The notes below the pieces were generated by a model, which saw nothing but the letters and a program-made list of their open reading frames with translations, did not search any database and had not been told where the DNA came from. Of a stretch of 64,000 bases of DNA, positions 1 to 64,000 are shown piece by piece. Source of the DNA: Pedosphaera parvula Ellin514 (GTDB lineage Bacteria; Verrucomicrobiota; Verrucomicrobiia; Limisphaerales; Pedosphaeraceae); contig NZ_ABOX02000004.1 in NCBI RefSeq assembly GCF_000172555.1, positions 62,001-126,000 on the forward strand. The letters are read 5' to 3'. Position 1 is the stretch's first letter, and every line of letters begins with the position of its first letter. The position numbers were made by a program, and so were the translations under genes.

Positions 1-284
1 ACCTGCTTATTGCCCTGATACCGTTCTGCCTTTTGCACAGAATGCGGACAACGGAAAAGAGGTGGCTGTTGGGATTGCTGGCGGTTTATCTTTGCCTGGC
101 ATTCCTCATGTTGGCACTCTTGAATCCGCCAACAGATAAGTCAGGACGAGACCTCGTCAAAACCTACTTCACCGCTTCGCACCTTGTCCTCGCCATCTGG
201 AGCGGGTGCGGTCTCATCCTGCTCGGTTCGCAGCTGGGCGATACCAAGTCTGATTGCAGCCAAAACATTCCCTCATCCGTGTAG
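1..284 (+). CDS. C-terminal end of an integral membrane protein (possibly DUF2723 family), cut by the window edge
   Basis: The reading frame is open from the first bases of the window, so the true start lies upstream; the TTG at 33 and ATG at 42 are probably internal. The visible part reads as a hydrophobic helix, a basic loop (HRMRTTEKR), a second helix (LLAVYLCLAFLMLALLN), a short polar loop with NPPTDKSGRDLVK, and a third helix. The LNPP-D-(x)n-RDL-K-FF/YFTASH pattern recalls the DUF2723 glycosyltransferase-like membrane proteins common in Verrucomicrobiota and Bacteroidota. That is recall, not a search. Those proteins usually continue into a TPR tail; this one stops soon after the last helix, so it may be truncated or a shorter relative. 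Function unknown. Confidence 0.5.
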   Translation, partial: LLIALIPFCLLHRMRTTEKRWLLGLLAVYLCLAFLMLALLNPPTDKSGRDLVKTYFTASHLVLAIWSGCGLILLGSQLGDTKSDCSQNIPSSV

Positions 285-476
285 GAACACTTGCTTCCAA
301 CGCCGATCCAACTGCAGAAACAGTATGGGAGGGGCATATTGTTTACATGGACGGTCGGCGCAACTATCACCATACCTCCGGGCCTGAACCTCCATGGCAC
401 CATAGCTGCTCCTATGTCGACGCTTTGCCATTAAGAGGCTAAGAAAATCAAAACTAGACAATTGCTTCCACCTTCC

Positions 477-3005
477 ATGCGAAAACTGTCCATATTTCAC
501 CTATTGTTGTGGTTTCTCCTCCCGGCGCTTCTCACTATCACTTTAATCGGCTGTAGCCAGGGAGATGGCGTCAAACCCAATGCCGCCTCCAACAGGGAAA
601 AGTATTTTAAAACCCGCGTCCAGGACGAGTCCCAATTCGTTGTGGAACTCATCACTGCTGATATAGCCGAAATGGCTTATTACGCGAAACATCAGGCTCA
701 GCCCAAGGTTAAGGCCGAGATTGTTACGGCAGAGGAAATCACCCCGATCAGTTACGGTTTCCCCAAATACAAGCTCGCCGTTTCCTTGCCTGGAAAATCC
801 TTTGATTACACCTTGGAAGTCACCAACAACATTTGGTCCCCTGAAACCTACTCTGCCTTTACCAAAGCCGTTTTTGATTCCCTGGAACTGCCGGCATCCA
901 AAACACCAGCGCCATCGGATCTCGCCCTGCTCCACTCTTTGTTGAATTTGACGGCCACCAATATTGAAACTCAAAATAAGGCGTTATCCACCGCCTTGCG
1001 CTCCGATTTTTCAAACCCGGTTCCGCATGAAAAAGCAGCCGCACTTCTGGGAACTTTTGCCCTGCGGGAAAACTCCGGTTCTTTTTTCGACATCCGCTCG
1101 CCTCTTTCCCGCATGACCGCGCATCTGGCGTTCGCAAAAGCCCTCGCAAGCAATCGCGCCTACGGGCCAGAGGGACTCGTTGCCCAGGCTTTGCTCTCCA
1201 CCCTGAGCAACAATCAGCGTGATGCTTTGGAACAGATAAAATTACTTGATCAAGCCAATCCCGACCTTGCTGCCTGGTCGCGTGCCATCCATGCACGTAA
1301 TACTCACGATTTTCGTCCTCTCGCAGCCGTCAAGGACCGGTCGTTGCTCGAACAGGTGGAGCATTTCCGTGCCTACGCCATCTCAGCCAACTGCAATCTC
1401 GCGTGGGAACAACTGCCGGATAATTTGAAAATTCAACAACCGGATTTTTGTCGGATTGTCAATGCACGCGAATACTCCGTTCAATTGGGCCATGTCATGT
1501 CCAGGCTCAGCCTTCCATTGGAACTGCGCGAATTCACAGAGGTCTACCAGCTTTCGAAGGGCCACGCACTGAAAGCTGCCGAAGCCATCACAGCCCTGAA
1601 TCAAATGCCCGGGCGTTGCCTTTCCCCCATGACTAACGGCACGACAGAAGTTCAGGTCATCGGCTGGGGCCAGTGGGCCACCTTCTTCCAGCACCACATT
1701 TGCCACGCCGTAGTGAATAATTATGATTTTCTGGCAAACAAATGGGGCGTGCCTGAAGCGGCTCGCGAGTTCTCCCAGAAGTGTGACGGAATTTTCCAGG
1801 AGCTCCGCCTCTATCCATTCGTTCGCCTCTATAACTGCACGGATCAAAGCTCCCATCGTGCGTCTATTGATGATTGCCTCACCGTCACCACCACGTTCCC
1901 GCATTTGGTTCCCACCAGGGCTTGGAACCAGATTTACTATGACGTCCCGGTCGCACCGCATTACCAGCCCAAACCTCCCCATGTCGACGAGTGGCATAGC
2001 CACAATCCGCCACCGGGTACTGCTTATGATCCCTATCCCCGATTGGACCACTCCAATCTCGTCCGACAACCCAATTCGGTGACGCGCCTTGAACTGTTGC
2101 ATGAGATTGCCCCTTACGATTGCGATATTTCGTACTCCCTCTGCAGAATCAAATATAAGAAGAACGCTAATTACGAACAGACCGAAGCCATCTACCGTCC
2201 CATCCTGGATTACGATGGTGATTTGATGTACCAGTTGTCCAAAACCCTCACCAACAACCCTGGAGCTTACGAAACGCTCCTCGCTAAAACGGCTGCGATT
2301 GATCCCTATCGCTACTACAATCTTGGCGAATACTTCGAGCACGCGGGTAATGAAGAAAAGGCCGCCAACTACTATCAAAAAGGCATGAAGGCATGTGATG
2401 ACTCGATTTCTGCATCCTATCACGCGAGTTACCTCATAAAATATTACGTGAAAAAAGGTCAGATCAAACAGGCCTCAGAGCTGGCAGACTCAGCCGCCGA
2501 GACCTACTCGTCAGTAGGTCTTCAAACCAAAGCCGAATTTCTGGAATCCACAGGAAATTATCTGGAAGCCCTGGATTATTACAAAAAAATAGAAGAACGC
2601 TATAAAACTTCCGACGAATTGATGCACTTTTGCGAACGCTACAGGGCCAAAACTGGCAAAACAGATTATGATTCCGTCTTCGAAAGCCGCGTCAAATCTC
2701 TGTTCCCCAATGGCATCGAGCATGTTGCCCTCAAGGATTTCACCTCTGCCCCAACTGATGGTGCAGTCATCACATCAACAAATGAGCGAACAGCCCAGGC
2801 CGGCTTGAAGAAGGGAGGCATTATCGTGGCGGTTTACGGAATTCGTGTTCATACCTTTCCACAGTATTCTTACGCCCGGGACACCAGCAAAGACCCGCAA
2901 CTGGATCTCATTGTCTGGCAGGATAACAAATACACCCAGATCAAAGCGAGTCCGCCCGAGCATCGATTCCTAAACGAAATGCACACTTATGTGTCAGGCA
3001 GATAA
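477..3005 (+). CDS. Large TPR-containing lipoprotein with C-terminal PDZ-like domain
   Basis: The ATG at 477 gives about 842 residues and places a lipoprotein signal directly at the N-terminus (MRKLSIF, a hydrophobic helix, lipobox LIGC); the frame is open to a TTG at 462. The middle third is unrecognised. From roughly residue 590 there are TPR-like helical pairs (YYNLGEYFEHAGNEEKAANY; SASYHASYLIKYYVKKGQIK; STGNYLEALDYYKKIEERY). The last ~90 residues, with AGLKKGGIIVAVYGIRV, look like a PDZ ligand-binding fold. Probably an envelope-anchored scaffold or protein-interaction factor. Transcribed toward the isomerase gene that converges from the other strand, with 23 bp between stops. No enzymatic motif was recognised. 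Confidence 0.75.
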   Translation: MRKLSIFHLLLWFLLPALLTITLIGCSQGDGVKPNAASNREKYFKTRVQDESQFVVELITADIAEMAYYAKHQAQPKVKAEIVTAEEITPISYGFPKYKLAVSLPGKSFDYTLEVTNNIWSPETYSAFTKAVFDSLELPASKTPAPSDLALLHSLLNLTATNIETQNKALSTALRSDFSNPVPHEKAAALLGTFALRENSGSFFDIRSPLSRMTAHLAFAKALASNRAYGPEGLVAQALLSTLSNNQRDALEQIKLLDQANPDLAAWSRAIHARNTHDFRPLAAVKDRSLLEQVEHFRAYAISANCNLAWEQLPDNLKIQQPDFCRIVNAREYSVQLGHVMSRLSLPLELREFTEVYQLSKGHALKAAEAITALNQMPGRCLSPMTNGTTEVQVIGWGQWATFFQHHICHAVVNNYDFLANKWGVPEAAREFSQKCDGIFQELRLYPFVRLYNCTDQSSHRASIDDCLTVTTTFPHLVPTRAWNQIYYDVPVAPHYQPKPPHVDEWHSHNPPPGTAYDPYPRLDHSNLVRQPNSVTRLELLHEIAPYDCDISYSLCRIKYKKNANYEQTEAIYRPILDYDGDLMYQLSKTLTNNPGAYETLLAKTAAIDPYRYYNLGEYFEHAGNEEKAANYYQKGMKACDDSISASYHASYLIKYYVKKGQIKQASELADSAAETYSSVGLQTKAEFLESTGNYLEALDYYKKIEERYKTSDELMHFCERYRAKTGKTDYDSVFESRVKSLFPNGIEHVALKDFTSAPTDGAVITSTNERTAQAGLKKGGIIVAVYGIRVHTFPQYSYARDTSKDPQLDLIVWQDNKYTQIKASPPEHRFLNEMHTYVSGR

Positions 3006-3028
3006 TCGATGCCGAAAAAAACTGATGC

Positions 3029-3928
3029 TTAAACCTTTTGACCCAGCTCAGCCTTGATCTCTTTGATCATTTTTTCCAGGCGGCGACCATACTCCACGTA
3101 ATTCTCACGTGTCGCATCTTCGGACGCGGCTTTTACATGCGCGTCATGGAAGACCACGACCATGTGAGGTTCGATGGAAATGCCCGCATCATACCCACGT
3201 GCGAACGCATCCTTCAAAATGTCGCGCACACGGCCCTTGCCTTCACCCGGCCAGTTGTAATCCGCGTCATTCTTCGCTGACACCCACGTTGCATCCTTGA
3301 TGTGGATATGGGCTGTATGATCACGCACCTGAGTCCAGAATTCCCAAGGGTCCTGCTTCGCCCAGGGCTTTGGACCTTTGCGATCAGCATTGAAAATCGG
3401 ATTTGCGGTATCAAATACCCATTTGAGACCTGGACATTTCTCCAGCATCTCGAGCGCATGTTGCGAACTCATGCCGCCGTAATTCATGCAATTCTCATGC
3501 ACCGACTGAATCCCGGCATCCAAAAACATGTTTGTCACTTCGCGCACCCGCTCAAACACCACTGCTGGCGTTTTCTCCTCAGCTTCCTTTGGCTTATAGC
3601 TCATGATGCGAATGAACTTGGTCTTGAGTTTCTGCATGCGCGGAATGGCACGCTTTACCTCGCCCAATGTGATATCAAACGGGTCCTCCACCTTCTTGGC
3701 CCAGTTCATGATCGCTGAGCCGAAACAATAAACCCCCAATTCAGCCTTCGTGAGCTTGTCCACCAGCATGTCAAAAGCGGGTTCGGGAATGTCGTGCAGG
3801 TTGGCCTTGGGAAAGCCCGGTACTTCCACCGCGCGCATCTCAATATATTTCCAGCCCAGTTCCTTGGTGGCTTTGATCTGCGAGTCTATCGACGCGCCTG
3901 CTTCATCTCCAATTCCTGTTAAAATCAT
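3029..3928 (-). CDS. Sugar phosphate isomerase/epimerase (AP-endonuclease-2-like TIM barrel)
   Basis: 299 residues, typical for the xylose-isomerase-like TIM-barrel family (PF01261). Visible landmarks are the opening MILTGIGDEAG with DSQIKATKELGWKYIEMR, the metal-site strand SVHENCMNYG, VFDTANPI, HIHIKDA and the late metal ligand region SIEPHM. These supply the His, Glu and Asp residues expected to bind a divalent metal. Likely isomerises or epimerises a keto-sugar or inositol derivative in the cytoplasm. Six bases separate it from the upstream oxidoreductase gene, so the two form an operon; such pairs commonly act in inositol or unusual sugar catabolism. The exact substrate cannot be read from sequence. 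Confidence 0.85.
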   Translation of the reverse strand: MILTGIGDEAGASIDSQIKATKELGWKYIEMRAVEVPGFPKANLHDIPEPAFDMLVDKLTKAELGVYCFGSAIMNWAKKVEDPFDITLGEVKRAIPRMQKLKTKFIRIMSYKPKEAEEKTPAVVFERVREVTNMFLDAGIQSVHENCMNYGGMSSQHALEMLEKCPGLKWVFDTANPIFNADRKGPKPWAKQDPWEFWTQVRDHTAHIHIKDATWVSAKNDADYNWPGEGKGRVRDILKDAFARGYDAGISIEPHMVVVFHDAHVKAASEDATRENYVEYGRRLEKMIKEIKAELGQKV

Positions 3929-3934
3929 AAATAT

Positions 3935-5089
3935 TCAGCGATTAAATGACTTCGTAAAATCTTCCGTGGAAACTTCCACCACTTTTTTCTGATGTTTCGA
4001 ATTCGTGACCAACTCGTTCAACTTTGCTTCAAATGCTCCGCTGTCCATTGGCATCTTCACCGCTTTGTCTATCAAGGAGGAATATAGCATGACATTCGCC
4101 AGTTCGACTGAATAAAGCCCATCTTCACCCGGAGCTATCAAGGGCGCACCATCCAGAATGGCATCCACGAAATTCTGCATCAAGGTCGCATGCGGAGCTG
4201 GTGCATTCTCGAATGGGATTTCGACATTCCAAACTTCCGGCTTCATAAAGCCCACCTTGGAAGTCTTGCTGAATTCAATCATGTCCGCTTCGTTGCGGGT
4301 GAAATGCAGCTTGTCCTTTTCGAGAACAATCTTTCCCTTTGTGCCCGCAATCTCAAAACGGTTCGTGCCCGGAGCTTCACCGGTTGAGGTGATAAACACA
4401 CCAGTCGCGCCGTTCGGATATTCCAAATATGAGGTAACGTTGTCTTCAACCTCAATGTTATGATAACGCCCGAGTTGACAGAAACCCCGCACGCTCGAGG
4501 GCATGCCGCACAACCATTGGAGCACGTCCAGATTATGCAGACATTGGTTCAACAAAACGCCGCCACCCTCCCCCTTCCACGTGGCGCGCCAGCCGCCACT
4601 GGAATAATACGCTTCGGTGCGATACCAATCAGTCATGATCCAGCTCAGTCGGGCGATGTCGCCAAGTTCACCGCTCTGGATCAACTTCTGAATTTTCAAA
4701 TAACGCGGTTCGCAACGCAGTTGGAACATACCGGCAAAAACCAATTCTTTGTGTTTCCTATGCGCTGCAATCAATCGCTCCGCATCCGCTTTGTGCGCTG
4801 AAATCGGCTTTTCCACCATGATATGCAAACCAGCTTCCAACGCGGCAATCCCCAGGCTCGTGTGTTGGTAATGCGGTGTGGCAATCAAGACGGCATCTAT
4901 TTCACCCGATTTGATGAGCTTCTCCGCATCATCATAAATCTTGAGCGGCTTGTAGGATTGCAACTTGCCGGGCGAGGTGCTGCAAACCGCTACAAGCTCG
5001 CAACGATTCACCTTTCCCGCCATCAGGTACGAGGCATGGTGTTTGCCAATGTTTCCCATGCCAATGATGCCGATACGCACTTTGTCCAT
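3935..5089 (-). CDS. Gfo/Idh/MocA family NAD(P)-dependent oxidoreductase
   Basis: 384 residues, full length for the family. The N-terminus has the Rossmann dinucleotide-binding motif IGIIGMGNIGKHH. The conserved EKP motif (HIMVEKPIS, about residue 95) contains the lysine used in hydride transfer. The C-terminal alpha/beta domain contains GEGGGVLLNQCLHNLDVLQW, with the family's G-G-x-(x)n-H-xxD pattern. It probably oxidises or reduces a sugar or cyclitol with NAD(P). First gene of a two-gene minus-strand operon with the TIM-barrel isomerase. Its start lies about 100 bp from the divergent DUF2809 gene, so this gap holds both promoters. Confidence 0.9.
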   Translation of the reverse strand: MDKVRIGIIGMGNIGKHHASYLMAGKVNRCELVAVCSTSPGKLQSYKPLKIYDDAEKLIKSGEIDAVLIATPHYQHTSLGIAALEAGLHIMVEKPISAHKADAERLIAAHRKHKELVFAGMFQLRCEPRYLKIQKLIQSGELGDIARLSWIMTDWYRTEAYYSSGGWRATWKGEGGGVLLNQCLHNLDVLQWLCGMPSSVRGFCQLGRYHNIEVEDNVTSYLEYPNGATGVFITSTGEAPGTNRFEIAGTKGKIVLEKDKLHFTRNEADMIEFSKTSKVGFMKPEVWNVEIPFENAPAPHATLMQNFVDAILDGAPLIAPGEDGLYSVELANVMLYSSLIDKAVKMPMDSGAFEAKLNELVTNSKHQKKVVEVSTEDFTKSFNR

Positions 5090-5186
5090 GGAAGGATTCT
5101 AGAGAGCACTTCAAAAATTTCAAATTGTGAATTTTTGCATTTGAGGCTGGTCATCTCTTAAAGACTCCTTAACTCTCGTAACACGT

Positions 5187-5618
5187 TTGAAGGAACACTC
5201 ACAAATAACCCAAAATTCTAGAAGCCGCCTCATCTATGGCGTTGGGATTATTGCGGTAATCGGTCTTGGACTGGCATCCCGTCACTATTCCAGCGTCTTC
5301 CCGCTCTTTATAGGAGACATTCTTTGGGCGTTGATGGTCTTTCTGGGATTCGGATTTATTTTCCCATCCGTTAGCACTCTGCGAATTGCTGCCGCCACTG
5401 CCACATTCTCGGCCTCGATCGAAATCAGCCAACTGTATCACGCTCCTTGGATTGATGCCATCCGACACACCCGCCTCGGCGGTTTGATTCTTGGATTCGA
5501 GTTTCTTTGGAGTGACCTTCTTTGCTATGGCGTAGGAATTCTCATGGGGATCATCCTTGAAAATGCCGCCAGGCATCACTTTCAACGACGCAACACAAAC
5601 CAACCCGCGACAAAATAA
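5187..5618 (+). CDS. DUF2809 family small membrane protein
   Basis: 143 residues with four hydrophobic segments: YGVGIIAVIGLGLAS, DILWALMVFLGFGFIF, LRIAAATATFSASIEISQ and DLLCYGVGILMGIILE. The loop with ISQLYHAPWIDAIRHTRLGG matches my memory of DUF2809 proteins, whose function is unknown. There is no ATG near the N-terminus: the first candidate is TTG at 5187, with a GTG about 17 codons later, so the exact start is uncertain. A strong hairpin lies immediately after the stop. Confidence 0.75.
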   Translation: MKEHSQITQNSRSRLIYGVGIIAVIGLGLASRHYSSVFPLFIGDILWALMVFLGFGFIFPSVSTLRIAAATATFSASIEISQLYHAPWIDAIRHTRLGGLILGFEFLWSDLLCYGVGILMGIILENAARHHFQRRNTNQPATK

Positions 5619-5649
5619 AAACCGGCAACGTTCTCAACGCTGCCGGTTT
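5619..5649. terminator. Bidirectional hairpin terminator
   Basis: The 9-bp perfect stem AAACCGGCA/TGCCGGTTT encloses an inner CGTT/AACG pair, and A/T runs lie on both sides. It sits between the converging stops of the DUF2809 gene and the exported-protein gene, so it can serve both strands. Confidence 0.75.
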
Positions 5650-5669
5650 CCCTTCTCTTGATTGGCTCT

Positions 5670-6821
5670 TTAGTACAAAGAGATGGCGATTCTCTTTTTG
5701 AACCCGTCCGCATCCAGTTTTCCCTTGGCAACCGCATCAATGTCGCCTTTCTTCACCTTGATGGTAAGCGTGGACTTGGTCCTGGCTACATCCGTAACAC
5801 CTCTTTCCTCTTTCTGAGAAACCACCTCAGGATTCGCCAAAAGGTCATGCTGTAGCGTTACCATTCTCCGGACAAACGAATCAGATGTCGCGGCTGAAGT
5901 TACAACCACTGTGACTGAATCATCCTCCTTCAGACCTCGAATATTACTCGCATTCTTCAGGGCGTTAACAAGCGACTCTTTCAGTTCATCAACTCGCTTT
6001 GGATTATACTGTTCTTCTGGAGGTTTGCCGGGCACAGCCTGAAATTCGTCCACCGTTACCCCTCTTCGTTGGCCATAGACTTCTCTTTTTGCTTCCTCCC
6101 ATGCCGAATTGGTCTGCTGATTCGGTTTGCTTTCCGCGATGTGTTCCGGGGGACCGGAAAGCGGGAAATTCACTTTAACCAAAAAAATCACACCATAATT
6201 CTCAATTTGCATGTTCTTCAGCTCGTCACCGAAGGTGGATAGCCGGACGCCCATTACGCGGCGCATCTCATCGACTCCCCGCTTTTCAGCTGCCTTTTCG
6301 AGTATGCGGGACATGACATTCATATCCTCTTCAATCGTGGAAATGCTCTTCGGATCCACATCGCCGGATCGAATCACCAGGCTTCCGCCATCCTGCCCTA
6401 GTCTGGTTAAGACCGACTGAAACCGCATATTTCTTCCACCACCCTCGGCTCGGCCAGGCCCGGCTCCGAAAGGGTCCGCAGCTGCAGATCCAGGAGCAAT
6501 TGGAGCTGTGACGGGAAGTCCTGTGGTCGGATCCACCATGCCCGGTTGAACCTGACTTCTACTCTCCTGCCCGGGTCCGGTTACAACAGACTGTAACCGC
6601 ATCTTTGCACCACCCGGCTCGCCTCGGACGCGTCCAGACGCAGAATCAGCAATCGGGGGGGCAGGCGCAAGCTCCGGATCAGGTGGTGGCTCCGCTTGAG
6701 GAGCCTGTGCTAAAAGCAGTATCTGCCGGGCCTCTGCCACCCTGCCTTCTTGAATATTCAGGTCTGCTTTGCTTGAACCTAAGCCGAGCAAGAGCGCCCC
6801 AGCTGCCAGTAATATTTTCAT
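5670..6821 (-). CDS. Exported protein of unknown function with internal MR-QSV repeat
   Basis: 383 residues with a clear signal peptide (MKILLAAGALLLGLGSSKA). The N-terminal third is rich in Pro, Ala and Glu and looks disordered. It contains a repeated motif: GGAKMRLQSVVTGPGQ and, about 60 residues later, GGRNMRFQSVLTRLGQ. The C-terminal half is predicted alpha/beta (TIEEDMNVMSRILEKAAEKR; RVDELKESLVNALKNASNIR; DSVTVVVTSAATSDSF). Last of three genes behind an ECF sigma and a zinc-finger anti-sigma gene, with a 24-bp gap, so it is probably co-transcribed with them. No known family recognised. Confidence 0.75.
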   Translation of the reverse strand: MKILLAAGALLLGLGSSKADLNIQEGRVAEARQILLLAQAPQAEPPPDPELAPAPPIADSASGRVRGEPGGAKMRLQSVVTGPGQESRSQVQPGMVDPTTGLPVTAPIAPGSAAADPFGAGPGRAEGGGRNMRFQSVLTRLGQDGGSLVIRSGDVDPKSISTIEEDMNVMSRILEKAAEKRGVDEMRRVMGVRLSTFGDELKNMQIENYGVIFLVKVNFPLSGPPEHIAESKPNQQTNSAWEEAKREVYGQRRGVTVDEFQAVPGKPPEEQYNPKRVDELKESLVNALKNASNIRGLKEDDSVTVVVTSAATSDSFVRRMVTLQHDLLANPEVVSQKEERGVTDVARTKSTLTIKVKKGDIDAVAKGKLDADGFKKRIAISLY

Positions 6822-6845
6822 AACTATTCCTTTTTATTTGCTGAT

Positions 6846-7433
6846 TTATTGTGTGGTCGAGCCGGTACCGGGCTCCGTCGTATTGGCCAAAGTATTGAGT
6901 TCCTGGTGTGTTTGCCGAAGGCTGGTTTCGGTCATCACCGCCATGGTTTCCACTTCTCTTTGAAGATAATTATAGTCTGCGCGCTGTGCTGCGCTGATGC
7001 GGCGTATCGCAGCCGCCATCTCTTGTTTGTCCCCCGCCCGCTTCTCCTCTGCCATTCTCGTTGCTTCCGTCAAAAGCTGCACTCGCTGATTATCCAATGC
7101 ACTCTTCAATTCAGCTTGAAATTCCCGCCGCATCTGCTGCTGAAGGACAACGCTCTCCGTCTTTGAAAAAAGTCGGGACATCCCCAATCCACAACCAAGT
7201 CCCAATATTAAAGCTGCAGCAATTCCCCATTTCATCATCGGCTGCACAAGTGGGCGCTTTGCTGCTGCCGGCAATTTCCAATCGTCGAGCGAATTCATCA
7301 CGCCTCTCCACCGGCTTACCTTGTCGCGGCAGTCGGCGCACTGCGCAAGATGTGCGGACATCTCGTCTTTCTCGGCAGCTGCCGATTCGCCATACAGATA
7401 AGCCATCCATTGTTCCTGCGTGGGATGCTTCAT
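6846..7433 (-). CDS. Membrane anti-sigma factor with zf-HC2 zinc finger
   Basis: From the ATG at 7433 the protein has about 195 residues. The N-terminus carries the anti-sigma zinc-finger pattern HLAQCADC (H28, C32, C35). One transmembrane helix follows (MKWGIAAALILGLGCGLGMS), then a long charged coiled coil that should be outside the cytoplasm (REFQAELKSALDNQRV; MAEEKRAGDKQEMAAAIRRI). The frame is open upstream, but 7433 is preferred because this ATG overlaps the TGA of the sigma gene as ATGA, the usual sign of translational coupling. It should bind the preceding ECF sigma factor and release it on an envelope signal. Confidence 0.85.
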   Translation of the reverse strand: MKHPTQEQWMAYLYGESAAAEKDEMSAHLAQCADCRDKVSRWRGVMNSLDDWKLPAAAKRPLVQPMMKWGIAAALILGLGCGLGMSRLFSKTESVVLQQQMRREFQAELKSALDNQRVQLLTEATRMAEEKRAGDKQEMAAAIRRISAAQRADYNYLQREVETMAVMTETSLRQTHQELNTLANTTEPGTGSTTQ

Positions 7434-8086
7434 ATCAGAGGGATTTCGTTCCGCTGTTTTGATCGATTGCATGATGTTTCTCCTACGTTCGTTACCTGAC
7501 TTAAAATCCGGTTGAGTTGAGATAAAGCCTCGACCATGCGCGATTTCACCGTGCCTTCGGGAATCTGCAATACCTCAGCGATTTCACGAAATTTGAGCCC
7601 CTCATAATGGCGCATGACGACCACCGTCCGGTAGGGCTCGCCCAGCTTCAGCAACGCGGTCCGAACCATGTCCGCCCGCTCCTGTTCCACGAGGCGCAGT
7701 TCAGGAGTGCTGGCATCGATGCCGATGATTTCTTCCCTGCCCGACTCCTCATCCTCTTCGAGGGTCATCTCCCCACGGCGATTGATTTTTCGCAGCTCGT
7801 CGTAGGAAATATTCAGGGCCACGCGCCAAATAAAGGTGGAAAACTTGCCAGAAGGTTCATACTCCTTCCGCTTTGCATAAATCCGGGTAAATGTCTCCTG
7901 GGCCAAATCCTCACCTCGATGCAGATCGCCGGTCATTCTGGCGCAGAGAGATTGGATCGGCTTTTCCCATCGTTTCACCAACTGGGCGAATGCCTGCGGG
8001 TCATCTTCCATTTTAACCCGCCACATTGCCTGCTCATCGGTGGCCGAAAAGATCGACGGTAACGATTTGAGGATCGAACCAATCAT
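7430..8086 (-). CDS. ECF-family RNA polymerase sigma factor
   Basis: About 218 residues from the ATG at 8086, which has AGGA seven bases upstream; the frame is open to another ATG at 8125. Region 2 shows DPQAFAQLVKRWEKPIQSL and the polymerase-binding stretch GEDLAQETFTRIY, followed by KFSTFIWRVALNISYDELRK. Region 4 has LLKLGEPYRTVVVMRHYEGL and the helix-turn-helix FREIAEVLQIPEGTVKSRM. The next gene, overlapping by four bases, encodes its likely anti-sigma factor. Together with the third exported protein the cluster looks like a one-component envelope response. Confidence 0.92.
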   Translation of the reverse strand: MIGSILKSLPSIFSATDEQAMWRVKMEDDPQAFAQLVKRWEKPIQSLCARMTGDLHRGEDLAQETFTRIYAKRKEYEPSGKFSTFIWRVALNISYDELRKINRRGEMTLEEDEESGREEIIGIDASTPELRLVEQERADMVRTALLKLGEPYRTVVVMRHYEGLKFREIAEVLQIPEGTVKSRMVEALSQLNRILSQVTNVGETSCNRSKQRNEIPLI

Positions 8087-8298
8087 CAGTTTCCTGCGTT
8101 TTTCCCAGTTCTTGCCATAACCCAAGTCACTTCGGACCTTACAAGGGTTTAACGCCTGAGAGATGATTTTAGTTCGGAATTATTTTGGGAAGAAGAATCC
8201 TGGCAATTTTCCGGATTGCCAATAAACGAGAGCAGAGAGAGGAATGACAAGTTGCTCTTTGCTAATTCCAATGGACTAAGCACTTGATCAATAGGAGT

Positions 8299-8502
8299 TT
8301 AAAACCAGTCATCATCGATGCCATCCCCGTCGAGTGCCAAACCCTGTAGCAGTGGAGCCATGGGCTGTAATTCTGGCAGGGTCCGGGTTATTTTTTGGCG
8401 AAAGTTTTGGGGATAATGCTGTTCGCTATCACACCAGAGCTCAATAAATGAACGAGGTTGTAAAAAAGCAAGTTCTTCGCTTGAATTCAGTTTGCGGGCC
8501 AT
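8299..8502 (-). CDS. Small hypothetical protein
   Basis: 67 residues from ATG (MARKLNSSEELAFLQ), ending in an acidic tail (DGDGIDDDWF). It starts only 12 bp after the stop of the 210-residue protein on the same strand, so the two are probably co-transcribed. No signal peptide or membrane segment. No family recognised. Confidence 0.5.
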   Translation of the reverse strand: MARKLNSSEELAFLQPRSFIELWCDSEQHYPQNFRQKITRTLPELQPMAPLLQGLALDGDGIDDDWF

Positions 8503-8514
8503 GATGCGACCAGA

Positions 8515-9111
8515 TTATTCGTTAATTCCCCACCGGGGCGTGGATGTGCAATGATGATTGTGGCTGTGATGAATAAAATTGGCCATCAGACTTGAAGTGC
8601 GTTGCGCCATTTCGGAGTTGTGTCTGTTGGAGGGTTCTACTTCCTTATCAGGCCACTCATTCGGTTGGGAGAAAAAGTCCATCTTGGCTTTCCTGGCGAC
8701 ACTTTGAAGGTACACCTTCAACTGGGTTGAATCGGCTCCCCCTTCCTCGGGACAATCCACGAGATTAACCAACGCCATGGCATGGCCTTTCTCGGAAGTC
8801 CACTGGTCAATCCAGGATTTCACTTCGCCAGGCAATTCACTGGTCCCGTGGGAGGAAATGATGATGAGGTCCGCTGCCTCCGCATCCTTTACCGCCATCT
8901 CCTTCATCTTTGAATTTCCCAATAAATCAAACTTCCACATCTGATTGGAAAATATGTAGTCGCGCCCGAGTTGGCTTACCAAAAAATCGTAGGTTTCCTG
9001 AGCATGCTTCCCGGCAGCAAAATCTTCGTATGCAATGACGACATTGAAGAACGGTTTGATCTCCAGGTCCTGATTTGCTTCAGTAGTTGAGTGAATTATA
9101 GAGGTTTGCAT
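8515..9111 (-). CDS. Conserved hypothetical cytoplasmic alpha/beta protein
   Basis: About 198 residues from the ATG at 9111; a GTG at 9147 would add 12. The fold reads as alternating strands and helices: FFNVVIAYEDFAAGKHAQET, a Rossmann-like first unit, then EAADLIIISSHGTSELPGEV, then HAMALVNLVDCPEEGGAD. I have a weak memory of similar proteins next to redox or stress genes in Verrucomicrobiota but cannot name a family. The C-terminus is His-rich (FIHHSHNHHC), which could bind metal or be incidental. Divergent from the rhodanese gene across about 125 bp. Confidence 0.65.
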   Translation of the reverse strand: MQTSIIHSTTEANQDLEIKPFFNVVIAYEDFAAGKHAQETYDFLVSQLGRDYIFSNQMWKFDLLGNSKMKEMAVKDAEAADLIIISSHGTSELPGEVKSWIDQWTSEKGHAMALVNLVDCPEEGGADSTQLKVYLQSVARKAKMDFFSQPNEWPDKEVEPSNRHNSEMAQRTSSLMANFIHHSHNHHCTSTPRWGINE

Positions 9112-9235
9112 GGTCCTGAAATTGAAAAAAGAAATAGACTTATTCACAATGGGGTGAGCACCCCAGAAATTTGACGCCAGACAGAAACAAAACGTGATTA
9201 GCTGTTATATTTTTAAGGATGTGAATAAATATCTC

Positions 9236-9769
9236 ATGCGCGTCGAACATTCTGCCTGCCTCGCCAAAGTGTCGCTTATTGGGAGCATTTTCCTGCTGAT
9301 GACAGCCCAAACTTTTGGCGAGGAAACGATAAGTGAAAGAATTCACGCCAAATTCCCGTCCGTGCGACAGTTGCCAACCGCAGAACTCGCTTCGTGGTTG
9401 AATGATACGAACCGACCTGCGCCTCTTTTATTGGATGCGCGTGAACCGGAAGAATTTGCCATCAGCCATTTGCCTCAAGCCCAGAGGGTCAATCCGGATG
9501 CTGAAGTAATACAATTGATCACCACCCTGCCGACAAACCGCACCGTCGTCGTGTATTGTTCGGTCGGCTATCGTTCATCAGCCCTTGCTGGAAGGTTGCA
9601 AAAATCAGGATTTACCAACGTCTGCAATCTTGAAGGTTCCATTTTCAAATGGGCAAATGAAGACCGCCCGCTGGAACACGATGGCAAGCCGGTCAAAGTG
9701 GTTCATCCGTATAACAAAAAATATTCCGCAAATCTTAAGGAATCAGCGCGGGCTCCACTCAGTAAATGA
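9236..9769 (+). CDS. Exported single-domain rhodanese-like protein
   Basis: About 177 residues from the ATG at 9236; the frame is open to a GTG at 9194. A signal peptide (VSLIGSIFLLMTAQTFGEE) is followed by a rhodanese domain: LLLDAREPEEFAISHLPQA, then the active-site loop CSVGYRS with catalytic Cys at about residue 108, then LEGSIFKWANEDRPLEHDG, typical of the C-terminal part. A catalytic Cys with an R-S end fits sulfurtransferase activity. It probably acts in the periplasm. Its stop overlaps the next ATG as ATGA, which implies coupled translation with the hydroxylase. Confidence 0.88.
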   Translation: MRVEHSACLAKVSLIGSIFLLMTAQTFGEETISERIHAKFPSVRQLPTAELASWLNDTNRPAPLLLDAREPEEFAISHLPQAQRVNPDAEVIQLITTLPTNRTVVVYCSVGYRSSALAGRLQKSGFTNVCNLEGSIFKWANEDRPLEHDGKPVKVVHPYNKKYSANLKESARAPLSK

Positions 9770-10602
9770 ATCCCCATTCCGACAATTTCATCCGCAATCT
9801 GGAATTAATCCGTAGTGTTGTGGCTTTCACGGGACTGATGCTGTTGCTAACCTGGGAAAGCTTCGCTCCTTTTTTTGCTTATACAGCGGGCAGGCAGCGT
9901 GGAACACATGTTTTCCGCAATCTGGTCGTGGGTGTCATTAATGCCCTGCTGGTTGGTTTTGTTTTCGCCTCGCTTTGGTTTGCTGTTTCGCAATGGGCTG
10001 AAAGGAATCAGTTCGGTGTATTAAACTACTTGAAAGTTCCGATTGTGTTCCATTTCCCTGGAGCCCTGCTGCTACTTGATTGTTGGATGTATTGGTGGCA
10101 CCGCATCAATCACCGCATCCCGTTCTTCTGGCGCTTTCATCGCATGCATCATTCCGATGTTCACATGGATGTAACTACTGCCAGTCGATTCCATCTTGGC
10201 GAGATCTTTTTTTCCTCCTGTTTGCGCATCCCGCTGATCGCGCTGCTGGGAATTCGCTTTTGGGAACTGATCGTGTATGAGACAATTATGTTCCTGGTTG
10301 TGCAACTCCATCACGCCAACGTGGGATTGCCGCGGAGAGTGGACAATCTCCTGCGCCTTTTGATTGTCACTCCGGCCATGCACAAGGTGCATCATTCCCG
10401 GTGGCGGATCGAAACGGATTCAAACTATTCTTCTCTATTCTCATTCTGGGACCGCTTGTTCCGTTCGTTTCGATTGCGCAAGGACTCCCACACTATTCAT
10501 TTCGGATTGGACGAATTTGACCTTGCCGAAGACCAGACACTTTCCGGGCTCATGAAAACTCCCCTGGCAGAAAGGGCACCAAAGAATTTGGAACGAAAGT
10601 AA
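9766..10602 (+). CDS. Sterol desaturase / fatty acid hydroxylase family membrane protein
   Basis: 278 residues with several membrane helices (SVVAFTGLMLLLTW; LVVGVINALLVGFVFASLWF; FPGALLLLDCWMYWW) and the complete histidine cluster of the family that binds two irons: HRINH (112-116), HRMHH (125-129), HH at 182-183 and HKVHH (206-210). Expected to hydroxylate or desaturate a lipid using O2. It begins within the last codon of the rhodanese gene (ATGA), so the two are made together. Confidence 0.9.
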   Translation: MNPHSDNFIRNLELIRSVVAFTGLMLLLTWESFAPFFAYTAGRQRGTHVFRNLVVGVINALLVGFVFASLWFAVSQWAERNQFGVLNYLKVPIVFHFPGALLLLDCWMYWWHRINHRIPFFWRFHRMHHSDVHMDVTTASRFHLGEIFFSSCLRIPLIALLGIRFWELIVYETIMFLVVQLHHANVGLPRRVDNLLRLLIVTPAMHKVHHSRWRIETDSNYSSLFSFWDRLFRSFRLRKDSHTIHFGLDEFDLAEDQTLSGLMKTPLAERAPKNLERK

Positions 10603-10607
10603 ATCTT

Positions 10608-11366
10608 TCAGCGCCAAAAATAAGTAATCAGAGGCGCGACAGCCAGGCTCGGCAGGTAATCAGCCAATTGCAGCTTTTTCAGCTCCAAAACAATCAAGGC
10701 CACGCAGAATACCAACATGCCTCCCACTACGTTGACGGAATCCAGTAAGCCATTTTGACTCAGGAATGGCTCCAATCGCTGTACCCCCAAGGTAATGGTT
10801 CCCTGATAAATGAATACAGGGATCGCCGATAGCACCACTCCCCATCCATAGATACTCACAAATCCCATCGCAGCCAGGCCGTCCATAACCATTTTGATGG
10901 CCAGCGGTTGCCAATAGCCGGACAGCCCATCCGCCACTGCTCCCAGTGGCCCCAGTGGGCCGGCGCAAAACAAGAGTGTGCACAGAGTAAAACCTTCACT
11001 GATTCGATTAGGATCTTCTGGTCGTGATTTCGCAAATGATTGGCTGGCATGCTGGCCAAGACGATTCAACGTGCTCTGGATGCGTAATAGACGGCCAATA
11101 ATTCTGCCAAGCGTCATGGAGAGTAATAAAATTGCCACCTGCTTTAACACCTGTCCGGCGCTCCCGTTCAAACCCATGACCGTGAGCCGAAGCCCCACGT
11201 ACACGGTAATAACCCCCATGATTCCCCGGAGGGCGACCTGCGTGGACTGGGACAGCTGGCGGTTCCGGTTCAACCCAATCAAACCACCGATAAGGATTCC
11301 CAGCGCATTAAGAATTGTTCCCGTCAGGAGTGTTCCCGTCGACATGTCATCACTCAACCACGGCAT
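10608..11366 (-). CDS. DUF554 family membrane protein
   Basis: 252 residues, or 245 if the second ATG at 11345 (MSTGTLL) is used. Characteristic DUF554 features: GTILNALGILIGGLIGL near the N-terminus, LCTLLFCAGPLGPLGAVADG in the middle and a run of hydrophobic helices to the C-terminus. Members are polytopic inner-membrane proteins of uncertain, possibly transport, role. It converges with the hydroxylase gene with only five bases between stops. Confidence 0.88.
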   Translation of the reverse strand: MPWLSDDMSTGTLLTGTILNALGILIGGLIGLNRNRQLSQSTQVALRGIMGVITVYVGLRLTVMGLNGSAGQVLKQVAILLLSMTLGRIIGRLLRIQSTLNRLGQHASQSFAKSRPEDPNRISEGFTLCTLLFCAGPLGPLGAVADGLSGYWQPLAIKMVMDGLAAMGFVSIYGWGVVLSAIPVFIYQGTITLGVQRLEPFLSQNGLLDSVNVVGGMLVFCVALIVLELKKLQLADYLPSLAVAPLITYFWR

Positions 11367-11433
11367 TCTCCATCTTCAAAGCGCAAAGTTCAGCCGATTC
11401 CATTTCTCCTGCGAAAGCATCTTAAAAACAACA

Positions 11434-11462
11434 TTGCTTTTCAGCGCATTACACGGCACATT
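11434..11462 (+). promoter_or_regulatory. Possible promoter of tRNA-Pro
   Basis: TTGCTT at 11434-11439 and, 17 bases later, CACATT at 11457-11462, with the tRNA starting at 11475. The -35 box is good and the -10 is weak, so this is only a candidate. Confidence 0.25.
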
Positions 11463-11474
11463 TTCCATCTGGTT

Positions 11475-11552
11475 CGGGGCGTAGCGTAGGCTGGCTAGCG
11501 CGCGTGGTTCGGGTCCACGAGGTCGTGAGTTCAAATCTCACCGCCCCGACCA
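11475..11552 (+). tRNA. tRNA-Pro (anticodon CGG)
   Basis: The acceptor stem CGGGGCG/CGCCCCG is perfect. The anticodon stem CGTGG/CCACG encloses loop TTCGGGT, giving anticodon CGG. The T arm is GTGAG-TTCAAAT-CTCAC. CCA is encoded at 11550-11552. The gene is complete and marks the left edge of a genomic island: its 3' end is repeated at 16371. Confidence 0.95.
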
Positions 11553-11577
11553 TCTCTTCTCCGCCGGTATTGATTCC
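11529..11577. repeat. Left direct repeat (att-like), tRNA-Pro 3' end plus flank
   Basis: 49 bp identical to 16371-16419. It covers the T arm and acceptor end of tRNA-Pro, CCA, and about 25 bp downstream. This is the classic footprint of a site-specific integration at a tRNA 3' end. Confidence 0.85.
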
Positions 11578-11604
11578 CTCCGCTACTCGCTGTTAACCTT
11601 CTAT

Positions 11605-11757
11605 ATGCAGCAAACAATGACCGGTGGGCAACACGCAACCGAGCCAAATCTGATTCTCCGCTTAACTTCCATCACAGAGCGGCTTGATATCGCCTCGCTT
11701 TTTTCCAATTCCCAACCCTTGCAAGTTGAGTTAGGCAGTGATGCAACGGCGTCATAG
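11605..11757 (+). pseudogene. Truncated N-terminal fragment of a trmB homologue
   Basis: Fifty codons from ATG to TAG. By my count 31 of the first 45 residues match the intact TrmB that starts at 16447, including EPNLIL, ERLD, NSQPL and VELGS. Homology stops abruptly at the GGCAGTG bases near 11735-11742, just before the SAM-binding motif is complete. At this level of divergence it is not a recent duplication of the host gene; it more likely came with the element from a related host where the same tRNA and trmB are adjacent. Confidence 0.75.
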
Positions 11758-11876
11758 GTGGGAACCTGAATGGTGACGCCACGTTTATGCGCGTCGGCGA
11801 GGGCCTGGGTAATTGGCGCGCTCGTAAACGGTAACACCGCACATTTTCTCTTGCCGGGTTTTGGCCCATGCATTGC
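11757..11876 (-). pseudogene. Remnant of a phospholipase-D-like nuclease gene
   Basis: On the minus strand the translation contains LPFTSAPITQALADAHKRGV, which closely matches the start of the catalytic domain of the small PLD-family endonucleases (Nuc type, FTSAPIA-AL--AHKRGVKV as I recall it). The HKD catalytic motifs that should follow are absent: the match ends where the trmB fragment begins. About 40 codons survive. Small PLD nucleases are common on conjugative plasmids and integrative elements, which fits the island setting. Confidence 0.5.
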
Positions 11877-11952
11877 TTGAGATCCGCGGGTGCAGAAGAG
11901 TTGTGTGGGATAGCTTGTGCTATTCAGAGCATGTGGGTATAAGGATCGCTTT

Positions 11953-14900
11953 ATGAAAAGCGTGAGAATCAGGCAGGAGCAGTTTCCCGACACGGTTATG
12001 CATTCCTTGGCTAATCGTGATGTTGCGCTGTGGCTTGGCGACGGCCTCGATCTCTCGTCGACCAATCTGGAAAACTTGCGAGAGTTCATTTCGTTGCCCT
12101 GGAAAATGGTCTTATGCGAGTCAAACGAGCCAAGATTGATCCAAACGATTCAATCTATCGATGCAGCTGGTACACCAGTAGACAGACGGCGCGGCTTTGT
12201 CCATGTAGTCGCTTCCGACCCCGAAGGAACCCAACTGCCACCGCGGGCGCTTCCGGTGTTCCTACTATCTGGTAGACGCGATGCCCAAGTACCGGAAGAG
12301 GCGGCTTCCTTGGGTCGTCTCGCAACTACCCGCCGCCGGCTCAATATGATCAACCAATTAGTTGCAGCCAGGCCGCGCACAGTTATCTTAGTGAGCGCCG
12401 GGCGAGAACAGCCGCTTGCCGACTTTTTTGCTCTCTGGAAAGAGGAATCCTTCCGCTCATTGATATGTCTCGTAAGCTCGGCCGAAGCCGATGCGAAGCG
12501 GATGGATGAATGGTTAGGCGAGTCAGGCTCCGCTCCGGCCGTGGACCATTGTGAATCACCTCTTAGTCTCTTAGTGCCATCTCTTGCGGGCCGGCTAAAA
12601 GCTGTTTTTACAGAAGACAGGCTGATCATTCGTATGAGGAATCAGAAGGGCTCGGCGTCAGACGTCGATATAACCCAAAGTGAACTTATTGAGCGTCCCC
12701 TGCTGGATAGATATGACCTTATCAGGTCTCGGGATCTCTCGTTACTTCAGCCGGACGAACTTGCCAAAGAGGAATTTGATGCCTTTTTTACGAAATCGTC
12801 ATGTTCTTGGAAGCCCTATTCGGCCGGGTTGCCGTGGCCGCGCGACCAAAAAGCTGGTAATGCACTTATCAAAGCTCTTGAAACAGTTGCGGAGACCGGG
12901 CCATCCGAGAACTGCATCTGTTCGCTAGTGTCGGAGCCAGGTGCTGGAGGCACGACAATGGCTCGCATGTTGGCGTTCGAGGCTGCTACATTGGGGTATC
13001 CCGTGCTACTTGCCCGGCAGGCCCTCGAACAGCCCGACCCGCTGGAGGTCTCGAGTTTTCTGCACCGGGTCCACGTTGGATCCGCTGCAACGGAGCCCGG
13101 TGGAGCGAGGCCGACGGAGATTGACGCCGTTCCAACGGAAGCGTTTGAAACGCCTTGGCTAATTGTCTTCGACGTGGCGCATTGGGAGGGCAGGTCATCA
13201 GAACTGCGTGCATTTCTCGCAACCCTAACCTTTCGAGCGCGGCCTGTGGTGATTCTAACAATTAGCGGCCCGGAGGTTCCATTTGATTTAAGCCGTGGAT
13301 CGCGGCTTCGACAGCTGAGTTACATCAAGCACGAGTTGGAAATAAGGGAGGCGCTGAATCTGGGCAAGCATCTGAACAAGTTCTTACGTAAAATCGGCAG
13401 GGAAAAAACAGAAAACGAATGGCGAGGATTCTGGGAAAACCACAGGCCGGACCACATAACCTCGAGCATTGCCCACTTCTGGATCGCCCTGGGGTTTTGG
13501 CTTAAGGGCCAGTTGGACATGGAGCAGTCCATTCAAAATTGGCTTTACGCCTCATTTCGTGATGAAGAGATCGACAATGATACTAGATTGATTCTATTAG
13601 AGATCGCGGCACTCAGTATCGAGCGCCAGCCGCTCCCGGAAGGATTGATGCCTCCATCACCTAGCCAGCGGTACCCCTACTCCGTCCTTTTGGAAGATAT
13701 CAGGTCTTCTGTGCCTGCTCTGGCTCTTATCAGGGAATCCGTCGGGACGGAAAGACTCTGGGCGATGGCGCATGATTTGTTAGGCCGATATCTTGTGACT
13801 TCTACGTTTTTCGATCGAAAGATGATGGAGAAACTTCGTTTGACCGAAGCAACCGATCCTGTCGAACTTAGATTGCTGCTCCTGAAGAGGGTGATTTCCA
13901 GACCGGGGTTGGCGCTTAAGCCATTTAGACGCATGGCTATCGATTTCGCTGTGAAGGTGCTGAAGCTCGATGCGGATGGAAACCAAGAATTTGTGCCCTA
14001 CTGGCGAAAAGTCTTAGACCTACTCAATGCCGTGCCAGCCGGCGTTCGAGAGGTAAGCAGAACGTTCAATCACCATGTGGCCATCTCGCTCCGGCGGGTA
14101 GCGAAACAAAGGGAGTTTGAGGTAACGCTGGACCAGCGTAGCGAATTGCTTTATCAGGCAGTGAGATACCTCGAATTTGCTCTGAACGACCTCGAGTACA
14201 GCCCGGATGAGGAAACCAACATAAACCTCTTGAACTCCCTTGCTCTCGCGTACCAGGACTTGGCTGACGTGGAACGAGAGAAAGGCACCGAGAGTAAGGT
14301 CATCATCGCCCTAAGAACGAAGGCCACGGAAACGACGTTGAGGGCGCTCCAAGAGGATCCTGGCAACAGCTATGTTCTCGAAACGAGTGCGAAAAACCTG
14401 ATTCAAAACGGGGAGCTACATCCGGACCAAGCAATCTCAAGCGCGGCTGAAGCGCTTGGGTACATCTACCAGGCGGTCGCCCGTGAGCAATCTGAATTCA
14501 GACAAACCGAACTGACGCAGCTCGCAAATCGTGCCCTCAACCTGCTCCGCTCGGGGCGGCCCGAGCAGCTAAAGCAACTGAATGTTGGGGCTAATCCATT
14601 TGGCGTGCTCGCCGAGGCATGGCTAGTCCTGACTGAGGGGATACAGGACTTGAATAAGTACGATCTTGCCGACTTACCACAGCGTAACGTTAGTAACGCG
14701 CTGTCCGTTCTGGAAAACGCAGGAGAGAGGTCAAATTGGATGATTCTGAGATTCCGTTACGATCTCCTATGCGCGAGTAGGCCCGCTGATTTTTCCGCGC
14801 AGCTGCGGCTGCTTGATGAGCTTGAGGGCACCGGCTACCGCATGCCCCTGCAGATCCAGTTAGAACAGGCGATCCTTCTCCACCAGGAAGGCCGAAGCCC

Positions 14901-15216
14901 GGACGCCAATAGAAAATTCAGGAGCCTGCGACGCGAGTTTCTGCGCTACGACACGTTTGTCGATGTGCCGCCGCGTCTAACATGGCTACGTATCGGATCT
15001 GCAGGGCAGCGAAGAATCTGTGAGGCTCGCGTTGTGGAGCGGGGAGGTTACAGGCCTATGGCAAGAGTTACGGAGCTTAAAGGGGAGCTCGCCCCGTTTA
15101 TTCCTCAAGACTTTGGCGCTCAGGATATGCCCCCGGGTCACAAATTCAAATGTTTAGTAAGCTTCGGCAGGAACGGTCCTTTCCTCAGACCTGCTCGCCA
15201 GGACACGGAATCGTAG
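11953..15216 (+). CDS. SIR2-like/STAND NTPase with TPR-like C-terminus, candidate anti-phage sensor
   Basis: 1087 residues from the ATG at 11953 (AAGGA upstream); the frame is open to a GTG at 11917. Residues ~20-215 look like a divergent SIR2-like fold: DVALWLGDGLDLSS stands where GAG-S is expected, PWKMVLCESNEPRL where TTNYD-L is expected, and RTVILVSAGREQPLADFFAL resembles the late G-S-D motif. Around residue 327 is a P-loop (SEPGAGGTTMARMLAFEA) in which the usual Walker A lysine is glycine; Walker B is PWLIVFDVAHW (~402-412). The C-terminal half is helical and repeat-like (TNINLLNSLALAYQDLADVE). The last ~70 residues are a beta-rich domain (GHKFKCLVSFGRNGPFL). This resembles STAND defence proteins such as Avs, with the helical part as sensor. 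It forms an operon with the TOPRIM gene, with 9 bp between them. The assignment is inferred; the family is not one I can name. Confidence 0.7.
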   Translation: MKSVRIRQEQFPDTVMHSLANRDVALWLGDGLDLSSTNLENLREFISLPWKMVLCESNEPRLIQTIQSIDAAGTPVDRRRGFVHVVASDPEGTQLPPRALPVFLLSGRRDAQVPEEAASLGRLATTRRRLNMINQLVAARPRTVILVSAGREQPLADFFALWKEESFRSLICLVSSAEADAKRMDEWLGESGSAPAVDHCESPLSLLVPSLAGRLKAVFTEDRLIIRMRNQKGSASDVDITQSELIERPLLDRYDLIRSRDLSLLQPDELAKEEFDAFFTKSSCSWKPYSAGLPWPRDQKAGNALIKALETVAETGPSENCICSLVSEPGAGGTTMARMLAFEAATLGYPVLLARQALEQPDPLEVSSFLHRVHVGSAATEPGGARPTEIDAVPTEAFETPWLIVFDVAHWEGRSSELRAFLATLTFRARPVVILTISGPEVPFDLSRGSRLRQLSYIKHELEIREALNLGKHLNKFLRKIGREKTENEWRGFWENHRPDHITSSIAHFWIALGFWLKGQLDMEQSIQNWLYASFRDEEIDNDTRLILLEIAALSIERQPLPEGLMPPSPSQRYPYSVLLEDIRSSVPALALIRESVGTERLWAMAHDLLGRYLVTSTFFDRKMMEKLRLTEATDPVELRLLLLKRVISRPGLALKPFRRMAIDFAVKVLKLDADGNQEFVPYWRKVLDLLNAVPAGVREVSRTFNHHVAISLRRVAKQREFEVTLDQRSELLYQAVRYLEFALNDLEYSPDEETNINLLNSLALAYQDLADVEREKGTESKVIIALRTKATETTLRALQEDPGNSYVLETSAKNLIQNGELHPDQAISSAAEALGYIYQAVAREQSEFRQTELTQLANRALNLLRSGRPEQLKQLNVGANPFGVLAEAWLVLTEGIQDLNKYDLADLPQRNVSNALSVLENAGERSNWMILRFRYDLLCASRPADFSAQLRLLDELEGTGYRMPLQIQLEQAILLHQEGRSPDANRKFRSLRREFLRYDTFVDVPPRLTWLRIGSAGQRRICEARVVERGGYRPMARVTELKGELAPFIPQDFGAQDMPPGHKFKCLVSFGRNGPFLRPARQDTES

Positions 15217-15225
15217 CCACTCAAC

Positions 15226-15969
15226 ATGGGAACAAGCTTCCAGCCTGGGGACATTGCACGCGCGTTTGCATCGCGACGCGGGTGGAAAATCTCAAAACTG
15301 AACATCCTCGTCGAAGGAGAACATGAGCAGCGCTATTTTTCCTTGGCCGACCGGCTTTATCGGCAGAAGGAAAACAAAGCTCTGATCAGCACCCAAATCA
15401 GCATCTTTCCTACCGGCATCGGTGACGACGGGGGGGCCTTTGGACTGCAAAGAGATTTCCATCCGCTGAGGGCGATTATGGACGTAGACCTTTCTGCAGA
15501 TGGGAAACGGGCGTGTTATGCAGTTGCACTCTTCGACGACGACATGCCCGGACGACGGGGCTGTAACTCTTTGACCGGGCAACACCTAACCTATCGTAAA
15601 TGGCGCGACGTATTCTTGTTGCAGCGGTTGCTTCCCAGATCGACGCGCAGCCCTGAGCAAATGCAAAAATTGGTGGACGAAGCGAATCAACCTTGGCGAG
15701 GAATCGACTGTGAAATCGAGGACCTCATTTCAATCGATTTGCTGAGTGAATTCCTGAAGGGGAACCATAAAGCAGCCGAGAGAGAACCCCAAGAGGTAGC
15801 CGGGAGTGTTCGTTGCTCGCTAACGAGTGCTGGCAAGGCTCAATACGTGAGATTCGTTGAGGACAACGCTCTCCTCGCTGATGTCAGGTGCCTTGTCGAT
15901 TTCCTGAAATCAATGCGATACCACCTCGGGCTTGAACCAGACGGCGACACCATGCCGCCGGCGGTTTAG
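15226..15969 (+). CDS. Stand-alone TOPRIM-domain protein, candidate nuclease effector
   Basis: 247 residues. The TOPRIM pattern is present: a catalytic Glu in LNILVEGEHEQRYF (E30) and the acidic triplet in AVALFDDDMPGRRG (D104-D106) after a beta strand. A later CEIEDLISIDLLSEFL (about 162-177) resembles the E-x-E-D helix seen in OLD-type and DUF4435-type TOPRIM proteins. There is no ATPase domain of its own. The gene follows the STAND-like gene by 9 bp, so they should act together. AriB of PARIS is a similar-sized TOPRIM effector paired with an NTPase. The prediction is a metal-dependent nuclease held inactive until the partner senses infection. DNA or RNA target unknown. Confidence 0.7.
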   Translation: MGTSFQPGDIARAFASRRGWKISKLNILVEGEHEQRYFSLADRLYRQKENKALISTQISIFPTGIGDDGGAFGLQRDFHPLRAIMDVDLSADGKRACYAVALFDDDMPGRRGCNSLTGQHLTYRKWRDVFLLQRLLPRSTRSPEQMQKLVDEANQPWRGIDCEIEDLISIDLLSEFLKGNHKAAEREPQEVAGSVRCSLTSAGKAQYVRFVEDNALLADVRCLVDFLKSMRYHLGLEPDGDTMPPAV

Positions 15970-16370
15970 ACACTCGAAGTTTTTGTGGAGAAAGGTTGCT
16001 CCAGTGCATCCATTCGATCGCCAGTGGATTGTGGTGAGGGTGCAGGTCGCCGTCGGCCTTCTGAACCCCAGGCGGTTTTATCGTATCGTTAGGCCGCAAA
16101 TGATGAATTCAGGCATTTCCAGAATTCCATGAAATGAGATTTCGCCTGTGACTTTGGGATCGTCCTGGTGCAACAGGCGTTCATTAAAAGAGTTCGAAAT
16201 GGAGTTGATTGCTTAATGTATTTTGGTCGCTTTTTACTCGATTTTTGGGATCGCGACTCGGCGAGCCTGCGATGGACAGGGTGGGCCAGAACTTTGTGTC
16301 GCTATTTGTGTGTTTGTGACGCTCTGAGAAATGCTTGAATAGCTGGGTAAATCGGTAGGGGTGGTTGAGG
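15970..16370. other. Gene-free right end of the island
   Basis: Four hundred bases between the TOPRIM stop and the right repeat. No supported coding frame and no hairpin followed by T's were seen. Short open frames here lack family signals. The sequence is probably decayed element DNA. Confidence 0.5.
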
Positions 16371-16419
16371 GTTCAAATCTCACCGCCCCGACCATCTCTT
16401 CTCCGCCGGTATTGATTCC
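16371..16419. repeat. Right direct repeat (att-like), partial tRNA-Pro 3' end
   Basis: Identical to 11529-11577. Upstream of the repeat the sequence (GGGGTGGTTGAG) no longer matches the tRNA body, so this is a displaced 3' remnant that cannot make a tRNA. The intact trmB start lies 28 bp to the right. Confidence 0.85.
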
Positions 16420-16446
16420 TGCCGCAACTCCCTGTTAAATTTTTTT

Positions 16447-17070
16447 ATGCAGCAAGAAATGACTGCGGCGAAACCCGCGGCTGAGCCAAATTTAATTCTA
16501 AAGCTAAACTCCATCGTGGAGCGGCTTGATCCAATCCGGTTGTTTCCAAACTCCCAACCGCTGGAAGTTGAGCTGGGCAGTGGTGACGGCTCGTTTCTAA
16601 TTAACTATGCCAGGCTGCATCCGGAACACAACTTTCTCGGCGTCGAACGTTTGCTGGGTCGCTTGCGGAAGGTGGATCGCAAGGGACGTCGGGCCGGGTT
16701 GATGAACCTTCGTGGTCTTCGGATTGAATCCGCGTACTTTCTGGAATATCTCCTCCCGACCGCCTCGGTAAACGCGTTGCATATTTATTTTCCCGATCCC
16801 TGGCCCAAACGTAAACATCGCAAAAATCGCCTGATTAACGAACGTTTTACCGAACTGGCCCGACAGGTTTTGATTCCTGGAGGTGTCGTATATCTTCGCA
16901 CGGATGACCGCGATTACTTTGAACAAATGATCACGGTCTTTGCAGCTAATGCGGCTTTTCGCCCGGTGGAAACGCCCGACGAACTCAGCGCGGTTGTAAC
17001 CGATTTCGAGCGCACCTTCCACTCGCGTGGGGTAAATACACTTCGGGCAGCTTACTCCCGGGCGGAATAA
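16447..17070 (+). CDS. trmB: tRNA (guanine-N7-)-methyltransferase
   Basis: 207 residues, usual length for TrmB. SAM-binding motif LEVELGSGDGSFLINYA. The family signature IYFPDPWPKRKHRKNRL sits around residues 115-132, and ERFTELARQVLIPGGVVYLR and the late DFERTFHSRG follow. The enzyme methylates G46 in the variable loop of tRNAs using S-adenosylmethionine. The gene originally lay directly downstream of tRNA-Pro(CGG), from which the island now separates it. Confidence 0.95.
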   Translation: MQQEMTAAKPAAEPNLILKLNSIVERLDPIRLFPNSQPLEVELGSGDGSFLINYARLHPEHNFLGVERLLGRLRKVDRKGRRAGLMNLRGLRIESAYFLEYLLPTASVNALHIYFPDPWPKRKHRKNRLINERFTELARQVLIPGGVVYLRTDDRDYFEQMITVFAANAAFRPVETPDELSAVVTDFERTFHSRGVNTLRAAYSRAE

Positions 17071-17086
17071 ATCACTTCACTGCCCC

Positions 17087-17521
17087 TCAAACATCGATGA
17101 CCGGTCCACCGCCATCGTCGTGCCGTGGAGGTGGAGGAGCCGGAGGCGGAGCCTGTTTGCGGACTTTTATCTGCGATCCGCCCGTGCCGGTGATAATATT
17201 TAAAATAAAACTGACGATGCTGATTATTAGAGCACCCCAGAAGGCTGCCTTAAACGAGTCGACATGAAAAGATCTCACCAATGATCCCACCCAATAAAGA
17301 AGCAGGGCATTGAAGACCAGCGTAAAAATCCCCAACGTAAAAATCCCCAGGAAGATTTTGAGCGGTCGAAATAAAGTGTTCAAAATCCCGAGGATGAAGG
17401 TCGCCACGAGCAAGCCGCCAATTGTCTCATAGCTGATGCCACGGACTATATAAAGCGCTACCAACACAGCGGCTGTGGTTATCACCCATCTCTTTAAAAA
17501 TTCTTTCAGTCTGGAAGGCAT
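17087..17521 (-). CDS. Phage holin family 4 / YvlD-like small membrane protein
   Basis: 144 residues with four hydrophobic segments: WVITTAAVLVALYIVRGI, GLLVATFILGILNTLF, IFLGIFTLGIFTLVFNALLL and AAFWGALIISIVSFILNII. The RPLKIFLGIFTLGIFTLVFN stretch matches the PF04020 family as I remember it. Despite the family name these are chromosomal inner-membrane proteins of unknown role. The C-terminal tail is Pro-rich and acidic (APPPAPPPP then HDDGGG). Converges with trmB. Confidence 0.8.
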   Translation of the reverse strand: MPSRLKEFLKRWVITTAAVLVALYIVRGISYETIGGLLVATFILGILNTLFRPLKIFLGIFTLGIFTLVFNALLLYWVGSLVRSFHVDSFKAAFWGALIISIVSFILNIITGTGGSQIKVRKQAPPPAPPPPRHDDGGGPVIDV

Positions 17522-17608
17522 GATTTAATCCAATCGTATAGACTAATACAGAATATCGCTCTTGTCCTTGATTATCAGCAAGCTTTCTATCGCCTAAAAA
17601 ACGGTTGC

Positions 17609-18580
17609 TCAACGGTTCTGGACATGCAGGAATTCAACCTGCGTATCGGCCGTGAGGCTCACACGCCCCAAACAGGCTGGCAGTACCACAAATTGCCCGG
17701 CTCCTGCCAAAACCTTGATTTCGCCAAACCCAACCTCCAGACGGCCATGCAGTATGCCAAGAATTTGCGCCCCTTCGCTACGAATATAGAACCGCTGCCC
17801 GCGCTTGACCTTGCAGGCATCAATCCTGAATAAAGGATCGTCCACCAAAACCCGCACGCTGAATGTCGGGCTTCTCGAATAAATGCTTGTGATCAGCCGG
17901 GGTTCAAAATCCTCAAAATTGATGCTCTTGAGCGATTGTTCAATGTGCAATTCCCGCGGCCTGCCATCCAATCCCGTCCGATTCCAATCAAACACCCGAT
18001 ACGTCGTATCTGAATTCTGCTGGATTTCAAAAATCACACTTCCTGCTCCCAACGCGTGGACCCGCCCACTCGGGAGGAACATGACGTCATCTTTCTTGAC
18101 CGGGATGCGATGAAAGCACTCCGCAACTGTTCCTTCTTTAATTTTCTGCTCGAACTCCGGACGAGTAACCCCTTTTTTCAAACCAACAAACAGGTCTGCC
18201 TCGGGTGTCGCTTCCGCGACGTACCACATCTCAGTTTTCGGTTCCCCACCCATGCTGGCGGCAATTTCTACGGGAGGATGCACTTGCAATGAAAGCTTTT
18301 CCTGAGCATCCAATATTTTCACCAATAACGGAAAGCTCTTCGTATTGCGACGGGACGCCCCCAATAATTCGTCAGCGTGATTTTCCATCAGCCAGCGCAG
18401 ATCCTTACCAGCCAGAGGCCCATTCGCAATGATGCTGGCATCTCCTGGTCGATCAGAAATTTCCCAGGATTCCCCAATCGGCACATCAGGTGGCAGTGGC
18501 TTTTTGTAAAGCCGCTCCAGGTTGCGACCGCCCCACACGCGTTCCTTGAAAATAGGTTTAAATGTGAGCGGATAAAGCAT
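17609..18580 (-). CDS. manA: Class I mannose-6-phosphate isomerase
   Basis: From the ATG at 18580 (MLYPLTFKPIFKERVWGG) about 323 residues; the frame is open to an ATG at 18598. Type I PMI features: ERVWGGRNLERLYKK, GESWEISDRPGDAS, the zinc-ligand stretch LSLQVHPP, EMWYV, and the second ligand region FLPSGRVHALGAGSVIFEIQ. The enzyme interconverts fructose-6-phosphate and mannose-6-phosphate. This is the short bacterial form. It is transcribed behind accA with a ~60-bp gap. Confidence 0.92.
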   Translation of the reverse strand: MLYPLTFKPIFKERVWGGRNLERLYKKPLPPDVPIGESWEISDRPGDASIIANGPLAGKDLRWLMENHADELLGASRRNTKSFPLLVKILDAQEKLSLQVHPPVEIAASMGGEPKTEMWYVAEATPEADLFVGLKKGVTRPEFEQKIKEGTVAECFHRIPVKKDDVMFLPSGRVHALGAGSVIFEIQQNSDTTYRVFDWNRTGLDGRPRELHIEQSLKSINFEDFEPRLITSIYSRSPTFSVRVLVDDPLFRIDACKVKRGQRFYIRSEGAQILGILHGRLEVGFGEIKVLAGAGQFVVLPACLGRVSLTADTQVEFLHVQNR

Positions 18581-18640
18581 CAGTGAAATGCGAAGCACGA
18601 ATCAGCAGAGATGAATCCAGCAGCTCGTCATTCGTAATTA

Positions 18641-19612
<972 letters not shown>

Positions 19613-19930
19613 GCGGCGGGCAGTTTAGGTTGTCATCACTCTCCACGCAATGCCGAATTCTGTACATTAAAAGAGCCAGATTGCTCTGGCTCAGTGATGA
19701 TGGAGATTAATACGCCTTCACCGAGGCGCTCAGAAGGGTAATGAGGTCAACTATTTCACGCTGTTCGAACCTCACTACTAGCATAATCCCTATGCCAACC
19801 CTAAACGAACAGCGACATCTACTGAAATATAGATTGTTTAACCCATATTTCGTTCGGAAATACTTTAAATTATTTCCGAAAAATCTTTCAGGTCGCAACT
19901 CATTCTGAGAAAGAACAATTTTTCACTCAC
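19613..19930. other. Intergenic region between pgl and accA
   Basis: About 318 bp. It contains one terminator-like hairpin (listed separately) and the accA promoter region. A 63-codon minus-strand frame at 19707-19898 is present but has no recognisable features. Confidence 0.5.
19667..19692 (-). terminator. Rho-independent-like terminator after the zwf-pgl operon
   Basis: Read on the minus strand, stem GAGCCAGA/TCTGGCTC with a 4-base loop is followed by TTTTA. It would end transcripts coming from pgl about 240 bp upstream. The T run is short. Confidence 0.55.
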
Positions 19931-20650
19931 TTACCGGCCAGGCTTCACGTCCGAAAAAATCTTTGCCTGATTCCCTAATTTCAAAACCTTGGCCAATGGC
20001 GTCTCACCATTCGGCGATATCGATTCCGCTAACGCTTTTTCTTTCCCCGCCCCGGAAACCAGCACCCAAATGTCTTTGGCGGCTCCGATAGCCTTATAGC
20101 CAAGCGTAATCCGTTGCGGCGGCGGCTTTACTGCCCTCACTGACCTGTAAATTTCGGGCTTTTGTCTCTCCTCTTCCACTTCTTGCGGGAAGAGCGATGC
20201 CACATGCCCATCTTCACCCATGCCCAGGAAAACCAAATCCAACATCGGCTGCCCTGCTGCATTAAGCTTTGCCGCATTACAAATATTGCTCACTGCATCC
20301 GATAGCGCAAGTAACTCTCTTTCTTCCCCGCGAATTCGGTGAACCTGTCGCTCCGGAATTCCCAGCGGATCGAACAAAAGCTCTTTAGCCACAGCATAAT
20401 TGCTCTCCGGATCAGTTGGCGGAACACAGCGTTCATCCGCCCAGAAAAAGTAAACACCATCAAAAGAAATTGGTTTTGTTTTATTTTGCTTAACAATTTC
20501 GTTGAAAAAAGCCTTGGTAATTCGCCCTCCGGAAAGTGCCACAGTGTAAATCACTGAAGTATCCCTTTTGGCCAATTCCGCCAACCAGCGTCTCGCCACT
20601 TCCTCCGCCAACTCCTTATCGTTCGCAAATGTCAAAAGTTCGTAGGCCAT
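19931..20650 (-). CDS. pgl: 6-phosphogluconolactonase
   Basis: 239 residues, normal length for the DevB/Pgl type. Motifs: VALSGGRITKAFFNEI at the substrate-phosphate site, FFWADERCVPPTDPESNY, and LVFLGMGEDGHVASLFP with the catalytic histidine. It hydrolyses 6-phosphogluconolactone, the second step of the oxidative pentose phosphate pathway. It lies downstream of zwf on the same strand (90-bp gap), so the first two pathway enzymes are probably co-expressed. Confidence 0.95.
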   Translation of the reverse strand: MAYELLTFANDKELAEEVARRWLAELAKRDTSVIYTVALSGGRITKAFFNEIVKQNKTKPISFDGVYFFWADERCVPPTDPESNYAVAKELLFDPLGIPERQVHRIRGEERELLALSDAVSNICNAAKLNAAGQPMLDLVFLGMGEDGHVASLFPQEVEEERQKPEIYRSVRAVKPPPQRITLGYKAIGAAKDIWVLVSGAGKEKALAESISPNGETPLAKVLKLGNQAKIFSDVKPGR

Positions 20651-20740
20651 AATATTTCATCATCCAGTCTCCCGCTTCTCCTCCCGTTCAACACCAGGGC
20701 GACGCAGTTTGATCGCCGCCCTGGCAAAACCACAAAATGC

Positions 20741-22309
20741 TTAGGTCACCGGTTGCGGATCACGCCACACATGCCCGGCCTGCGACAGCAAGTCATCCGC
20801 CGCCACCGGCCCCCACGTTCCCGCGGAATAAAACTCCCGGTTCGTCAGCGGTTTGCCTTCCCAGCCCTTGCGAATGCTATCCACAATCCCCCACGCCGTC
20901 TCCACCTCATCACGGCGAATGAACAAGGTCGCATCCCCTGCCATCGCTTCCAGCAACAACCGCTCATAAGCCTCGGGCGTGTAAGCGCCAAACTCGCTGT
21001 TATAGCTAAACGACATCCGCACCGGCCGAACACTCGTGCTCGTTCCTGGAACCTTGCCGTTAAATCTCAACGAAATCCCTTCATTCGGCTGCAACCTCAG
21101 CGTCAACGCATTCGGGTCCAACTTCGTCCCGCATTGCGCCGCGAACAATACATGCGGCGTCGGACGGAATTGTATCCGCACCTCGCTCGCACTGAGCGGC
21201 AGATACTTCCCCGTTCGCAAATAAAATGGCACACCCGACCAACGCCAGTTATCCACAAACAACTTCAGCGCCACATACGTCTCCACATTCGAATCCGACT
21301 TCACCTTCGGCTCCTGGCGATATCCCTGCTTCATTTCCCCATTCACCACTCCCGCGAAGTACTGCCCACGCACCACCTGCTTGCCCACACTCGCCTCGGT
21401 TAATGGCCGGATCGACTTCAAAAACTTCACCTTCTCATCACGAATCGGCTCCGCATCCAGCGACACAGGCGGCTCCATTCCCACCAACGACATCACCTGC
21501 AACAAATGATTCTGCACCATGTCCCGCAATGCCCCCGCCTCCTCGTAATACCCACCACGACCACCCACACCCAGGCTCTCGCTCACCGTGATCTGCACGT
21601 GATCCACCAAGTTGCGATTCCACAGCGGTTCAAAAATCGAATTCGAGAACCGGAACATCAAAATATTCTGCACCGTCTCTTTGCCCAGGTAATGATCAAT
21701 GCGAAATACCTGCTTTTCATGCGCGTACTTGGTCAATTCACCATTCAACTGCACCGCCGATGCCAAATCATGCCCAAACGGCTTCTCCACCACGATCCGC
21801 TGCCAGCCCTTCTCCTCGTTTTTATGCAACAGCCCCGCATTATGCAGCATCTCCACCACCTCACCAAACTGACTCGGCGACGTCGCCAGATAGAACAATA
21901 AATTATTCCGCAACGCCTCATTCCCAAACGACGCCAACTGCTGCTCCAACTTCTTGTAAGCCTCCAGATCGCCAAACTCGCCCTTGCAATAATGCACATG
22001 CTTCGCAAACTCCGCCCATACCGCATCATCCACCGGCTTCGTCCGCGAAAATTGATCCAGCGCCTCGCGCAGCTCGGTCCGCCACGATTCATCCGTCTTC
22101 TCGCGACGCGCAAAGCCGATGATCCGAAACTCCCCCGGCATCTGCTTCTCCTTGAACAAATGATACAGCGCCGGAATCAGCTTTCGTGCCGTCAAATCCC
22201 CGCTCGCGCCAAAAATTACCACTGAACAAGGCTCCACCGTCTTCCGCGCCTCATTCAAGCGACATACCATCAACTCATCCAATTGATCCTGTTCCATGAG
22301 CGGTAACAT
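20741..22309 (-). CDS. zwf: Glucose-6-phosphate 1-dehydrogenase
   Basis: 522 residues, typical length. NADP-binding motif VVIFGASGDLTARKLIPALY near residue 32, VEKPFGHDL, the substrate-binding and catalytic RIDHYLGKETVQN, and NRNLVDHVQITVSESLGVGG. It oxidises glucose-6-phosphate and feeds NADPH to biosynthesis. A second ATG four codons in (MEQDQ) is an alternative start. The plus strand of this gene is very G-poor and rich in CCAC/CACC runs, which opens long spurious frames on the opposite strand. A small gene ends 15 bp upstream. Confidence 0.96.
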   Translation of the reverse strand: MLPLMEQDQLDELMVCRLNEARKTVEPCSVVIFGASGDLTARKLIPALYHLFKEKQMPGEFRIIGFARREKTDESWRTELREALDQFSRTKPVDDAVWAEFAKHVHYCKGEFGDLEAYKKLEQQLASFGNEALRNNLLFYLATSPSQFGEVVEMLHNAGLLHKNEEKGWQRIVVEKPFGHDLASAVQLNGELTKYAHEKQVFRIDHYLGKETVQNILMFRFSNSIFEPLWNRNLVDHVQITVSESLGVGGRGGYYEEAGALRDMVQNHLLQVMSLVGMEPPVSLDAEPIRDEKVKFLKSIRPLTEASVGKQVVRGQYFAGVVNGEMKQGYRQEPKVKSDSNVETYVALKLFVDNWRWSGVPFYLRTGKYLPLSASEVRIQFRPTPHVLFAAQCGTKLDPNALTLRLQPNEGISLRFNGKVPGTSTSVRPVRMSFSYNSEFGAYTPEAYERLLLEAMAGDATLFIRRDEVETAWGIVDSIRKGWEGKPLTNREFYSAGTWGPVAADDLLSQAGHVWRDPQPVT

Positions 22310-22324
22310 GGCTGACCCCAGCCA

Positions 22325-22519
22325 TTAATTCAATCCTTCTTGTTTCCCCACAATCACAATCGCACCTGCCGATGACTCCCGGTAGCTGCTGATGGCTTCC
22401 ACATCCTGGTCACTCCCTTCCAATCCTCCCGCGCGCAGCCAGCACGGCCAGGAATCAATCAGCTCATCTGATCTCTCATCCGCATAATTCACCAGATTGT
22501 GACACTTCAATGTTTCCAT
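22325..22519 (-). CDS. Small hypothetical protein upstream of zwf
   Basis: 64 residues from the ATG at 22519, chosen because a strong GGAGGA ribosome-binding site lies six bases upstream; an earlier ATG at 22546 has none. The sequence is acidic with two Trp (DSWPCWLRAGGLEG) and no membrane segment. Its stop lies 15 bp before the zwf start, so it probably leads the zwf-pgl transcript. No family recognised. Confidence 0.6.
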   Translation of the reverse strand: METLKCHNLVNYADERSDELIDSWPCWLRAGGLEGSDQDVEAISSYRESSAGAIVIVGKQEGLN

Positions 22520-22550
22520 TTTCGTCCTCCGCAACGTTTCTTTCATTTTT

Positions 22551-22590
22551 TAACTCGAATTAAGTCGAAGTAACTCGAACTAGGTCGAAT
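22551..22590. repeat. Four tandem 10-bp repeats, consensus TARSTCGAAN
   Basis: Units taactcgaat, taagtcgaag, taactcgaac and taggtcgaat follow each other exactly, one per helical turn. They lie about 30 bp upstream of the ribosome-binding site of the small zwf-leading gene, a position suitable for an operator array. Confidence 0.7.
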
Positions 22591-22979
22591 TCTCTCCGTT
22601 CCCAACTCCGTCCAAATCATTCAGCACCTCGGAGCAACTGACCACGGACACCGGGCCACTGACCGATTTATTTTTTTCACCGACCACCAGCGACTTCCAC
22701 CGACCATTACCGACCACCACCGACCGAAACGCACCTGGGGTAAGTATTCTGATGTCGCTGCCCATTGCACTTTGTTGTTTTCGCAACTCTCATCCTTCAA
22801 TCTTTCCTCTTGTTTCAATTCGAAAATCGAAATTCGCCATTCAAAATTTCCTTGGCCTTCCGATTCCTTCATTCACCAATCGAAATTCGCCCCTCGCAGT
22901 CTCCTCCGTCTTCATCCATCTCCTGATCGACAACCGAGTTCCTTTTCGACTGAAAACCCTCCTCATAAATTCTTTTCAC

Positions 22980-23015
22980 CGTTATCTGGCGTTATCTGGC
23001 GTTATCCACCGTTAG
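22980..23015. repeat. Tandem 10-bp repeats CGTTATCTGG
   Basis: Two exact copies of CGTTATCTGG, then CGTTATCCAC and CGTTAGAGCT, again in 10-bp register. Confidence 0.65.
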
Positions 23016-23345
23016 AGCTTTCAAATTCGACACTCGAAAATCGGCATTCGAAATTTCGAGTCCCATCGGGACGACCGAATTAAAACCCCGGACAAGTCCG
23101 ACATAGCCAAACACATCATACGCCATACAAACTCCCTTTGATCTCTAAACTAAAACATACTGATTACGTATCTATGCATTTCTTGTATAGAATGCGCACC
23201 AAACTTTCAACACATATTTATACTATTATTAACTTTAGCACCTAAACTCACATACTTCGTCCCATCCGTCCATATCAGCCTAGGCGGCCAAAAATCTTTG
23301 ATTTAACCTGTTCGCTTTCCACATTTGCGTCCATCTATTGGTAAA

Positions 23346-24860
23346 ATGATGAGCGATGACATGACGTTGGTTCGGGAATTTGCCCAAAGCAATTCAGAGA
23401 AGGCGTTCACCACTCTGGTATCACGGCACATTAACTTGGTCTATTCGGTCGCCCTGCGCCACGTCCGCGACCCTCATATGGCTGAGGAAATCACCCAGGG
23501 CGTTTTCATCCTCTTCGCACGCAAGGCAAAATCACTCAACCCAAAGACAATCATCTCCGGCTGGCTCGGCCGCACCGCCCGATACGTTTCCGCCGATACA
23601 CTGAAAATTCAACGCCGCCGTCAATTCCGCGAACAGGAGTCGCACATGCAATCTATTTTGAATGAATCGGATTCAGAAGTCTGGACACAAATCGCGCCTT
23701 TGTTGGATGAGGCACTCGATTGTCTGGGGGAAAAAGAACATAATGCCATCGTACTCCGCTTCTTTGAAGGTAAGGATCTAAAACAGGTCGGCGCATCTTT
23801 GGGAATGCGTGAAGATGCCGCGCGAATGCGGGTCAATCGTGCAGTGGAAAAATTGCGGAAGTTTTTTGCCAGGAAGGGTGTGACACTTTCAGCATCGGCA
23901 ATTGCCGGAGCCGTTTCAGCAAATTCCGTTCAAGCTGCGCCGGTTGGGCTCGCCGCCGCCGTTGCCGCCGCCGCATTTTCTGGAACCACCATTGCCACCG
24001 CGACAATCACTGCCGCCACCAAAGCCATGGCCATGACCACACTGCAAAAAATCCTCGTCCCAGCCACCGTCGCCGTGTTGGCCGTGGCAGGAGTCTACGA
24101 AGCCCGCCAGGCCGCGCAAATGCGCGATGCGGTTCGAACACTCCGGCAGCAGCAGGCGCCACTACTCGAGCAAATCCAGCAACTGCAAGGCGAGCGCGAT
24201 GAAAGCGCGCACCAACTTGCCTCTCTGCGCGAGGAAAATGAGAGATTGACCCACGCCACCGGCGAGTTGCTAAGGCTGCGAGGGGAAGTGGGAAGACTCC
24301 GCAGGCAGTCGGACGAACTCAAACTCCTTCGTGATCACAACGCTCAATTGGGAGCGCCTCAGCCAGATGCCTCTGCCAGCAAAGGCTCAGCCCACCCGCC
24401 GGCAGTCGCAAAGATACTCATAACGCACGTAAAGCAGCCACAAGAGGTCGGTGAAGAGCAGATTCGCACGAACATCTCCATTAAGGTGGGAGACATTTTT
24501 GATCAGACGGCAGTGGCTCGTGATGTGCGCACCCTCTATAGCACCGGTTTGTTCCACAATCTTCGCGTGGCGGATAACACCACAGATGAGGGAGTCACAC
24601 TGAACTACCTCGTACAGGAAAATCCAAGGATAAGCCAGATTCGCTTCGCGGGTAACTCCAAGTTCACGGAGGTCGAACTTGCCAAATTACTATCGTCCAG
24701 CGCCGACAAACCATCGGATGAACGGACACTCTCCAACGACGCACAGAAAATCCAGGACCTATACGTTCAATCAGGGTTGTCGGGCGCCAAAGTTAAATAT
24801 GTGTTTAATGTGGATGAAGCCGTCGGGGCAGGTGAGGTAATTTTCGAAATCGCGGAATGA
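23346..24860 (+). CDS. ECF sigma factor fused to a membrane anchor, coiled coil and two POTRA-like domains
   Basis: About 504 residues from the ATG at 23346 (a second ATG follows at once; the frame is open to a TTG at 23325). Order: sigma region 2 (LVREFAQSNSEKAFTTLVSR, HMAEEITQGVFILFARKA) in residues ~10-90; sigma region 4 (LGEKEHNAIVLRFFEGKD, LKQVGASLGMREDAARMRV) ~125-175; an Ala-rich linker; one transmembrane helix (ILVPATVAVLAVAGVYEA) ~237-252; a coiled coil rich in Gln, Glu and Leu (~255-335); then two ~70-residue POTRA-like units (QIRTNISIKVGDIFDQTAV with LYSTGLFHNLRV; ISQIRFAGNSKFTEVELAKL with LYVQSGLSGAKV). POTRA units are periplasmic in BamA. The sigma part should therefore be membrane-held until released, probably by proteolysis. 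Confidence 0.85.
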   Translation: MMSDDMTLVREFAQSNSEKAFTTLVSRHINLVYSVALRHVRDPHMAEEITQGVFILFARKAKSLNPKTIISGWLGRTARYVSADTLKIQRRRQFREQESHMQSILNESDSEVWTQIAPLLDEALDCLGEKEHNAIVLRFFEGKDLKQVGASLGMREDAARMRVNRAVEKLRKFFARKGVTLSASAIAGAVSANSVQAAPVGLAAAVAAAAFSGTTIATATITAATKAMAMTTLQKILVPATVAVLAVAGVYEARQAAQMRDAVRTLRQQQAPLLEQIQQLQGERDESAHQLASLREENERLTHATGELLRLRGEVGRLRRQSDELKLLRDHNAQLGAPQPDASASKGSAHPPAVAKILITHVKQPQEVGEEQIRTNISIKVGDIFDQTAVARDVRTLYSTGLFHNLRVADNTTDEGVTLNYLVQENPRISQIRFAGNSKFTEVELAKLLSSSADKPSDERTLSNDAQKIQDLYVQSGLSGAKVKYVFNVDEAVGAGEVIFEIAE

Positions 24861-25357
24861 CATGCCAAAAGTCCCTTATCCTCTCCCTCTCGGTCGTTCG
24901 GCATGTCCCCGCAAGCTTTACCTTTTTGTAGTGCCATAGGTTCTCTGCGCTCTCTGCGGTTTCTCCTTTTCCCATATCCCTCTCCATTTCTTCCCTGCCC
25001 CTCCAACTTCGGCTTCACGGACTTCAGATTGGACGATTTTGGAGTGCTCGGTAACACCAGTTCTGTATTGCAATGGCGCTCGCCGGTTCACTAACCGCAG
25101 CCGAGTCTGTCTGGCGCAACCACCTGATGTGCAGGCATCAACAATGAAGCGGTTTTTGCGCCAGCCTTTCCCAGGCCAAACGAACCATCATCTGCCGACC
25201 TACTGAAAGTTTATGCCAATCAACGCACGACGCGTAAAATCCCATGCCGGAATCTGAAAATGTAACAATTTCCCTTCAATGCTGTCTTGCGGTTAAATGA
25301 TACCGACTGAAATGACCGGGCGACCCAAATCAAAACGCAGAACAGGACGAATCCGCC
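24861..25357. other. Intergenic region between the two fused sigma genes
   Basis: About 500 bp without a supported gene. An 8-bp inverted repeat GACATGCC/GGCATGTC brackets about 30 bp just after the upstream stop, without a T run. A phrase of alternating CTCTGCG words lies at 24948-24962. The last 40 bases may belong to the next gene (see that entry). Confidence 0.45.
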
Positions 25358-27589
25358 GTGGCGGCTGTGCGGCGTGGCGATGCCGAGCGTTATCGTGAAC
25401 TCGTCGAGCGTCACGAACGCCGTGTCTACGCCGTCGCCTGGAGCCGTCTCGGCAATGCCGCGTTGGCGGAAGAAGTCACACAGGAGACGTTCATTCGTGC
25501 GTATCGGCGGCTCTGGCTGCTCGGCGATGGCGCAAAATTTTCCGGTTGGATCAATACCATTGCCCGTCGAGTCGCTATCAACTTCGGTCTGCGCCATCGC
25601 CGCGAACTGAATAAGCGCGAACGTTGGGCGTTGGAAAATGCTGACCAGTCCACCAAAGAAAATTCCGCCGTTGAAACCGGCCCACTCCACACACCGGAAA
25701 CCTTGCGGCAGACTTTGGCCGAACTGCCCGCCGCGCACCGTGAATGTCTCGTGTTGTTTTATCTCGAAGGCCAGAGCGGTGCGGAGGCGGCGGCGGCGCT
25801 GGGAATTTCTGAAGCCGTCCTGCGTGTGCGCCTGCATCGTGCCCGCCACGCGATGCGTGAACGGCTCGAGGAAAAACTCGAAGGCTCGCTCGTAAAGTTG
25901 CGACCGGCCAAAACCCTCGTGCCTGCCGTTATGGCTGGTGTGCTGGCCTCCTCTACCACGAAAGCAACGGCTGCGGGCCTCGGTGGAACTGCCCTCGGTG
26001 CACTGGCCAAATTCACACCGTTCAAATTCCTTTTTTCATTTTTTGCCGCCGCCTCGGTTTTAACGGGAATTTTCTTACAATGGCTGTTCATGCGGCTGGA
26101 ATCACGGAATTTCCTTGATCGTGATGGTTTCCGCGCCCGGTTGTTCCGCCGCAGTTCGCGTTGGTGGATTCTGTGGTTTGCTTTGATGATGCTCGTGATT
26201 TGGACGCTGGTCCCCTGGTTCGTTCTGTCATCGCTTCACCGGGGCGAAAGTTTGGCCACATTCTATCTTGTGTTGGCTGGCATCACTTCTGTTATGAGCT
26301 CAATAATGGCGAGGCGGCTGAAGATTATTCGCAACCGATATTTTATCGGAATAGTGGCAACGAATCTATTATTTGCCGTTTTCTGTCTAATGATTGGCCT
26401 GGGATGGATACCAATTCTTTGGACCGCTTACTTTGTGGCTGTGCAGATGATATTGATGTCATTCACTTTTAGCGGAAGGCCGATGCGGGCGGATTACAAT
26501 CTGTTCCTCCGCTCAGTCGAAGGCATGCTAAAAAACGTGGAGCCCGTCATGGCCGAACCTGCGAAACGCCATGTTTTTAACAATTCAGAACTCTTTGATT
26601 TCGCCCGTTTTCTGGGAAACCGGTGGTTGGTAAACGATTTTCGCTTGATGAATAACGGACTTGTTCTGCGAATGTCACCGGTGAATATGTCGCTTTGGCA
26701 TTTTAGTTTGGCCTTTTTTGCCTTCGGATCGCAAGGATCCAAATTAATCCTCCAACGGGACGGAACCGTTTCCGTAACCATGCACAAAAGGGACCGGCGG
26801 GCATTGCGCCAATTGCGCGGTGAAAATCCTTCGCCAAATGGGGAGCTTGAAAACAGGGTTGCCGCCGCTGCTGAATCCGCCTGGCAGAAATTCCGGGTCC
26901 AGGATTTCGCTGCGGCGGAACGCACGCTCGGTCAGGTGCCGGAATCTGAAGTATTTGTCCAACCCCTGGCAAAATCCCTTTCCACGCGATTGCAGCGGGC
27001 GTTCATGATTGGGATCGCCCTATTCACGGTGATTCAAACGTTCGAGATTAACCAACTGCTTCATATCAAGTCCGGTTTCACAATCTCAGATCAAAACTTG
27101 TCCGAGCAGAACTATAAGCTGGCAATGTCTAATTTGAAGACTGCTAAAACGGAAGAGAAACGGTTTTATGCACTCGGCGCTGCCGCCAAGGAAAGTTTTG
27201 TCGCAGGCAAGACTGAGGCCGCGCAAAACTACGCCGGGGAATTGATGACTTTGCTGCCAAAATATAAAGGAAACTGGAACTACGGCAATGCCATCCAGGA
27301 CACCAATTTGGTTTATGGCCGAATTGCCGTGCGTGAAGGAAACATAGAAGCGGCGAAAAAGTATCTGCTCGCCGCCGGCAAAAGCCCCGGTTCCCCACAA
27401 ATGAACAGCTTTGGCCCCAATATGACTTTGGCCGATGATCTTCTGAAAAAAGGCGAGCGCGATACGGTGCTGGAGTATTTCATGCTCTGCCGCAAGTTTT
27501 GGAAAATGGACTTCGGCAAATTGGATAAATGGATGCACGAGGTCATGGATGGAAAGACCCCGGATTTCGGAGCAAACCTATTTTATTAA
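25358..27589 (+). CDS. ECF sigma factor fused to a polytopic membrane domain and TPR-like C-terminus
   Basis: 743 residues from the GTG at 25358. Sigma region 2 is complete (RGDAERYRELVERHERRVYA, AEEVTQETFIRAYRRLWLL); region 4 has LAELPAAHRECLVLFYLEGQ and AEAAAALGISEAVLRVRLHR. Then come at least five membrane helices, e.g. FLFSFFAAASVLTGIFLQWL, RWWILWFALMMLVIWTLVPW and YFIGIVATNLLFAVFCLMIG. After these are a globular segment, another helix (AFMIGIALFTVIQTFEI) and a C-terminal TPR-like region (AAKKYLLAAGKSPGSPQ). Start uncertain: codons from 25316 (PGDPNQNAEQDESA) look native but follow a TGA, and the upstream ATG at 25312 is in another frame. A one-base shift or a non-standard start is possible. 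Confidence 0.82.
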   Translation: MAAVRRGDAERYRELVERHERRVYAVAWSRLGNAALAEEVTQETFIRAYRRLWLLGDGAKFSGWINTIARRVAINFGLRHRRELNKRERWALENADQSTKENSAVETGPLHTPETLRQTLAELPAAHRECLVLFYLEGQSGAEAAAALGISEAVLRVRLHRARHAMRERLEEKLEGSLVKLRPAKTLVPAVMAGVLASSTTKATAAGLGGTALGALAKFTPFKFLFSFFAAASVLTGIFLQWLFMRLESRNFLDRDGFRARLFRRSSRWWILWFALMMLVIWTLVPWFVLSSLHRGESLATFYLVLAGITSVMSSIMARRLKIIRNRYFIGIVATNLLFAVFCLMIGLGWIPILWTAYFVAVQMILMSFTFSGRPMRADYNLFLRSVEGMLKNVEPVMAEPAKRHVFNNSELFDFARFLGNRWLVNDFRLMNNGLVLRMSPVNMSLWHFSLAFFAFGSQGSKLILQRDGTVSVTMHKRDRRALRQLRGENPSPNGELENRVAAAAESAWQKFRVQDFAAAERTLGQVPESEVFVQPLAKSLSTRLQRAFMIGIALFTVIQTFEINQLLHIKSGFTISDQNLSEQNYKLAMSNLKTAKTEEKRFYALGAAAKESFVAGKTEAAQNYAGELMTLLPKYKGNWNYGNAIQDTNLVYGRIAVREGNIEAAKKYLLAAGKSPGSPQMNSFGPNMTLADDLLKKGERDTVLEYFMLCRKFWKMDFGKLDKWMHEVMDGKTPDFGANLFY

Positions 27590-27691
27590 ATCAAATTTGC
27601 GTCTTTTAGTCCTGCTTTTGAACTGCTGCATCGGCCCCCATTTTTTCGCATTGCCCACCAAGGCAAATCTCCGCACATTATCCATCCAAAG

Positions 27692-28585
27692 ATGAAAAGC
27701 CTTCTCCTTCCACTACTGCTGTTCAGCCTCCTTTCTGCCTCCGCCCACGCTGAATCTCTGCCGGTTAAACTCACAGGCATCATCAACCTGCCCGGCGAGA
27801 AAGAAGTACTTGTGGAAAAGACCGACGCTGTAGACCGCTCCTTCGTTATCAGCAACTCCGAAGGTCAAACCGAGGTATTCGGTAAGGAGATCAAATGCAA
27901 AATTCTTCAAATTGATACAACCAACCGCACGGTAAAAGTTAACCTCACTTTCAACCAATCCAGCACGACCAACACTCTCTCCCTGGAAAACAATACGAAA
28001 AACTCCTCCAACGCTTATGGCATCCATCTTCGCAACGCCAGCCTCCACCGGGTCCAGTGGCTCTACAGCCGATTCACCAATCGCACGATCCTCCAACCTT
28101 CCCTTTCATCTGCCACGATCAGCTGTGATGCTGACGTCACCAACGAAACTGCCGCTGCCCAAGCCCTCTCCCACGCTCTTATTCAAGCCAGCCTTACCAA
28201 CATCCTCGATGGACGCAAGTTCGCCATGATCGTGCCAATCGAACACGCCTCCATGGCCCACCCAGGTTCCTCGAAGATCAAGACCTTTACCCCTCTACCA
28301 CCCACCTCATCGACTCCGCCCGGGCTTACTAGAATGTTCGGGGCCGATTGTACAGATAGCAACCTTCAGGAAACCTTAAAACTTTACTCAATGCTGATTG
28401 GCCGCCAACTCGACCGTTCCGCGCCCCTCCCAGACACCTCTGCTTCTTTTACTTTTGTTACCCAAACTGGGATGTTCAAAGAAGAAGCCCTGTATGCATT
28501 CGACACTCTGTATGCCTGGCAAAACATCAAAATCATCCCCATTGGCAAAGACCTCTTCCAAGCCGTGGAAATTAAAAGCAAGTAA
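27692..28585 (+). CDS. Exported protein with two secretin-N-like domains
   Basis: 297 residues; signal peptide MKSLLLPLLLFSLLSASAHA. Two regions share a pattern typical of secretin N domains (beta-alpha-beta units): LYSRFTNRTILQPSLSSATI with AAAQALSHALIQASLTNILD, and LYSMLIGRQLDRSAPLP with FKEEALYAFDTLYAWQNIKI. In GspD such domains are periplasmic and bind partner proteins. No secretin pore domain follows, so this is an isolated N-domain protein. It lies about 100 bp downstream of the second fused sigma gene. Confidence 0.65.
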   Translation: MKSLLLPLLLFSLLSASAHAESLPVKLTGIINLPGEKEVLVEKTDAVDRSFVISNSEGQTEVFGKEIKCKILQIDTTNRTVKVNLTFNQSSTTNTLSLENNTKNSSNAYGIHLRNASLHRVQWLYSRFTNRTILQPSLSSATISCDADVTNETAAAQALSHALIQASLTNILDGRKFAMIVPIEHASMAHPGSSKIKTFTPLPPTSSTPPGLTRMFGADCTDSNLQETLKLYSMLIGRQLDRSAPLPDTSASFTFVTQTGMFKEEALYAFDTLYAWQNIKIIPIGKDLFQAVEIKSK

Positions 28586-28741
28586 AGCACTTGGATTCAG
28601 GGCGCTGAGGTTAACATTAATCTGTGGGCGATCCTTCCAAATTCCCTCTCCACCCCCGTCATTTTTGTCTCCCGACACATCCCCTATTGTGTGCTTTTTG
28701 AGCCTTTTCGTGGCCATCCACAGCTCCGTGTTGAATCCCCC

Positions 28742-29161
28742 TTACGTCCACGCCAACGTATGATTGAACCCCAGCCAATATTTCGACAGCAATTGCACCA
28801 TCGCATTGAGTTCTTCGCTTTTCCTGGGCTTCACCAGATAGGAATTGGCTCCCAAGTGATACGCACGATCCTTGTCGCGATCAAAGTTGGAAATGGTGAG
28901 CATCACCACCGGTATGTGCCTGAACTTGGGCCGGGTGCGAATCCAATTTAACACCTCGTGACCATCCATCCCTGGCATCTTCACATCTAAAATAATAATG
29001 TCCGGCAAACTTACCTGCTCAGCCGCCGTGGCCAGATATTGAATGGCATCTTCGCCCTGCCGCAGTACGGTTACGTTGCATGGGAACTGCCCGGTATCAA
29101 TGGCTTGCTTCATGAAAAAAACATCATCTTCGGAATCATCTATCAGCAAAATCGATTTCAT
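28742..29161 (-). CDS. Single-domain response regulator (Rcp1-like)
   Basis: 139 residues from the ATG at 29161; the long upstream extension of the frame lacks features. Receiver-domain residues: D8-D9 in SILLIDDSEDD, phospho-acceptor D59 in IIILDVKMPGMDG, T89 in VVMLTIS and K111 in YLVKPRK. There is no output domain, as in Rcp1- and CheY-like regulators that relay phosphate or act by protein contact. Divergent from a LuxR-type regulator. Confidence 0.92.
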   Translation of the reverse strand: MKSILLIDDSEDDVFFMKQAIDTGQFPCNVTVLRQGEDAIQYLATAAEQVSLPDIIILDVKMPGMDGHEVLNWIRTRPKFRHIPVVMLTISNFDRDKDRAYHLGANSYLVKPRKSEELNAMVQLLSKYWLGFNHTLAWT

Positions 29162-29509
29162 AATGGCTAAACAATAAACATATGGCTCCAGACGTCTCCG
29201 GCATTTGATAATGATGGCTATAGGGTAAGCTACCCACGGCAACCTACAACCAGTACAGGACGTTTCAAGTGAAGGAACGAAATTGTTTTTTCTCCTGGCA
29301 GGCTGCCTCATTTGCCACACTGGCCCAACCCGTGCTAAAGTTTTGAAAATCTGATAACTTCTTTGGCCTCCTGGTAACATTGGTGGCTTTCCTCTTTTCC
29401 CCTTTGAACGTTGCGCCCCATTTCCCCTATGGGGTTATCTGCTAATAGCAATGTCTTCCAAATCAGCTACAACAGTCAATGTAGCGAACAAATCCTTACC
29501 CACAAATCT
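29162..29509. other. Divergent promoter region between two response regulators
   Basis: About 350 bp between divergently read regulator genes. It should contain both promoters. No repeat or hairpin was noticed. Confidence 0.4.
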
Positions 29510-30232
29510 ATGCCAAATATTCGAGTCTTATTAGCCGACGACCATACCGTAGTCCGACAAGGCCTCCGCGCCCTCCTGTCCGGAGAGAAGGACATCCAAA
29601 TCGTCGGCGAAGCCGGAACCGGCCGCGAGGCCGTACAAATGGCGCAAAAACTTACCCCCGATGTCATCCTCATGGACATCGCCATGCCGCTCATGAACGG
29701 CCTGGAGGCCACCCGCAAGATTGCCGAAGTGGCTCCTTCAGCAAAAGTCCTCGTCCTATCCTCCTACGGCGAAGATGACTACGTGCAAAAGCTCACCGAA
29801 GCTGGAGCTTCCGGCTATCTCATCAAACACGCCGCCGCCAACGATCTCGTTGCTGCCGTCCGCGAAACCCATAAGGGCAACGCCTTCTTCAGCCCTGGCA
29901 TCGCCAAAAGATTGCGAGACCAGGTACGAGCCGGGTTTGCGAATGGCAATGGCACGAAAGCCAGCTTCGAGCTTACCGAACGCGAATTGGAAACCCTCGG
30001 GCACATCGTCGCCGGCAAACCCAACAAGGTAATCGCTTGCGACATGGGCATCAGCATCAAAACCGTGGAAAAACATCGCCAGCAAGTCATGAACAAACTG
30101 AACATCCATGAGGTTGCCAGCTTGACCCGCTACGCCATTGCCAAAGGCATGATCGATGCCAACGGCCAATCGTTGATGCCCAATCCCGAGGCTCCTGCCA
30201 ACCCCACGACTCCCGCCTGCGCTGCCAATTAA
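29510..30232 (+). CDS. NarL/LuxR-family response regulator
   Basis: 240 residues from the ATG at 29510. Receiver: IRVLLADDHTVVRQGLRALL, phospho-acceptor D56 in VILMDIAMPLMNG, LVLSSYGED and K106 in GYLIKHA. The C-terminal LuxR-type HTH (about 154-214) is ELTERELETLGHIVAGKPNK and GISIKTVEKHRQQVMNKLNI. It ends with a Pro/Ala-rich tail. It binds DNA when phosphorylated. No histidine kinase gene is adjacent, so its partner is elsewhere. Confidence 0.94.
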   Translation: MPNIRVLLADDHTVVRQGLRALLSGEKDIQIVGEAGTGREAVQMAQKLTPDVILMDIAMPLMNGLEATRKIAEVAPSAKVLVLSSYGEDDYVQKLTEAGASGYLIKHAAANDLVAAVRETHKGNAFFSPGIAKRLRDQVRAGFANGNGTKASFELTERELETLGHIVAGKPNKVIACDMGISIKTVEKHRQQVMNKLNIHEVASLTRYAIAKGMIDANGQSLMPNPEAPANPTTPACAAN

Positions 30233-30274
30233 GCGGCACTCCGGTACGCGCCGTTAATTCAGCGGTTGCCTGCT

Positions 30275-31189
30275 CTACTTCACGGTCATCACATCATTCG
30301 TGGAGAACTGGACATACGGAAAACATTCCGGAATATGCGAATCCCAGGTTCCGTGCGGGCTCAAAAACCACCCGCCGGAATCATTCGTCGATCCCTTGTA
30401 TTGATTGAACCGCGAAAAATCGATTCGCCACACATCCCCATCCTTCGGCGGCAAAGTGCGTCCATCAGCCTTGGCCAGCAGTTTCATCCCCTTCCATGGA
30501 AACGCCAGTTCCACCGTCCAGCCCCGGTCCTTGTCCTTGTCATTATTCAGCGTGCCGTCGATATACACCGCCGTTTTCCGTCCCGGAAACTTCCAATCCC
30601 AGGAGCCTACCCGTTTGCCTCTCGGATGCGTTGTGAAACCAACTCCGTTGAAGGACTGCACCTTTGAGTTCGAGCGTTTAAACTGCGGCATCTTGGAAAA
30701 ACCGTCCTTCTCGTAAACATCCTCCCAGACAAAAAATGCCTCATACACCGTATTCAGCGCGTTCAATTCAAACTCGTAATAAGTGTCCTTCCCCGCAATG
30801 AACACCTCAACATCATTGTTTTGCCAAATGGGCGAATTGTATTTCGTCAGCGTCGCGGCCACATGCGGTTCTTCCACCCAATAAGCCACATACAAATTCT
30901 TCTCATCCCATAGCACCCCGACGCGTGTGTCATACATCGCCGGCTTGCCGGTGATAATATCCACGAACCTTGACGAATGCGGCACCGCTCCCCAGGCTTT
31001 CTCATCCAATCGGCCATTCACTTTGATCGGCTCATGCACACGATACGCCGTGTAATGCGCCGCCGCTTCCGGGTCACATGGGAACTTGGACTGAACGGCC
31101 GGCGCACGGGTGGGCGCCTCTTCACACCGCGCCGTCATCAGTGCAACCATGGGTAATACAACCGTTAAGAATCCCAATAACAATTTCAT
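30275..31189 (-). CDS. Exported carbohydrate-binding family 9-like protein
   Basis: 304 residues with a signal peptide (LLLGFLTVVLPMVALMTARC). The rest matches the CBM9/DOMON-like fold: VNGRLDEKAWGAVPHSSRFV, RVGVLWDEKNLYVAYWVEEP, NDVEVFIAGKDTYYEFELNA, and WTVELAFPWKGMKLLA before WRIDFSRFNQYK. This type binds plant cell wall sugars or stands alone as an extracellular binding protein. Converges with the LuxR regulator gene (42 bp between stops). Confidence 0.88.
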   Translation of the reverse strand: MKLLLGFLTVVLPMVALMTARCEEAPTRAPAVQSKFPCDPEAAAHYTAYRVHEPIKVNGRLDEKAWGAVPHSSRFVDIITGKPAMYDTRVGVLWDEKNLYVAYWVEEPHVAATLTKYNSPIWQNNDVEVFIAGKDTYYEFELNALNTVYEAFFVWEDVYEKDGFSKMPQFKRSNSKVQSFNGVGFTTHPRGKRVGSWDWKFPGRKTAVYIDGTLNNDKDKDRGWTVELAFPWKGMKLLAKADGRTLPPKDGDVWRIDFSRFNQYKGSTNDSGGWFLSPHGTWDSHIPECFPYVQFSTNDVMTVK

Positions 31190-31367
31190 AAGTTAGAAAG
31201 TAAGTGGCAGGCGCGCCACGATGCGCTATCACGAGAAACTGCGGACCTGCCTCTATCTTGCGAATTTCACACTTCATTGCAAGCCGGCATCCCACTGAGT
31301 TACAGGTCAACCGAACCGGTTTTTTCTGTCATAACGGCAGACTTTCTGCCATTCTTGACTCTGATCT

Positions 31368-33809
31368 ATGGCAACGTTCACCCCTCCATCCGGACGACAA
31401 AACCTCTCACGCGCGATTCGTTTCTGCGCCATTCTGATCTCCTTCTTGCTACTGTGCTGTGCGACGACTGCATTTGCAGATTTCCAAATCGCCGTCACCA
31501 ATCAGTGGTGGTCTGAAGCCTCCGCCAAATCCATTTCTCAATCCGGCACGAATCAGGCGGAAATTGTTCAGGCATTGCGCGACGTGCCAAAATCTCAACG
31601 CCCCGGCCTGCAATTTCTCGTGGAAAACATGCCTCGACAGGATCTTCAGTCATTGTCAGCAGCATTTCTTCTCGAAAATGTCGCGCAAGCTTATGAATCC
31701 CGGGACAAGGCTCCCTGGGGCAAAACCATTCCTGACGAATTATTTTTCAACTACGTGCTCCCCTACGCCAACATCAATGAACAACGCGAAGCCTGGCGCA
31801 AATCCTTGTATGAAAAATGCGCTCCTTTGGTAAAGGATTGCAAAACTCCAGGCGAAGCCGCCCAACGTCTGAACGAAAAACTGTTTCCTTTGGTAAAAGT
31901 AAAATATTCGACCCAACGCAAAAAGGCCGATCAAAGTCCTTCTGAATCCATCGAAAGCGGCCTCGCTTCCTGCACTGGACTTTCGATCCTGTTAATCGAT
32001 GCCTGTCGGTCTGTCGGCATTCCCGCCCGTCTCGTAGGCATTCCCAATTGGGCGGACAATCGCGGCAATCATACGTGGGTCGAAGTCTGGGACACAAGCT
32101 GGCACTTCACCGGCGCTGCCGAACCCGATCCCAAGGGACTCGACCATACCTGGTTTGAAGCCGACGCCGCCCAGGCCACCAGGGATTCCAAGGAACATGC
32201 CATCTACGCCACCAGCTTCAAGAAAACCGATCTCCCCTTCCCCTTGGTCTGGGCTCCCGACCTGGACTATATCAGCGCGATCAACGTAACCGACAATTAC
32301 ACGCCAAAATCAAAATTGAAGCACATCGATAAAACCCGGTTGCTGGTCAAGGTATTGGATCGCCCCGCTGGGAATCGCATTACCTCCAAAATTTGCATCA
32401 CTGATCCGAATGACTCTGCGGTTCACTTCGAAGGCACCAGTCGCGATGAAAAGTTTGACTCAAATGACATGCTCGCCTTCGAGTTACTTCAGTCACACAC
32501 CTACAAAATTCAAGTCCAGGCAGGCAAACACACGCTCAACCATGAATTCGCCACCTCCACCAACAGCCAACAAATGCTCGTCCTCGATCTTGCCGAAACC
32601 GCTACTGCGTTCACCATCGTAACTCCTCAACTCAAACCAAAGGACCAGGCCAAACTGAAAAGTGCCTTAACCGATTTCTTCAATGCCAGTCTGGAAAAGC
32701 AATCTGGATGGAAATTTGACCATAGCCTTGAAACCCTGCTCCAAAAGAACGAACCCGCTGTTCGCCAAATCGCCTGGGAAGCCTATCGCAACGCCGACAT
32801 TCATCAGGATCTGAAGCACGATTACGAAGCGAAACAGGTTCGTTTCCAAAAATACCTCAGCCCCTACACGGTGAAATATGTCGGCCAAAAGCCAGCCCAT
32901 GGCTGGCCTCTATTCATCGCCATGCACGGCGGCGGCGGCACCGCCAAGGAAGTCAATGATAGCCAATGGAAAATGATGCAAGGCTATTACCACGACCAAT
33001 CTTCCGTCCCGGGATACATCTATGTGGCTCTCCGCGCCCCCAACGATGAATGGAACGGATTCTACGATGATTACGTTTATCCGCTGGTGAACAACCTGAT
33101 TCATCAGTTCCTCATCTTCGGAGAAACTGATCCCAACAAAGTCTTCATCATGGGTTATTCCCACGGCGGCTACGGCGCATTTGCCATCGGCCCCAAAATG
33201 CCCGACCACTTCGCCGCCATCCACGCTTCTGCCGCCGCTCCCACCGATGGCGAAACCTCCGCCAAAACGCTTCGCAACACTCCTTTCGCTTTCATGATCG
33301 GCGAGAAGGACGATGCCTACGGAAGAATTGAACGCTGCCGCGCTTTCAACGAAACCGTGAAAAAACTCCGCGGTGAACGCACCGATATTTACCCCGTCAC
33401 CATGGAATATCAACCCGGCTATGGCCATGGCGGCCTCCCTGATAAGGATAAAATCAAGGACATGTATCCTTTCATTCGCAATCCCGTCCCCACCGAACTT
33501 AACTGGGAACTTACGGACGGCGTCATCAAAAACTTCTTTTGGCTCCAGGTTCCCCAGCCCGCAAAGAAGCAGGAAATCCAGGCCGCCTGCCATAACAACC
33601 GTATCGTTGTCACCACCACGAATATCACTGTTGCCAGTCTGCTTTTGGATGGCCGGCTTATCGACTTCAGTCGTCCAGTCACAGTCGAACTGAACGGCCA
33701 CTCTTCAACCTGCAAGCTGCAACCGAGCCTGTTGACACTCTGCGAATCCCTTCTCGAAAGAGCCGATTGTGACCTCGCCTTTTCAACCAAAATGAAGCTG
33801 GAATTCTAA
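31368..33809 (+). CDS. Exported transglutaminase-like / esterase fusion
   Basis: 813 residues with an N-terminal hydrophobic export signal (FCAILISFLLLCCATTAFA). Residues ~195-270 form a transglutaminase-like cysteine-protease fold: SCTGLSILLIDACRSVGIPA with Cys202, RGNHTWVEVW with His235, and an Asp near 254. A linker of beta segments and a helical region follow. From ~505 there is an alpha/beta-hydrolase of the PHB-depolymerase/prolyl-oligopeptidase type: oxyanion loop MHGGGGT (~519), nucleophile GYSHGGYG (Ser598) and a late His in PGYGHGGLP. Both catalytic sets look intact. It may process peptides or esters outside the cell. Confidence 0.85.
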   Translation: MATFTPPSGRQNLSRAIRFCAILISFLLLCCATTAFADFQIAVTNQWWSEASAKSISQSGTNQAEIVQALRDVPKSQRPGLQFLVENMPRQDLQSLSAAFLLENVAQAYESRDKAPWGKTIPDELFFNYVLPYANINEQREAWRKSLYEKCAPLVKDCKTPGEAAQRLNEKLFPLVKVKYSTQRKKADQSPSESIESGLASCTGLSILLIDACRSVGIPARLVGIPNWADNRGNHTWVEVWDTSWHFTGAAEPDPKGLDHTWFEADAAQATRDSKEHAIYATSFKKTDLPFPLVWAPDLDYISAINVTDNYTPKSKLKHIDKTRLLVKVLDRPAGNRITSKICITDPNDSAVHFEGTSRDEKFDSNDMLAFELLQSHTYKIQVQAGKHTLNHEFATSTNSQQMLVLDLAETATAFTIVTPQLKPKDQAKLKSALTDFFNASLEKQSGWKFDHSLETLLQKNEPAVRQIAWEAYRNADIHQDLKHDYEAKQVRFQKYLSPYTVKYVGQKPAHGWPLFIAMHGGGGTAKEVNDSQWKMMQGYYHDQSSVPGYIYVALRAPNDEWNGFYDDYVYPLVNNLIHQFLIFGETDPNKVFIMGYSHGGYGAFAIGPKMPDHFAAIHASAAAPTDGETSAKTLRNTPFAFMIGEKDDAYGRIERCRAFNETVKKLRGERTDIYPVTMEYQPGYGHGGLPDKDKIKDMYPFIRNPVPTELNWELTDGVIKNFFWLQVPQPAKKQEIQAACHNNRIVVTTTNITVASLLLDGRLIDFSRPVTVELNGHSSTCKLQPSLLTLCESLLERADCDLAFSTKMKLEF

Positions 33810-33839
33810 GCTGCTCGAAAAATATTGTATTTTCCAGCT
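33809..33839. terminator. Hairpin between convergent genes
   Basis: Outer stem AGCTG/CAGCT with inner GAAAAATA/TATTTTC (one bulge) lies exactly between the converging stops. Weak compared with the other terminators here. Confidence 0.35.
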
Positions 33840-35906
33840 AAGGCTGCCGCACGCGATAGCTGCGTTGCGGAAAACTCATCGCCTGCGTGTCATTAAATTG
33901 AAATTCGCCGTTGGTGGTTTCAATGGCAGACCCCAGAACCGTCCAATTACTGAGAGGCAGCGTCAAATCCGTCGTTGATACAATCGTGTAACCCGTGCCG
34001 GAACTTCCGCTGAACTGCAATTGCAGTCCGCCTCCGCTTACAAATTTCCAGTTCGTGAACAAAAGCTGAGTTGGCACCTGTAGTTCATAGGCACCCAGAT
34101 CCACTTTCGCGCCCGACACTCGCGGCAATCCCCGCCCATCAAACACGGGCGCATTGGCACTGTCTCCCGCATCCAACGCCGGACTGCCCGGCAGCAGCGC
34201 CATGGTGTAGGCGAAACCACCATTATTGGTCAACGGTCCCAGGAGCGGATCGACAGCGACGACACCGGTGGTGGTGAAGCCGCCACCACTATTCGTAAAG
34301 CTCCGCACAATGTTGGGCTCGGTGGCGGTCAGCACGCTGCCTCTGCTGGCGAGGTCTTTTCCGCCGCTGCTGTTGGCCAGGATGCTGTTGATGAGCGTGA
34401 CGCTGGCAGTCTGGCTGAGCGCAAGCGTATAGAGTGCGCCCCCATCGGCTCCGCCGGCAAAGCCGTTCGTAACACCAGGGTTACTCAGGCCTCCCGCGCC
34501 GGCCACGACCACGTTGCTTGCGAACGTGCTGCTGCAGATGGTCACAACCCCATTCAAATTGAAAATGGACCCGCCAAAGCCACTGCCGCCGTCGCCGGCA
34601 GCTTGAGCGTTGCCGGTGCCTTCACTATTCCCAGCGCCACCCGTGCCGCCTTGGGCTTTGTTTTGGACCAACGTGCTGTTTGTTACCAGTAACCACCCAT
34701 TGTGATTGAAAATGGCTCCCCCCATACCGGCACCGCCACCATCACCGGGCCTCGGACTGAAACCCCCATTACCACCACCAAAACCGCCAACACCCTGGGT
34801 ACCCGAGAATTCGAAAGCACCGCCACCTCCACCGCCAAAGCCGCCACTACCTCCAGGGAAGCCATCACCGTTGTCTCCCACCTCACCACCGCCACCGCCG
34901 AAGCCACCACTCCCGCCACCTTTTCCAGTAGAACTGTCGGAAACACCACCACCACCGCCCCCTCCAACACCCCCGCCTCCCCCGCCTCCCCGGGCGGGTG
35001 GTATAATATCCAAGGCCTAGGGGGGGCGCCTCCACCGAATCCTCCCCCTGCGCCTCCATTGGTACTGGAGCTGGTCTCCCCACCACCCCCACTGCCATTG
35101 CCGCCAAGATTTCCACCACCCAATCCGTTTGAAAAACCCCCACCGTGCGAGTTGGTCGCATTATCGGTCACACCAAAACCGCCGCCACCACCTCCGACTC
35201 CACCCCCAGAACCGCTGGATGCACCGTGGCTGCCAGACGGTGTAACGCTTCCACCAAAACCGCCCCCACGATACTCTGTCCCATCTTCTCCCATGCCTCC
35301 GCCCCCGAGCCCATTATAATAAGCTGCCGCGCCACCTCCGTTGGAAGCACCATTACCGCCCTGTGCAGTGTTACCGCTGAAAGTCACGGAATATAAAATC
35401 AATATTCCCTGATTGAAAATAGCCCCGCCCATGCCGCCGCCACCGCCGCCGCCGTTGCCACCCAACGCCAGCCCGTTCGTCAAAATCAGATTTCGCAACG
35501 TGAGCTTGCCTGCCCCGGGCGAGTTGTAGTTCAAGCTCGCGAGCGTGTTGGAATCTGCCCCCACATAAAAGAAGCGCAACCGGCTTGTCGCTGAGCGCAC
35601 CATTACCGCGCCATTGCCCTCAATCGTGATATCACTTGCTATCGGCGGCAATGCGTTGGGCCCATACCAGAAGTTGTCGACATTCGAGCAGCTATAAACG
35701 GCATTGGTTGCCAAAATAATAACGTGAGGACCTGGATTGGTATTCGCCAGGTTGATGGCGTCGCGCAAAGAACTGGCATCGGCCGCATAATTCGTAACAC
35801 TTTGCGCACGCAATGCTGCAAATTTGCCCCCGGTTAACAGAATACCCACAGCAATCAATGCCCTCCAAATAGCAGGAGCACTGTTACGTACGAAATAAAT
35901 TTTCAT
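33838..35906 (-). pseudogene. Exported glycine-rich beta-helix (choice-of-anchor Q-like) protein, frameshifted
   Basis: One gene in two frames. The first part starts at the ATG at 35906 (signal IWRALIAVGILLTGGKFAAL), then SSLRDAINLANTNPGPHVII and parallel-beta-helix rungs (LTLRNLILTNGLALGG; ILILYSVTFSGNTAQGG) with long glycine runs. Near 34990-35015 the glycine-rich pattern continues one frame over and runs to 33838. It ends with the typical LLPGSPALDAGDS and RGLPRVSGAKVDLGAYELQ, then a terminal beta domain (SGGGLQLQFSGSSGTGYTI). Inserting one base in the GC-rich CCCGCCCGGGG block would join the halves. It could be a sequencing error in a homopolymer-rich region or a real mutation. Surface or secreted protein, function unknown. 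Confidence 0.75.
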
Positions 35907-36309
35907 AATGATTAAGGGATTACAAAACGGAACGATTGACTCTCTGTAAATTTCCAACCTTAGCGTGCTCCTTCGCGCTGGCTTGAACTTCAGGAGGACA
36001 ACCCGTTTATAAACCGCCATGGAGATAAGTAAAGAAGGGAAAAGTTAATTTCATTACGCGACCGATCTGCAAAAAATCACGGTTGCTCCTCTTGCTCGCT
36101 GGCGTGTTAATAATCCAACCACTCCCGATGTGTCCCTTAGAATTGAAACCAGCCTGACAGGAATCATCATCGAACAAGAGTAACTGCTTTTGAGAAGCAA
36201 GCTTGCGAGTATTTTTAAATCGCCGGCTTGGTTCTGGATCGAGCGGGATTTCTCGAATAAAATTTGTTTGCTACAACGGCCGCTATCCTTATATTGTGAT
36301 GACTAGGTT
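35907..36309. other. Intergenic region with tRNA-Leu promoter
   Basis: About 400 bp. The left part is the leader of the beta-helix gene; the right end holds the tRNA promoter. Nothing else recognised. Confidence 0.45.
36268..36295 (+). promoter_or_regulatory. Sigma-70-like promoter of tRNA-Leu
   Basis: TTGCTA at 36268-36273, a 16-base spacer, and TATATT at 36290-36295. This puts the transcript start a few bases before the mature tRNA at 36310. Confidence 0.5.
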
Positions 36310-36395
36310 GCCGATGTGGCGGAATTGGCAGACGCGCTAGACTCAAAATCTAGTACCTTTACGGTGTGTGGGTTCGACCCCCTCCATCGGTACCA
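36310..36395 (+). tRNA. tRNA-Leu (anticodon CAA)
   Basis: 86 bases including the encoded CCA. Acceptor stem GCCGATG/CATCGGT. Anticodon stem CTAGA/TCTAG with loop CTCAAAA gives anticodon CAA. The long variable arm fits a class II leucine tRNA. The T stem GTGGG/CCCTC has one T-T mismatch. Confidence 0.93.
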
Positions 36396-36640
36396 ACCTA
36401 AGAACTCAGTTGCACAGCAACCCACAAGTTGTGCATTTCCTTGATTAACCCACGAATAACCTTGAACAGCCTGGAGCAGGTCATGGCTTTCAATCTCCAA
36501 TAAAGACGCTGTAGCGCGAGCGTAAAGTTGTGCGGCAACGGCGAAAATTTTCAAAGCGTGAAGTAATTTAACGGTTGTTTGTTTATCCGTTTGAGCCTGC
36601 GCCAGGCTCCAGAATTTGAAGCCGGCGCGGGAAGGCAGCG

Positions 36641-38410
36641 TTAGTTTGTGTATCCCAGACAGTAGTGCCGGATGGCGTAAGGCAATGGCAGGGGAACATC
36701 ACCTGTCGTGCCCCAGCTTAGTTGACTCACTCCGTTCACATACCAGTTGTCGTTGGAGGGCCGCCATGTAGCCATTTGTGTTATGCCACTGCCAGTATAG
36801 TCTCCCGGCACGGGAACATCTCCATTTTGGCCAACCTGTGTGGAGCCCACTCCGTAAATATACCACGTGGCGTTGGAAGGCCGAAACATCGCGATCTGCG
36901 TTTTGCCACTGCCAGTATAGTCTCCCGGCACGGGGATGTCTCCCGCCGTGCCAAACTGCACAGCAGCCTGTCCATAGATATACCACTTGTTGTTGGAAGG
37001 ACGATACACGGCATAATCCACACGGCCGTCGCCATTATAATATCCCGGCACGGGGATGTCTCCATTGGTGCCCCACTGCACAGTGGACCCTCCATTGATA
37101 TACCACGTACCGTTGGAAGGCCGCCACACCGCGAGCTGCGCCTGACCGGTGCCGACATAATCTGCCGGCACAGGGATGTCTCCACTGGCGCCCCAGTGGG
37201 CTGGGTTCAGGCTGGGATAAACATACCAATCGCCGGTGGAAGGCCGCCATACCGCGCGCTGTGCCTGGCCAGTGCCGTTATAATCTGCCGGCACGGCAAT
37301 ATCGGTGCTGGCGCCGTACTGAACTGGGTTCACGCTGGGATAAACATACCAACCGTCGTTGGACGGCCGGTATAAGGAGTAATCGGTCTTTCCGATAACA
37401 TTGAAATCACAAACGCCCCAAACGGCCGCCGTCGTGAAAAAATTCCACCCGTATTGCAACTGGTTTAGCAACGACGGATTGGTGACCCCGCCACCCGGGG
37501 TGTTAAACAAGACGAAGCCGTCATTAGCCCGATGGGCAGGCCAATAGACGAGGCCCACCAGCAATGTGCGACACTCCTGGCATATGCCACGTATGAAACA
37601 GACGTCCACGTTGCCGGAAGATACATCGTAGTCCAACCCGCTGAGTGACGGCGCGCCCATTTCGGTGACTATCGTGCGGCTGGCATAACTGCCGACGTGG
37701 GTGGCCAAAGCGGTTTTCCAGCCAGCTTCAGTGGTGTATTGGCCCCACGTCGGATAAATGTGGAGGCCCAACTGGCAACCATTGAATCGGGAATCGGCGC
37801 CCACTGCTGTAACATCATCGGCGTAACCGGTGCCATCCAGGATAAGGTGATCATCGCTCTTGCTGATAAAGCTCAGGAAGGGCGCATAAACATTGTTTAG
37901 CAGATTGGCAGCAGTGTAGCCGTGTGGTTCATTAAACGCCTCATAAAAGACGTGACTGTTACCGCTATAGACACCATCAACTGTTTGCCACATGGACTGC
38001 CAGGCGCTGAAGTTGTTAATGATTCCATCCTTGTCGGAGCCATCCCAGCAGGCAAGGTCCACATCCATTCCGTCGGCAATCAATTCGTTAACGTAAGCTT
38101 TGACTACCGACCAATTGCCGGAAACAGTTGCGGGATTGATGCCGATGCGGACAAAGTTAATGCCCACACCCTTATCGTAGCTGGCAATGGTGTCGGCCAT
38201 GGCGGCGGCTTGCGTTGTCGTGGTGCTGGAAGTAATACCGGCGGGATAAATGACGCCATCCTGGAAGTTATCGCCATTATCGGCCCAGTTGCCGCCACGC
38301 ACCCAGGAGTTATTCGCAAGGGCGGGCGCAGGGGCGAGTAGCGTAACGGCGGCACCGAGCGCGGCCAGGATTATTTTGGTTAAGGAATGATGAATGAGGT
38401 ATTCTTTCAT
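36641..38410 (-). CDS. Exported GH5-family glycosidase with six C-terminal repeats
   Basis: 589 residues; signal peptide ending in LLAPAPALA. Residues ~33-330 match a GH5 (clan A) barrel: INFVRIGINPATVSGNW, acid/base Glu161 in VFYEAFNEPHG, LHIYPTWG and nucleophile Glu250 in RTIVTEMGAPS. Both catalytic glutamates are present. From ~365 six repeats of about 40 residues follow, each with RPS(N/T)-x-x-WY(V/I) then G-x-x-(G/T)DI(P/A)VP-(A/G)DY-G-G. They resemble FG-GAP/VCBS-like beta-propeller blades and may hold the enzyme on substrate or surface. Likely an endoglucanase or mannanase; specificity not readable. Confidence 0.85.
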   Translation of the reverse strand: MKEYLIHHSLTKIILAALGAAVTLLAPAPALANNSWVRGGNWADNGDNFQDGVIYPAGITSSTTTTQAAAMADTIASYDKGVGINFVRIGINPATVSGNWSVVKAYVNELIADGMDVDLACWDGSDKDGIINNFSAWQSMWQTVDGVYSGNSHVFYEAFNEPHGYTAANLLNNVYAPFLSFISKSDDHLILDGTGYADDVTAVGADSRFNGCQLGLHIYPTWGQYTTEAGWKTALATHVGSYASRTIVTEMGAPSLSGLDYDVSSGNVDVCFIRGICQECRTLLVGLVYWPAHRANDGFVLFNTPGGGVTNPSLLNQLQYGWNFFTTAAVWGVCDFNVIGKTDYSLYRPSNDGWYVYPSVNPVQYGASTDIAVPADYNGTGQAQRAVWRPSTGDWYVYPSLNPAHWGASGDIPVPADYVGTGQAQLAVWRPSNGTWYINGGSTVQWGTNGDIPVPGYYNGDGRVDYAVYRPSNNKWYIYGQAAVQFGTAGDIPVPGDYTGSGKTQIAMFRPSNATWYIYGVGSTQVGQNGDVPVPGDYTGSGITQMATWRPSNDNWYVNGVSQLSWGTTGDVPLPLPYAIRHYCLGYTN

Positions 38411-38936
38411 GTTGGTGTTTGGTTTTGGTTAACGGTTGGGATTTCATGGTGTTTCACGAAACCGGTGATCGCCCGATCCTACCAGACATTTGATGGACGA
38501 ACTCTCTTCAGTGACGGCGAGCACGCCAGAGTCGTTGACTTGTGATTCTGCCGGCCGCAGGCGTTTTCCCGATTCCGTAATCGTAATATTTCTCTACGCG
38601 AGTTTTGGGAATATAAATCGTCGCGCGTGCCGGCCAAGGTCTTGGAGGGTTATTGAAGCCAGGAGAATGTTGAAAGGAAAACCTTTCATCAAATGGCAAC
38701 AACCCAGTTTTTCGAGGTTAAGACCAGTTCACATCTAATGGCCGCCCTTAAGTCAGAGAGCTGGCAGGCAAATACCCCAGGTAGGCGGCAGGCATGGCTC
38801 GCTTCACCGCGGCCGGGGGTGAAGCTTTCCCCATCGGCCTTGTTCTCCTCCGGCACGAGGCGATAGCGAACCGAGGCTGCGGGGGATAAAATCCCCTCCC
38901 CCAGCGCACAACGCCCCGGCCGCATAAAATTTTCGA
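38411..38936. other. Gene-free region upstream of the GH5 gene
   Basis: About 525 bp. A short hairpin GGGGAT-AAA-ATCCCC at 38882-38896 lies just beyond the pseudopilin stop, without a T run. Small open frames here look random. The GH5 promoter should be at the left end. Confidence 0.45.
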
Positions 38937-39833
38937 TCAATTCGCAAGCGGGGAGGTGCAGGCTTGGACACGGGCCAGATCATCGGAATTGTCGGCTGGC
39001 TTATAGTATCCCGTAAAGGTGAGCACAGCTGTTCCGTGCCATTTCCAATACTCGGCGTGGCCGTCGGCAAAGGACCAGGTGGTGCCATTGTTGTGGCGGC
39101 TGCCGGGCAGATTCCACCATCTGTTTTGCCCCGAACCCGCTGGGTCAATGGCAAAATCGCCATCATCCACGCTGTTTTCGTTCTCATCAACAAAGACAAA
39201 CATTTGAGCAGGCCCGGGATTGGGTAGGTTGATTTCGTTGAATTTACGCACCGAATGAGCACCAGTGGCCAGCACCGCGCTTCCCGCCAGATCAGCGGAC
39301 GTGAATCCTCCCAGCGGATAGTTAATTGAGACGGTTCGTGCCTGGGGCCCCATCGTTGCTACAAAAGTTGTCGGTGGGTTCGCTGGGAAGTTGATCTGCC
39401 TCGTATTCGCCGGGCAGGCATAAATCCCAACCGTTTTGTTGTATGGATAGAGAACTCCGTTGGCGATCCATGGCAACGCCGGGTCACTCTGTCCTCCGCC
39501 CTGAATCCACGAGTTGGGCAAACCGTTGCCACCGGGCCCGGGTGTGGGCGCCGGTCCGTTGAGTGGCAGAAGTTGGTTGTTGTCGTCAACATACATGGTC
39601 CAGCACAGTTGCAACTGCTTCATGTTGTTGAGGCATTGAGTGGTCTTGGCCTTCTGCTTGGCCCTAGCCAACGCCGGCAACAACAACCCTGCCAGGATCG
39701 CGATGATGGCAATGACCACCAGCAACTCGATCAACGTAAAACCCGCCCGCCTGCCTGCGCCCGCTTCCCTCAATAGCTTTGCCCCGCCGGACCTGTTTAT
39801 CTCTCTATTCAACTTTGGTGTGGTATCAGCCAT
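38937..39833 (-). CDS. Pseudopilin-like protein with N-terminal methylation motif
   Basis: 298 residues. After a short basic leader (AGRRAG) comes the prepilin peptidase site and helix [20 protein letters not shown], then the usual [18 protein letters not shown]. The C-terminal [19 protein letters not shown] is the H-x9-DG-type signature of these verrucomicrobial/planctomycete pseudopilins. It is processed by PilD-like peptidase and placed in the inner membrane or a pseudopilus; the role of these numerous paralogues is unknown. It starts 24 bp after the stop of the giant Ig/LamG-like gene, so they probably form one transcript. Confidence 0.88.
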
Positions 39834-39857
39834 AGTACTTCTCCGGTTCGGGTTTAA

Positions 39858-42800
39858 TCAAGGTTGTGGAAAGATCATGCGGTAAAAGACACTGCTCTTG
39901 CTTGCATCCGGCGTGATCGTGATCTGGTTGGTCGAGGTCGAACCTGTAACTGTGTACCAGGAACCCGTAGCAGTGAGGCCTACAGAATTGCTCTGCAACT
40001 GCCAGCCGGTGTGGTCCACCGGCCAGGAGAACGTCAGGTGATTATTCGAGGACGACACCACCAGGTTTGTCGGGCTGGAATTAAACAATACAAAATGGTG
40101 CTGCGCGCTGAGGTAATTACCCAGCGCCGCAATTTCACCGCTGGACAGGGGCGACGCGGCGACGATCAGTTCGGATAGGTCGCCTGCCAGGCGATTAAAG
40201 CCATCAGACCGCGCGCCGATGAACACCTGCTGTCCCATATCGAAGGCGTTCGACTCCTGGAAGTTGCTGTTCAACACGTCGCTTCCCGCAGCCTGGCCAT
40301 TTAGATAGTGACTGACCATATTGCCCGTCTCGGAAACCGCCACGAGGGAGGGATAGCCGACAGAAGGTCCCTTGGTCGCCGTGTATCCGCCGTAATTAAT
40401 CCCTGGTGTCGGGCCGGTGCCGTTGCCGCGATTTAATTGTGCCCCTGAAGTGCCCAGAAAAAAATCATAGGGCGCGGCGATATTGTCGTAAGTGGGAGGT
40501 GCACTCACGATTCCAGTCTTTGATACGATATGGCCAGTCCTGCCGTTCAGCGCCCTGGGGTTGACCACGGCGATGATGGACATATCGCCGGTGATGCCCA
40601 GGGTGGGAGAACCGCTGGCCGTAGCCATGTAGTTTGTAACCGTATCGGTGGGGTTGAAACGGACAACCGGATCGCCCCAGGTGTTGGTGACAAGCTGTGG
40701 TTGAATCGTCGAGCCGCCACCCGAGAAAAAGTTGTTGTTATTGCCGGACAGGTCGGCCCATAGATTCACCGTGTTCGTCCCAGCATCCGTGGTCACGCCG
40801 GTGTCGGCCCGGACCCAGAGCGCCGCGTTTGGATAAAGCCCTACTGCCGTTGAAGCGGTGACGGCGGTGTTGCCATACAGGTCCTTCACATTTTGAACAG
40901 TGAGCGAGTAGAAGCCGGGGTTGGCGTTGAAGGACAAAGGCGAGGTGGTCAACACCACTTTGTTCGGCAGCTCACCCATCGCGGCGGAAAGAACACTTGC
41001 GCCATTGTTCAAGGAGTAATTGCTGGCAATGGCGGCCGTGGCGGGGTTCACCGCTTCATCAAAGAGCACAACGACTTGATTCGTGTTCCAAATAGGTATT
41101 CCCGCCGAGGTGACGTAGGGCGGCACGTTGAGAACCGTCAAAGTATTTATGGTGCTATAGAGATGGGAACCGTCGGGCAAGGTCACCTGCACATCGAACG
41201 TGTTGCCGTTGTCGCCGGGAGCCAAAATTGGCGTGGTGTAAGTCGAACCCGTGGCGCCGGGAAGGTTCGTGCCGTTTTCCTGCCATTGGTAGGAGAACCC
41301 GTGAGCGCTCCCCGCGCCTGCCACAAACGTATAGGTCACGGCAAACCCATTGGAGGAGGTGGTGGAGGCGGGCAGGTCGGTGGTAATGGCAAATGTGAAA
41401 TATTTTATGCCCAGGTAATTGTCCACGATGGCGCGGTCTGCGTCCGAGAGGGCCGTGTTAAAGAGCAAGATTTCCGCAATCTGGCCCCTCATTCGCGGGT
41501 TCACCAAATCCCACCGTGCTCCAATCCAAAGCGGGAACCCGGCATCCGAGATGGTTGGGGGGTTGCCGGTTAAGGGTTTTATGGAGCCGCTCCCGTTGTT
41601 TGCGCCGTTCAGCCAGAAGTTAAAGTTGTTCGTCGCCAGTCCGTTTTCTGGCGGAAATGACAGCATGGACGTAAGGACATAAGGCGTGTTGAGAGAAACG
41701 GTTCCTGCGGTCCCACCCGACGGGGCGTTATTGACGCCGTTTCCGTATTGCACGTTTTCGTTGGGGTTCGGGTCCCAATCGAACGGCGCCGGCAAATTGC
41801 CCCAGGTTTTACTTACAAGTTCATCGCTGGCGCCAGTAAATCGGGCGACGGCATACATGGTGGTGTTCCTGACCAATGATTCCAGGCTGGGCGTGGATGG
41901 CGCTGCCAGCCAGCGTGGCGCAGTGGGCAACGAGGTGTTGCCAAAGTCCAATGCCAATTGGCCGTTGTTGAAGCTGCTTGTCGTCGGCCTGACCAAGGAG
42001 CCGAGGTAGGCGGGGCCGGCCGATGGCACGCCGAAGAATTGAGACGCATTGTTCGCGTTGGTGGTCTGGTCCAGCCATTGCGCCACCAGCGAACCGCTAC
42101 TGTCATAAACCACGCCCGAATCCGCTCTCACAAAGAACACCAAACCCGCCGGAAGCACCGCGTTGGTGCTGGTGCTCATGGCGTTGCCATACAGATCCTT
42201 GACGTTTTGAACCTTAAGATAATAGCCCGTGTTTGTGCTCAGCGTCGAAGTCCTCAGGATGACGTTATTGGACGAGCTGCCGTAACTGGCGGACACGATG
42301 GAGACACCACCCTGAATCAGGGCATAATTAGCGGGATTCAAACCCGTGACCGGGTCAACCGCCTTGGAAAACGCAACAACGAGGTTCGTCACGCTCGGTG
42401 TTTTCGTCACGGAATAAACCGTTGGCGGTCCGGATACGACAGTCAAAGCCGCGGTGCTGCTGTTGGTCGAGCCGTTCGCGTTGGTGATCGTCACGCTGTA
42501 GTTTAATCCACTGTATGACATATCCAGCGTTGGAGTGGTGTAAGAGGCACTGGTCGCCCCTGGAATGGGCGTGGAATTGCTCATCCATTGATACGCGGCG
42601 GCGGGATAATCATTCGTGACACCAACCCAAAAAGTGGTAGTCTGGCCCACCTGCGCCGTTGCATTCTGGGGTTCCTCGACAATCACCGGCGCCCCCTGGC
42701 GCATCAGGACATCAGTCAAGGTGAAATTTTGGAAATTCCCTTGCGCACGATCCGCGCCAATCCCCACATACTTTATCGGATAGTTGCCCCACGCGATGGT

Positions 42801-43550
42801 TTGGTTGCCCCCGGGCACCAGGACATTGTTGGTGTAAAATCTTATCTGCCATCCTTGTTGTGAATTTCCATTGGGTAATCCCCCTGCTCCATTTCCAAAG
42901 GTCGTGTCCAAAACAACTGTGAACAATTGGAAGTTGTTGCCAATGGCGTTGGTAAAACTACTGTTGCCAGCTATGCTTCCCCACGGTGAAATATTCGTGC
43001 CGCTTCCACGTATTCCCAGCCAGCCCGCGCCGCATTGGTAGGTATTGAAAAAGTTGTTTGTTAACGCGTGCGTGGCAAAACCCAATGCCAGCCAGTTAGT
43101 GCCGCCGGACAGCGGCTTGATATTACAACTAAGATAATAAATATGTCCCACCTGCGGCTGGAACGGCAAAAATCCATTTAAATAGAAGCCATTCGTCGTG
43201 CCGGGCAGGTTGGTAAGGGCAAGCGACGCGCCATCGGTCTGCAATTGCGCATTCAGCCCTGGAACGTTGCACGCAAACCAATTGGCGCCGGGGGTGTTCA
43301 CCGTATCGGGAGCCGACCCGTTCAACGCCCCCGTTCGGGCGAAGTTGTCTTGATAAATGATATTGGTCACTTGCGCCCGCACCACGCCGGTCATGGACAA
43401 CAGCAACAAAAGGAATGCCATCATGGCCCAATTGCGCAAGCCGCGCCATTGGTTTAGGACTTTTGCTGCAGCATGGGTTTTCACACTTGTTGGCGCAGTC
43501 GCCATCGTGTCGGATAGTTTTGTGTCCATATAGGGTTTGGCGGATGCCAT
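39858..43550 (-). CDS. Giant exported Ig-like / LamG-like domain protein
   Basis: Up to 1230 residues. Internal start codons at Met8 and Met16 are possible, with a hydrophobic signal (MMAFLLLLLSMTGVVRAQV) about residue 43. Order: an N-terminal beta-sandwich (IIYQDNFARTGALNG), an Ig-like unit (VIVEEPQNATAQVGQTTTFW with YQWMSNSTPIPGATSASYT), a SbsA/Big-like unit (VVAFSKAVDPVTGLNPANYA), a concanavalin/LamG-like unit (AGLVFFVRADSGVVYDSSG), and a second set of Ig-like, Big-like and LamG-like units (ALWVRADTGVTTDAGTNTVN). The C-terminal module (FSWPVDHTGWQLQSNS) is common in Pedosphaera-type exported proteins. Probably a cell-surface or matrix protein. No anchor motif such as LPXTG or PEP-CTERM seen. 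Confidence 0.8.
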   Translation of the reverse strand: MASAKPYMDTKLSDTMATAPTSVKTHAAAKVLNQWRGLRNWAMMAFLLLLLSMTGVVRAQVTNIIYQDNFARTGALNGSAPDTVNTPGANWFACNVPGLNAQLQTDGASLALTNLPGTTNGFYLNGFLPFQPQVGHIYYLSCNIKPLSGGTNWLALGFATHALTNNFFNTYQCGAGWLGIRGSGTNISPWGSIAGNSSFTNAIGNNFQLFTVVLDTTFGNGAGGLPNGNSQQGWQIRFYTNNVLVPGGNQTIAWGNYPIKYVGIGADRAQGNFQNFTLTDVLMRQGAPVIVEEPQNATAQVGQTTTFWVGVTNDYPAAAYQWMSNSTPIPGATSASYTTPTLDMSYSGLNYSVTITNANGSTNSSTAALTVVSGPPTVYSVTKTPSVTNLVVAFSKAVDPVTGLNPANYALIQGGVSIVSASYGSSSNNVILRTSTLSTNTGYYLKVQNVKDLYGNAMSTSTNAVLPAGLVFFVRADSGVVYDSSGSLVAQWLDQTTNANNASQFFGVPSAGPAYLGSLVRPTTSSFNNGQLALDFGNTSLPTAPRWLAAPSTPSLESLVRNTTMYAVARFTGASDELVSKTWGNLPAPFDWDPNPNENVQYGNGVNNAPSGGTAGTVSLNTPYVLTSMLSFPPENGLATNNFNFWLNGANNGSGSIKPLTGNPPTISDAGFPLWIGARWDLVNPRMRGQIAEILLFNTALSDADRAIVDNYLGIKYFTFAITTDLPASTTSSNGFAVTYTFVAGAGSAHGFSYQWQENGTNLPGATGSTYTTPILAPGDNGNTFDVQVTLPDGSHLYSTINTLTVLNVPPYVTSAGIPIWNTNQVVVLFDEAVNPATAAIASNYSLNNGASVLSAAMGELPNKVVLTTSPLSFNANPGFYSLTVQNVKDLYGNTAVTASTAVGLYPNAALWVRADTGVTTDAGTNTVNLWADLSGNNNNFFSGGGSTIQPQLVTNTWGDPVVRFNPTDTVTNYMATASGSPTLGITGDMSIIAVVNPRALNGRTGHIVSKTGIVSAPPTYDNIAAPYDFFLGTSGAQLNRGNGTGPTPGINYGGYTATKGPSVGYPSLVAVSETGNMVSHYLNGQAAGSDVLNSNFQESNAFDMGQQVFIGARSDGFNRLAGDLSELIVAASPLSSGEIAALGNYLSAQHHFVLFNSSPTNLVVSSSNNHLTFSWPVDHTGWQLQSNSVGLTATGSWYTVTGSTSTNQITITPDASKSSVFYRMIFPQP

Positions 43551-43866
43551 GATTTGTCTGGGTTTGTCTTTCCTGTAATTTGGATTTCGGATCGATTCAA
43601 GATAAAAAGTATCTTACCCAAGTTAGTAACCCTCCCTTGCCTAGATCGATTGACAAATGAGTTGAAAACAGCAAGCCTGATAGGCTCACGACAGATTAAC
43701 GAAATTAACTACACGTGAATTGTCTGGCCCAATGCAATTTGAATTTTATCGGCGAAGTTCTTGTAACTCGCCTGCATGGCAAGCCCGTCTGTAGTTGGAA
43801 AATGCAGACGAGTTCACTCATTTTGAAACCAATGGCCACAGCCCATCAGCAAAGTTTGATTCCCTC
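43551..43866. other. Divergent promoter region
   Basis: About 315 bp between the giant exported protein and the PVC cytochrome genes. It contains a small hairpin AAGATA-AAAAG-TATCTT (43599-43615), AGCCT-GAT-AGGCT near 43675, and two GATCGATT words about 50 bp apart. None can be assigned a role. Confidence 0.4.
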
Positions 43867-43875
43867 ATGAATGTT

Positions 43876-46800
43876 ATGACCTTACGTCGTTCCCTCCTCT
43901 GTCTAAGCCTTCTACTCCCGTTTCAGGCACCTGGGGCGGATCTAAAACCACTGATCGATCCGGAATCTGCCATCAAGCTTTTCGCACCGCCGCCAGGTTT
44001 CAAGATGGATTTATTCGCGGCCGAACCGCAATTGCTCAACCCCGTTGCCTTCACCATTGATGAACAGGGCCGCGTTTACATCGCCGAAACCTTTCGCTAT
44101 CGCAAAAGCGTGTTGGACGCCCGTGCTCACATGGAGATGTATGCCGATGATATTGCCGCCCGCACGGTGGAGGATCGCGTGGCCGAGATCAAAAAGCATT
44201 TTGGCGACAAGTGGCAAACGCTCACCAATGAATCCGAGCGCATCCAGTTGTTGGAGGATCGGGATGGCGATGGCCGCGCGGATTATTCCACAAACTTTGC
44301 TGACGGGTTCAACACCGTCGTGGATGGATTAGGCGCGGGCGTCCTGGCTCGCAAGGGCAATGTTTACTTCACAGATATCCCAAATCTCTGGCTCTTGCAG
44401 GACACCAACCATACCGGCCACGCTGAAACACGCACCTCCCTGAGCTACGGTTACGGCGTGCACTTCAGCCTTATTGGACATGATCTTCACGGTCCCCGCT
44501 TCGGGCCGGACGGGCGCCTGTATTTTAGCATGGGTGATCGTGGTGCCAACGTGAAAACCAAGGAAGGAAAGGTGCTGGCTTATCCCGACACCGGCAGCAT
44601 CCTTCGCTGCAACCCGGACGGCAGCGACTTGGCAGTGTTTGCCTACGGCGTGCGCAATCCGCAAGGCCTGGCTTTCGATAATTACGGGAACCTCTTCAGC
44701 GGTGATAACAACTGCGATAACGGGGATTCAGCTCGCCTGGTTTATATTGTGGAGGGCGGCGATAGCGGCTGGAGAACCGGCTACCAAGTCAGCGAAACCA
44801 CTCCGGCCGGTCTCTGGAATTCCGAAAAGCTCTGGCATCTGCATACTCCGGAGCAGGCGGCTTACCTCGTGCCTCCCATTGCGCACATTGCGCAAGGCCC
44901 GGCAGGATTCAATCATTATCCCGGCACCGGCTTTCCAGACCGTTGGCAGGACCATTTCTTCCTCTGTGATTACAAGGGTTCCAGCGTCAACAGCGGCATC
45001 CACTCGTTCGCTCTAAGACCTGCGGGCGCCGGATATGAAATGGTCGATCACACCAACTTCATTTGGCGAATTCTGGCAACCGATATTGAATTCAGCCCCG
45101 ATGGCCGGATGTTCATCGCCGACTGGGTGGCTCACTGGCCACGCACCGACAAAGGCCGCCTCTATCGCTTCTATGATCCCAGCCTGGTGAATAGCGATCT
45201 GGTATTAGCTACCAAGAAATTAATCAACGAGGGCATGGAGAAGCGCTCATCGGATGAGTTGGGCAAACTGCTCAGCCACCCGGATCAACGTGTCCGCCAG
45301 GCGGCTCAATTCGAAATTGCGGATCGTGCCATTGCTCGCCTCAATTCCAACAAGGAGTATGTTTCGCTTCTTTTGGATGTCGCCCAACACGGCACAAATC
45401 AACTGGGTCGCATACATGCCCTGTGGGGTCTGGGCCAGATTGGCCGTTGCAATGAGACAGCGAGTCATCTCCTCGAACCGGTTATTCCCCTGCTCCAGGA
45501 TCAGGACACCGAGATTCGGGCTCAGACAGCCAAGCTCCTGGGCGAAGCGAAAACCAGCGCCGGCTTCACCGGTTTGGTTGGTGCGCTGAAAGATGCAAAC
45601 TCACGGGTGCGCTTCTTTGCCGCCCTCAGTCTCGCCAAGTTGAAAAATGACAAGGCGGTTGAGCCCCTGCTGGCTCTTTTGCGTGAGAACGCAGACAAGG
45701 ATCCGTTCCTGCGCCATGCCGCTGTTATGGGCCTGGTAGGAACCGCTGACAAATCCGCACTCACCGCAGCAGCCAAAGACGCTTCCGCTTCCGTTCGCAT
45801 GGGCGTCCTGCTGGCAATGCGCCGCTTGGAGCTTCCCGAAATCAGCACCTTCCTCCACGACTCGTCACCGCTGATTGTTATTGAGGCAGCGCGCGCCATT
45901 AATGACGAACCCATCACCGGCGCTTTTCCTCAACTCGCTGAACTGATTTCTCATCCTTCGAAGGATGCCATGCTCGACTGGCGCGCCGTTAATGCCAATT
46001 TCCGCCTGGGCGGTGAAGGCAACGCGATCGCTCTGGCAAAGTATGCGGCTCAATCGAATGCTCCTGAGAAGGCACGCGACGAGGCCTTGCATGCACTTGC
46101 CACCTGGGCGCAACCCGCGCCACGCGATCGCGTTGTTGGCCTGGTTCGCCCGCTCCCTGCCCGGGATGCAGGCATTGCCGCAAAAGCATTGACGCCAGTG
46201 ATGACTGATCTCCTGCAGAATGGGCCCAACGCTGTTCGCATCGCTGCCATTCACGCAGCGGAGCACCTTTCGCTCACCAATGCAAATTCCACGCTGGACG
46301 AAATCGTGAAGGACACAAAACTTCCCGGATCAGTTCGCGTCGCTGCACTCGCGGCTCTTAAAAAGTTTCACGATAATCGACTGCCTGAGCTCTTGAAACT
46401 GGCCACGAATGACGCAGATGCTGACGTCCGCAACGAAGGCAACCGCGCATTGGCACAGACCAATCCGGAAGAAGCCTCCGGCGCTTTGGCAGCCATCCTC
46501 GACCGCGGCGATGTCAAGGAATCTCAAAACGCTTTTGCCACACTCGGCCAGCTTAAAACAGATGCTTCTCGAAAAATCCTCAACCGTTGGCTGACCAGGC
46601 TGGCCGCGGGCAGTGTCGCTCCCGCACTCGAATTTGATCTAATGGAAGCAGCCCGCCAAAATGGCGCTCCAGCCTTGCAAAAGAAGTTGAAAAATTATCT
46701 CGCCAGTCAATCGGCGGGCGATGAATTCAAGGGTTTTCGCGAGACACTCGTTGGCGGCAATGCCGAATCGGGCCGCAAGGTATTTATGGAACTGCCGCAA

Positions 46801-47193
46801 GCCGGTTGCGTGACCTGCCATCGAATCAACGGTCAGGGCGGCAATGTAGGTCCCGATTTGGCCGGGATCCTCACGCGACATAACCGCGAATATATTCTGG
46901 AATCCATCCTTTATCCGAACAAACAAATCGCCACGGGTTTCGAAAACCTGATTATCAAAACTCGCGACGGGAAGACAATTGCCGGCATTCTTAAACAGGA
47001 AACGGACTCCGAACTCAGCCTGAATTCTCCCGACGAAGGCGGGTATCAAATCGTCACCATCAAGAAAGCCGACATCGCCTCACGCGAAAGTGGCCCTTCG
47101 GCAATGCCTGAAGGCCTCGGCTCGGCCATTTCCAAAAGGAATATTCGCGATCTCGTGGAATTCCTCTCCAGTGTCAAGCAGGTAGGAGACTGA
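43876..47193 (+). CDS. PVC-type CxxCH cytochrome with beta-propeller and HEAT repeats
   Basis: About 1105 residues from the ATG at 43876 (ATG at 43867 is equally possible), with a signal peptide (SLLCLSLLLPFQAPGADL). An N-terminal propeller of the membrane-bound dehydrogenase type follows (LNPVAFTIDEQGRVYIAETF; FGPDGRLYFSMGDRGANV; VFAYGVRNPQGLAFDNYGN). Next come HEAT-like repeats (LLSHPDQRVRQAAQFEIA; ALKDANSRVRFFAALSLAKL) and a C-terminal cytochrome c domain with one heme site (AGCVTCHRINGQGGNVGPDL). This architecture is a hallmark of Planctomycetes, Verrucomicrobia and Chlamydiae relatives. Probably a periplasmic dehydrogenase or electron carrier; substrate unknown. Confidence 0.93.
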   Translation: MTLRRSLLCLSLLLPFQAPGADLKPLIDPESAIKLFAPPPGFKMDLFAAEPQLLNPVAFTIDEQGRVYIAETFRYRKSVLDARAHMEMYADDIAARTVEDRVAEIKKHFGDKWQTLTNESERIQLLEDRDGDGRADYSTNFADGFNTVVDGLGAGVLARKGNVYFTDIPNLWLLQDTNHTGHAETRTSLSYGYGVHFSLIGHDLHGPRFGPDGRLYFSMGDRGANVKTKEGKVLAYPDTGSILRCNPDGSDLAVFAYGVRNPQGLAFDNYGNLFSGDNNCDNGDSARLVYIVEGGDSGWRTGYQVSETTPAGLWNSEKLWHLHTPEQAAYLVPPIAHIAQGPAGFNHYPGTGFPDRWQDHFFLCDYKGSSVNSGIHSFALRPAGAGYEMVDHTNFIWRILATDIEFSPDGRMFIADWVAHWPRTDKGRLYRFYDPSLVNSDLVLATKKLINEGMEKRSSDELGKLLSHPDQRVRQAAQFEIADRAIARLNSNKEYVSLLLDVAQHGTNQLGRIHALWGLGQIGRCNETASHLLEPVIPLLQDQDTEIRAQTAKLLGEAKTSAGFTGLVGALKDANSRVRFFAALSLAKLKNDKAVEPLLALLRENADKDPFLRHAAVMGLVGTADKSALTAAAKDASASVRMGVLLAMRRLELPEISTFLHDSSPLIVIEAARAINDEPITGAFPQLAELISHPSKDAMLDWRAVNANFRLGGEGNAIALAKYAAQSNAPEKARDEALHALATWAQPAPRDRVVGLVRPLPARDAGIAAKALTPVMTDLLQNGPNAVRIAAIHAAEHLSLTNANSTLDEIVKDTKLPGSVRVAALAALKKFHDNRLPELLKLATNDADADVRNEGNRALAQTNPEEASGALAAILDRGDVKESQNAFATLGQLKTDASRKILNRWLTRLAAGSVAPALEFDLMEAARQNGAPALQKKLKNYLASQSAGDEFKGFRETLVGGNAESGRKVFMELPQAGCVTCHRINGQGGNVGPDLAGILTRHNREYILESILYPNKQIATGFENLIIKTRDGKTIAGILKQETDSELSLNSPDEGGYQIVTIKKADIASRESGPSAMPEGLGSAISKRNIRDLVEFLSSVKQVGD

Positions 47194-47217
47194 TTCGAGC
47201 AACCCTTACTCACCAAA

Positions 47218-47256
47218 AAGGCACTCTCTCCAAAATGGAGAGAGTGCCTTTAGTTT
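47218..47256. terminator. Strong bidirectional terminator
   Basis: A perfect 14-bp stem AAGGCACTCTCTCC/GGAGAGAGTGCCTT with a 5-base loop is followed by TAGTTTTT; A's precede the stem for the other strand. It lies between the converging PVC cytochrome and monooxygenase genes. Confidence 0.9.
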
Positions 47257-47268
47257 TTCGGTGTGAGT

Positions 47269-48426
47269 TTAACGGCGAATCCCGGTCGTGAGTGGTGTCA
47301 CGGGAGTCTGTGCTGGAACCCGCCCTTGCACCACGGGGAGCTTGCAAGTCTTCAAGGAAGGCAGCACATACTTGGCAAATAACTCACATTCCTGCTTGTG
47401 CGGATAGCCGGAAAAAATAAAGGCACGAATACCCATATCTATGTAACGTTGGATCTTTTTCAGAATCTGATCGGGCGAACCGACCAGCGCGCTCCCGCAG
47501 CCTGACCGTGCGCGTCCCACGCCAGACCAGACATGTTCCTCGATATAATCATCCTTGGCTTGCGCGCGCAATTCGTCCTGCCGCAGGACTCCCGCCGACT
47601 TGCTATCCTGCGAGCGTGCCTTGATTTCTGCTCCCTTCACGGCATCCAATTTGGAAAGCAGCCGGTCTGCATATTCACGCGCTTCCTTCTCCGTCTCGCG
47701 CACGACCATGTGAATGCGCAATCCAAAGTCAATCTTCCGCCCGAAAGCGTCCGCTCGCTGGCTCAACTCGGCCATCGTTGCCGCCAGTCTGTCCTCGGTT
47801 TCCGGCCACATGAGAAAAACATCGCAATGCTTGGCGCACAAAGTTTTGGCCAATTCCGAAATCCCGCCAAAATACAACAACGGCCCGCCATTCTGTTGAT
47901 ACGGTTTCACCGCGTCAGTCGACGGTATGTTCAAATTGTAAAAGCGCCCTTTAAAATCAATCTTGTCCTGCGTCCATGCCTGCTTGAGAATCTGGATCAC
48001 TTCGTCGGATCGTTCATAACGCACTTCGTTGGTTTCAACCAGCCCGGGCAAATCTGACGAGATGATATTCAACGTAAGCCGCCCCTTCATAATATGATCC
48101 AGAGTGGAAATGTGTCGCGCCAGCATCGGCGGATGGATTTCCCCCATGCGAATCGCCACCAACTCCTGGATCTGTTTGGTCATCGTCGCCGTGGCCCCGG
48201 CGAAAACAAATGGTTCCTGCCCCACCTGAAATGAAGAGGGCAGCAAAATATTTTGATAGCCCAGCCGGTCGGCCGTGGTCACGATATCTGAGCAATGTTC
48301 AAAACTGCTCCGCAAACGGCCATCCGGCACGCCTAGAAATTCATAATCATCACTGCACAATGCCGAAAACCAGGCCACCTCCACTGCCGGGTCGGTCGTG
48401 CGAATCGAGACAGGTAATTCGTTCAT
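47269..48426 (-). CDS. SsuD-like flavin-dependent alkanesulfonate monooxygenase (LLM class)
   Basis: 385 residues, normal length for SsuD. Luciferase-like TIM barrel with [74 protein letters not shown] and the late [20 protein letters not shown]. The enzyme would use FMNH2 and O2 to release sulfite from organosulfonates. No FMN reductase or sulfonate transporter gene is adjacent, so SsuD is the best match but not certain. Confidence 0.85.
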
Positions 48427-48960
48427 ATCACACAGGTTTATGAATCCAATCAGCGCCGTCGATTAAAAAAATACATACAAAAAGAACGTAAATTACTATC
48501 CTTTCCACAGCCTAAACCAGAGAAAAAGAGGATTGCCTGATTTTACCAGCTCTTTCCTGCCACTTTTCGTCTAAACATGGTTCAATCTTCAAACTTCGAT
48601 CCTCATCTTGATCCACATCTCCGGGCTCCTGTCGGGAATACGATTAAATATGTGGCCCCCGGATTCTTATCCCGAAATTATTTTCTCCTGGCTGGTCGCC
48701 AGTCATTACGGACAGAATCGTCCCCAATTCTACGGAGAGCTACGCGCAGCAACTCAAGTTCCATACTTGTTCTGCAACACCAGACCACAACAAAAGTGCA
48801 GTCTTTTTGCCTTTCTGCCAGCAGTGCGACATATACAAGTCTTGAATTTGCCAGCATGGCAACATTCTGTCTGCGCAATTAAAAAAAAGTGCGTGTAGGG
48901 TCTTTTACCGACTTGTATCGCATACGTATTTTCGATACAACTTTCGCCCTTAGCACAATT
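48427..48960. other. Gene-free region upstream of the CBM48-like gene
   Basis: About 530 bp between the divergently read monooxygenase and CBM48-like genes. AT-rich near 48460-48500, consistent with a promoter. Short open frames at 48577-48898 show no family features. Confidence 0.4.
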
Positions 48961-49395
48961 ATGTTTGATCGTCTTAACATCTTTGGTCGTAAGCCAGCTC
49001 CCAAGGGCGGCCCGACATTCACAGAAGCTCCTTCCAGTCCGGTCACTTCTTCGCGAAGTTCCTCGGATCGTAAGCAGACTTTTTCAAAAATATTCCGTTG
49101 GCGTTTGCCGGCCGGACAAACAGAAGAACCTGTCATGGTGGAAATCGTCGGTTCGTTTACTCATTGGAAAAAAATCCCTCTCATTCGCGACGGCAAGCAG
49201 GATTCCTGGCACGCGATCGTACATCACATCGAAGGAAACCGCACTCATCACTACATGCTCCTTCTGGACGGCAAGCCGGCCAAGGACAAGGATTGTGATG
49301 GCCTGGCCATTCCTCAAGGCCATCAGGAAGAGGAATATGCGATCACGACCGAGAGAGGTCCGCGCGTGTTCATGCTCTTCGGTCAGACCAAGTAG
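48961..49395 (+). CDS. Glycogen-binding (AMPK/CBM48-like) domain protein
   Basis: 144 residues from the ATG at 48961; the frame is open to a GTG at 48889. The first ~50 residues are basic and Ser/Pro-rich. The rest is a CBM48-type beta sandwich: VMVEIVGSFTHWKKIPLIRD, WHAIVHHIEGNRTHHYMLLL, DGKPAKDKDCDGLAIP. Such domains bind glycogen or related alpha-glucans. No enzyme domain is attached. Probably a cytoplasmic carbohydrate-binding regulator or adaptor. Confidence 0.8.
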   Translation: MFDRLNIFGRKPAPKGGPTFTEAPSSPVTSSRSSSDRKQTFSKIFRWRLPAGQTEEPVMVEIVGSFTHWKKIPLIRDGKQDSWHAIVHHIEGNRTHHYMLLLDGKPAKDKDCDGLAIPQGHQEEEYAITTERGPRVFMLFGQTK

Positions 49396-49752
49396 TTAAA
49401 TCGCCCTGAGAAGCTTTTGCTTTTCCAGTGGCCCACGGGAGTCGGGCCGCGGGTTTGCCAACAGCCAGTTTCGGCTGCAAACACGCCCTCTCCTCTTTTG
49501 ATCTCATTGTGTGTTGGCAACGGATGTAATCCTTGTTTGAACTGTTGCCAACACACATGAGTCAATCTTCATCTGTCATCCGGGATTACTGATGCACCGA
49601 TCCATCTCCTGCAAGCTCGCTTCCGGGATCAAACTCTGAGTTTGCCAACTTCCAGATAAGCGTCAGCAAATCAGGCACTTGCTTCAACCCGGTTAAATTG
49701 AAGCGGTACAGAAAAAGAGCCTTGGGGAAAAACTCAGGGCTCGAAAGAGAGG
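49396..49752. other. Intergenic region with long inverted repeat and TTGCCAAC words
   Basis: About 355 bp between convergent genes. A 14-bp inverted repeat is listed separately. TTGCCAAC also occurs at 49455 and 49642, besides the copy in the repeat at 49545. Confidence 0.5.
49508..49557. repeat. 14-bp perfect inverted repeat with 22-base loop
   Basis: TGTGTGTTGGCAAC and its exact reverse complement GTTGCCAACACACA. It could be a terminator-like hairpin without T run, or an operator or processing site. Confidence 0.65.
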
Positions 49753-50292
49753 TTATTTTAAAATAGATATGTGGCCATCAGCAAAAAGAACATTCTTCGC
49801 ACCATTTGTCCCGCCGATATGAAAATTCTCATAATCATACATGAGCGGTGCCTTGGTGGGATCAAGGCTCCACATGCGCATTTTGGGATTTAAGACCTGC
49901 TTGCCGTTCATGGCATAATCCCACTCATAGCTCGACCCTTCCGTCTCGAAATAACTTTTGGGTTGGGCTTTATCCAGCGGGCATTTGAAAACATTGCTCG
50001 CACCGCCCACATATCGAATCAGCACATCGCAAATTCGTGGAAAGGGCGGGTTGGTCACAGGGTGTGAAGGCTGCAATTCCGCGTAGGGAAGATATCCCTG
50101 ATCGTCGTCACAATATAAAGTGATGGCAACCCCGAGTTGCTTCAGGTTGCTGACACAATTGATGTCATTGGCTTTTCCCTTGGCGCGGGACAAAGTTGGC
50201 AACAACAATCCCGCAAGGATCGCAATGATGGCAATCACAACCAACAGTTCAATCAGGGTAAAAGCCCTTATAAATTTCGTATCCTTGTTCAT
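49753..50292 (-). CDS. Short pseudopilin-like protein
   Basis: About 179 residues from the ATG at 50292 (an earlier start at 50310 is less likely). N-terminal methylation motif and helix: [20 protein letters not shown]. It then continues with [20 protein letters not shown] and ends with [12 protein letters not shown], a short form of the H-x9-DG tail. It follows the STN-domain gene by 14 bp and is the last gene of the sigma cluster. Confidence 0.88.
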
Positions 50293-50306
50293 GAAATAAA
50301 TCTGGT

Positions 50307-51326
50307 TCACTGCCCCCTGCGCGCCTGTCTCGCTGCCGCTCTTTGCGCGCGTTCCACCCGTTGATCCGGGGTGGAATTGAGAATTCCGTTCATCATCCGA
50401 CTTTCCATTCGCGCTTTGAATTCAGGACTTTGCGCCATTTGCTGGAACATCTTCTGCCGATCTTCGGGACTCATGTTGCGCATCGCTTCCATGCGCTGAC
50501 GCCGTTCCTCCGCCTTGGCCCGCTCCTCGGGTGACATGGTTTCCAATTGTTCCTGAAACCGCTTTTCCATGGCTGCCCGCTGCTCATCCGTGAGCTCAAA
50601 ACGGTTGAAATCGTTGGTGCCATTGTCAGCAACATCACCACCACGCCGGTTTCCCCGCCACGACTGCAACGCATAATATTTCGTCCACTTGCGGTGCACC
50701 TGTTTGCTGAGCAAATCCATGGCTCTGGAAAAAGTGGAATCTTTCAAAGCCAACATCACTTTCCCGTCAGTCCCATCCTCAGGGACGATTTTGGCTTCAG
50801 CATAGCGAGTCAGGGCCGTGGTCGCCACCTCAAGATCTTTATTGGCGATCTGCATCGTGATCAGGCCATTATCGTTTGGTGGATTGTTTCCACCTCCCCA
50901 CCCGCCCGGTCCACCAGGTCCACCTCGCCCAAAACCTCCGAAAGAACGTGCCACGAGATTGGTCCAACCCACCTCGGACGGATTCACGTCGCCTCGCAAG
51001 GATTTCTTAAATGAAACCAGCGATTTGCCCGACGTATAAAGCGGGTAATAAGCGGACCACCGGCACGAAGCCTGTTCCTGAATAATGTTTAAAACTTCCT
51101 CAAGCGGTACCTTATGAACGTTCAACGTAATTTTCCCCTCTACTCCTTGATTCACAAAAATGCTCTCCCATGTCTGCCATTCGATTTTGCGCACCACCTC
51201 TCGCACATCTGCGTTATGAACATTCAGTGTCACCAGGTTGCTGTGAGCGCGCACTGCAAGATATGTCCCGTAGAGCAGTATAACTGCCAACGCCAGCAAA
51301 AGTGTCTTCAGCACTGTCTTTTTCAT
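50307..51326 (-). CDS. Exported STN-domain (secretin/TonB N-terminal) protein with charged coiled-coil tail
   Basis: About 339 residues from the ATG at 51326. An N-terminal membrane or signal helix ([18 protein letters not shown]) is followed by an STN-like unit ([40 protein letters not shown]), a glycine-rich linker, a second similar unit ([38 protein letters not shown]) and a Glu/Arg/Met-rich helix ([20 protein letters not shown]). Such domains are periplasmic in secretins and TonB receptors. In context it may be an envelope sensor or scaffold controlled by the adjacent ECF sigma. Confidence 0.7.
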
Positions 51327-51521
51327 GTTTATCTTTCCAGGACAAAAGTCGACTTTGAGCCCAAGGCATCCAAACAATCAAGGCACACTTACATTGATAG
51401 AATAGACCCATCTCTTAAGAGCCCGGCCCTTGATTTCAGTTACGAACAATTTTAAGGCGACGGTTGCTGCTTCGGGGAAAAGGGGAATTATTGCTCGGGG
51501 AACCTGCTTTTGCCACAACGG

Positions 51522-52262
51522 CTAGTCCAAATACTGTCTTAGCTCTGTTTCATCCCCAGGACTGGCAAGTACATAGACTTCGCCGCCACTGATCCAGCTG
51601 GCAGTCATTAATTTGTGCACACGGCTGAATTGGATTTTGCCCGGAAGTGGCAAATTCGGAAGGTTATCGCGATTGGCAACGAATAGAAACAAGTCCTTCT
51701 TGCCCAGGGTCTTCAAACATACCATGGAAACCTGCTTGCCGTGCCAATGCAGTATGGAGCAACCTTCACCTGGGAGTTTCTCCATCGTTTTTGTCAGTGC
51801 GTAATCCGCATTCGCATGGTTGTTACGCAGGTATTCACGAATTTCCGTGAGGTTGGTGCTCAACATGGACATGTTGTAGCCTCTTTGCGCTGTGCGTGCC
51901 ATTTTGTCTCGGAAACCAGGAAAAGTGTTCTGGTATTTCGGAACCAGCAATGTCCAACAAATCCCAATCGCCATTGCGATGGCTGCCATTGCCAGCAAAA
52001 TGAGAGGTGGGTTCCTGAAAGGAAGGATGCGCGAGGCTTTGGGAGCATTCAGCAGAATATCCCGTTTCAGGTTGGCTGGCACCGGAATCTCCTTCAGCTT
52101 TCCTTGAACTGCCTGGTAAACCGCGCAATGTTGTTCAAACCATTGCTCCAACTCGGGATCTCTCCGAACCAGTTCCAACGCTTCAGCCACTTTAGGATCC
52201 GTTGCATCCGTGCTGCCTGGACGGTAAAGTCTTAATATTTCCCTGGCCTCAGCGCTCTCCAT
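51522..52262 (-). CDS. Putative membrane anti-sigma factor
   Basis: About 246 residues from the ATG at 52262, which has a strong AAGGAGG site five bases upstream and overlaps the end of the sigma gene by 14 bp. The N-terminal part (ESAEAREILRLYRPGSTDAT; EQWFEQHCAVYQAVQGKLKE) resembles cytoplasmic anti-sigma domains but lacks the HxxxCxxC zinc motif. One transmembrane helix follows (LILLAMAAIAMAIGICWTLL), then a periplasmic domain. The anti-sigma role is inferred from position and topology. Confidence 0.65.
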   Translation of the reverse strand: MESAEAREILRLYRPGSTDATDPKVAEALELVRRDPELEQWFEQHCAVYQAVQGKLKEIPVPANLKRDILLNAPKASRILPFRNPPLILLAMAAIAMAIGICWTLLVPKYQNTFPGFRDKMARTAQRGYNMSMLSTNLTEIREYLRNNHANADYALTKTMEKLPGEGCSILHWHGKQVSMVCLKTLGKKDLFLFVANRDNLPNLPLPGKIQFSRVHKLMTASWISGGEVYVLASPGDETELRQYLD

Positions 52263-52785
52263 GTGCCTCCTTTCCTGCCGCTTTTCCAGAAGCATGCACC
52301 TCTGAGATCAGCTGCTGCAGTTGATTCATGCCTCGGGAGATACGGGATTGAACCGTCCCGAGTGGCACATCGAGAATCTCAGCAATCTCCTTGTACGAAC
52401 AATCTTCCATGTAAAACAAAGATAATGGCGCGTGATAAGGCTCAGCTACCTGTGCCAGCAATTCAACTACTCTGGCCGAATCAATCGCGTTCACCATCGC
52501 CGGAGAAATGCTCGGTAACTCATGATCCATTTCACCCAGCTCATAATGCGGAAAACGCACAACTTTCCGCCTCATATTCAAAAACTCCCGATGCAACGTC
52601 GTGAACAGCCAGGTTTTGACTTTGCTTGCATCTCGCAGCTGGTGCCCTTTTTTTGCCCATATGTAAAATGTCTGCTGTGTAAGATCACACGCGTCCGCTT
52701 CTGTCCGTGTGAGACTGAAAGCGAATTGATAGAGTGACCCATAATAAAGAGTCACCAGGCTCTCAAAGTCCATTACCTCAGACAT
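52249..52785 (-). CDS. ECF-family RNA polymerase sigma factor
   Basis: 178 residues from the ATG at 52785; the ~90 codons upstream in frame look non-coding. Region 2: SLVTLYYGSLYQFAFSLTRT, ACDLTQQTFYIWAKKG, KVKTWLFTTLHREFLNMRRK. Region 4: AEPYHAPLSLFYMEDCSYKE and EIAEILDVPLGTVQSRISRG. First gene of a four-gene minus-strand cluster: sigma, anti-sigma, STN protein, pseudopilin. Confidence 0.92.
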   Translation of the reverse strand: MSEVMDFESLVTLYYGSLYQFAFSLTRTEADACDLTQQTFYIWAKKGHQLRDASKVKTWLFTTLHREFLNMRRKVVRFPHYELGEMDHELPSISPAMVNAIDSARVVELLAQVAEPYHAPLSLFYMEDCSYKEIAEILDVPLGTVQSRISRGMNQLQQLISEVHASGKAAGKEAHGER

Positions 52786-53325
52786 ACTGTCATCGCAGGT
52801 ATGAGTTTTAGAGGACGGCTTTGTTCCAACAAAAACACTGGGGAACCGATCATTTCGGAAAGAGTGCCCTAAGTGTAGAGGAGAGACGAGATTAAAAATA
52901 TGCGTGGAACAAGACCGCTTTCTTATTCCTCTTAAACTGGAAACGAATTGCCAATCACAATTTTGTTCTGGATGGATTGAGAAGGGAACTCTAATGAAAA
53001 CCCGGTTGCCAGTAAAACGAATCTCCATAGCATTCGGCCTCACCGAGAAGTTCAATGTGGCACTAAATGCCCATGCATTTGGATTTCGTAAACCCTTGGC
53101 TCCTGCTATATTAGATCATAATCTTCATTCCTGTCACGTGCGACAGATTTCTCTTCGAAGGCATCGCAATTCAAGTGGGCCCTTCTCGATCTAAAAGCTC
53201 TCCGGTTGTTTCGAGCCAGATTTGGGGTTAAGTCTCACTACTCACCCTCAGAAACACTGCTTTACTTTCTAAAAGCAAGGTTGTAATGTGCATCCCACTC
53301 AGCGGCGACAACTAATGGTAATCCA
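52786..53325. other. Gene-free divergent region
   Basis: About 540 bp between the sigma cluster and a pseudopilin gene. Promoters for both should be here. No convincing gene or repeat. Confidence 0.4.
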
Positions 53326-54237
53326 ATGCAACTAGTTTGCACCATCAAGTCAAACGCATTCAAGGCGAACCAAGTCCAAAGCCATTCTCGGTCACGGACG
53401 GGGTTCACGCTCATGGAGCTTTTGATTGTGGTTGCCGTCATCGGGATTCTGGCCGCGATGCTTTTACCCGCTCTCTCCCGCTCCAAGTCACGTGCTCAGG
53501 CCATCTTTTGCCTGAGCAATAACAAACAGTTGTCGTTTGCCTGGGAGATGTATTCCTCGGATAACAACGATCAATTGGTTTACAATTTAGGAGGAAGGAT
53601 TGACACCAAAGGTTTTGCCCCCCGTGACGAGCCCAATTGGGTGAACAATATCATGGATTGGGAACTTAGTCCGGACAACACCAACAATTCCTTCGTTAAT
53701 AATTCGATGTTGGGTTCCTATGCCAGCTTTTCTTCAAAAGTTTACAAATGCCCGGCGGATAATGCTCTGAGCGATCGCCAAAGGAACGCAGGATGGGACT
53801 CTCGAGTTCGCAGTGTATCGATGAATGCCATGATCGGCAATCCTGGTGCCCTGCTTCAAAATGGCGTCAACGTGAACAATCCCACCTACCGGCAGTACCT
53901 GAAGGAATCGGAGATTAGAAATCCCTCGATGACTTTTGTCTTTTTGGACGAACATCCGGATAGCATCAATGACGGGTACTTTGTCGAAAATCCCTATGAA
54001 TTGGAGTGGATTGATCTCCCGGCTTCCTATCACAATGGCGGCAGCAGCTTCTCCTTTGCTGATGGCCATAGTGAACTACATTACTGGCTCTACGATTCAA
54101 CCAGACGACCTGCGAAGGAGGATGGCGCCCAGTTGCCAATGACCATCCATCCGACTGATCGGGCTGATTTCGATTGGGTTATCCGGCGGATGAGCGTCGA
54201 GCGTTCCACTTACAACTCGCCGCCTCCACACCCCTAG
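53326..54237 (+). CDS. Pseudopilin-like protein with H-x9-DG tail
   Basis: 303 residues. Basic leader SHSRSRTG, then FTLMELLIVVAVIGILAAML, KSRAQAIFCLSNNKQLSFAW, and near the C-terminus ASYHNGGSSFSFADGHSELH. Its +5 Glu (FTLMEL) is kept, as needed for prepilin processing. Divergent from the sigma cluster that also contains a pseudopilin. Function of this paralogue is unknown. Confidence 0.88.
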   Translation: MQLVCTIKSNAFKANQVQSHSRSRTGFTLMELLIVVAVIGILAAMLLPALSRSKSRAQAIFCLSNNKQLSFAWEMYSSDNNDQLVYNLGGRIDTKGFAPRDEPNWVNNIMDWELSPDNTNNSFVNNSMLGSYASFSSKVYKCPADNALSDRQRNAGWDSRVRSVSMNAMIGNPGALLQNGVNVNNPTYRQYLKESEIRNPSMTFVFLDEHPDSINDGYFVENPYELEWIDLPASYHNGGSSFSFADGHSELHYWLYDSTRRPAKEDGAQLPMTIHPTDRADFDWVIRRMSVERSTYNSPPPHP

Positions 54238-54426
54238 AGGCCTCGGGCATCACCAAGGCCGCGTCGAATTTCTTTTCCCGAGGATCGTAGCTGTAGGGTC
54301 GTCATCTCAGAATCTCATTCCCGGCACTGAAAATGTTTGCGCTAATGTCAAGTCTTACAAACTTAAAAAGTCCTCGTCAATTTGGATCTGAACTGTTAAC
54401 ATATCCAATCATTCTAGAAAGCATTT

Positions 54427-55287
54427 ATGCCACGAAATCACAATTCGGCCATCGGCGCTTTTTGCGCCATTTTAATTTTAAGTGTGCTCACTGTCTCTGT
54501 ATGGGCTGATACCCCTCCCCATGGACAGCCAGTAGCCATCAGTGCAACGCCTGCCAAACCTGAATTGTTGGTTTGGGATTCCCTCCAGAAGGAACTCTCA
54601 ACCACCAATGGCCAGGCCAGCGCCGATTTTTCATTTGCCGTAACGAACGTTTCCGAATCCCTCGTCGTCATTGACCGCGTCATGACCTCCTGCGGTTGCA
54701 CAGTGGCCAAGTTGCCCAGCGAACCTTGGCTGCTTCCACCGCACTCTGATGGAAAGGTCGGCGTCACCGTCAACCTCGCCGGCAAATCTGGCACTATTTT
54801 CAAGACGGTTACTGTGGTTTCCACCAATGCTCCCAAAACTCTCACGGTAAAAGTAAATATCGCGGAAAACCCTGAAATGGCTCGCTCTCGCAACCAACAA
54901 ATGGCCTTGGCTGACCGGCAGGCAGTATTCAGAAATGATTGTGCCAGCTGCCATGTCGAACCAACCAAGGGCAAAGAAGGCAAGGAATTATACGCGGCGG
55001 CTTGCGGCATCTGTCACGACTCTGAAAACCGTGCAACCGCCGTCCCCAGCTTGCATGCCTTAAATCATTCAACGGACTACAATTACTGGAAGGCATGGAT
55101 GACTACAGGCAAGGCTGGAAGCATGATGCCTGCTTTTGCGGTCAATCAGGGCGGTCCACTCAGTGATGCACAAATCGATTCCGTGGCGAAGTATTTGACT
55201 GAAACGATTCCCGCAAATCCTCCTGCCACTCCGGTGAAACTCACAACCCCGAGCCATAATATAATTCCTTCCGGGCAGAAGAATTAA
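54427..55287 (+). CDS. Exported DUF1573 / c-type cytochrome fusion
   Basis: 286 residues with a signal (GAFCAILILSVLTVSVWA). Residues ~40-150 are a DUF1573 Ig-like domain: ADFSFAVTNVSESLVVID, RVMTSCGCTVAKLP with the family's CGC motif, and KVGVTVNLAGKSGTIFKTVT. Then a cytochrome c region with two heme attachment sites, NDCASCHVEP and AACGICHDSEN, and Met in GSMMPAF as possible axial ligand. DUF1573 is common in verrucomicrobial and planctomycete exported proteins. Likely a periplasmic electron carrier. Confidence 0.85.
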   Translation: MPRNHNSAIGAFCAILILSVLTVSVWADTPPHGQPVAISATPAKPELLVWDSLQKELSTTNGQASADFSFAVTNVSESLVVIDRVMTSCGCTVAKLPSEPWLLPPHSDGKVGVTVNLAGKSGTIFKTVTVVSTNAPKTLTVKVNIAENPEMARSRNQQMALADRQAVFRNDCASCHVEPTKGKEGKELYAAACGICHDSENRATAVPSLHALNHSTDYNYWKAWMTTGKAGSMMPAFAVNQGGPLSDAQIDSVAKYLTETIPANPPATPVKLTTPSHNIIPSGQKN

Positions 55288-55360
55288 TAGTCTGGAACAC
55301 TTGTGCCTTCACTTGGCCCTGGCGTCATATTGAATCAACCGCCTAATCCAGTTCACGAAC

Positions 55361-56272
55361 ATGCCGATTCATCTGCCTCCCGTTTCACGCCGCCGGTTTC
55401 TCGCGAGCACCCTCGCTGCAGGAGCCGGACTTTTAATCAGTCGTGATCTTTTTGCCAAAGGCCGGGATACCGATCCAAACAGTTGGGCGCTCGTTTCCGA
55501 CATCCACCTTGCTGCAGATCGGAAGAAGCTTGGGCGAGGCATAAACATGGCGGATAATTTCACCCAGGTAACCACACAACTTCTGGATCCCAAATGGCGC
55601 CATTCTGCCATGTTGATTAGCGGAGATTTGGCTTTTAATTCCGGCGAAAGTGCCGATTACGCCACCGTTACCGAGTTGCTCCAACCGGTTCAAGCCGGCG
55701 GAATTCCCATTCATCTGACTCTCGGTAATCACGATAACCGTGAACATTTCTGGGACGCCATTGCCGAAGCAAAGGCCGCCAAGCGTCCGGTAACGGACCA
55801 TCAGGTCTCCCTGCTCCGCTCCTCCCGCGCGAACTGGTTTGTGCTGGATTCGCTGGAACAAACCCTCGCCACACCGGGACTCATCGGCGAAGCGCAGTTG
55901 GACTGGCTGGCCCATGCCCTGGATGATAACAAAAGGAAACCAGCGCTGATCGTTGTTCATCATAATTTGAACGACAATTCAGGCAAACCTTCCGGCCTCA
56001 AAGATGGGGATAAGCTCCTCGATATCATCCGTCCGAGAAAGCACGTCAAAGCACTCCTCTACGGCCACTCGCATGACTGGGAAGTGAAGCAGGATTCAAG
56101 CGGCATCCACCTGATCAACCTGCCTCCCACCGCCTACGTCTTCAAGGAAGGCAAGCCCAACGGCTGGGTTCACGCCTCTCTACAGTCAAAAGGCATGCAA
56201 CTGGAATTACGCTGCCTCGATAGCAGCCATCCGCAGCACGGTGAAACCCACGATCTCAAGTGGCGCGCCTGA
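55361..56272 (+). CDS. Tat-exported metallophosphoesterase
   Basis: 303 residues. Twin-arginine signal SRRRFLASTLAAGAGLLIS. Calcineurin-like phosphoesterase motifs in order: ALVSDIHLAAD, LISGDLAFNSG, LTLGNHDNREHF, IVVHHNLND and LLYGHSHDWEV. All metal-binding His, Asp and Asn residues appear present. It would hydrolyse phosphomonoesters or phosphodiesters in the periplasm after folding in the cytoplasm. Confidence 0.9.
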   Translation: MPIHLPPVSRRRFLASTLAAGAGLLISRDLFAKGRDTDPNSWALVSDIHLAADRKKLGRGINMADNFTQVTTQLLDPKWRHSAMLISGDLAFNSGESADYATVTELLQPVQAGGIPIHLTLGNHDNREHFWDAIAEAKAAKRPVTDHQVSLLRSSRANWFVLDSLEQTLATPGLIGEAQLDWLAHALDDNKRKPALIVVHHNLNDNSGKPSGLKDGDKLLDIIRPRKHVKALLYGHSHDWEVKQDSSGIHLINLPPTAYVFKEGKPNGWVHASLQSKGMQLELRCLDSSHPQHGETHDLKWRA

Positions 56273-56304
56273 TGACGTCTTCGTGAAATAGAGTAGGTTT
56301 TTTC

Positions 56305-56682
56305 ATGGATGCTACTCAATCCGTTCGCATCGATAAGTGGTTATGGGCGGTTCGACTTTTCAAGACCCGCAGCCTGGCCATGGCAGCGTGTCGCAGCGGC
56401 CATGTCCGTGTGGGCGGTCATCCGGTTAAACCTGCCCGTGAAGTCAGGATTAACGACGTCATCGAAGCCAGGACCGGTGACATCACCCGCACCGTCAAAG
56501 TCCTTGGCTTGTTACACCAAAGAGTCGGTGCTCAAGCTGTCAAGGAACATGCGGAAGATTTGACACCCGCCTCCGAATACGAAAAGCGCAAGGAACTCGT
56601 TCTGGAACCGATGTTCTACCGTCCGAAAGGAACCGGGCGTCCCACCAAAAAAGATCGCCGCTCGATGGAAAAATTGTTTTAG
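56305..56682 (+). CDS. hslR: S4-domain RNA-binding protein, Hsp15 family
   Basis: 125 residues. N-terminal S4 fold: SVRIDKWLWAVRLFKTRSLA, AACRSGHVRVGGHPVKPARE, VRINDVIEARTGD. A basic tail follows (PKGTGRPTKKDRRSMEKLF). Hsp15 binds 50S subunits carrying stalled nascent chains and helps recycle them. Length and tail match the family. Follows the phosphoesterase gene by 32 bp. Confidence 0.88.
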   Translation: MDATQSVRIDKWLWAVRLFKTRSLAMAACRSGHVRVGGHPVKPAREVRINDVIEARTGDITRTVKVLGLLHQRVGAQAVKEHAEDLTPASEYEKRKELVLEPMFYRPKGTGRPTKKDRRSMEKLF

Positions 56683-56697
56683 ACAATTTCCTTCAAA

Positions 56698-58740
56698 CTA
56701 ACTTTCCTTCGCCGCTAATGCCGGGGCTGCAACCGGGGACTTCAAGGTCGCGATTTCCACCCCCACCAGGCAGACATCGTCCATGAATTCCTGTCCTAAA
56801 GCAAACTGCCGTATCTCCGCCAGCAGATCATCAAACATTTCACTCAGCGGCATTTTTGTGCGATTGCGCACCGCATTGACCAGCATCTCGTGGGAATAAA
56901 GTTGCTGGTCCGCTCCTTCAACTTCATAGAGGCCATCAGTGAACAGCATCACCGCCTCCCCTTCCTTTATGGGACAGACAGAAGTGGTATAGACGCTTTG
57001 TTCAAACAACCCCAGCGCCGGTTTTCCCTTGGCGTCATTGTTGGTCAAAGATCCGACCACGCCGGTGTTGGGATGGATGAGCAACGGCTTTGGATGCCCG
57101 GCATTCGCATATCGCAACGTGCCCGATGCCGCATCTGCCACCATGTAGAACGCAGTGGTAAGCATGGGTGACCCCGTGTGCTTTAAAATCGCGCATAAAT
57201 CCCGGTTCAACTTTGTCATTAATTTTCCGGGATCACCGGCCACCGGCTTTAATTCCTCCACCAATGCCCTGACCATGGCCGCGATCAAGGCGGAACGAAC
57301 ACCATGCCCCATCACATCGCAAATAAATACTCCCGCTTCACTCTCCGACAAAGCCATCACATTGAAATAATCACCTCCCACCGCGCCGGTGGGATAATAA
57401 CGATGACTAAACCGGAACAGGTTCTCCTTTGAATTCGCCTCCTTCAAAAAAATCGGATAGGCCTGGGGCAACATCGTTTGTTGGATCTCACGCGCCATCT
57501 TCAGATCGTCCTCCATCTGCTCATTGCGTTTGCGCAACGCTTCACGGCTGCGGGCCAACTCAGCCGTCGCCATGCGGATCTGCTCCTCGGCGCGTTTCCG
57601 TTCCGAAATATCCCAAAAAATTCCCTGCAAACCAATCACATTGCCCTGCATGTCTCGCAACGGAGTTTTGACCACCTGCACATAAAGCTTGTCGTTTCCC
57701 GATGCCACATGCTGCTCAATGGTTTCAAACGTCTTGCCCGTATCAAGTATCCGTCGATCATCGCGCTGATATTTCGACGCCAGTTCAGCCAGGAATATGT
57801 CCGCGTCGGTTTTGCCAATGATTTCTTCCGGCTTCCGGCCGATGGTCTGACAAAACCGATGGTTCACGAATGTGAAGCGACCCTCCAGGTCCTTGCGAAA
57901 AATATTTTGCGGCAACGTTTCCACCAGCGAATGATACAAAGCTTCGGAAGTGCGCAACTTCTCCTCGGCTTGACGCCGCTGGGTGATGTCCTCCACCGTC
58001 CCCTCATAATACTGTAGCTTGCCTTGGGCATTCCGGATGGCCCGCACATTCTCCGCGATCCAAATGATGCTTCCATCCTTCCGATAAATCCGCGATTCAA
58101 AATCGGTTACCGTATCATGCTCCTGCATGATCTTGATGAATTCCTGCCGCCGTCCGGATTCCACATAAAGTTTCCGTCCAATGTCCGTCACGTCGGCCAT
58201 CAACTCTTCTGGTGATGCATATCCATAAATGCGCGCCAATGCAGGGTTCGCGCTGAGATACATCCCTTCCGGTGTGGTTTGAAAAATACCCTCTACAATG
58301 TGATCAAAAATCCCGTGATACTTCTGCTCCGCCTCCATCAATGCCGCATCCGCACGCTGGCGCTCAATCGCATAACGTGTCGCCCGTCCGAGCAACTGCG
58401 GATTAATCTGGCTCTTCACCAGGTAATCCTGCGCCCCCTGATGCACGGCATCCAGAGCCACCGCCTCGTCATCCACCAATCCCAGGATGATGATGGGAAT
58501 TTTAGGCGCGTGCGCTTGCACAGTCTTGATGTTGCCCAGCTTGGCTCCATTTTTAAAAAACAAATCCAACAGCACCAGTGAGAAGGTTCCACTGTCCAAC
58601 ATTTTCAAGCCGTTGTTCAGCTCCTCGGAAAAAATAAGATCGAAGTTGGCCCCTTTCGCCTGCTCAAAAATGTCCCGGATATGCCGCGCCAAATCAGTGT
58701 CATCGGCAATCAGCAGAACTTTAATGAGGTTGGAATCCAT
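56698..58740 (-). CDS. REC-PAS-PAS-PP2C (SpoIIE-type) phosphatase regulator
   Basis: 680 residues. Residues ~5-125 are a receiver domain (VLLIADDTDLARHIRD; phospho-acceptor D59 in LVLLDLFFKNG; K109 in YLVKSQ). Two PAS domains with PAC segments follow (~140-260, GIFQTTPEGMYLSANPALAR; ~265-385, LPQNIFRKDLEGRFTFVNHR). Then a linker helix and a PP2C/SpoIIE phosphatase domain (~430-665: GAVGGDYFNVMAL, FICDVMGHGVRSALIAAMVR, VMLFTDGLYEVEG, MDDVCLVGVEI) with the metal-binding aspartates. Such proteins dephosphorylate anti-anti-sigma factors in partner-switching pathways. No such partner is in the window. Confidence 0.93.
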   Translation of the reverse strand: MDSNLIKVLLIADDTDLARHIRDIFEQAKGANFDLIFSEELNNGLKMLDSGTFSLVLLDLFFKNGAKLGNIKTVQAHAPKIPIIILGLVDDEAVALDAVHQGAQDYLVKSQINPQLLGRATRYAIERQRADAALMEAEQKYHGIFDHIVEGIFQTTPEGMYLSANPALARIYGYASPEELMADVTDIGRKLYVESGRRQEFIKIMQEHDTVTDFESRIYRKDGSIIWIAENVRAIRNAQGKLQYYEGTVEDITQRRQAEEKLRTSEALYHSLVETLPQNIFRKDLEGRFTFVNHRFCQTIGRKPEEIIGKTDADIFLAELASKYQRDDRRILDTGKTFETIEQHVASGNDKLYVQVVKTPLRDMQGNVIGLQGIFWDISERKRAEEQIRMATAELARSREALRKRNEQMEDDLKMAREIQQTMLPQAYPIFLKEANSKENLFRFSHRYYPTGAVGGDYFNVMALSESEAGVFICDVMGHGVRSALIAAMVRALVEELKPVAGDPGKLMTKLNRDLCAILKHTGSPMLTTAFYMVADAASGTLRYANAGHPKPLLIHPNTGVVGSLTNNDAKGKPALGLFEQSVYTTSVCPIKEGEAVMLFTDGLYEVEGADQQLYSHEMLVNAVRNRTKMPLSEMFDDLLAEIRQFALGQEFMDDVCLVGVEIATLKSPVAAPALAAKES

Positions 58741-59089
58741 GACAGCTCAATTGACCAGACACCACGCTGAACCGAACACCAGCGCCAGGCACGGAACCAT
58801 TCCGCAACACCCAGTACACTCTGTTTTTTCGGTCCATTTCATTGCTCAAAAATGACAGCATTTGCCCATCGAAGCAAGAGTATAGGATTTTGCTCCAATG
58901 CCTTGAAATCCAGCGCTTCAAACGACCACGTACGCCGTTTCCACGTCAAAGCCGATTGATTATCTGGAAGCGACATTTGTTATCTGGTACGGACATTTTA
59001 CACCACCGCGACAGAAAACCCCTTGCCGCAAACTTAAAAACCGTATTAGCCTCCGCTCCATGAGGCTCAATTACTCTTCGCTTGGAACA
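58741..59089. other. Divergent promoter region
   Basis: About 350 bp between the phosphatase regulator and the esterase gene. A short direct repeat TTATCTGG occurs at 58958 and 58980. Nothing else recognised. Confidence 0.4.
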
Positions 59090-59827
59090 ATGCGAAAACT
59101 GGTCCCCATTCTTCTCGGAGCCTGCCTTCCGTTGCTCGTTGGCTGCACCTCCATTCAGCGAAGTTTTCTGTTCTACCCCACCCACCACGATGGTGACAAC
59201 GGACTTGTCGCCTGGAGGTCAGAAGGAAAAATAATCGGATACTCTCGCCAGGTGCAACCCCCCGAAAATGTCTGGCTGATGCTTCATGGCAACGGAGGTC
59301 AGGCAACCGACCGCATCTATGCCCTTCCCTCCTTCTCCGAGCACGATTCCGTTTTCATTCTGGAATACCCCGGCTACGGCACACGTGGAGACAAACCATC
59401 AAGAGCCTCCTTCGACGCTGCGGCAGCCGAAGCGTACACACTCCTCAGAGATACATTCACGAACATTCCAGTATGCATCATCGGCGAATCAATCGGCAGT
59501 GGACCAGCCTGTACGCTGGCAACCCAATCCCCTCCTCCCGAAAAAATTGTGTTGGTCGTTCCGTTCGACAAGCTCGCGTCTGTCGCCGCCGAGCATGTTA
59601 GTGTTCTTCCCGTGAGTTTGCTGTTGGAAGCCAAGTGGGACAATGTTCGTTCACTCTCAAACTACCAGGGACCGGTGGAAATATTCGGCGCCCAGCAAGA
59701 CACCGTAATCCCCATCGAGCACGCCAGGAAACTCGCCAGTGGCATTCCTACAGCACAATTTCACTGCATTCCCGGCGGCCACAACGACTGGTCGAGAACT
59801 GGTCAGGTAGAGATCAGGAATCCATGA
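59090..59827 (+). CDS. Lipoprotein alpha/beta-hydrolase
   Basis: About 245 residues from the ATG at 59090 (frame open to 59060). Lipoprotein signal RKLVPILLGACLPLLVGC. Hydrolase fold: VWLMLHGNGGQATDRIY (oxyanion loop), nucleophile in CIIGESIGSGPACTLA (Ser in G-E-S-I-G), IFGAQQDTVIPIEHARKL with the Asp, and PGGHNDW with the His. Similar to the YqiA/BEM46-like group as I recall. Envelope-bound, substrate unknown. Its stop overlaps the GNAT start as ATGA. Confidence 0.85.
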   Translation: MRKLVPILLGACLPLLVGCTSIQRSFLFYPTHHDGDNGLVAWRSEGKIIGYSRQVQPPENVWLMLHGNGGQATDRIYALPSFSEHDSVFILEYPGYGTRGDKPSRASFDAAAAEAYTLLRDTFTNIPVCIIGESIGSGPACTLATQSPPPEKIVLVVPFDKLASVAAEHVSVLPVSLLLEAKWDNVRSLSNYQGPVEIFGAQQDTVIPIEHARKLASGIPTAQFHCIPGGHNDWSRTGQVEIRNP

Positions 59828-60303
59828 AATCATTCGCAACATCCCCAACCGACCCCCAATTCTCCAGCGTCACTCCCGAAGATTTCGACGAATTGGCAGA
59901 CCTTCGTATTGTCGCCATGCGTGAAAGCCTGGAGCGCATCGGGCGTTTCGATCCTGACCGCGCTCGGCAACGACTCCGCAACTCATTCTATCCCGAACAC
60001 ACCAGGTTCATCCTTCTGAACGCTCAACGCATCGGCTTCTACACCTTCCGACCCGCTGGCGATGGCTTCCACTTGGATCACGTTTATATTCATCCCCACC
60101 ACCAGTCGCGCGGCATCGGTTCGTACGTCATGCACCACGTGCTCTCCCAATCCGATGCTCTCAAACTGTCCGTCCATCTATGCGCCCTGCGTGACAGCCC
60201 GTCCAACCGCTTTTACCAACGCCACGGCTTCGTAAAAACATCCGAGGACGAATGGGACATCTATTACGTTCGCACTCCCAGGCAATGCATTGGAAATCCA
60301 TGA
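59824..60303 (+). CDS. GNAT-family acetyltransferase
   Basis: 159 residues from the ATG at 59824, which overlaps the esterase TGA as ATGA; the upstream extension of the frame runs antisense-like through the esterase gene. GNAT motif A: LDHVYIHPHHQSRGIGSYVM (acetyl-CoA pyrophosphate loop), followed by LSVHLCALRDSPSNRFYQRH and GFVKTSEDEWDIYY. It transfers an acetyl group from acetyl-CoA to an amine; substrate unknown. Confidence 0.9.
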   Translation: MKSFATSPTDPQFSSVTPEDFDELADLRIVAMRESLERIGRFDPDRARQRLRNSFYPEHTRFILLNAQRIGFYTFRPAGDGFHLDHVYIHPHHQSRGIGSYVMHHVLSQSDALKLSVHLCALRDSPSNRFYQRHGFVKTSEDEWDIYYVRTPRQCIGNP

Positions 60304-60405
60304 CAAAGTGTCCATCCCACTTCAAGCGAGCTTTTCACTCCCCTTCTCAATTGACACGCTCCTCCAACCATGTCTGAATTTTGCCAGTAGGAGTTACAAT
60401 ACATC

Positions 60406-60708
60406 ATGAATATCCGAGCCGCTCTCACAGAACCAACAAAGGCAATGCACCTCGTGCTTCGATATGGGCTTCTCGCCCTCATCCTTTCGTTGCTCGCAAT
60501 CGATATTCGTTGGCGGCTCAGACTTTCTCCAGGTTTTGCAGGCGAACGATACTCAAACGGCGTCGCAGCACTGATGCTGCTCTTTAACCATTTAGCCTTT
60601 CAGTTCCGTTGGCCCACTCCTGTTCTTACTGCCGCGCTGCGTATACTGGCGTTTGGCTGGCTTGCATTCGGCCTTCTTTACATTTTTTATCAGTGGCGTG
60701 TCTGTTAA
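60406..60708 (+). CDS. Small membrane protein of unknown function
   Basis: 100 residues with an AGGAG site about ten bases upstream of ATG. Three hydrophobic segments (YGLLALILSLLAIDI; GVAALMLLFNHLAF; LRILAFGWLAFGLLYIFYQW). No family recognised. Confidence 0.6.
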   Translation: MNIRAALTEPTKAMHLVLRYGLLALILSLLAIDIRWRLRLSPGFAGERYSNGVAALMLLFNHLAFQFRWPTPVLTAALRILAFGWLAFGLLYIFYQWRVC

Positions 60709-60719
60709 AGCCGCGAACC

Positions 60720-61037
60720 ATGCCCAAAGACCATCCAATCAAAAAAAGCGCGAGGGAATATCCAGCGCTACTTATCGGGAGCTGCCTTATCGTTATTCTG
60801 ATTGCGGTGCTCGGTTGGCTTTTCATCTCCAGGGCGAGTTTCACTATAGGACACACCCGCTCCCGCTTTTTGATCCAGAGCATTTCAAAACTGTCCGGTT
60901 CACAGAATGTTAATACCAATGCCATTTTCATGAACGTGGGCTGGGTCGATCCCACCGGTCAAATCACCCGTGGTCGGGCTTATGGCCTGCGCATTGGCTC
61001 ACATATGTTTGAACTGGATACCTATTACGCCCCCTAA
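60720..61037 (+). CDS. Small single-pass membrane protein of unknown function
   Basis: 105 residues from the ATG at 60720, 11 bp after the preceding stop. One N-terminal transmembrane helix (ALLIGSCLIVILIAVLGWLF), then an exported domain ending in GLRIGSHMFELDTYYAP. Co-transcribed with the preceding membrane protein. Confidence 0.6.
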   Translation: MPKDHPIKKSAREYPALLIGSCLIVILIAVLGWLFISRASFTIGHTRSRFLIQSISKLSGSQNVNTNAIFMNVGWVDPTGQITRGRAYGLRIGSHMFELDTYYAP

Positions 61038-61196
61038 GATTTTCAAGGCACACTCTCTAACTTTTGAAATGGAAAAGCCCTGTCTGAAAACATGCTGCGG
61101 GGCCTTAATCAATCTCGAACATTGCGAAATGAAACCGACTCTGTAATCTGGATCCAACCAAGGGCTGCGGGAGCAGCTTGAGAAATAAGTGATCAT

Positions 61197-61757
61197 ATGA
61201 AAATCCACATTTACATCTGCTGCATCGTCCTCTTCGTTCTTGCCAGCTACGGCGCCGAGTTTGACCTGGGCACACACGGAACTCTTTCAATCACCGCTCC
61301 TGAAGACTGGACCATCAAGGGCAGGGCCGTGAACGACCATGGTGGAACCCCTATTGGTTATGCCTTCGCCATCAAGCCGCGCAGCGATGTGAACGCGAAA
61401 TGTTTGCTAACGTTCGCCTATATTACAAATGGTGTTCCGAACAGGGAGACCATCCGCAAGGATGTGCTGCGCGTCACCACACAACTCGTCTCCGAATCGG
61501 TCGAGAAAAAGCAAAACCTGAAGGATTTCTCACTACAGACTGGATATGGCGCCTACTGTCTTTTCACCGATGCCTCCCTGGTTGGTAAACCGGCAAAACC
61601 GGGTGATTACAAAGTCATGGGAAGTGGCCAGGTTCAACCCGGCGATAACATGCTCGGCGTGGTCAGCCTCTTTGCCGACGAGGCGGACGGCAAAGACTTT
61701 CAGGCAATGCTCAAGATCATCAACAGTCTCAAAGTGAAACCAGCCAATGCAAAATGA
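61197..61757 (+). CDS. Exported hypothetical protein
   Basis: 186 residues; signal peptide IHIYICCIVLFVLASYGAE. Mature part is mainly beta (GTHGTLSITAPEDWTIKGRA; KVMGSGQVQPGDNMLGVVSL) with a C-terminal helix (DFQAMLKIINSLKV). It resembles small periplasmic proteins that often accompany lipases or stress genes, but no family is assigned. Confidence 0.65.
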   Translation: MKIHIYICCIVLFVLASYGAEFDLGTHGTLSITAPEDWTIKGRAVNDHGGTPIGYAFAIKPRSDVNAKCLLTFAYITNGVPNRETIRKDVLRVTTQLVSESVEKKQNLKDFSLQTGYGAYCLFTDASLVGKPAKPGDYKVMGSGQVQPGDNMLGVVSLFADEADGKDFQAMLKIINSLKVKPANAK

Positions 61758-61797
61758 ATCTGTCTCGATTCGGCTTTAAGCATCATCCACGCGAATT

Positions 61798-62199
61798 ATG
61801 ATTACTCGTTACCGAAATAACGCCATCAAGCTCTTCGGCATTTCAGTCTCGTTACTCATACTCATCCTTTTGCTGGTCAACATGCGGGCTTTTGGTCTTC
61901 CAGACGCTCTGGCTGCAGTGGGTGGAATATTGCTTGGCACATTTGCCGTCGTATTTTATGTGCAGGCCAACATCGCATTGGCTAAAGCAAAAGGACATGA
62001 TAGTTCGTCCGTGGCGGCCATCATCATCGTGGCCTCTCTCTGTCTCGCAGGGTTATTCTTCGCCATGCCTCTGATATTAATCTTCGGCTTCCAGGATAAA
62101 ACCAAGGCCAGAAAGCGTTCAAAAGATACAACACCAGAACCCATCCACCGCAATCCACCAGCCAAACTGCCGCCATTGCGCAATAACGACATTGGTTGA
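61798..62199 (+). CDS. Membrane protein of unknown function
   Basis: 133 residues with three hydrophobic segments (LFGISVSLLILILLLVNM; ALAAVGGILLGTFAVVFYVQ; AAIIIVASLCLAGLFFAMPL) and a basic Pro-rich tail. Starts 40 bp after the preceding stop. Not recognised. Confidence 0.6.
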   Translation: MITRYRNNAIKLFGISVSLLILILLLVNMRAFGLPDALAAVGGILLGTFAVVFYVQANIALAKAKGHDSSSVAAIIIVASLCLAGLFFAMPLILIFGFQDKTKARKRSKDTTPEPIHRNPPAKLPPLRNNDIG

Positions 62200-62289
62200 A
62201 GCTGTCTTGGACTCTCCCGTCCACCTTGCAAATGGACTCTCAATTTTGCTACATTTACCAAATCATCTTTCATGCGCTCCTAAAGCCTC

Positions 62290-62589
62290 ATGCAACAAAC
62301 AATTTCTGACGCACCAGAACCAGAGTTTTACATCCTGTTATTTTTTTCCGGCGCAGTCTTTGCAGTTTGCGCACTCATAGCGGCTGGTTTATTCATTCTG
62401 GGACGTCGAACCAAGTCCAAGACTCTCAAGATAGCAGCAGCAGTTCCACTTGGTTGTGGCACTGTGGTCTTCGCGCCGATGCTGCTTCTCCTAATACTTT
62501 GGATTGGATACTGGATTTTCGGGAATAAGCCGTCTGTGGAAAGACAGTCTCAACCCGGGCCACCAACGAGCACGAATTATGTGAAATAA
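62290..62589 (+). CDS. Small two-helix membrane protein of unknown function
   Basis: 99 residues with two hydrophobic segments (YILLFFSGAVFAVCALIAAG; TVVFAPMLLLLILWIGYWIF) and a polar tail rich in Pro, Thr and Ser. Same strand and spacing as its neighbours. Not recognised. Confidence 0.55.
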   Translation: MQQTISDAPEPEFYILLFFSGAVFAVCALIAAGLFILGRRTKSKTLKIAAAVPLGCGTVVFAPMLLLLILWIGYWIFGNKPSVERQSQPGPPTSTNYVK

Positions 62590-62812
62590 AACGTCATGAA
62601 TAGCCTGTTCAACCGGATCACCCCCCCTCCACATACTCACCATTGCTTTTGGCTCAGACAGTGCTTTAGTTTCAATTGTCCACTCGCGGTGGCAATAACT
62701 GGGTTTGGATATTAGGAGGTTGAGAAGAATTCAGAGACCGTCACACGCATGTAAATTGCGCGCGCTCGATCACTCAACACACCAACATGAATAAAGATAC
62801 AGGAAAATATTT

Positions 62813-63100
62813 ATGCCATTAATAAACGTAAAAGTGCTCGAAGGCGTTTTCACACCCGCACAAAAGCAACAAATGGTCCGCAAACTCACCGACGCGATGG
62901 TCTCGATCGAAGGCGAGAACATGCGTGCAGCTACCGTAGTCATCATCGAAGAAGTAAAGAGTGGCGATTGGGGTTTCGGCGGCAACCCGCTGACCACAAA
63001 GGATGCAAAAGCCATGGCCGCAGGAAAATTCAAAGGCAGCCGCACCACAACCTCCAGAGGCCAACAGCGACTACCACGATCCGCCCGCCTTCGCCGTTGA
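62813..63100 (+). CDS. 4-oxalocrotonate tautomerase-family protein with extended tail
   Basis: 95 residues. The catalytic proline follows the start Met directly (MPLINVKVLEGVFTPAQKQQ), as required in the family. Then LTDAMVSIEGENMRAATVVI and VKSGDWGFGG follow. Typical members are about 60-76 residues. The last ~25 residues (basic, GSRTTTSRGQQRLPRS) are unusual and may result from a frame change, or simply be an extension. Likely a cytoplasmic enolase-keto tautomerase or relative. Confidence 0.8.
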   Translation: MPLINVKVLEGVFTPAQKQQMVRKLTDAMVSIEGENMRAATVVIIEEVKSGDWGFGGNPLTTKDAKAMAAGKFKGSRTTTSRGQQRLPRSARLRR

Positions 63101-63137
63101 CATCCCCAACTCGCCGTGGCTCACATTAAGACGCACA

Positions 63138-63479
63138 ATGGATTTGCCACAACCAACAGTTGAGGAGCTTGCCGCCAGCTGGCTCAGCGGTGAGGACTAT
63201 ACAATGAGCGATGGCGTTTTCGATGCCCCTGAGATGGCCTGGCAGGCAATACTTAAAATTATGCAGCATGCGCTAACCGATAAACAACTAGCCTTGCTGG
63301 CTGCTGGGCCTCTGGAGACATTGCTGGCGCATCATGGAGTGGAATTCATTGATCGAATTGAGGCCGAGGCAAAGCGAAGTCCTTCTTTTGCTCATCTCCT
63401 TGGCGGCGTATGGCGCAGAGAAATGGATCCTGCATTGTGGCAACGAGTCCAAACCGCACGCGGAGGCAAGTCTTGGTAA
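63138..63479 (+). CDS. DUF6869-like protein
   Basis: 113 residues from the ATG at 63138; the frame is open to 63003. The sequence TVEELAASWLSGEDY, ALTDKQLALLAAGPLETLLA, HHGVEFIDRIEAEAKRSPSF and LLGGVWRREMDPALWQRV fits a small all-helical family I recall as DUF6869. Soluble, function unknown. Next gene starts 15 bp downstream. Confidence 0.7.
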   Translation: MDLPQPTVEELAASWLSGEDYTMSDGVFDAPEMAWQAILKIMQHALTDKQLALLAAGPLETLLAHHGVEFIDRIEAEAKRSPSFAHLLGGVWRREMDPALWQRVQTARGGKSW

Positions 63480-63494
63480 GATGAAAACCAAAAA

Positions 63495-63776
63495 ATGACT
63501 ACCTCAGCTAAAGTTCAATTTCAGCCAAGATGGAAAGAAGAATTAGTCTGCACAATGGATGAAAGGTGTTTCATAATCGAACTTACGATGGGTATTCTGA
63601 CTGTCTATTTTCCAACACGTCCGAAATGGGAAGCCGGTGCTCCCGATTGGGCCAAGCACCAGTGGGAACGCGTGAAAGAGGATTTAGTAGTTTGGTGTAA
63701 AGCGGAGCACATACCTCTTCGGATTCAGGATGATGCCTGGGTTGACTTTCCTTGGGATAATAAGTCCTCTGCTTAA
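63495..63776 (+). CDS. Conserved hypothetical protein
   Basis: 93 residues, Trp-rich: PRWKEELVCTMDERCFIIEL, MGILTVYFPTRPKWE, APDWAKHQWERV and WCKAEHIPLRI. The composition and length suggest a small soluble alpha/beta protein. I recall similar short proteins in other bacteria without an assigned function. Follows the DUF6869-like gene by 15 bp. Confidence 0.6.
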   Translation: MTTSAKVQFQPRWKEELVCTMDERCFIIELTMGILTVYFPTRPKWEAGAPDWAKHQWERVKEDLVVWCKAEHIPLRIQDDAWVDFPWDNKSSA

Positions 63777-63799
63777 TTGCTGCGTTTGCACTGGACACG

Positions 63800-64000
63800 T
63801 TAATCCGAAACCTCAAACCATTTGGACTTGATCTCATGACCACGCTGATATTCAGAATGATCAATCACACCTGACGAACAATACACATACGCCGAGTGCT
63901 TGACGGGAAATCCGGCACCATAGCGAAACTCCACGATCAAGGAATCATTACTCCCGCGCATCGCCGCAACGCCGTAAGGAACCAATCCTTCAGCTTCCTC
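63800..64000 (-). CDS. C-terminal part of an unidentified protein, cut by the window edge
   Basis: Minus-strand frame open to the last base of the window and ending at 63800. About 66 residues are visible: YGVAAMRGSNDSLIVEFRYG, FPVKHSAYVYCSS, HEIKSKWFEVSD. No family recognised. Confidence 0.5.
   Translation of the reverse strand, partial: EEAEGLVPYGVAAMRGSNDSLIVEFRYGAGFPVKHSAYVYCSSGVIDHSEYQRGHEIKSKWFEVSD

Follow-up and report, generated by a model that had tools for sequence, protein, structure and literature searches.

A Pedosphaera parvula ECF sigma factor fused to a membrane helix, a coiled coil and two BamA-like POTRA domains belongs to a family with interchangeable C-terminal modules

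The stretch of 64,000 nucleotides from the genome of Pedosphaera parvula Ellin514 that was analyzed here (the window) contains an intact open reading frame for a protein of 504 amino acids that combines an ECF sigma factor, a conserved linker, a membrane helix, a coiled coil and two POTRA domains (Table 1). A fusion of these parts had been proposed in a sequence-only reading of the DNA, and Pfam searches, hydropathy and AlphaFold2 (AF2) modeling recovered every one of them. Regions 2 and 4 are the only sigma regions of the protein, as is characteristic of ECF sigma factors; both are intact and score above the curated Pfam cut-offs (Sigma70_r2, residues 24-91, E 6.4e-9; Sigma70_r4, residues 123-172, E 1.1e-9), so that the sigma part does not appear to be defective, and the NCBIfam sigma70-ECF model yields 75.6 bits against a cut-off of 42.9. 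The structures of SigE, SigW and AlgU top the fold search with the AF2 model. The mean pLDDT per block in the sigma part is mostly 91-98, with values of 67-84 in the linker between sigma2 and sigma4. The model further contains a continuous helix (residues 240-335) with coiled-coil character; the sigma regions, the coiled coil and POTRA2 are confidently predicted, and POTRA1 is modeled poorly, most BamA rows of the underlying MAFFT alignment being misaligned onto the sigma region. Just downstream, the window encodes another ECF sigma factor of 743 aa (25358-27589, + strand) that belongs to a different family and contains several hydrophobic segments with a weak MFS-like match.

Table 1. The sigma-POTRA gene, its upstream element and the encoded domains (window coordinates)
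Feature	Position	Strand	Description and basis
Promoter-like element TGTTCGCTTT-N8-GCGTCCAT	23309..23334	+	EM motif and own-genome pattern search
Whole gene	23346..24860	+	ECF sigma-linker-TM-coiled coil-POTRA1-POTRA2, 504 aa; ORF check: ATG at 23346, stop ends 24860
ECF sigma regions 2 and 4, residues ~20-177	23403..23876	+	Pfam Sigma70_r2/r4, NCBIfam sigma70-ECF, AF2
Conserved linker motif, residues 178-202	23877..23951	+	conservation over 49 sequences
Membrane helix, residues ~236-252	24051..24101	+	peak hydropathy, insertion-cost estimate
Coiled coil, residues ~255-335	24108..24350	+	AF2 helix, kept in many family members
POTRA1, residues ~352-426	24399..24623	+	identity to BamA POTRA1-2 up to 51%
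POTRA2, residues 427-504	24624..24857	+	PF07244 3.5e-15, alignment with BamA

The assignment of the C-terminal units to the POTRA fold was borne out by structure prediction combined with fold search: the AF2 model matches the tandem POTRA structures of E. coli BamA (2v9h, 2qcz; E 1.7e-4), and a BamA-POTRA profile that includes the fused copy retrieves known structures of BamA/Omp85 (1e-19 to 1e-22). At the sequence level, the POTRA model PF07244 hits two stretches, the better of which coincides with POTRA2 and lies above the curated cut-off, and positions 12-145 of the BamA model TIGR03303 (NCBIfam) match residues 366-503 at 1.8e-21, with a score far under the cut-off for the full-length model. 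Of the 293 genomes of the order, 258 encode proteins that match the last 165 aa, almost always in reading frames of BamA size, and the best BamA match, from the same order, shows 51% identity (E 8e-44). The alignment begins at the start of POTRA1 of mature BamA and the reading frame terminates where POTRA2 ends, so that the C-terminal outer-membrane β-barrel is absent. By these alignments, the pair is a domain-exact copy of BamA POTRA1-2.

The BamA of the same genome (G000:C17) is 47% identical to the fused POTRA part, and in the tree the fused POTRA branch has a length of 1.54 compared with a BamA median of 0.28, that is, it is about five times longer, and has no supported sister. Together, these observations indicate that the graft is old, fast-evolving or both, excluding a misassembly, and on the same grounds we rejected the idea that the POTRAs were copied recently from the host bamA. 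The fused POTRAs retain the core positions of the domain, but some residues that are conserved in BamA, such as the VGP motif, are lost. Given this loss and the long branch, the diverged domains may have stopped binding the partners of BamA.

A search with the 504-aa protein recovered 33 copies of the sigma family in its own genome (E 0 to 2.8e-39); except for the query itself, all of these match only the first 210-395 residues, as do the relatives across the order. The family is defined by the first ~330 residues, and the sigma-linker-helix layout is repeated in the 33 paralogs, so that neither chance nor misassembly explains the fusion. The regions that follow the shared front differ from one member to the next. 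Among 48 sequences, DUF3738 is present in four; one paralog (L051:1213-2646, − strand, G000:C14) contains a SecDF_P1_head module (7.9e-21), others show weak matches to Secretin, GspD N0 and Asp-protease, and the remaining modules include TPR repeats, HEAT repeats, CarboxypepD_reg and many unnamed ones. Even the closest sigma relative, from genome G015, which matches at 71% over residues 1-321, ends in a different C-terminal module. With one front combined with differing C-terminal modules, the front half of the family is a platform for swapped modules; as one of many interchangeable modules, the POTRA pair is better described as a sensor cartridge than as an invention without parallel. One paralog with an in-frame TAA is possibly a broken copy (G000:C5:110507-111202; L047, L093).

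A second sigma-POTRA fusion was detected in a genome from another family of the order (G031), where a family member of ~437 aa carries a single C-terminal POTRA that is nearest to BamA POTRA2. In the sigma tree, this protein belongs to a supported clade of 3 rows (99), separate from the clade of 21 rows (98) that includes the window protein, so that the sigma platform gained POTRA at least twice. Outside the source genome, the fusion was thus found in the single-POTRA form; the two-POTRA form was seen in only one of the 293 genomes. At E<=0.001, a threshold that weaker cases could escape, no further sigma-POTRA fusions were found among the 293 genomes. With the exception of G031, the other genomes with two POTRA matches that had been considered as fusions proved to contain second BamA copies, BamA fragments or the second POTRA of BamA.

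The promoter-like element of the window gene lies between 12 and 37 nt ahead of the start codon, a spacing that leaves little or no 5' leader. An EM search of the 140 bases upstream of the family genes detected one motif, roughly AAAAT.TTTTGTYCGRTTT-N8-GGCG, in all 45 genes that were examined, with its end at a distance of 14-33 nt from the start codon; its log-likelihood is 442, compared with 104-115 in five shuffles. Unlike the EM search, enumeration of exact words yielded little. Judged by eye only, the motif variants seem to track the sigma subclade. In the 7.4-Mb genome, the pattern TGTTCGCTTT-N8-GCGTCCAT with at most one mismatch occurs at four sites, with none for the reversed control, and each of these is directly upstream of a sigma-family gene (the window gene, L030, L031 and L032). 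The pattern was built from members of the subclade of the window gene, so that the recovery of those genes is expected and the absence of other sites is the informative part, with the proviso that a single stringent pattern may miss targets. Outer-membrane assembly genes are not among these confident matches of the window sigma in its own genome, and relaxation to two mismatches gives no excess of further targets (14 genome matches and 20 in the control).

In contig C57, which was left out of motif building, the motif matrix finds three strong sites that precede a family sigma gene and two neighboring genes on the same strand; the neighbors encode apparently secreted proteins, and the sites share GGGTGCTAT in the −10 region. 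These sites support the element as a putative sigma-specific promoter and suggest autoregulation. The C57 locus is likely to be a small regulon with matching TTGTCGGATT...GGGTGCTAT elements (L170:1233-4895, G000:C57), and a fourth site of this type is found on contig C16 (L169:5152-5185, G000:C16). In G031, the fusion gene lies upstream of genes for a lolC/E-like permease and a lolD-like ATPase (L120:4567-8386, G031:C66), and a near-identical promoter-like element at 6219-6252 (− strand) faces the fusion, before an apparent frameshifted gene remnant. We dropped this adjacency to lolC/E-lolD as evidence because the top motif matches do not include a correctly oriented site upstream of lolC.

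The main membrane helix coincides with the hydropathy maximum of the window protein, and has the lowest insertion-cost estimate in 38 of the 48 family members. Sigma factor, transmembrane helix and a predicted outer domain are thus joined in one chain. The helix is preceded by a second, weaker, alanine-rich hydrophobic segment (residues 178-218) that could add another membrane pass and so place the POTRAs in the cytoplasm. The linker motif within this segment, GVxLSAxxLAxxxSANxVQAAPxGLA, is conserved to the same extent as the sigma regions among the 49 sequences, and resembles the core of a signal peptide with a cleavage-like site between VQA and AP. The GspD-N0-like module of the paralog L050 is homologous (37% identity, 1e-30) to a separate protein that is encoded in the window (27692-28585, + strand) and opens with a signal-peptide-like sequence, which argues for periplasmic modules; together with the module types known to be periplasmic, this relationship favors a topology in which the chain would cross the membrane once and expose the module on the outer side. 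The genome also encodes an RseP-like protease, in which HELGH, a DG motif and PDZ-like stretches are recognizable.

We propose that the fusion protein is a one-polypeptide, membrane-anchored ECF switch in which the POTRAs act as a periplasmic sensor and the sigma domain is released by proteolysis and transcribes its own gene, a model to which we give about even chances and for which we infer the topology, the ligand, inhibition by tethering, proteolytic release and autoregulation alike. The sigma domain would reside in the cytoplasm, with one helix spanning the inner membrane and the coiled coil holding a decoy of BamA POTRA1-2 in the periplasm. The POTRA pair would probably bind the ligands of the outermost POTRAs of BamA, which may be chaperones of the periplasm, outer-membrane proteins that are not yet assembled or further partners in assembly; the tethering would change when the ligand binds or is lost, and this state would be relayed via the coiled coil and the helix. 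The most likely route is that periplasmic and RseP-type proteases free the sigma domain, and the freed or activated sigma would then transcribe its own gene from the upstream element, and perhaps further genes as well. It is plausible that outer-membrane assembly is, in this fashion, read directly into transcription by the fusion. At E<=1, Pfam detects no zinc-finger or FecR-like anti-sigma domain in the extension or the linker, and the lack of a recognized anti-sigma domain in the linker counts against the tethered switch, as do the second hydrophobic segment, the failure to find targets other than sigma-family genes, the long POTRA branch with its lost residues and the detection of the two-POTRA form in a single genome. 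A tentative extension of the model, which we hold with considerably more doubt, is that the family consists of modular one-gene transmembrane switches, where a sigma-helix-coiled-coil front with its own matched promoter is joined to decoys copied from the envelope machines of the cell itself (BamA POTRA, SecDF P1, secretin) that report the load of each machine.

Several other readings of the same observations have to be weighed against the tethered switch. The POTRA pair could itself be the effector, with the sigma domain mainly driving its own gene, so that the protein would be a self-amplifying, tethered POTRA chaperone or decoy. The confident sites in the genome, which lie only before the gene itself and the genes of three sigma paralogs, would fit a self-transcribing envelope protein of this kind, as would the interaction domains (POTRA, TPR, HEAT) among the modules; however, at least one paralog has other adjoining promoter targets, and the search with one stringent pattern may have missed some, and we consider this explanation rather unlikely. 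Another possibility is shuffling without a dedicated role, whereby a fast-expanding, autoregulated family captures random 3' domains and the drifted POTRA senses nothing of outer-membrane assembly. The intact reading frame, the retained POTRA core positions, the two gains of POTRA in different sigma subclades and the extracytoplasmic types of several identifiable modules all speak against such undirected capture, which we therefore regard as unlikely even though the 33 copies with many unrelated modules, the long POTRA branch and the presence of the two-POTRA form in a single genome are readily accommodated by it.

The predicted orientation of the protein could also be wrong: if the linker at residues 178-202 inserts along with the main helix, the coiled coil and the POTRAs would be cytoplasmic and might function as a scaffold or in autoinhibition. 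The hydropathy of the first segment is close to that of the second in many members, and its resemblance to a signal-peptide core points the same way, but this segment is rich in Ala, Ser, Thr and Gly, and its insertion-cost estimate exceeds that of the main helix in the 38 members mentioned above; furthermore, SecDF P1-like modules are periplasmic, and the separate homolog of one module apparently has a signal peptide, which makes two passes quite improbable. Finally, an assembly or annotation artefact that joined a sigma gene to bamA might be suspected in a genome that consists of 102 contigs and for a POTRA region that is clearly BamA-derived. Yet the stop codon comes exactly after POTRA2 and the rest of bamA is not found downstream, the identity to the BamA of the genome is as low as indicated above, and the paralogs share the layout with other modules, so that the chance of an artefact is negligible.

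If the sensor reading of the tethered switch is true, the fusion connects outer-membrane assembly to transcription directly through one protein, and the likely signal of each family member can be read from its module. The promoter-like elements allow regulons to be predicted in a phylum for which little genetics is available. ECF sigma factors with C-terminal membrane extensions are already known from a few groups (PMC8999054); what is new here is that the modules are of the POTRA, SecDF and secretin types, that no anti-sigma domain is recognized and that modules are swapped on such a scale. In the open papers that we searched, we found no description of a Verrucomicrobia ECF family or of a sigma-POTRA fusion, nor of a one-genome family with dozens of interchangeable C-terminal modules that include copies of BamA and SecDF.

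The C-terminal 150 residues of the fusion protein are homologous to BamA/Omp85, in a domain-exact manner and with the identity and branch length given above, but the protein is devoid of the β-barrel, POTRA3-5 and a signal peptide of its own. In function, a parallel would be the RpoE-RseA system with DegS and RseP, in which RpoE has a separate anti-sigma factor and DegS senses the C-termini of outer-membrane proteins. The fusion protein would likewise link the assembly of such proteins to an ECF sigma factor, in a genome that encodes an RseP homolog; unlike RpoE-RseA, it unites sensor and sigma in one protein. Among ECF sigma factors with fused extensions, ECF41, ECF42, ECF56 and similar groups also have a regulatory domain fused to the C-terminus and lack an anti-sigma (PMC8999054), but their extensions are soluble, cytoplasmic and without a membrane helix. 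Closer in layout are ECF48, ECF52 (SCO4117) and ECF53 of Actinobacteria, in which one or more C-terminal transmembrane segments and extracytoplasmic domains are attached to the ECF sigma and activation by proteolysis is expected (PMC8999054); in contrast to the window protein, these come from another phylum and contain an anti-sigma-like domain of the zinc-finger type, and their outer domains are different, with no POTRA. A further comparison is with IutY of Pseudomonas putida (ECF243), a sigma/anti-sigma fusion that is freed by Prc and RseP (PMC8999054). As in the window protein, a single chain comprises an N-terminal ECF sigma, a membrane helix and a C-terminal sensor that is periplasmic in IutY and probably so here, without a separate anti-sigma (PMC8999054). 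The extension of IutY is an anti-sigma that partners an outer-membrane siderophore receptor, whereas the window protein has a coiled coil and BamA POTRAs in its place; the release of IutY by Prc and RseP is an experimental precedent for the freeing of a fused sigma factor.
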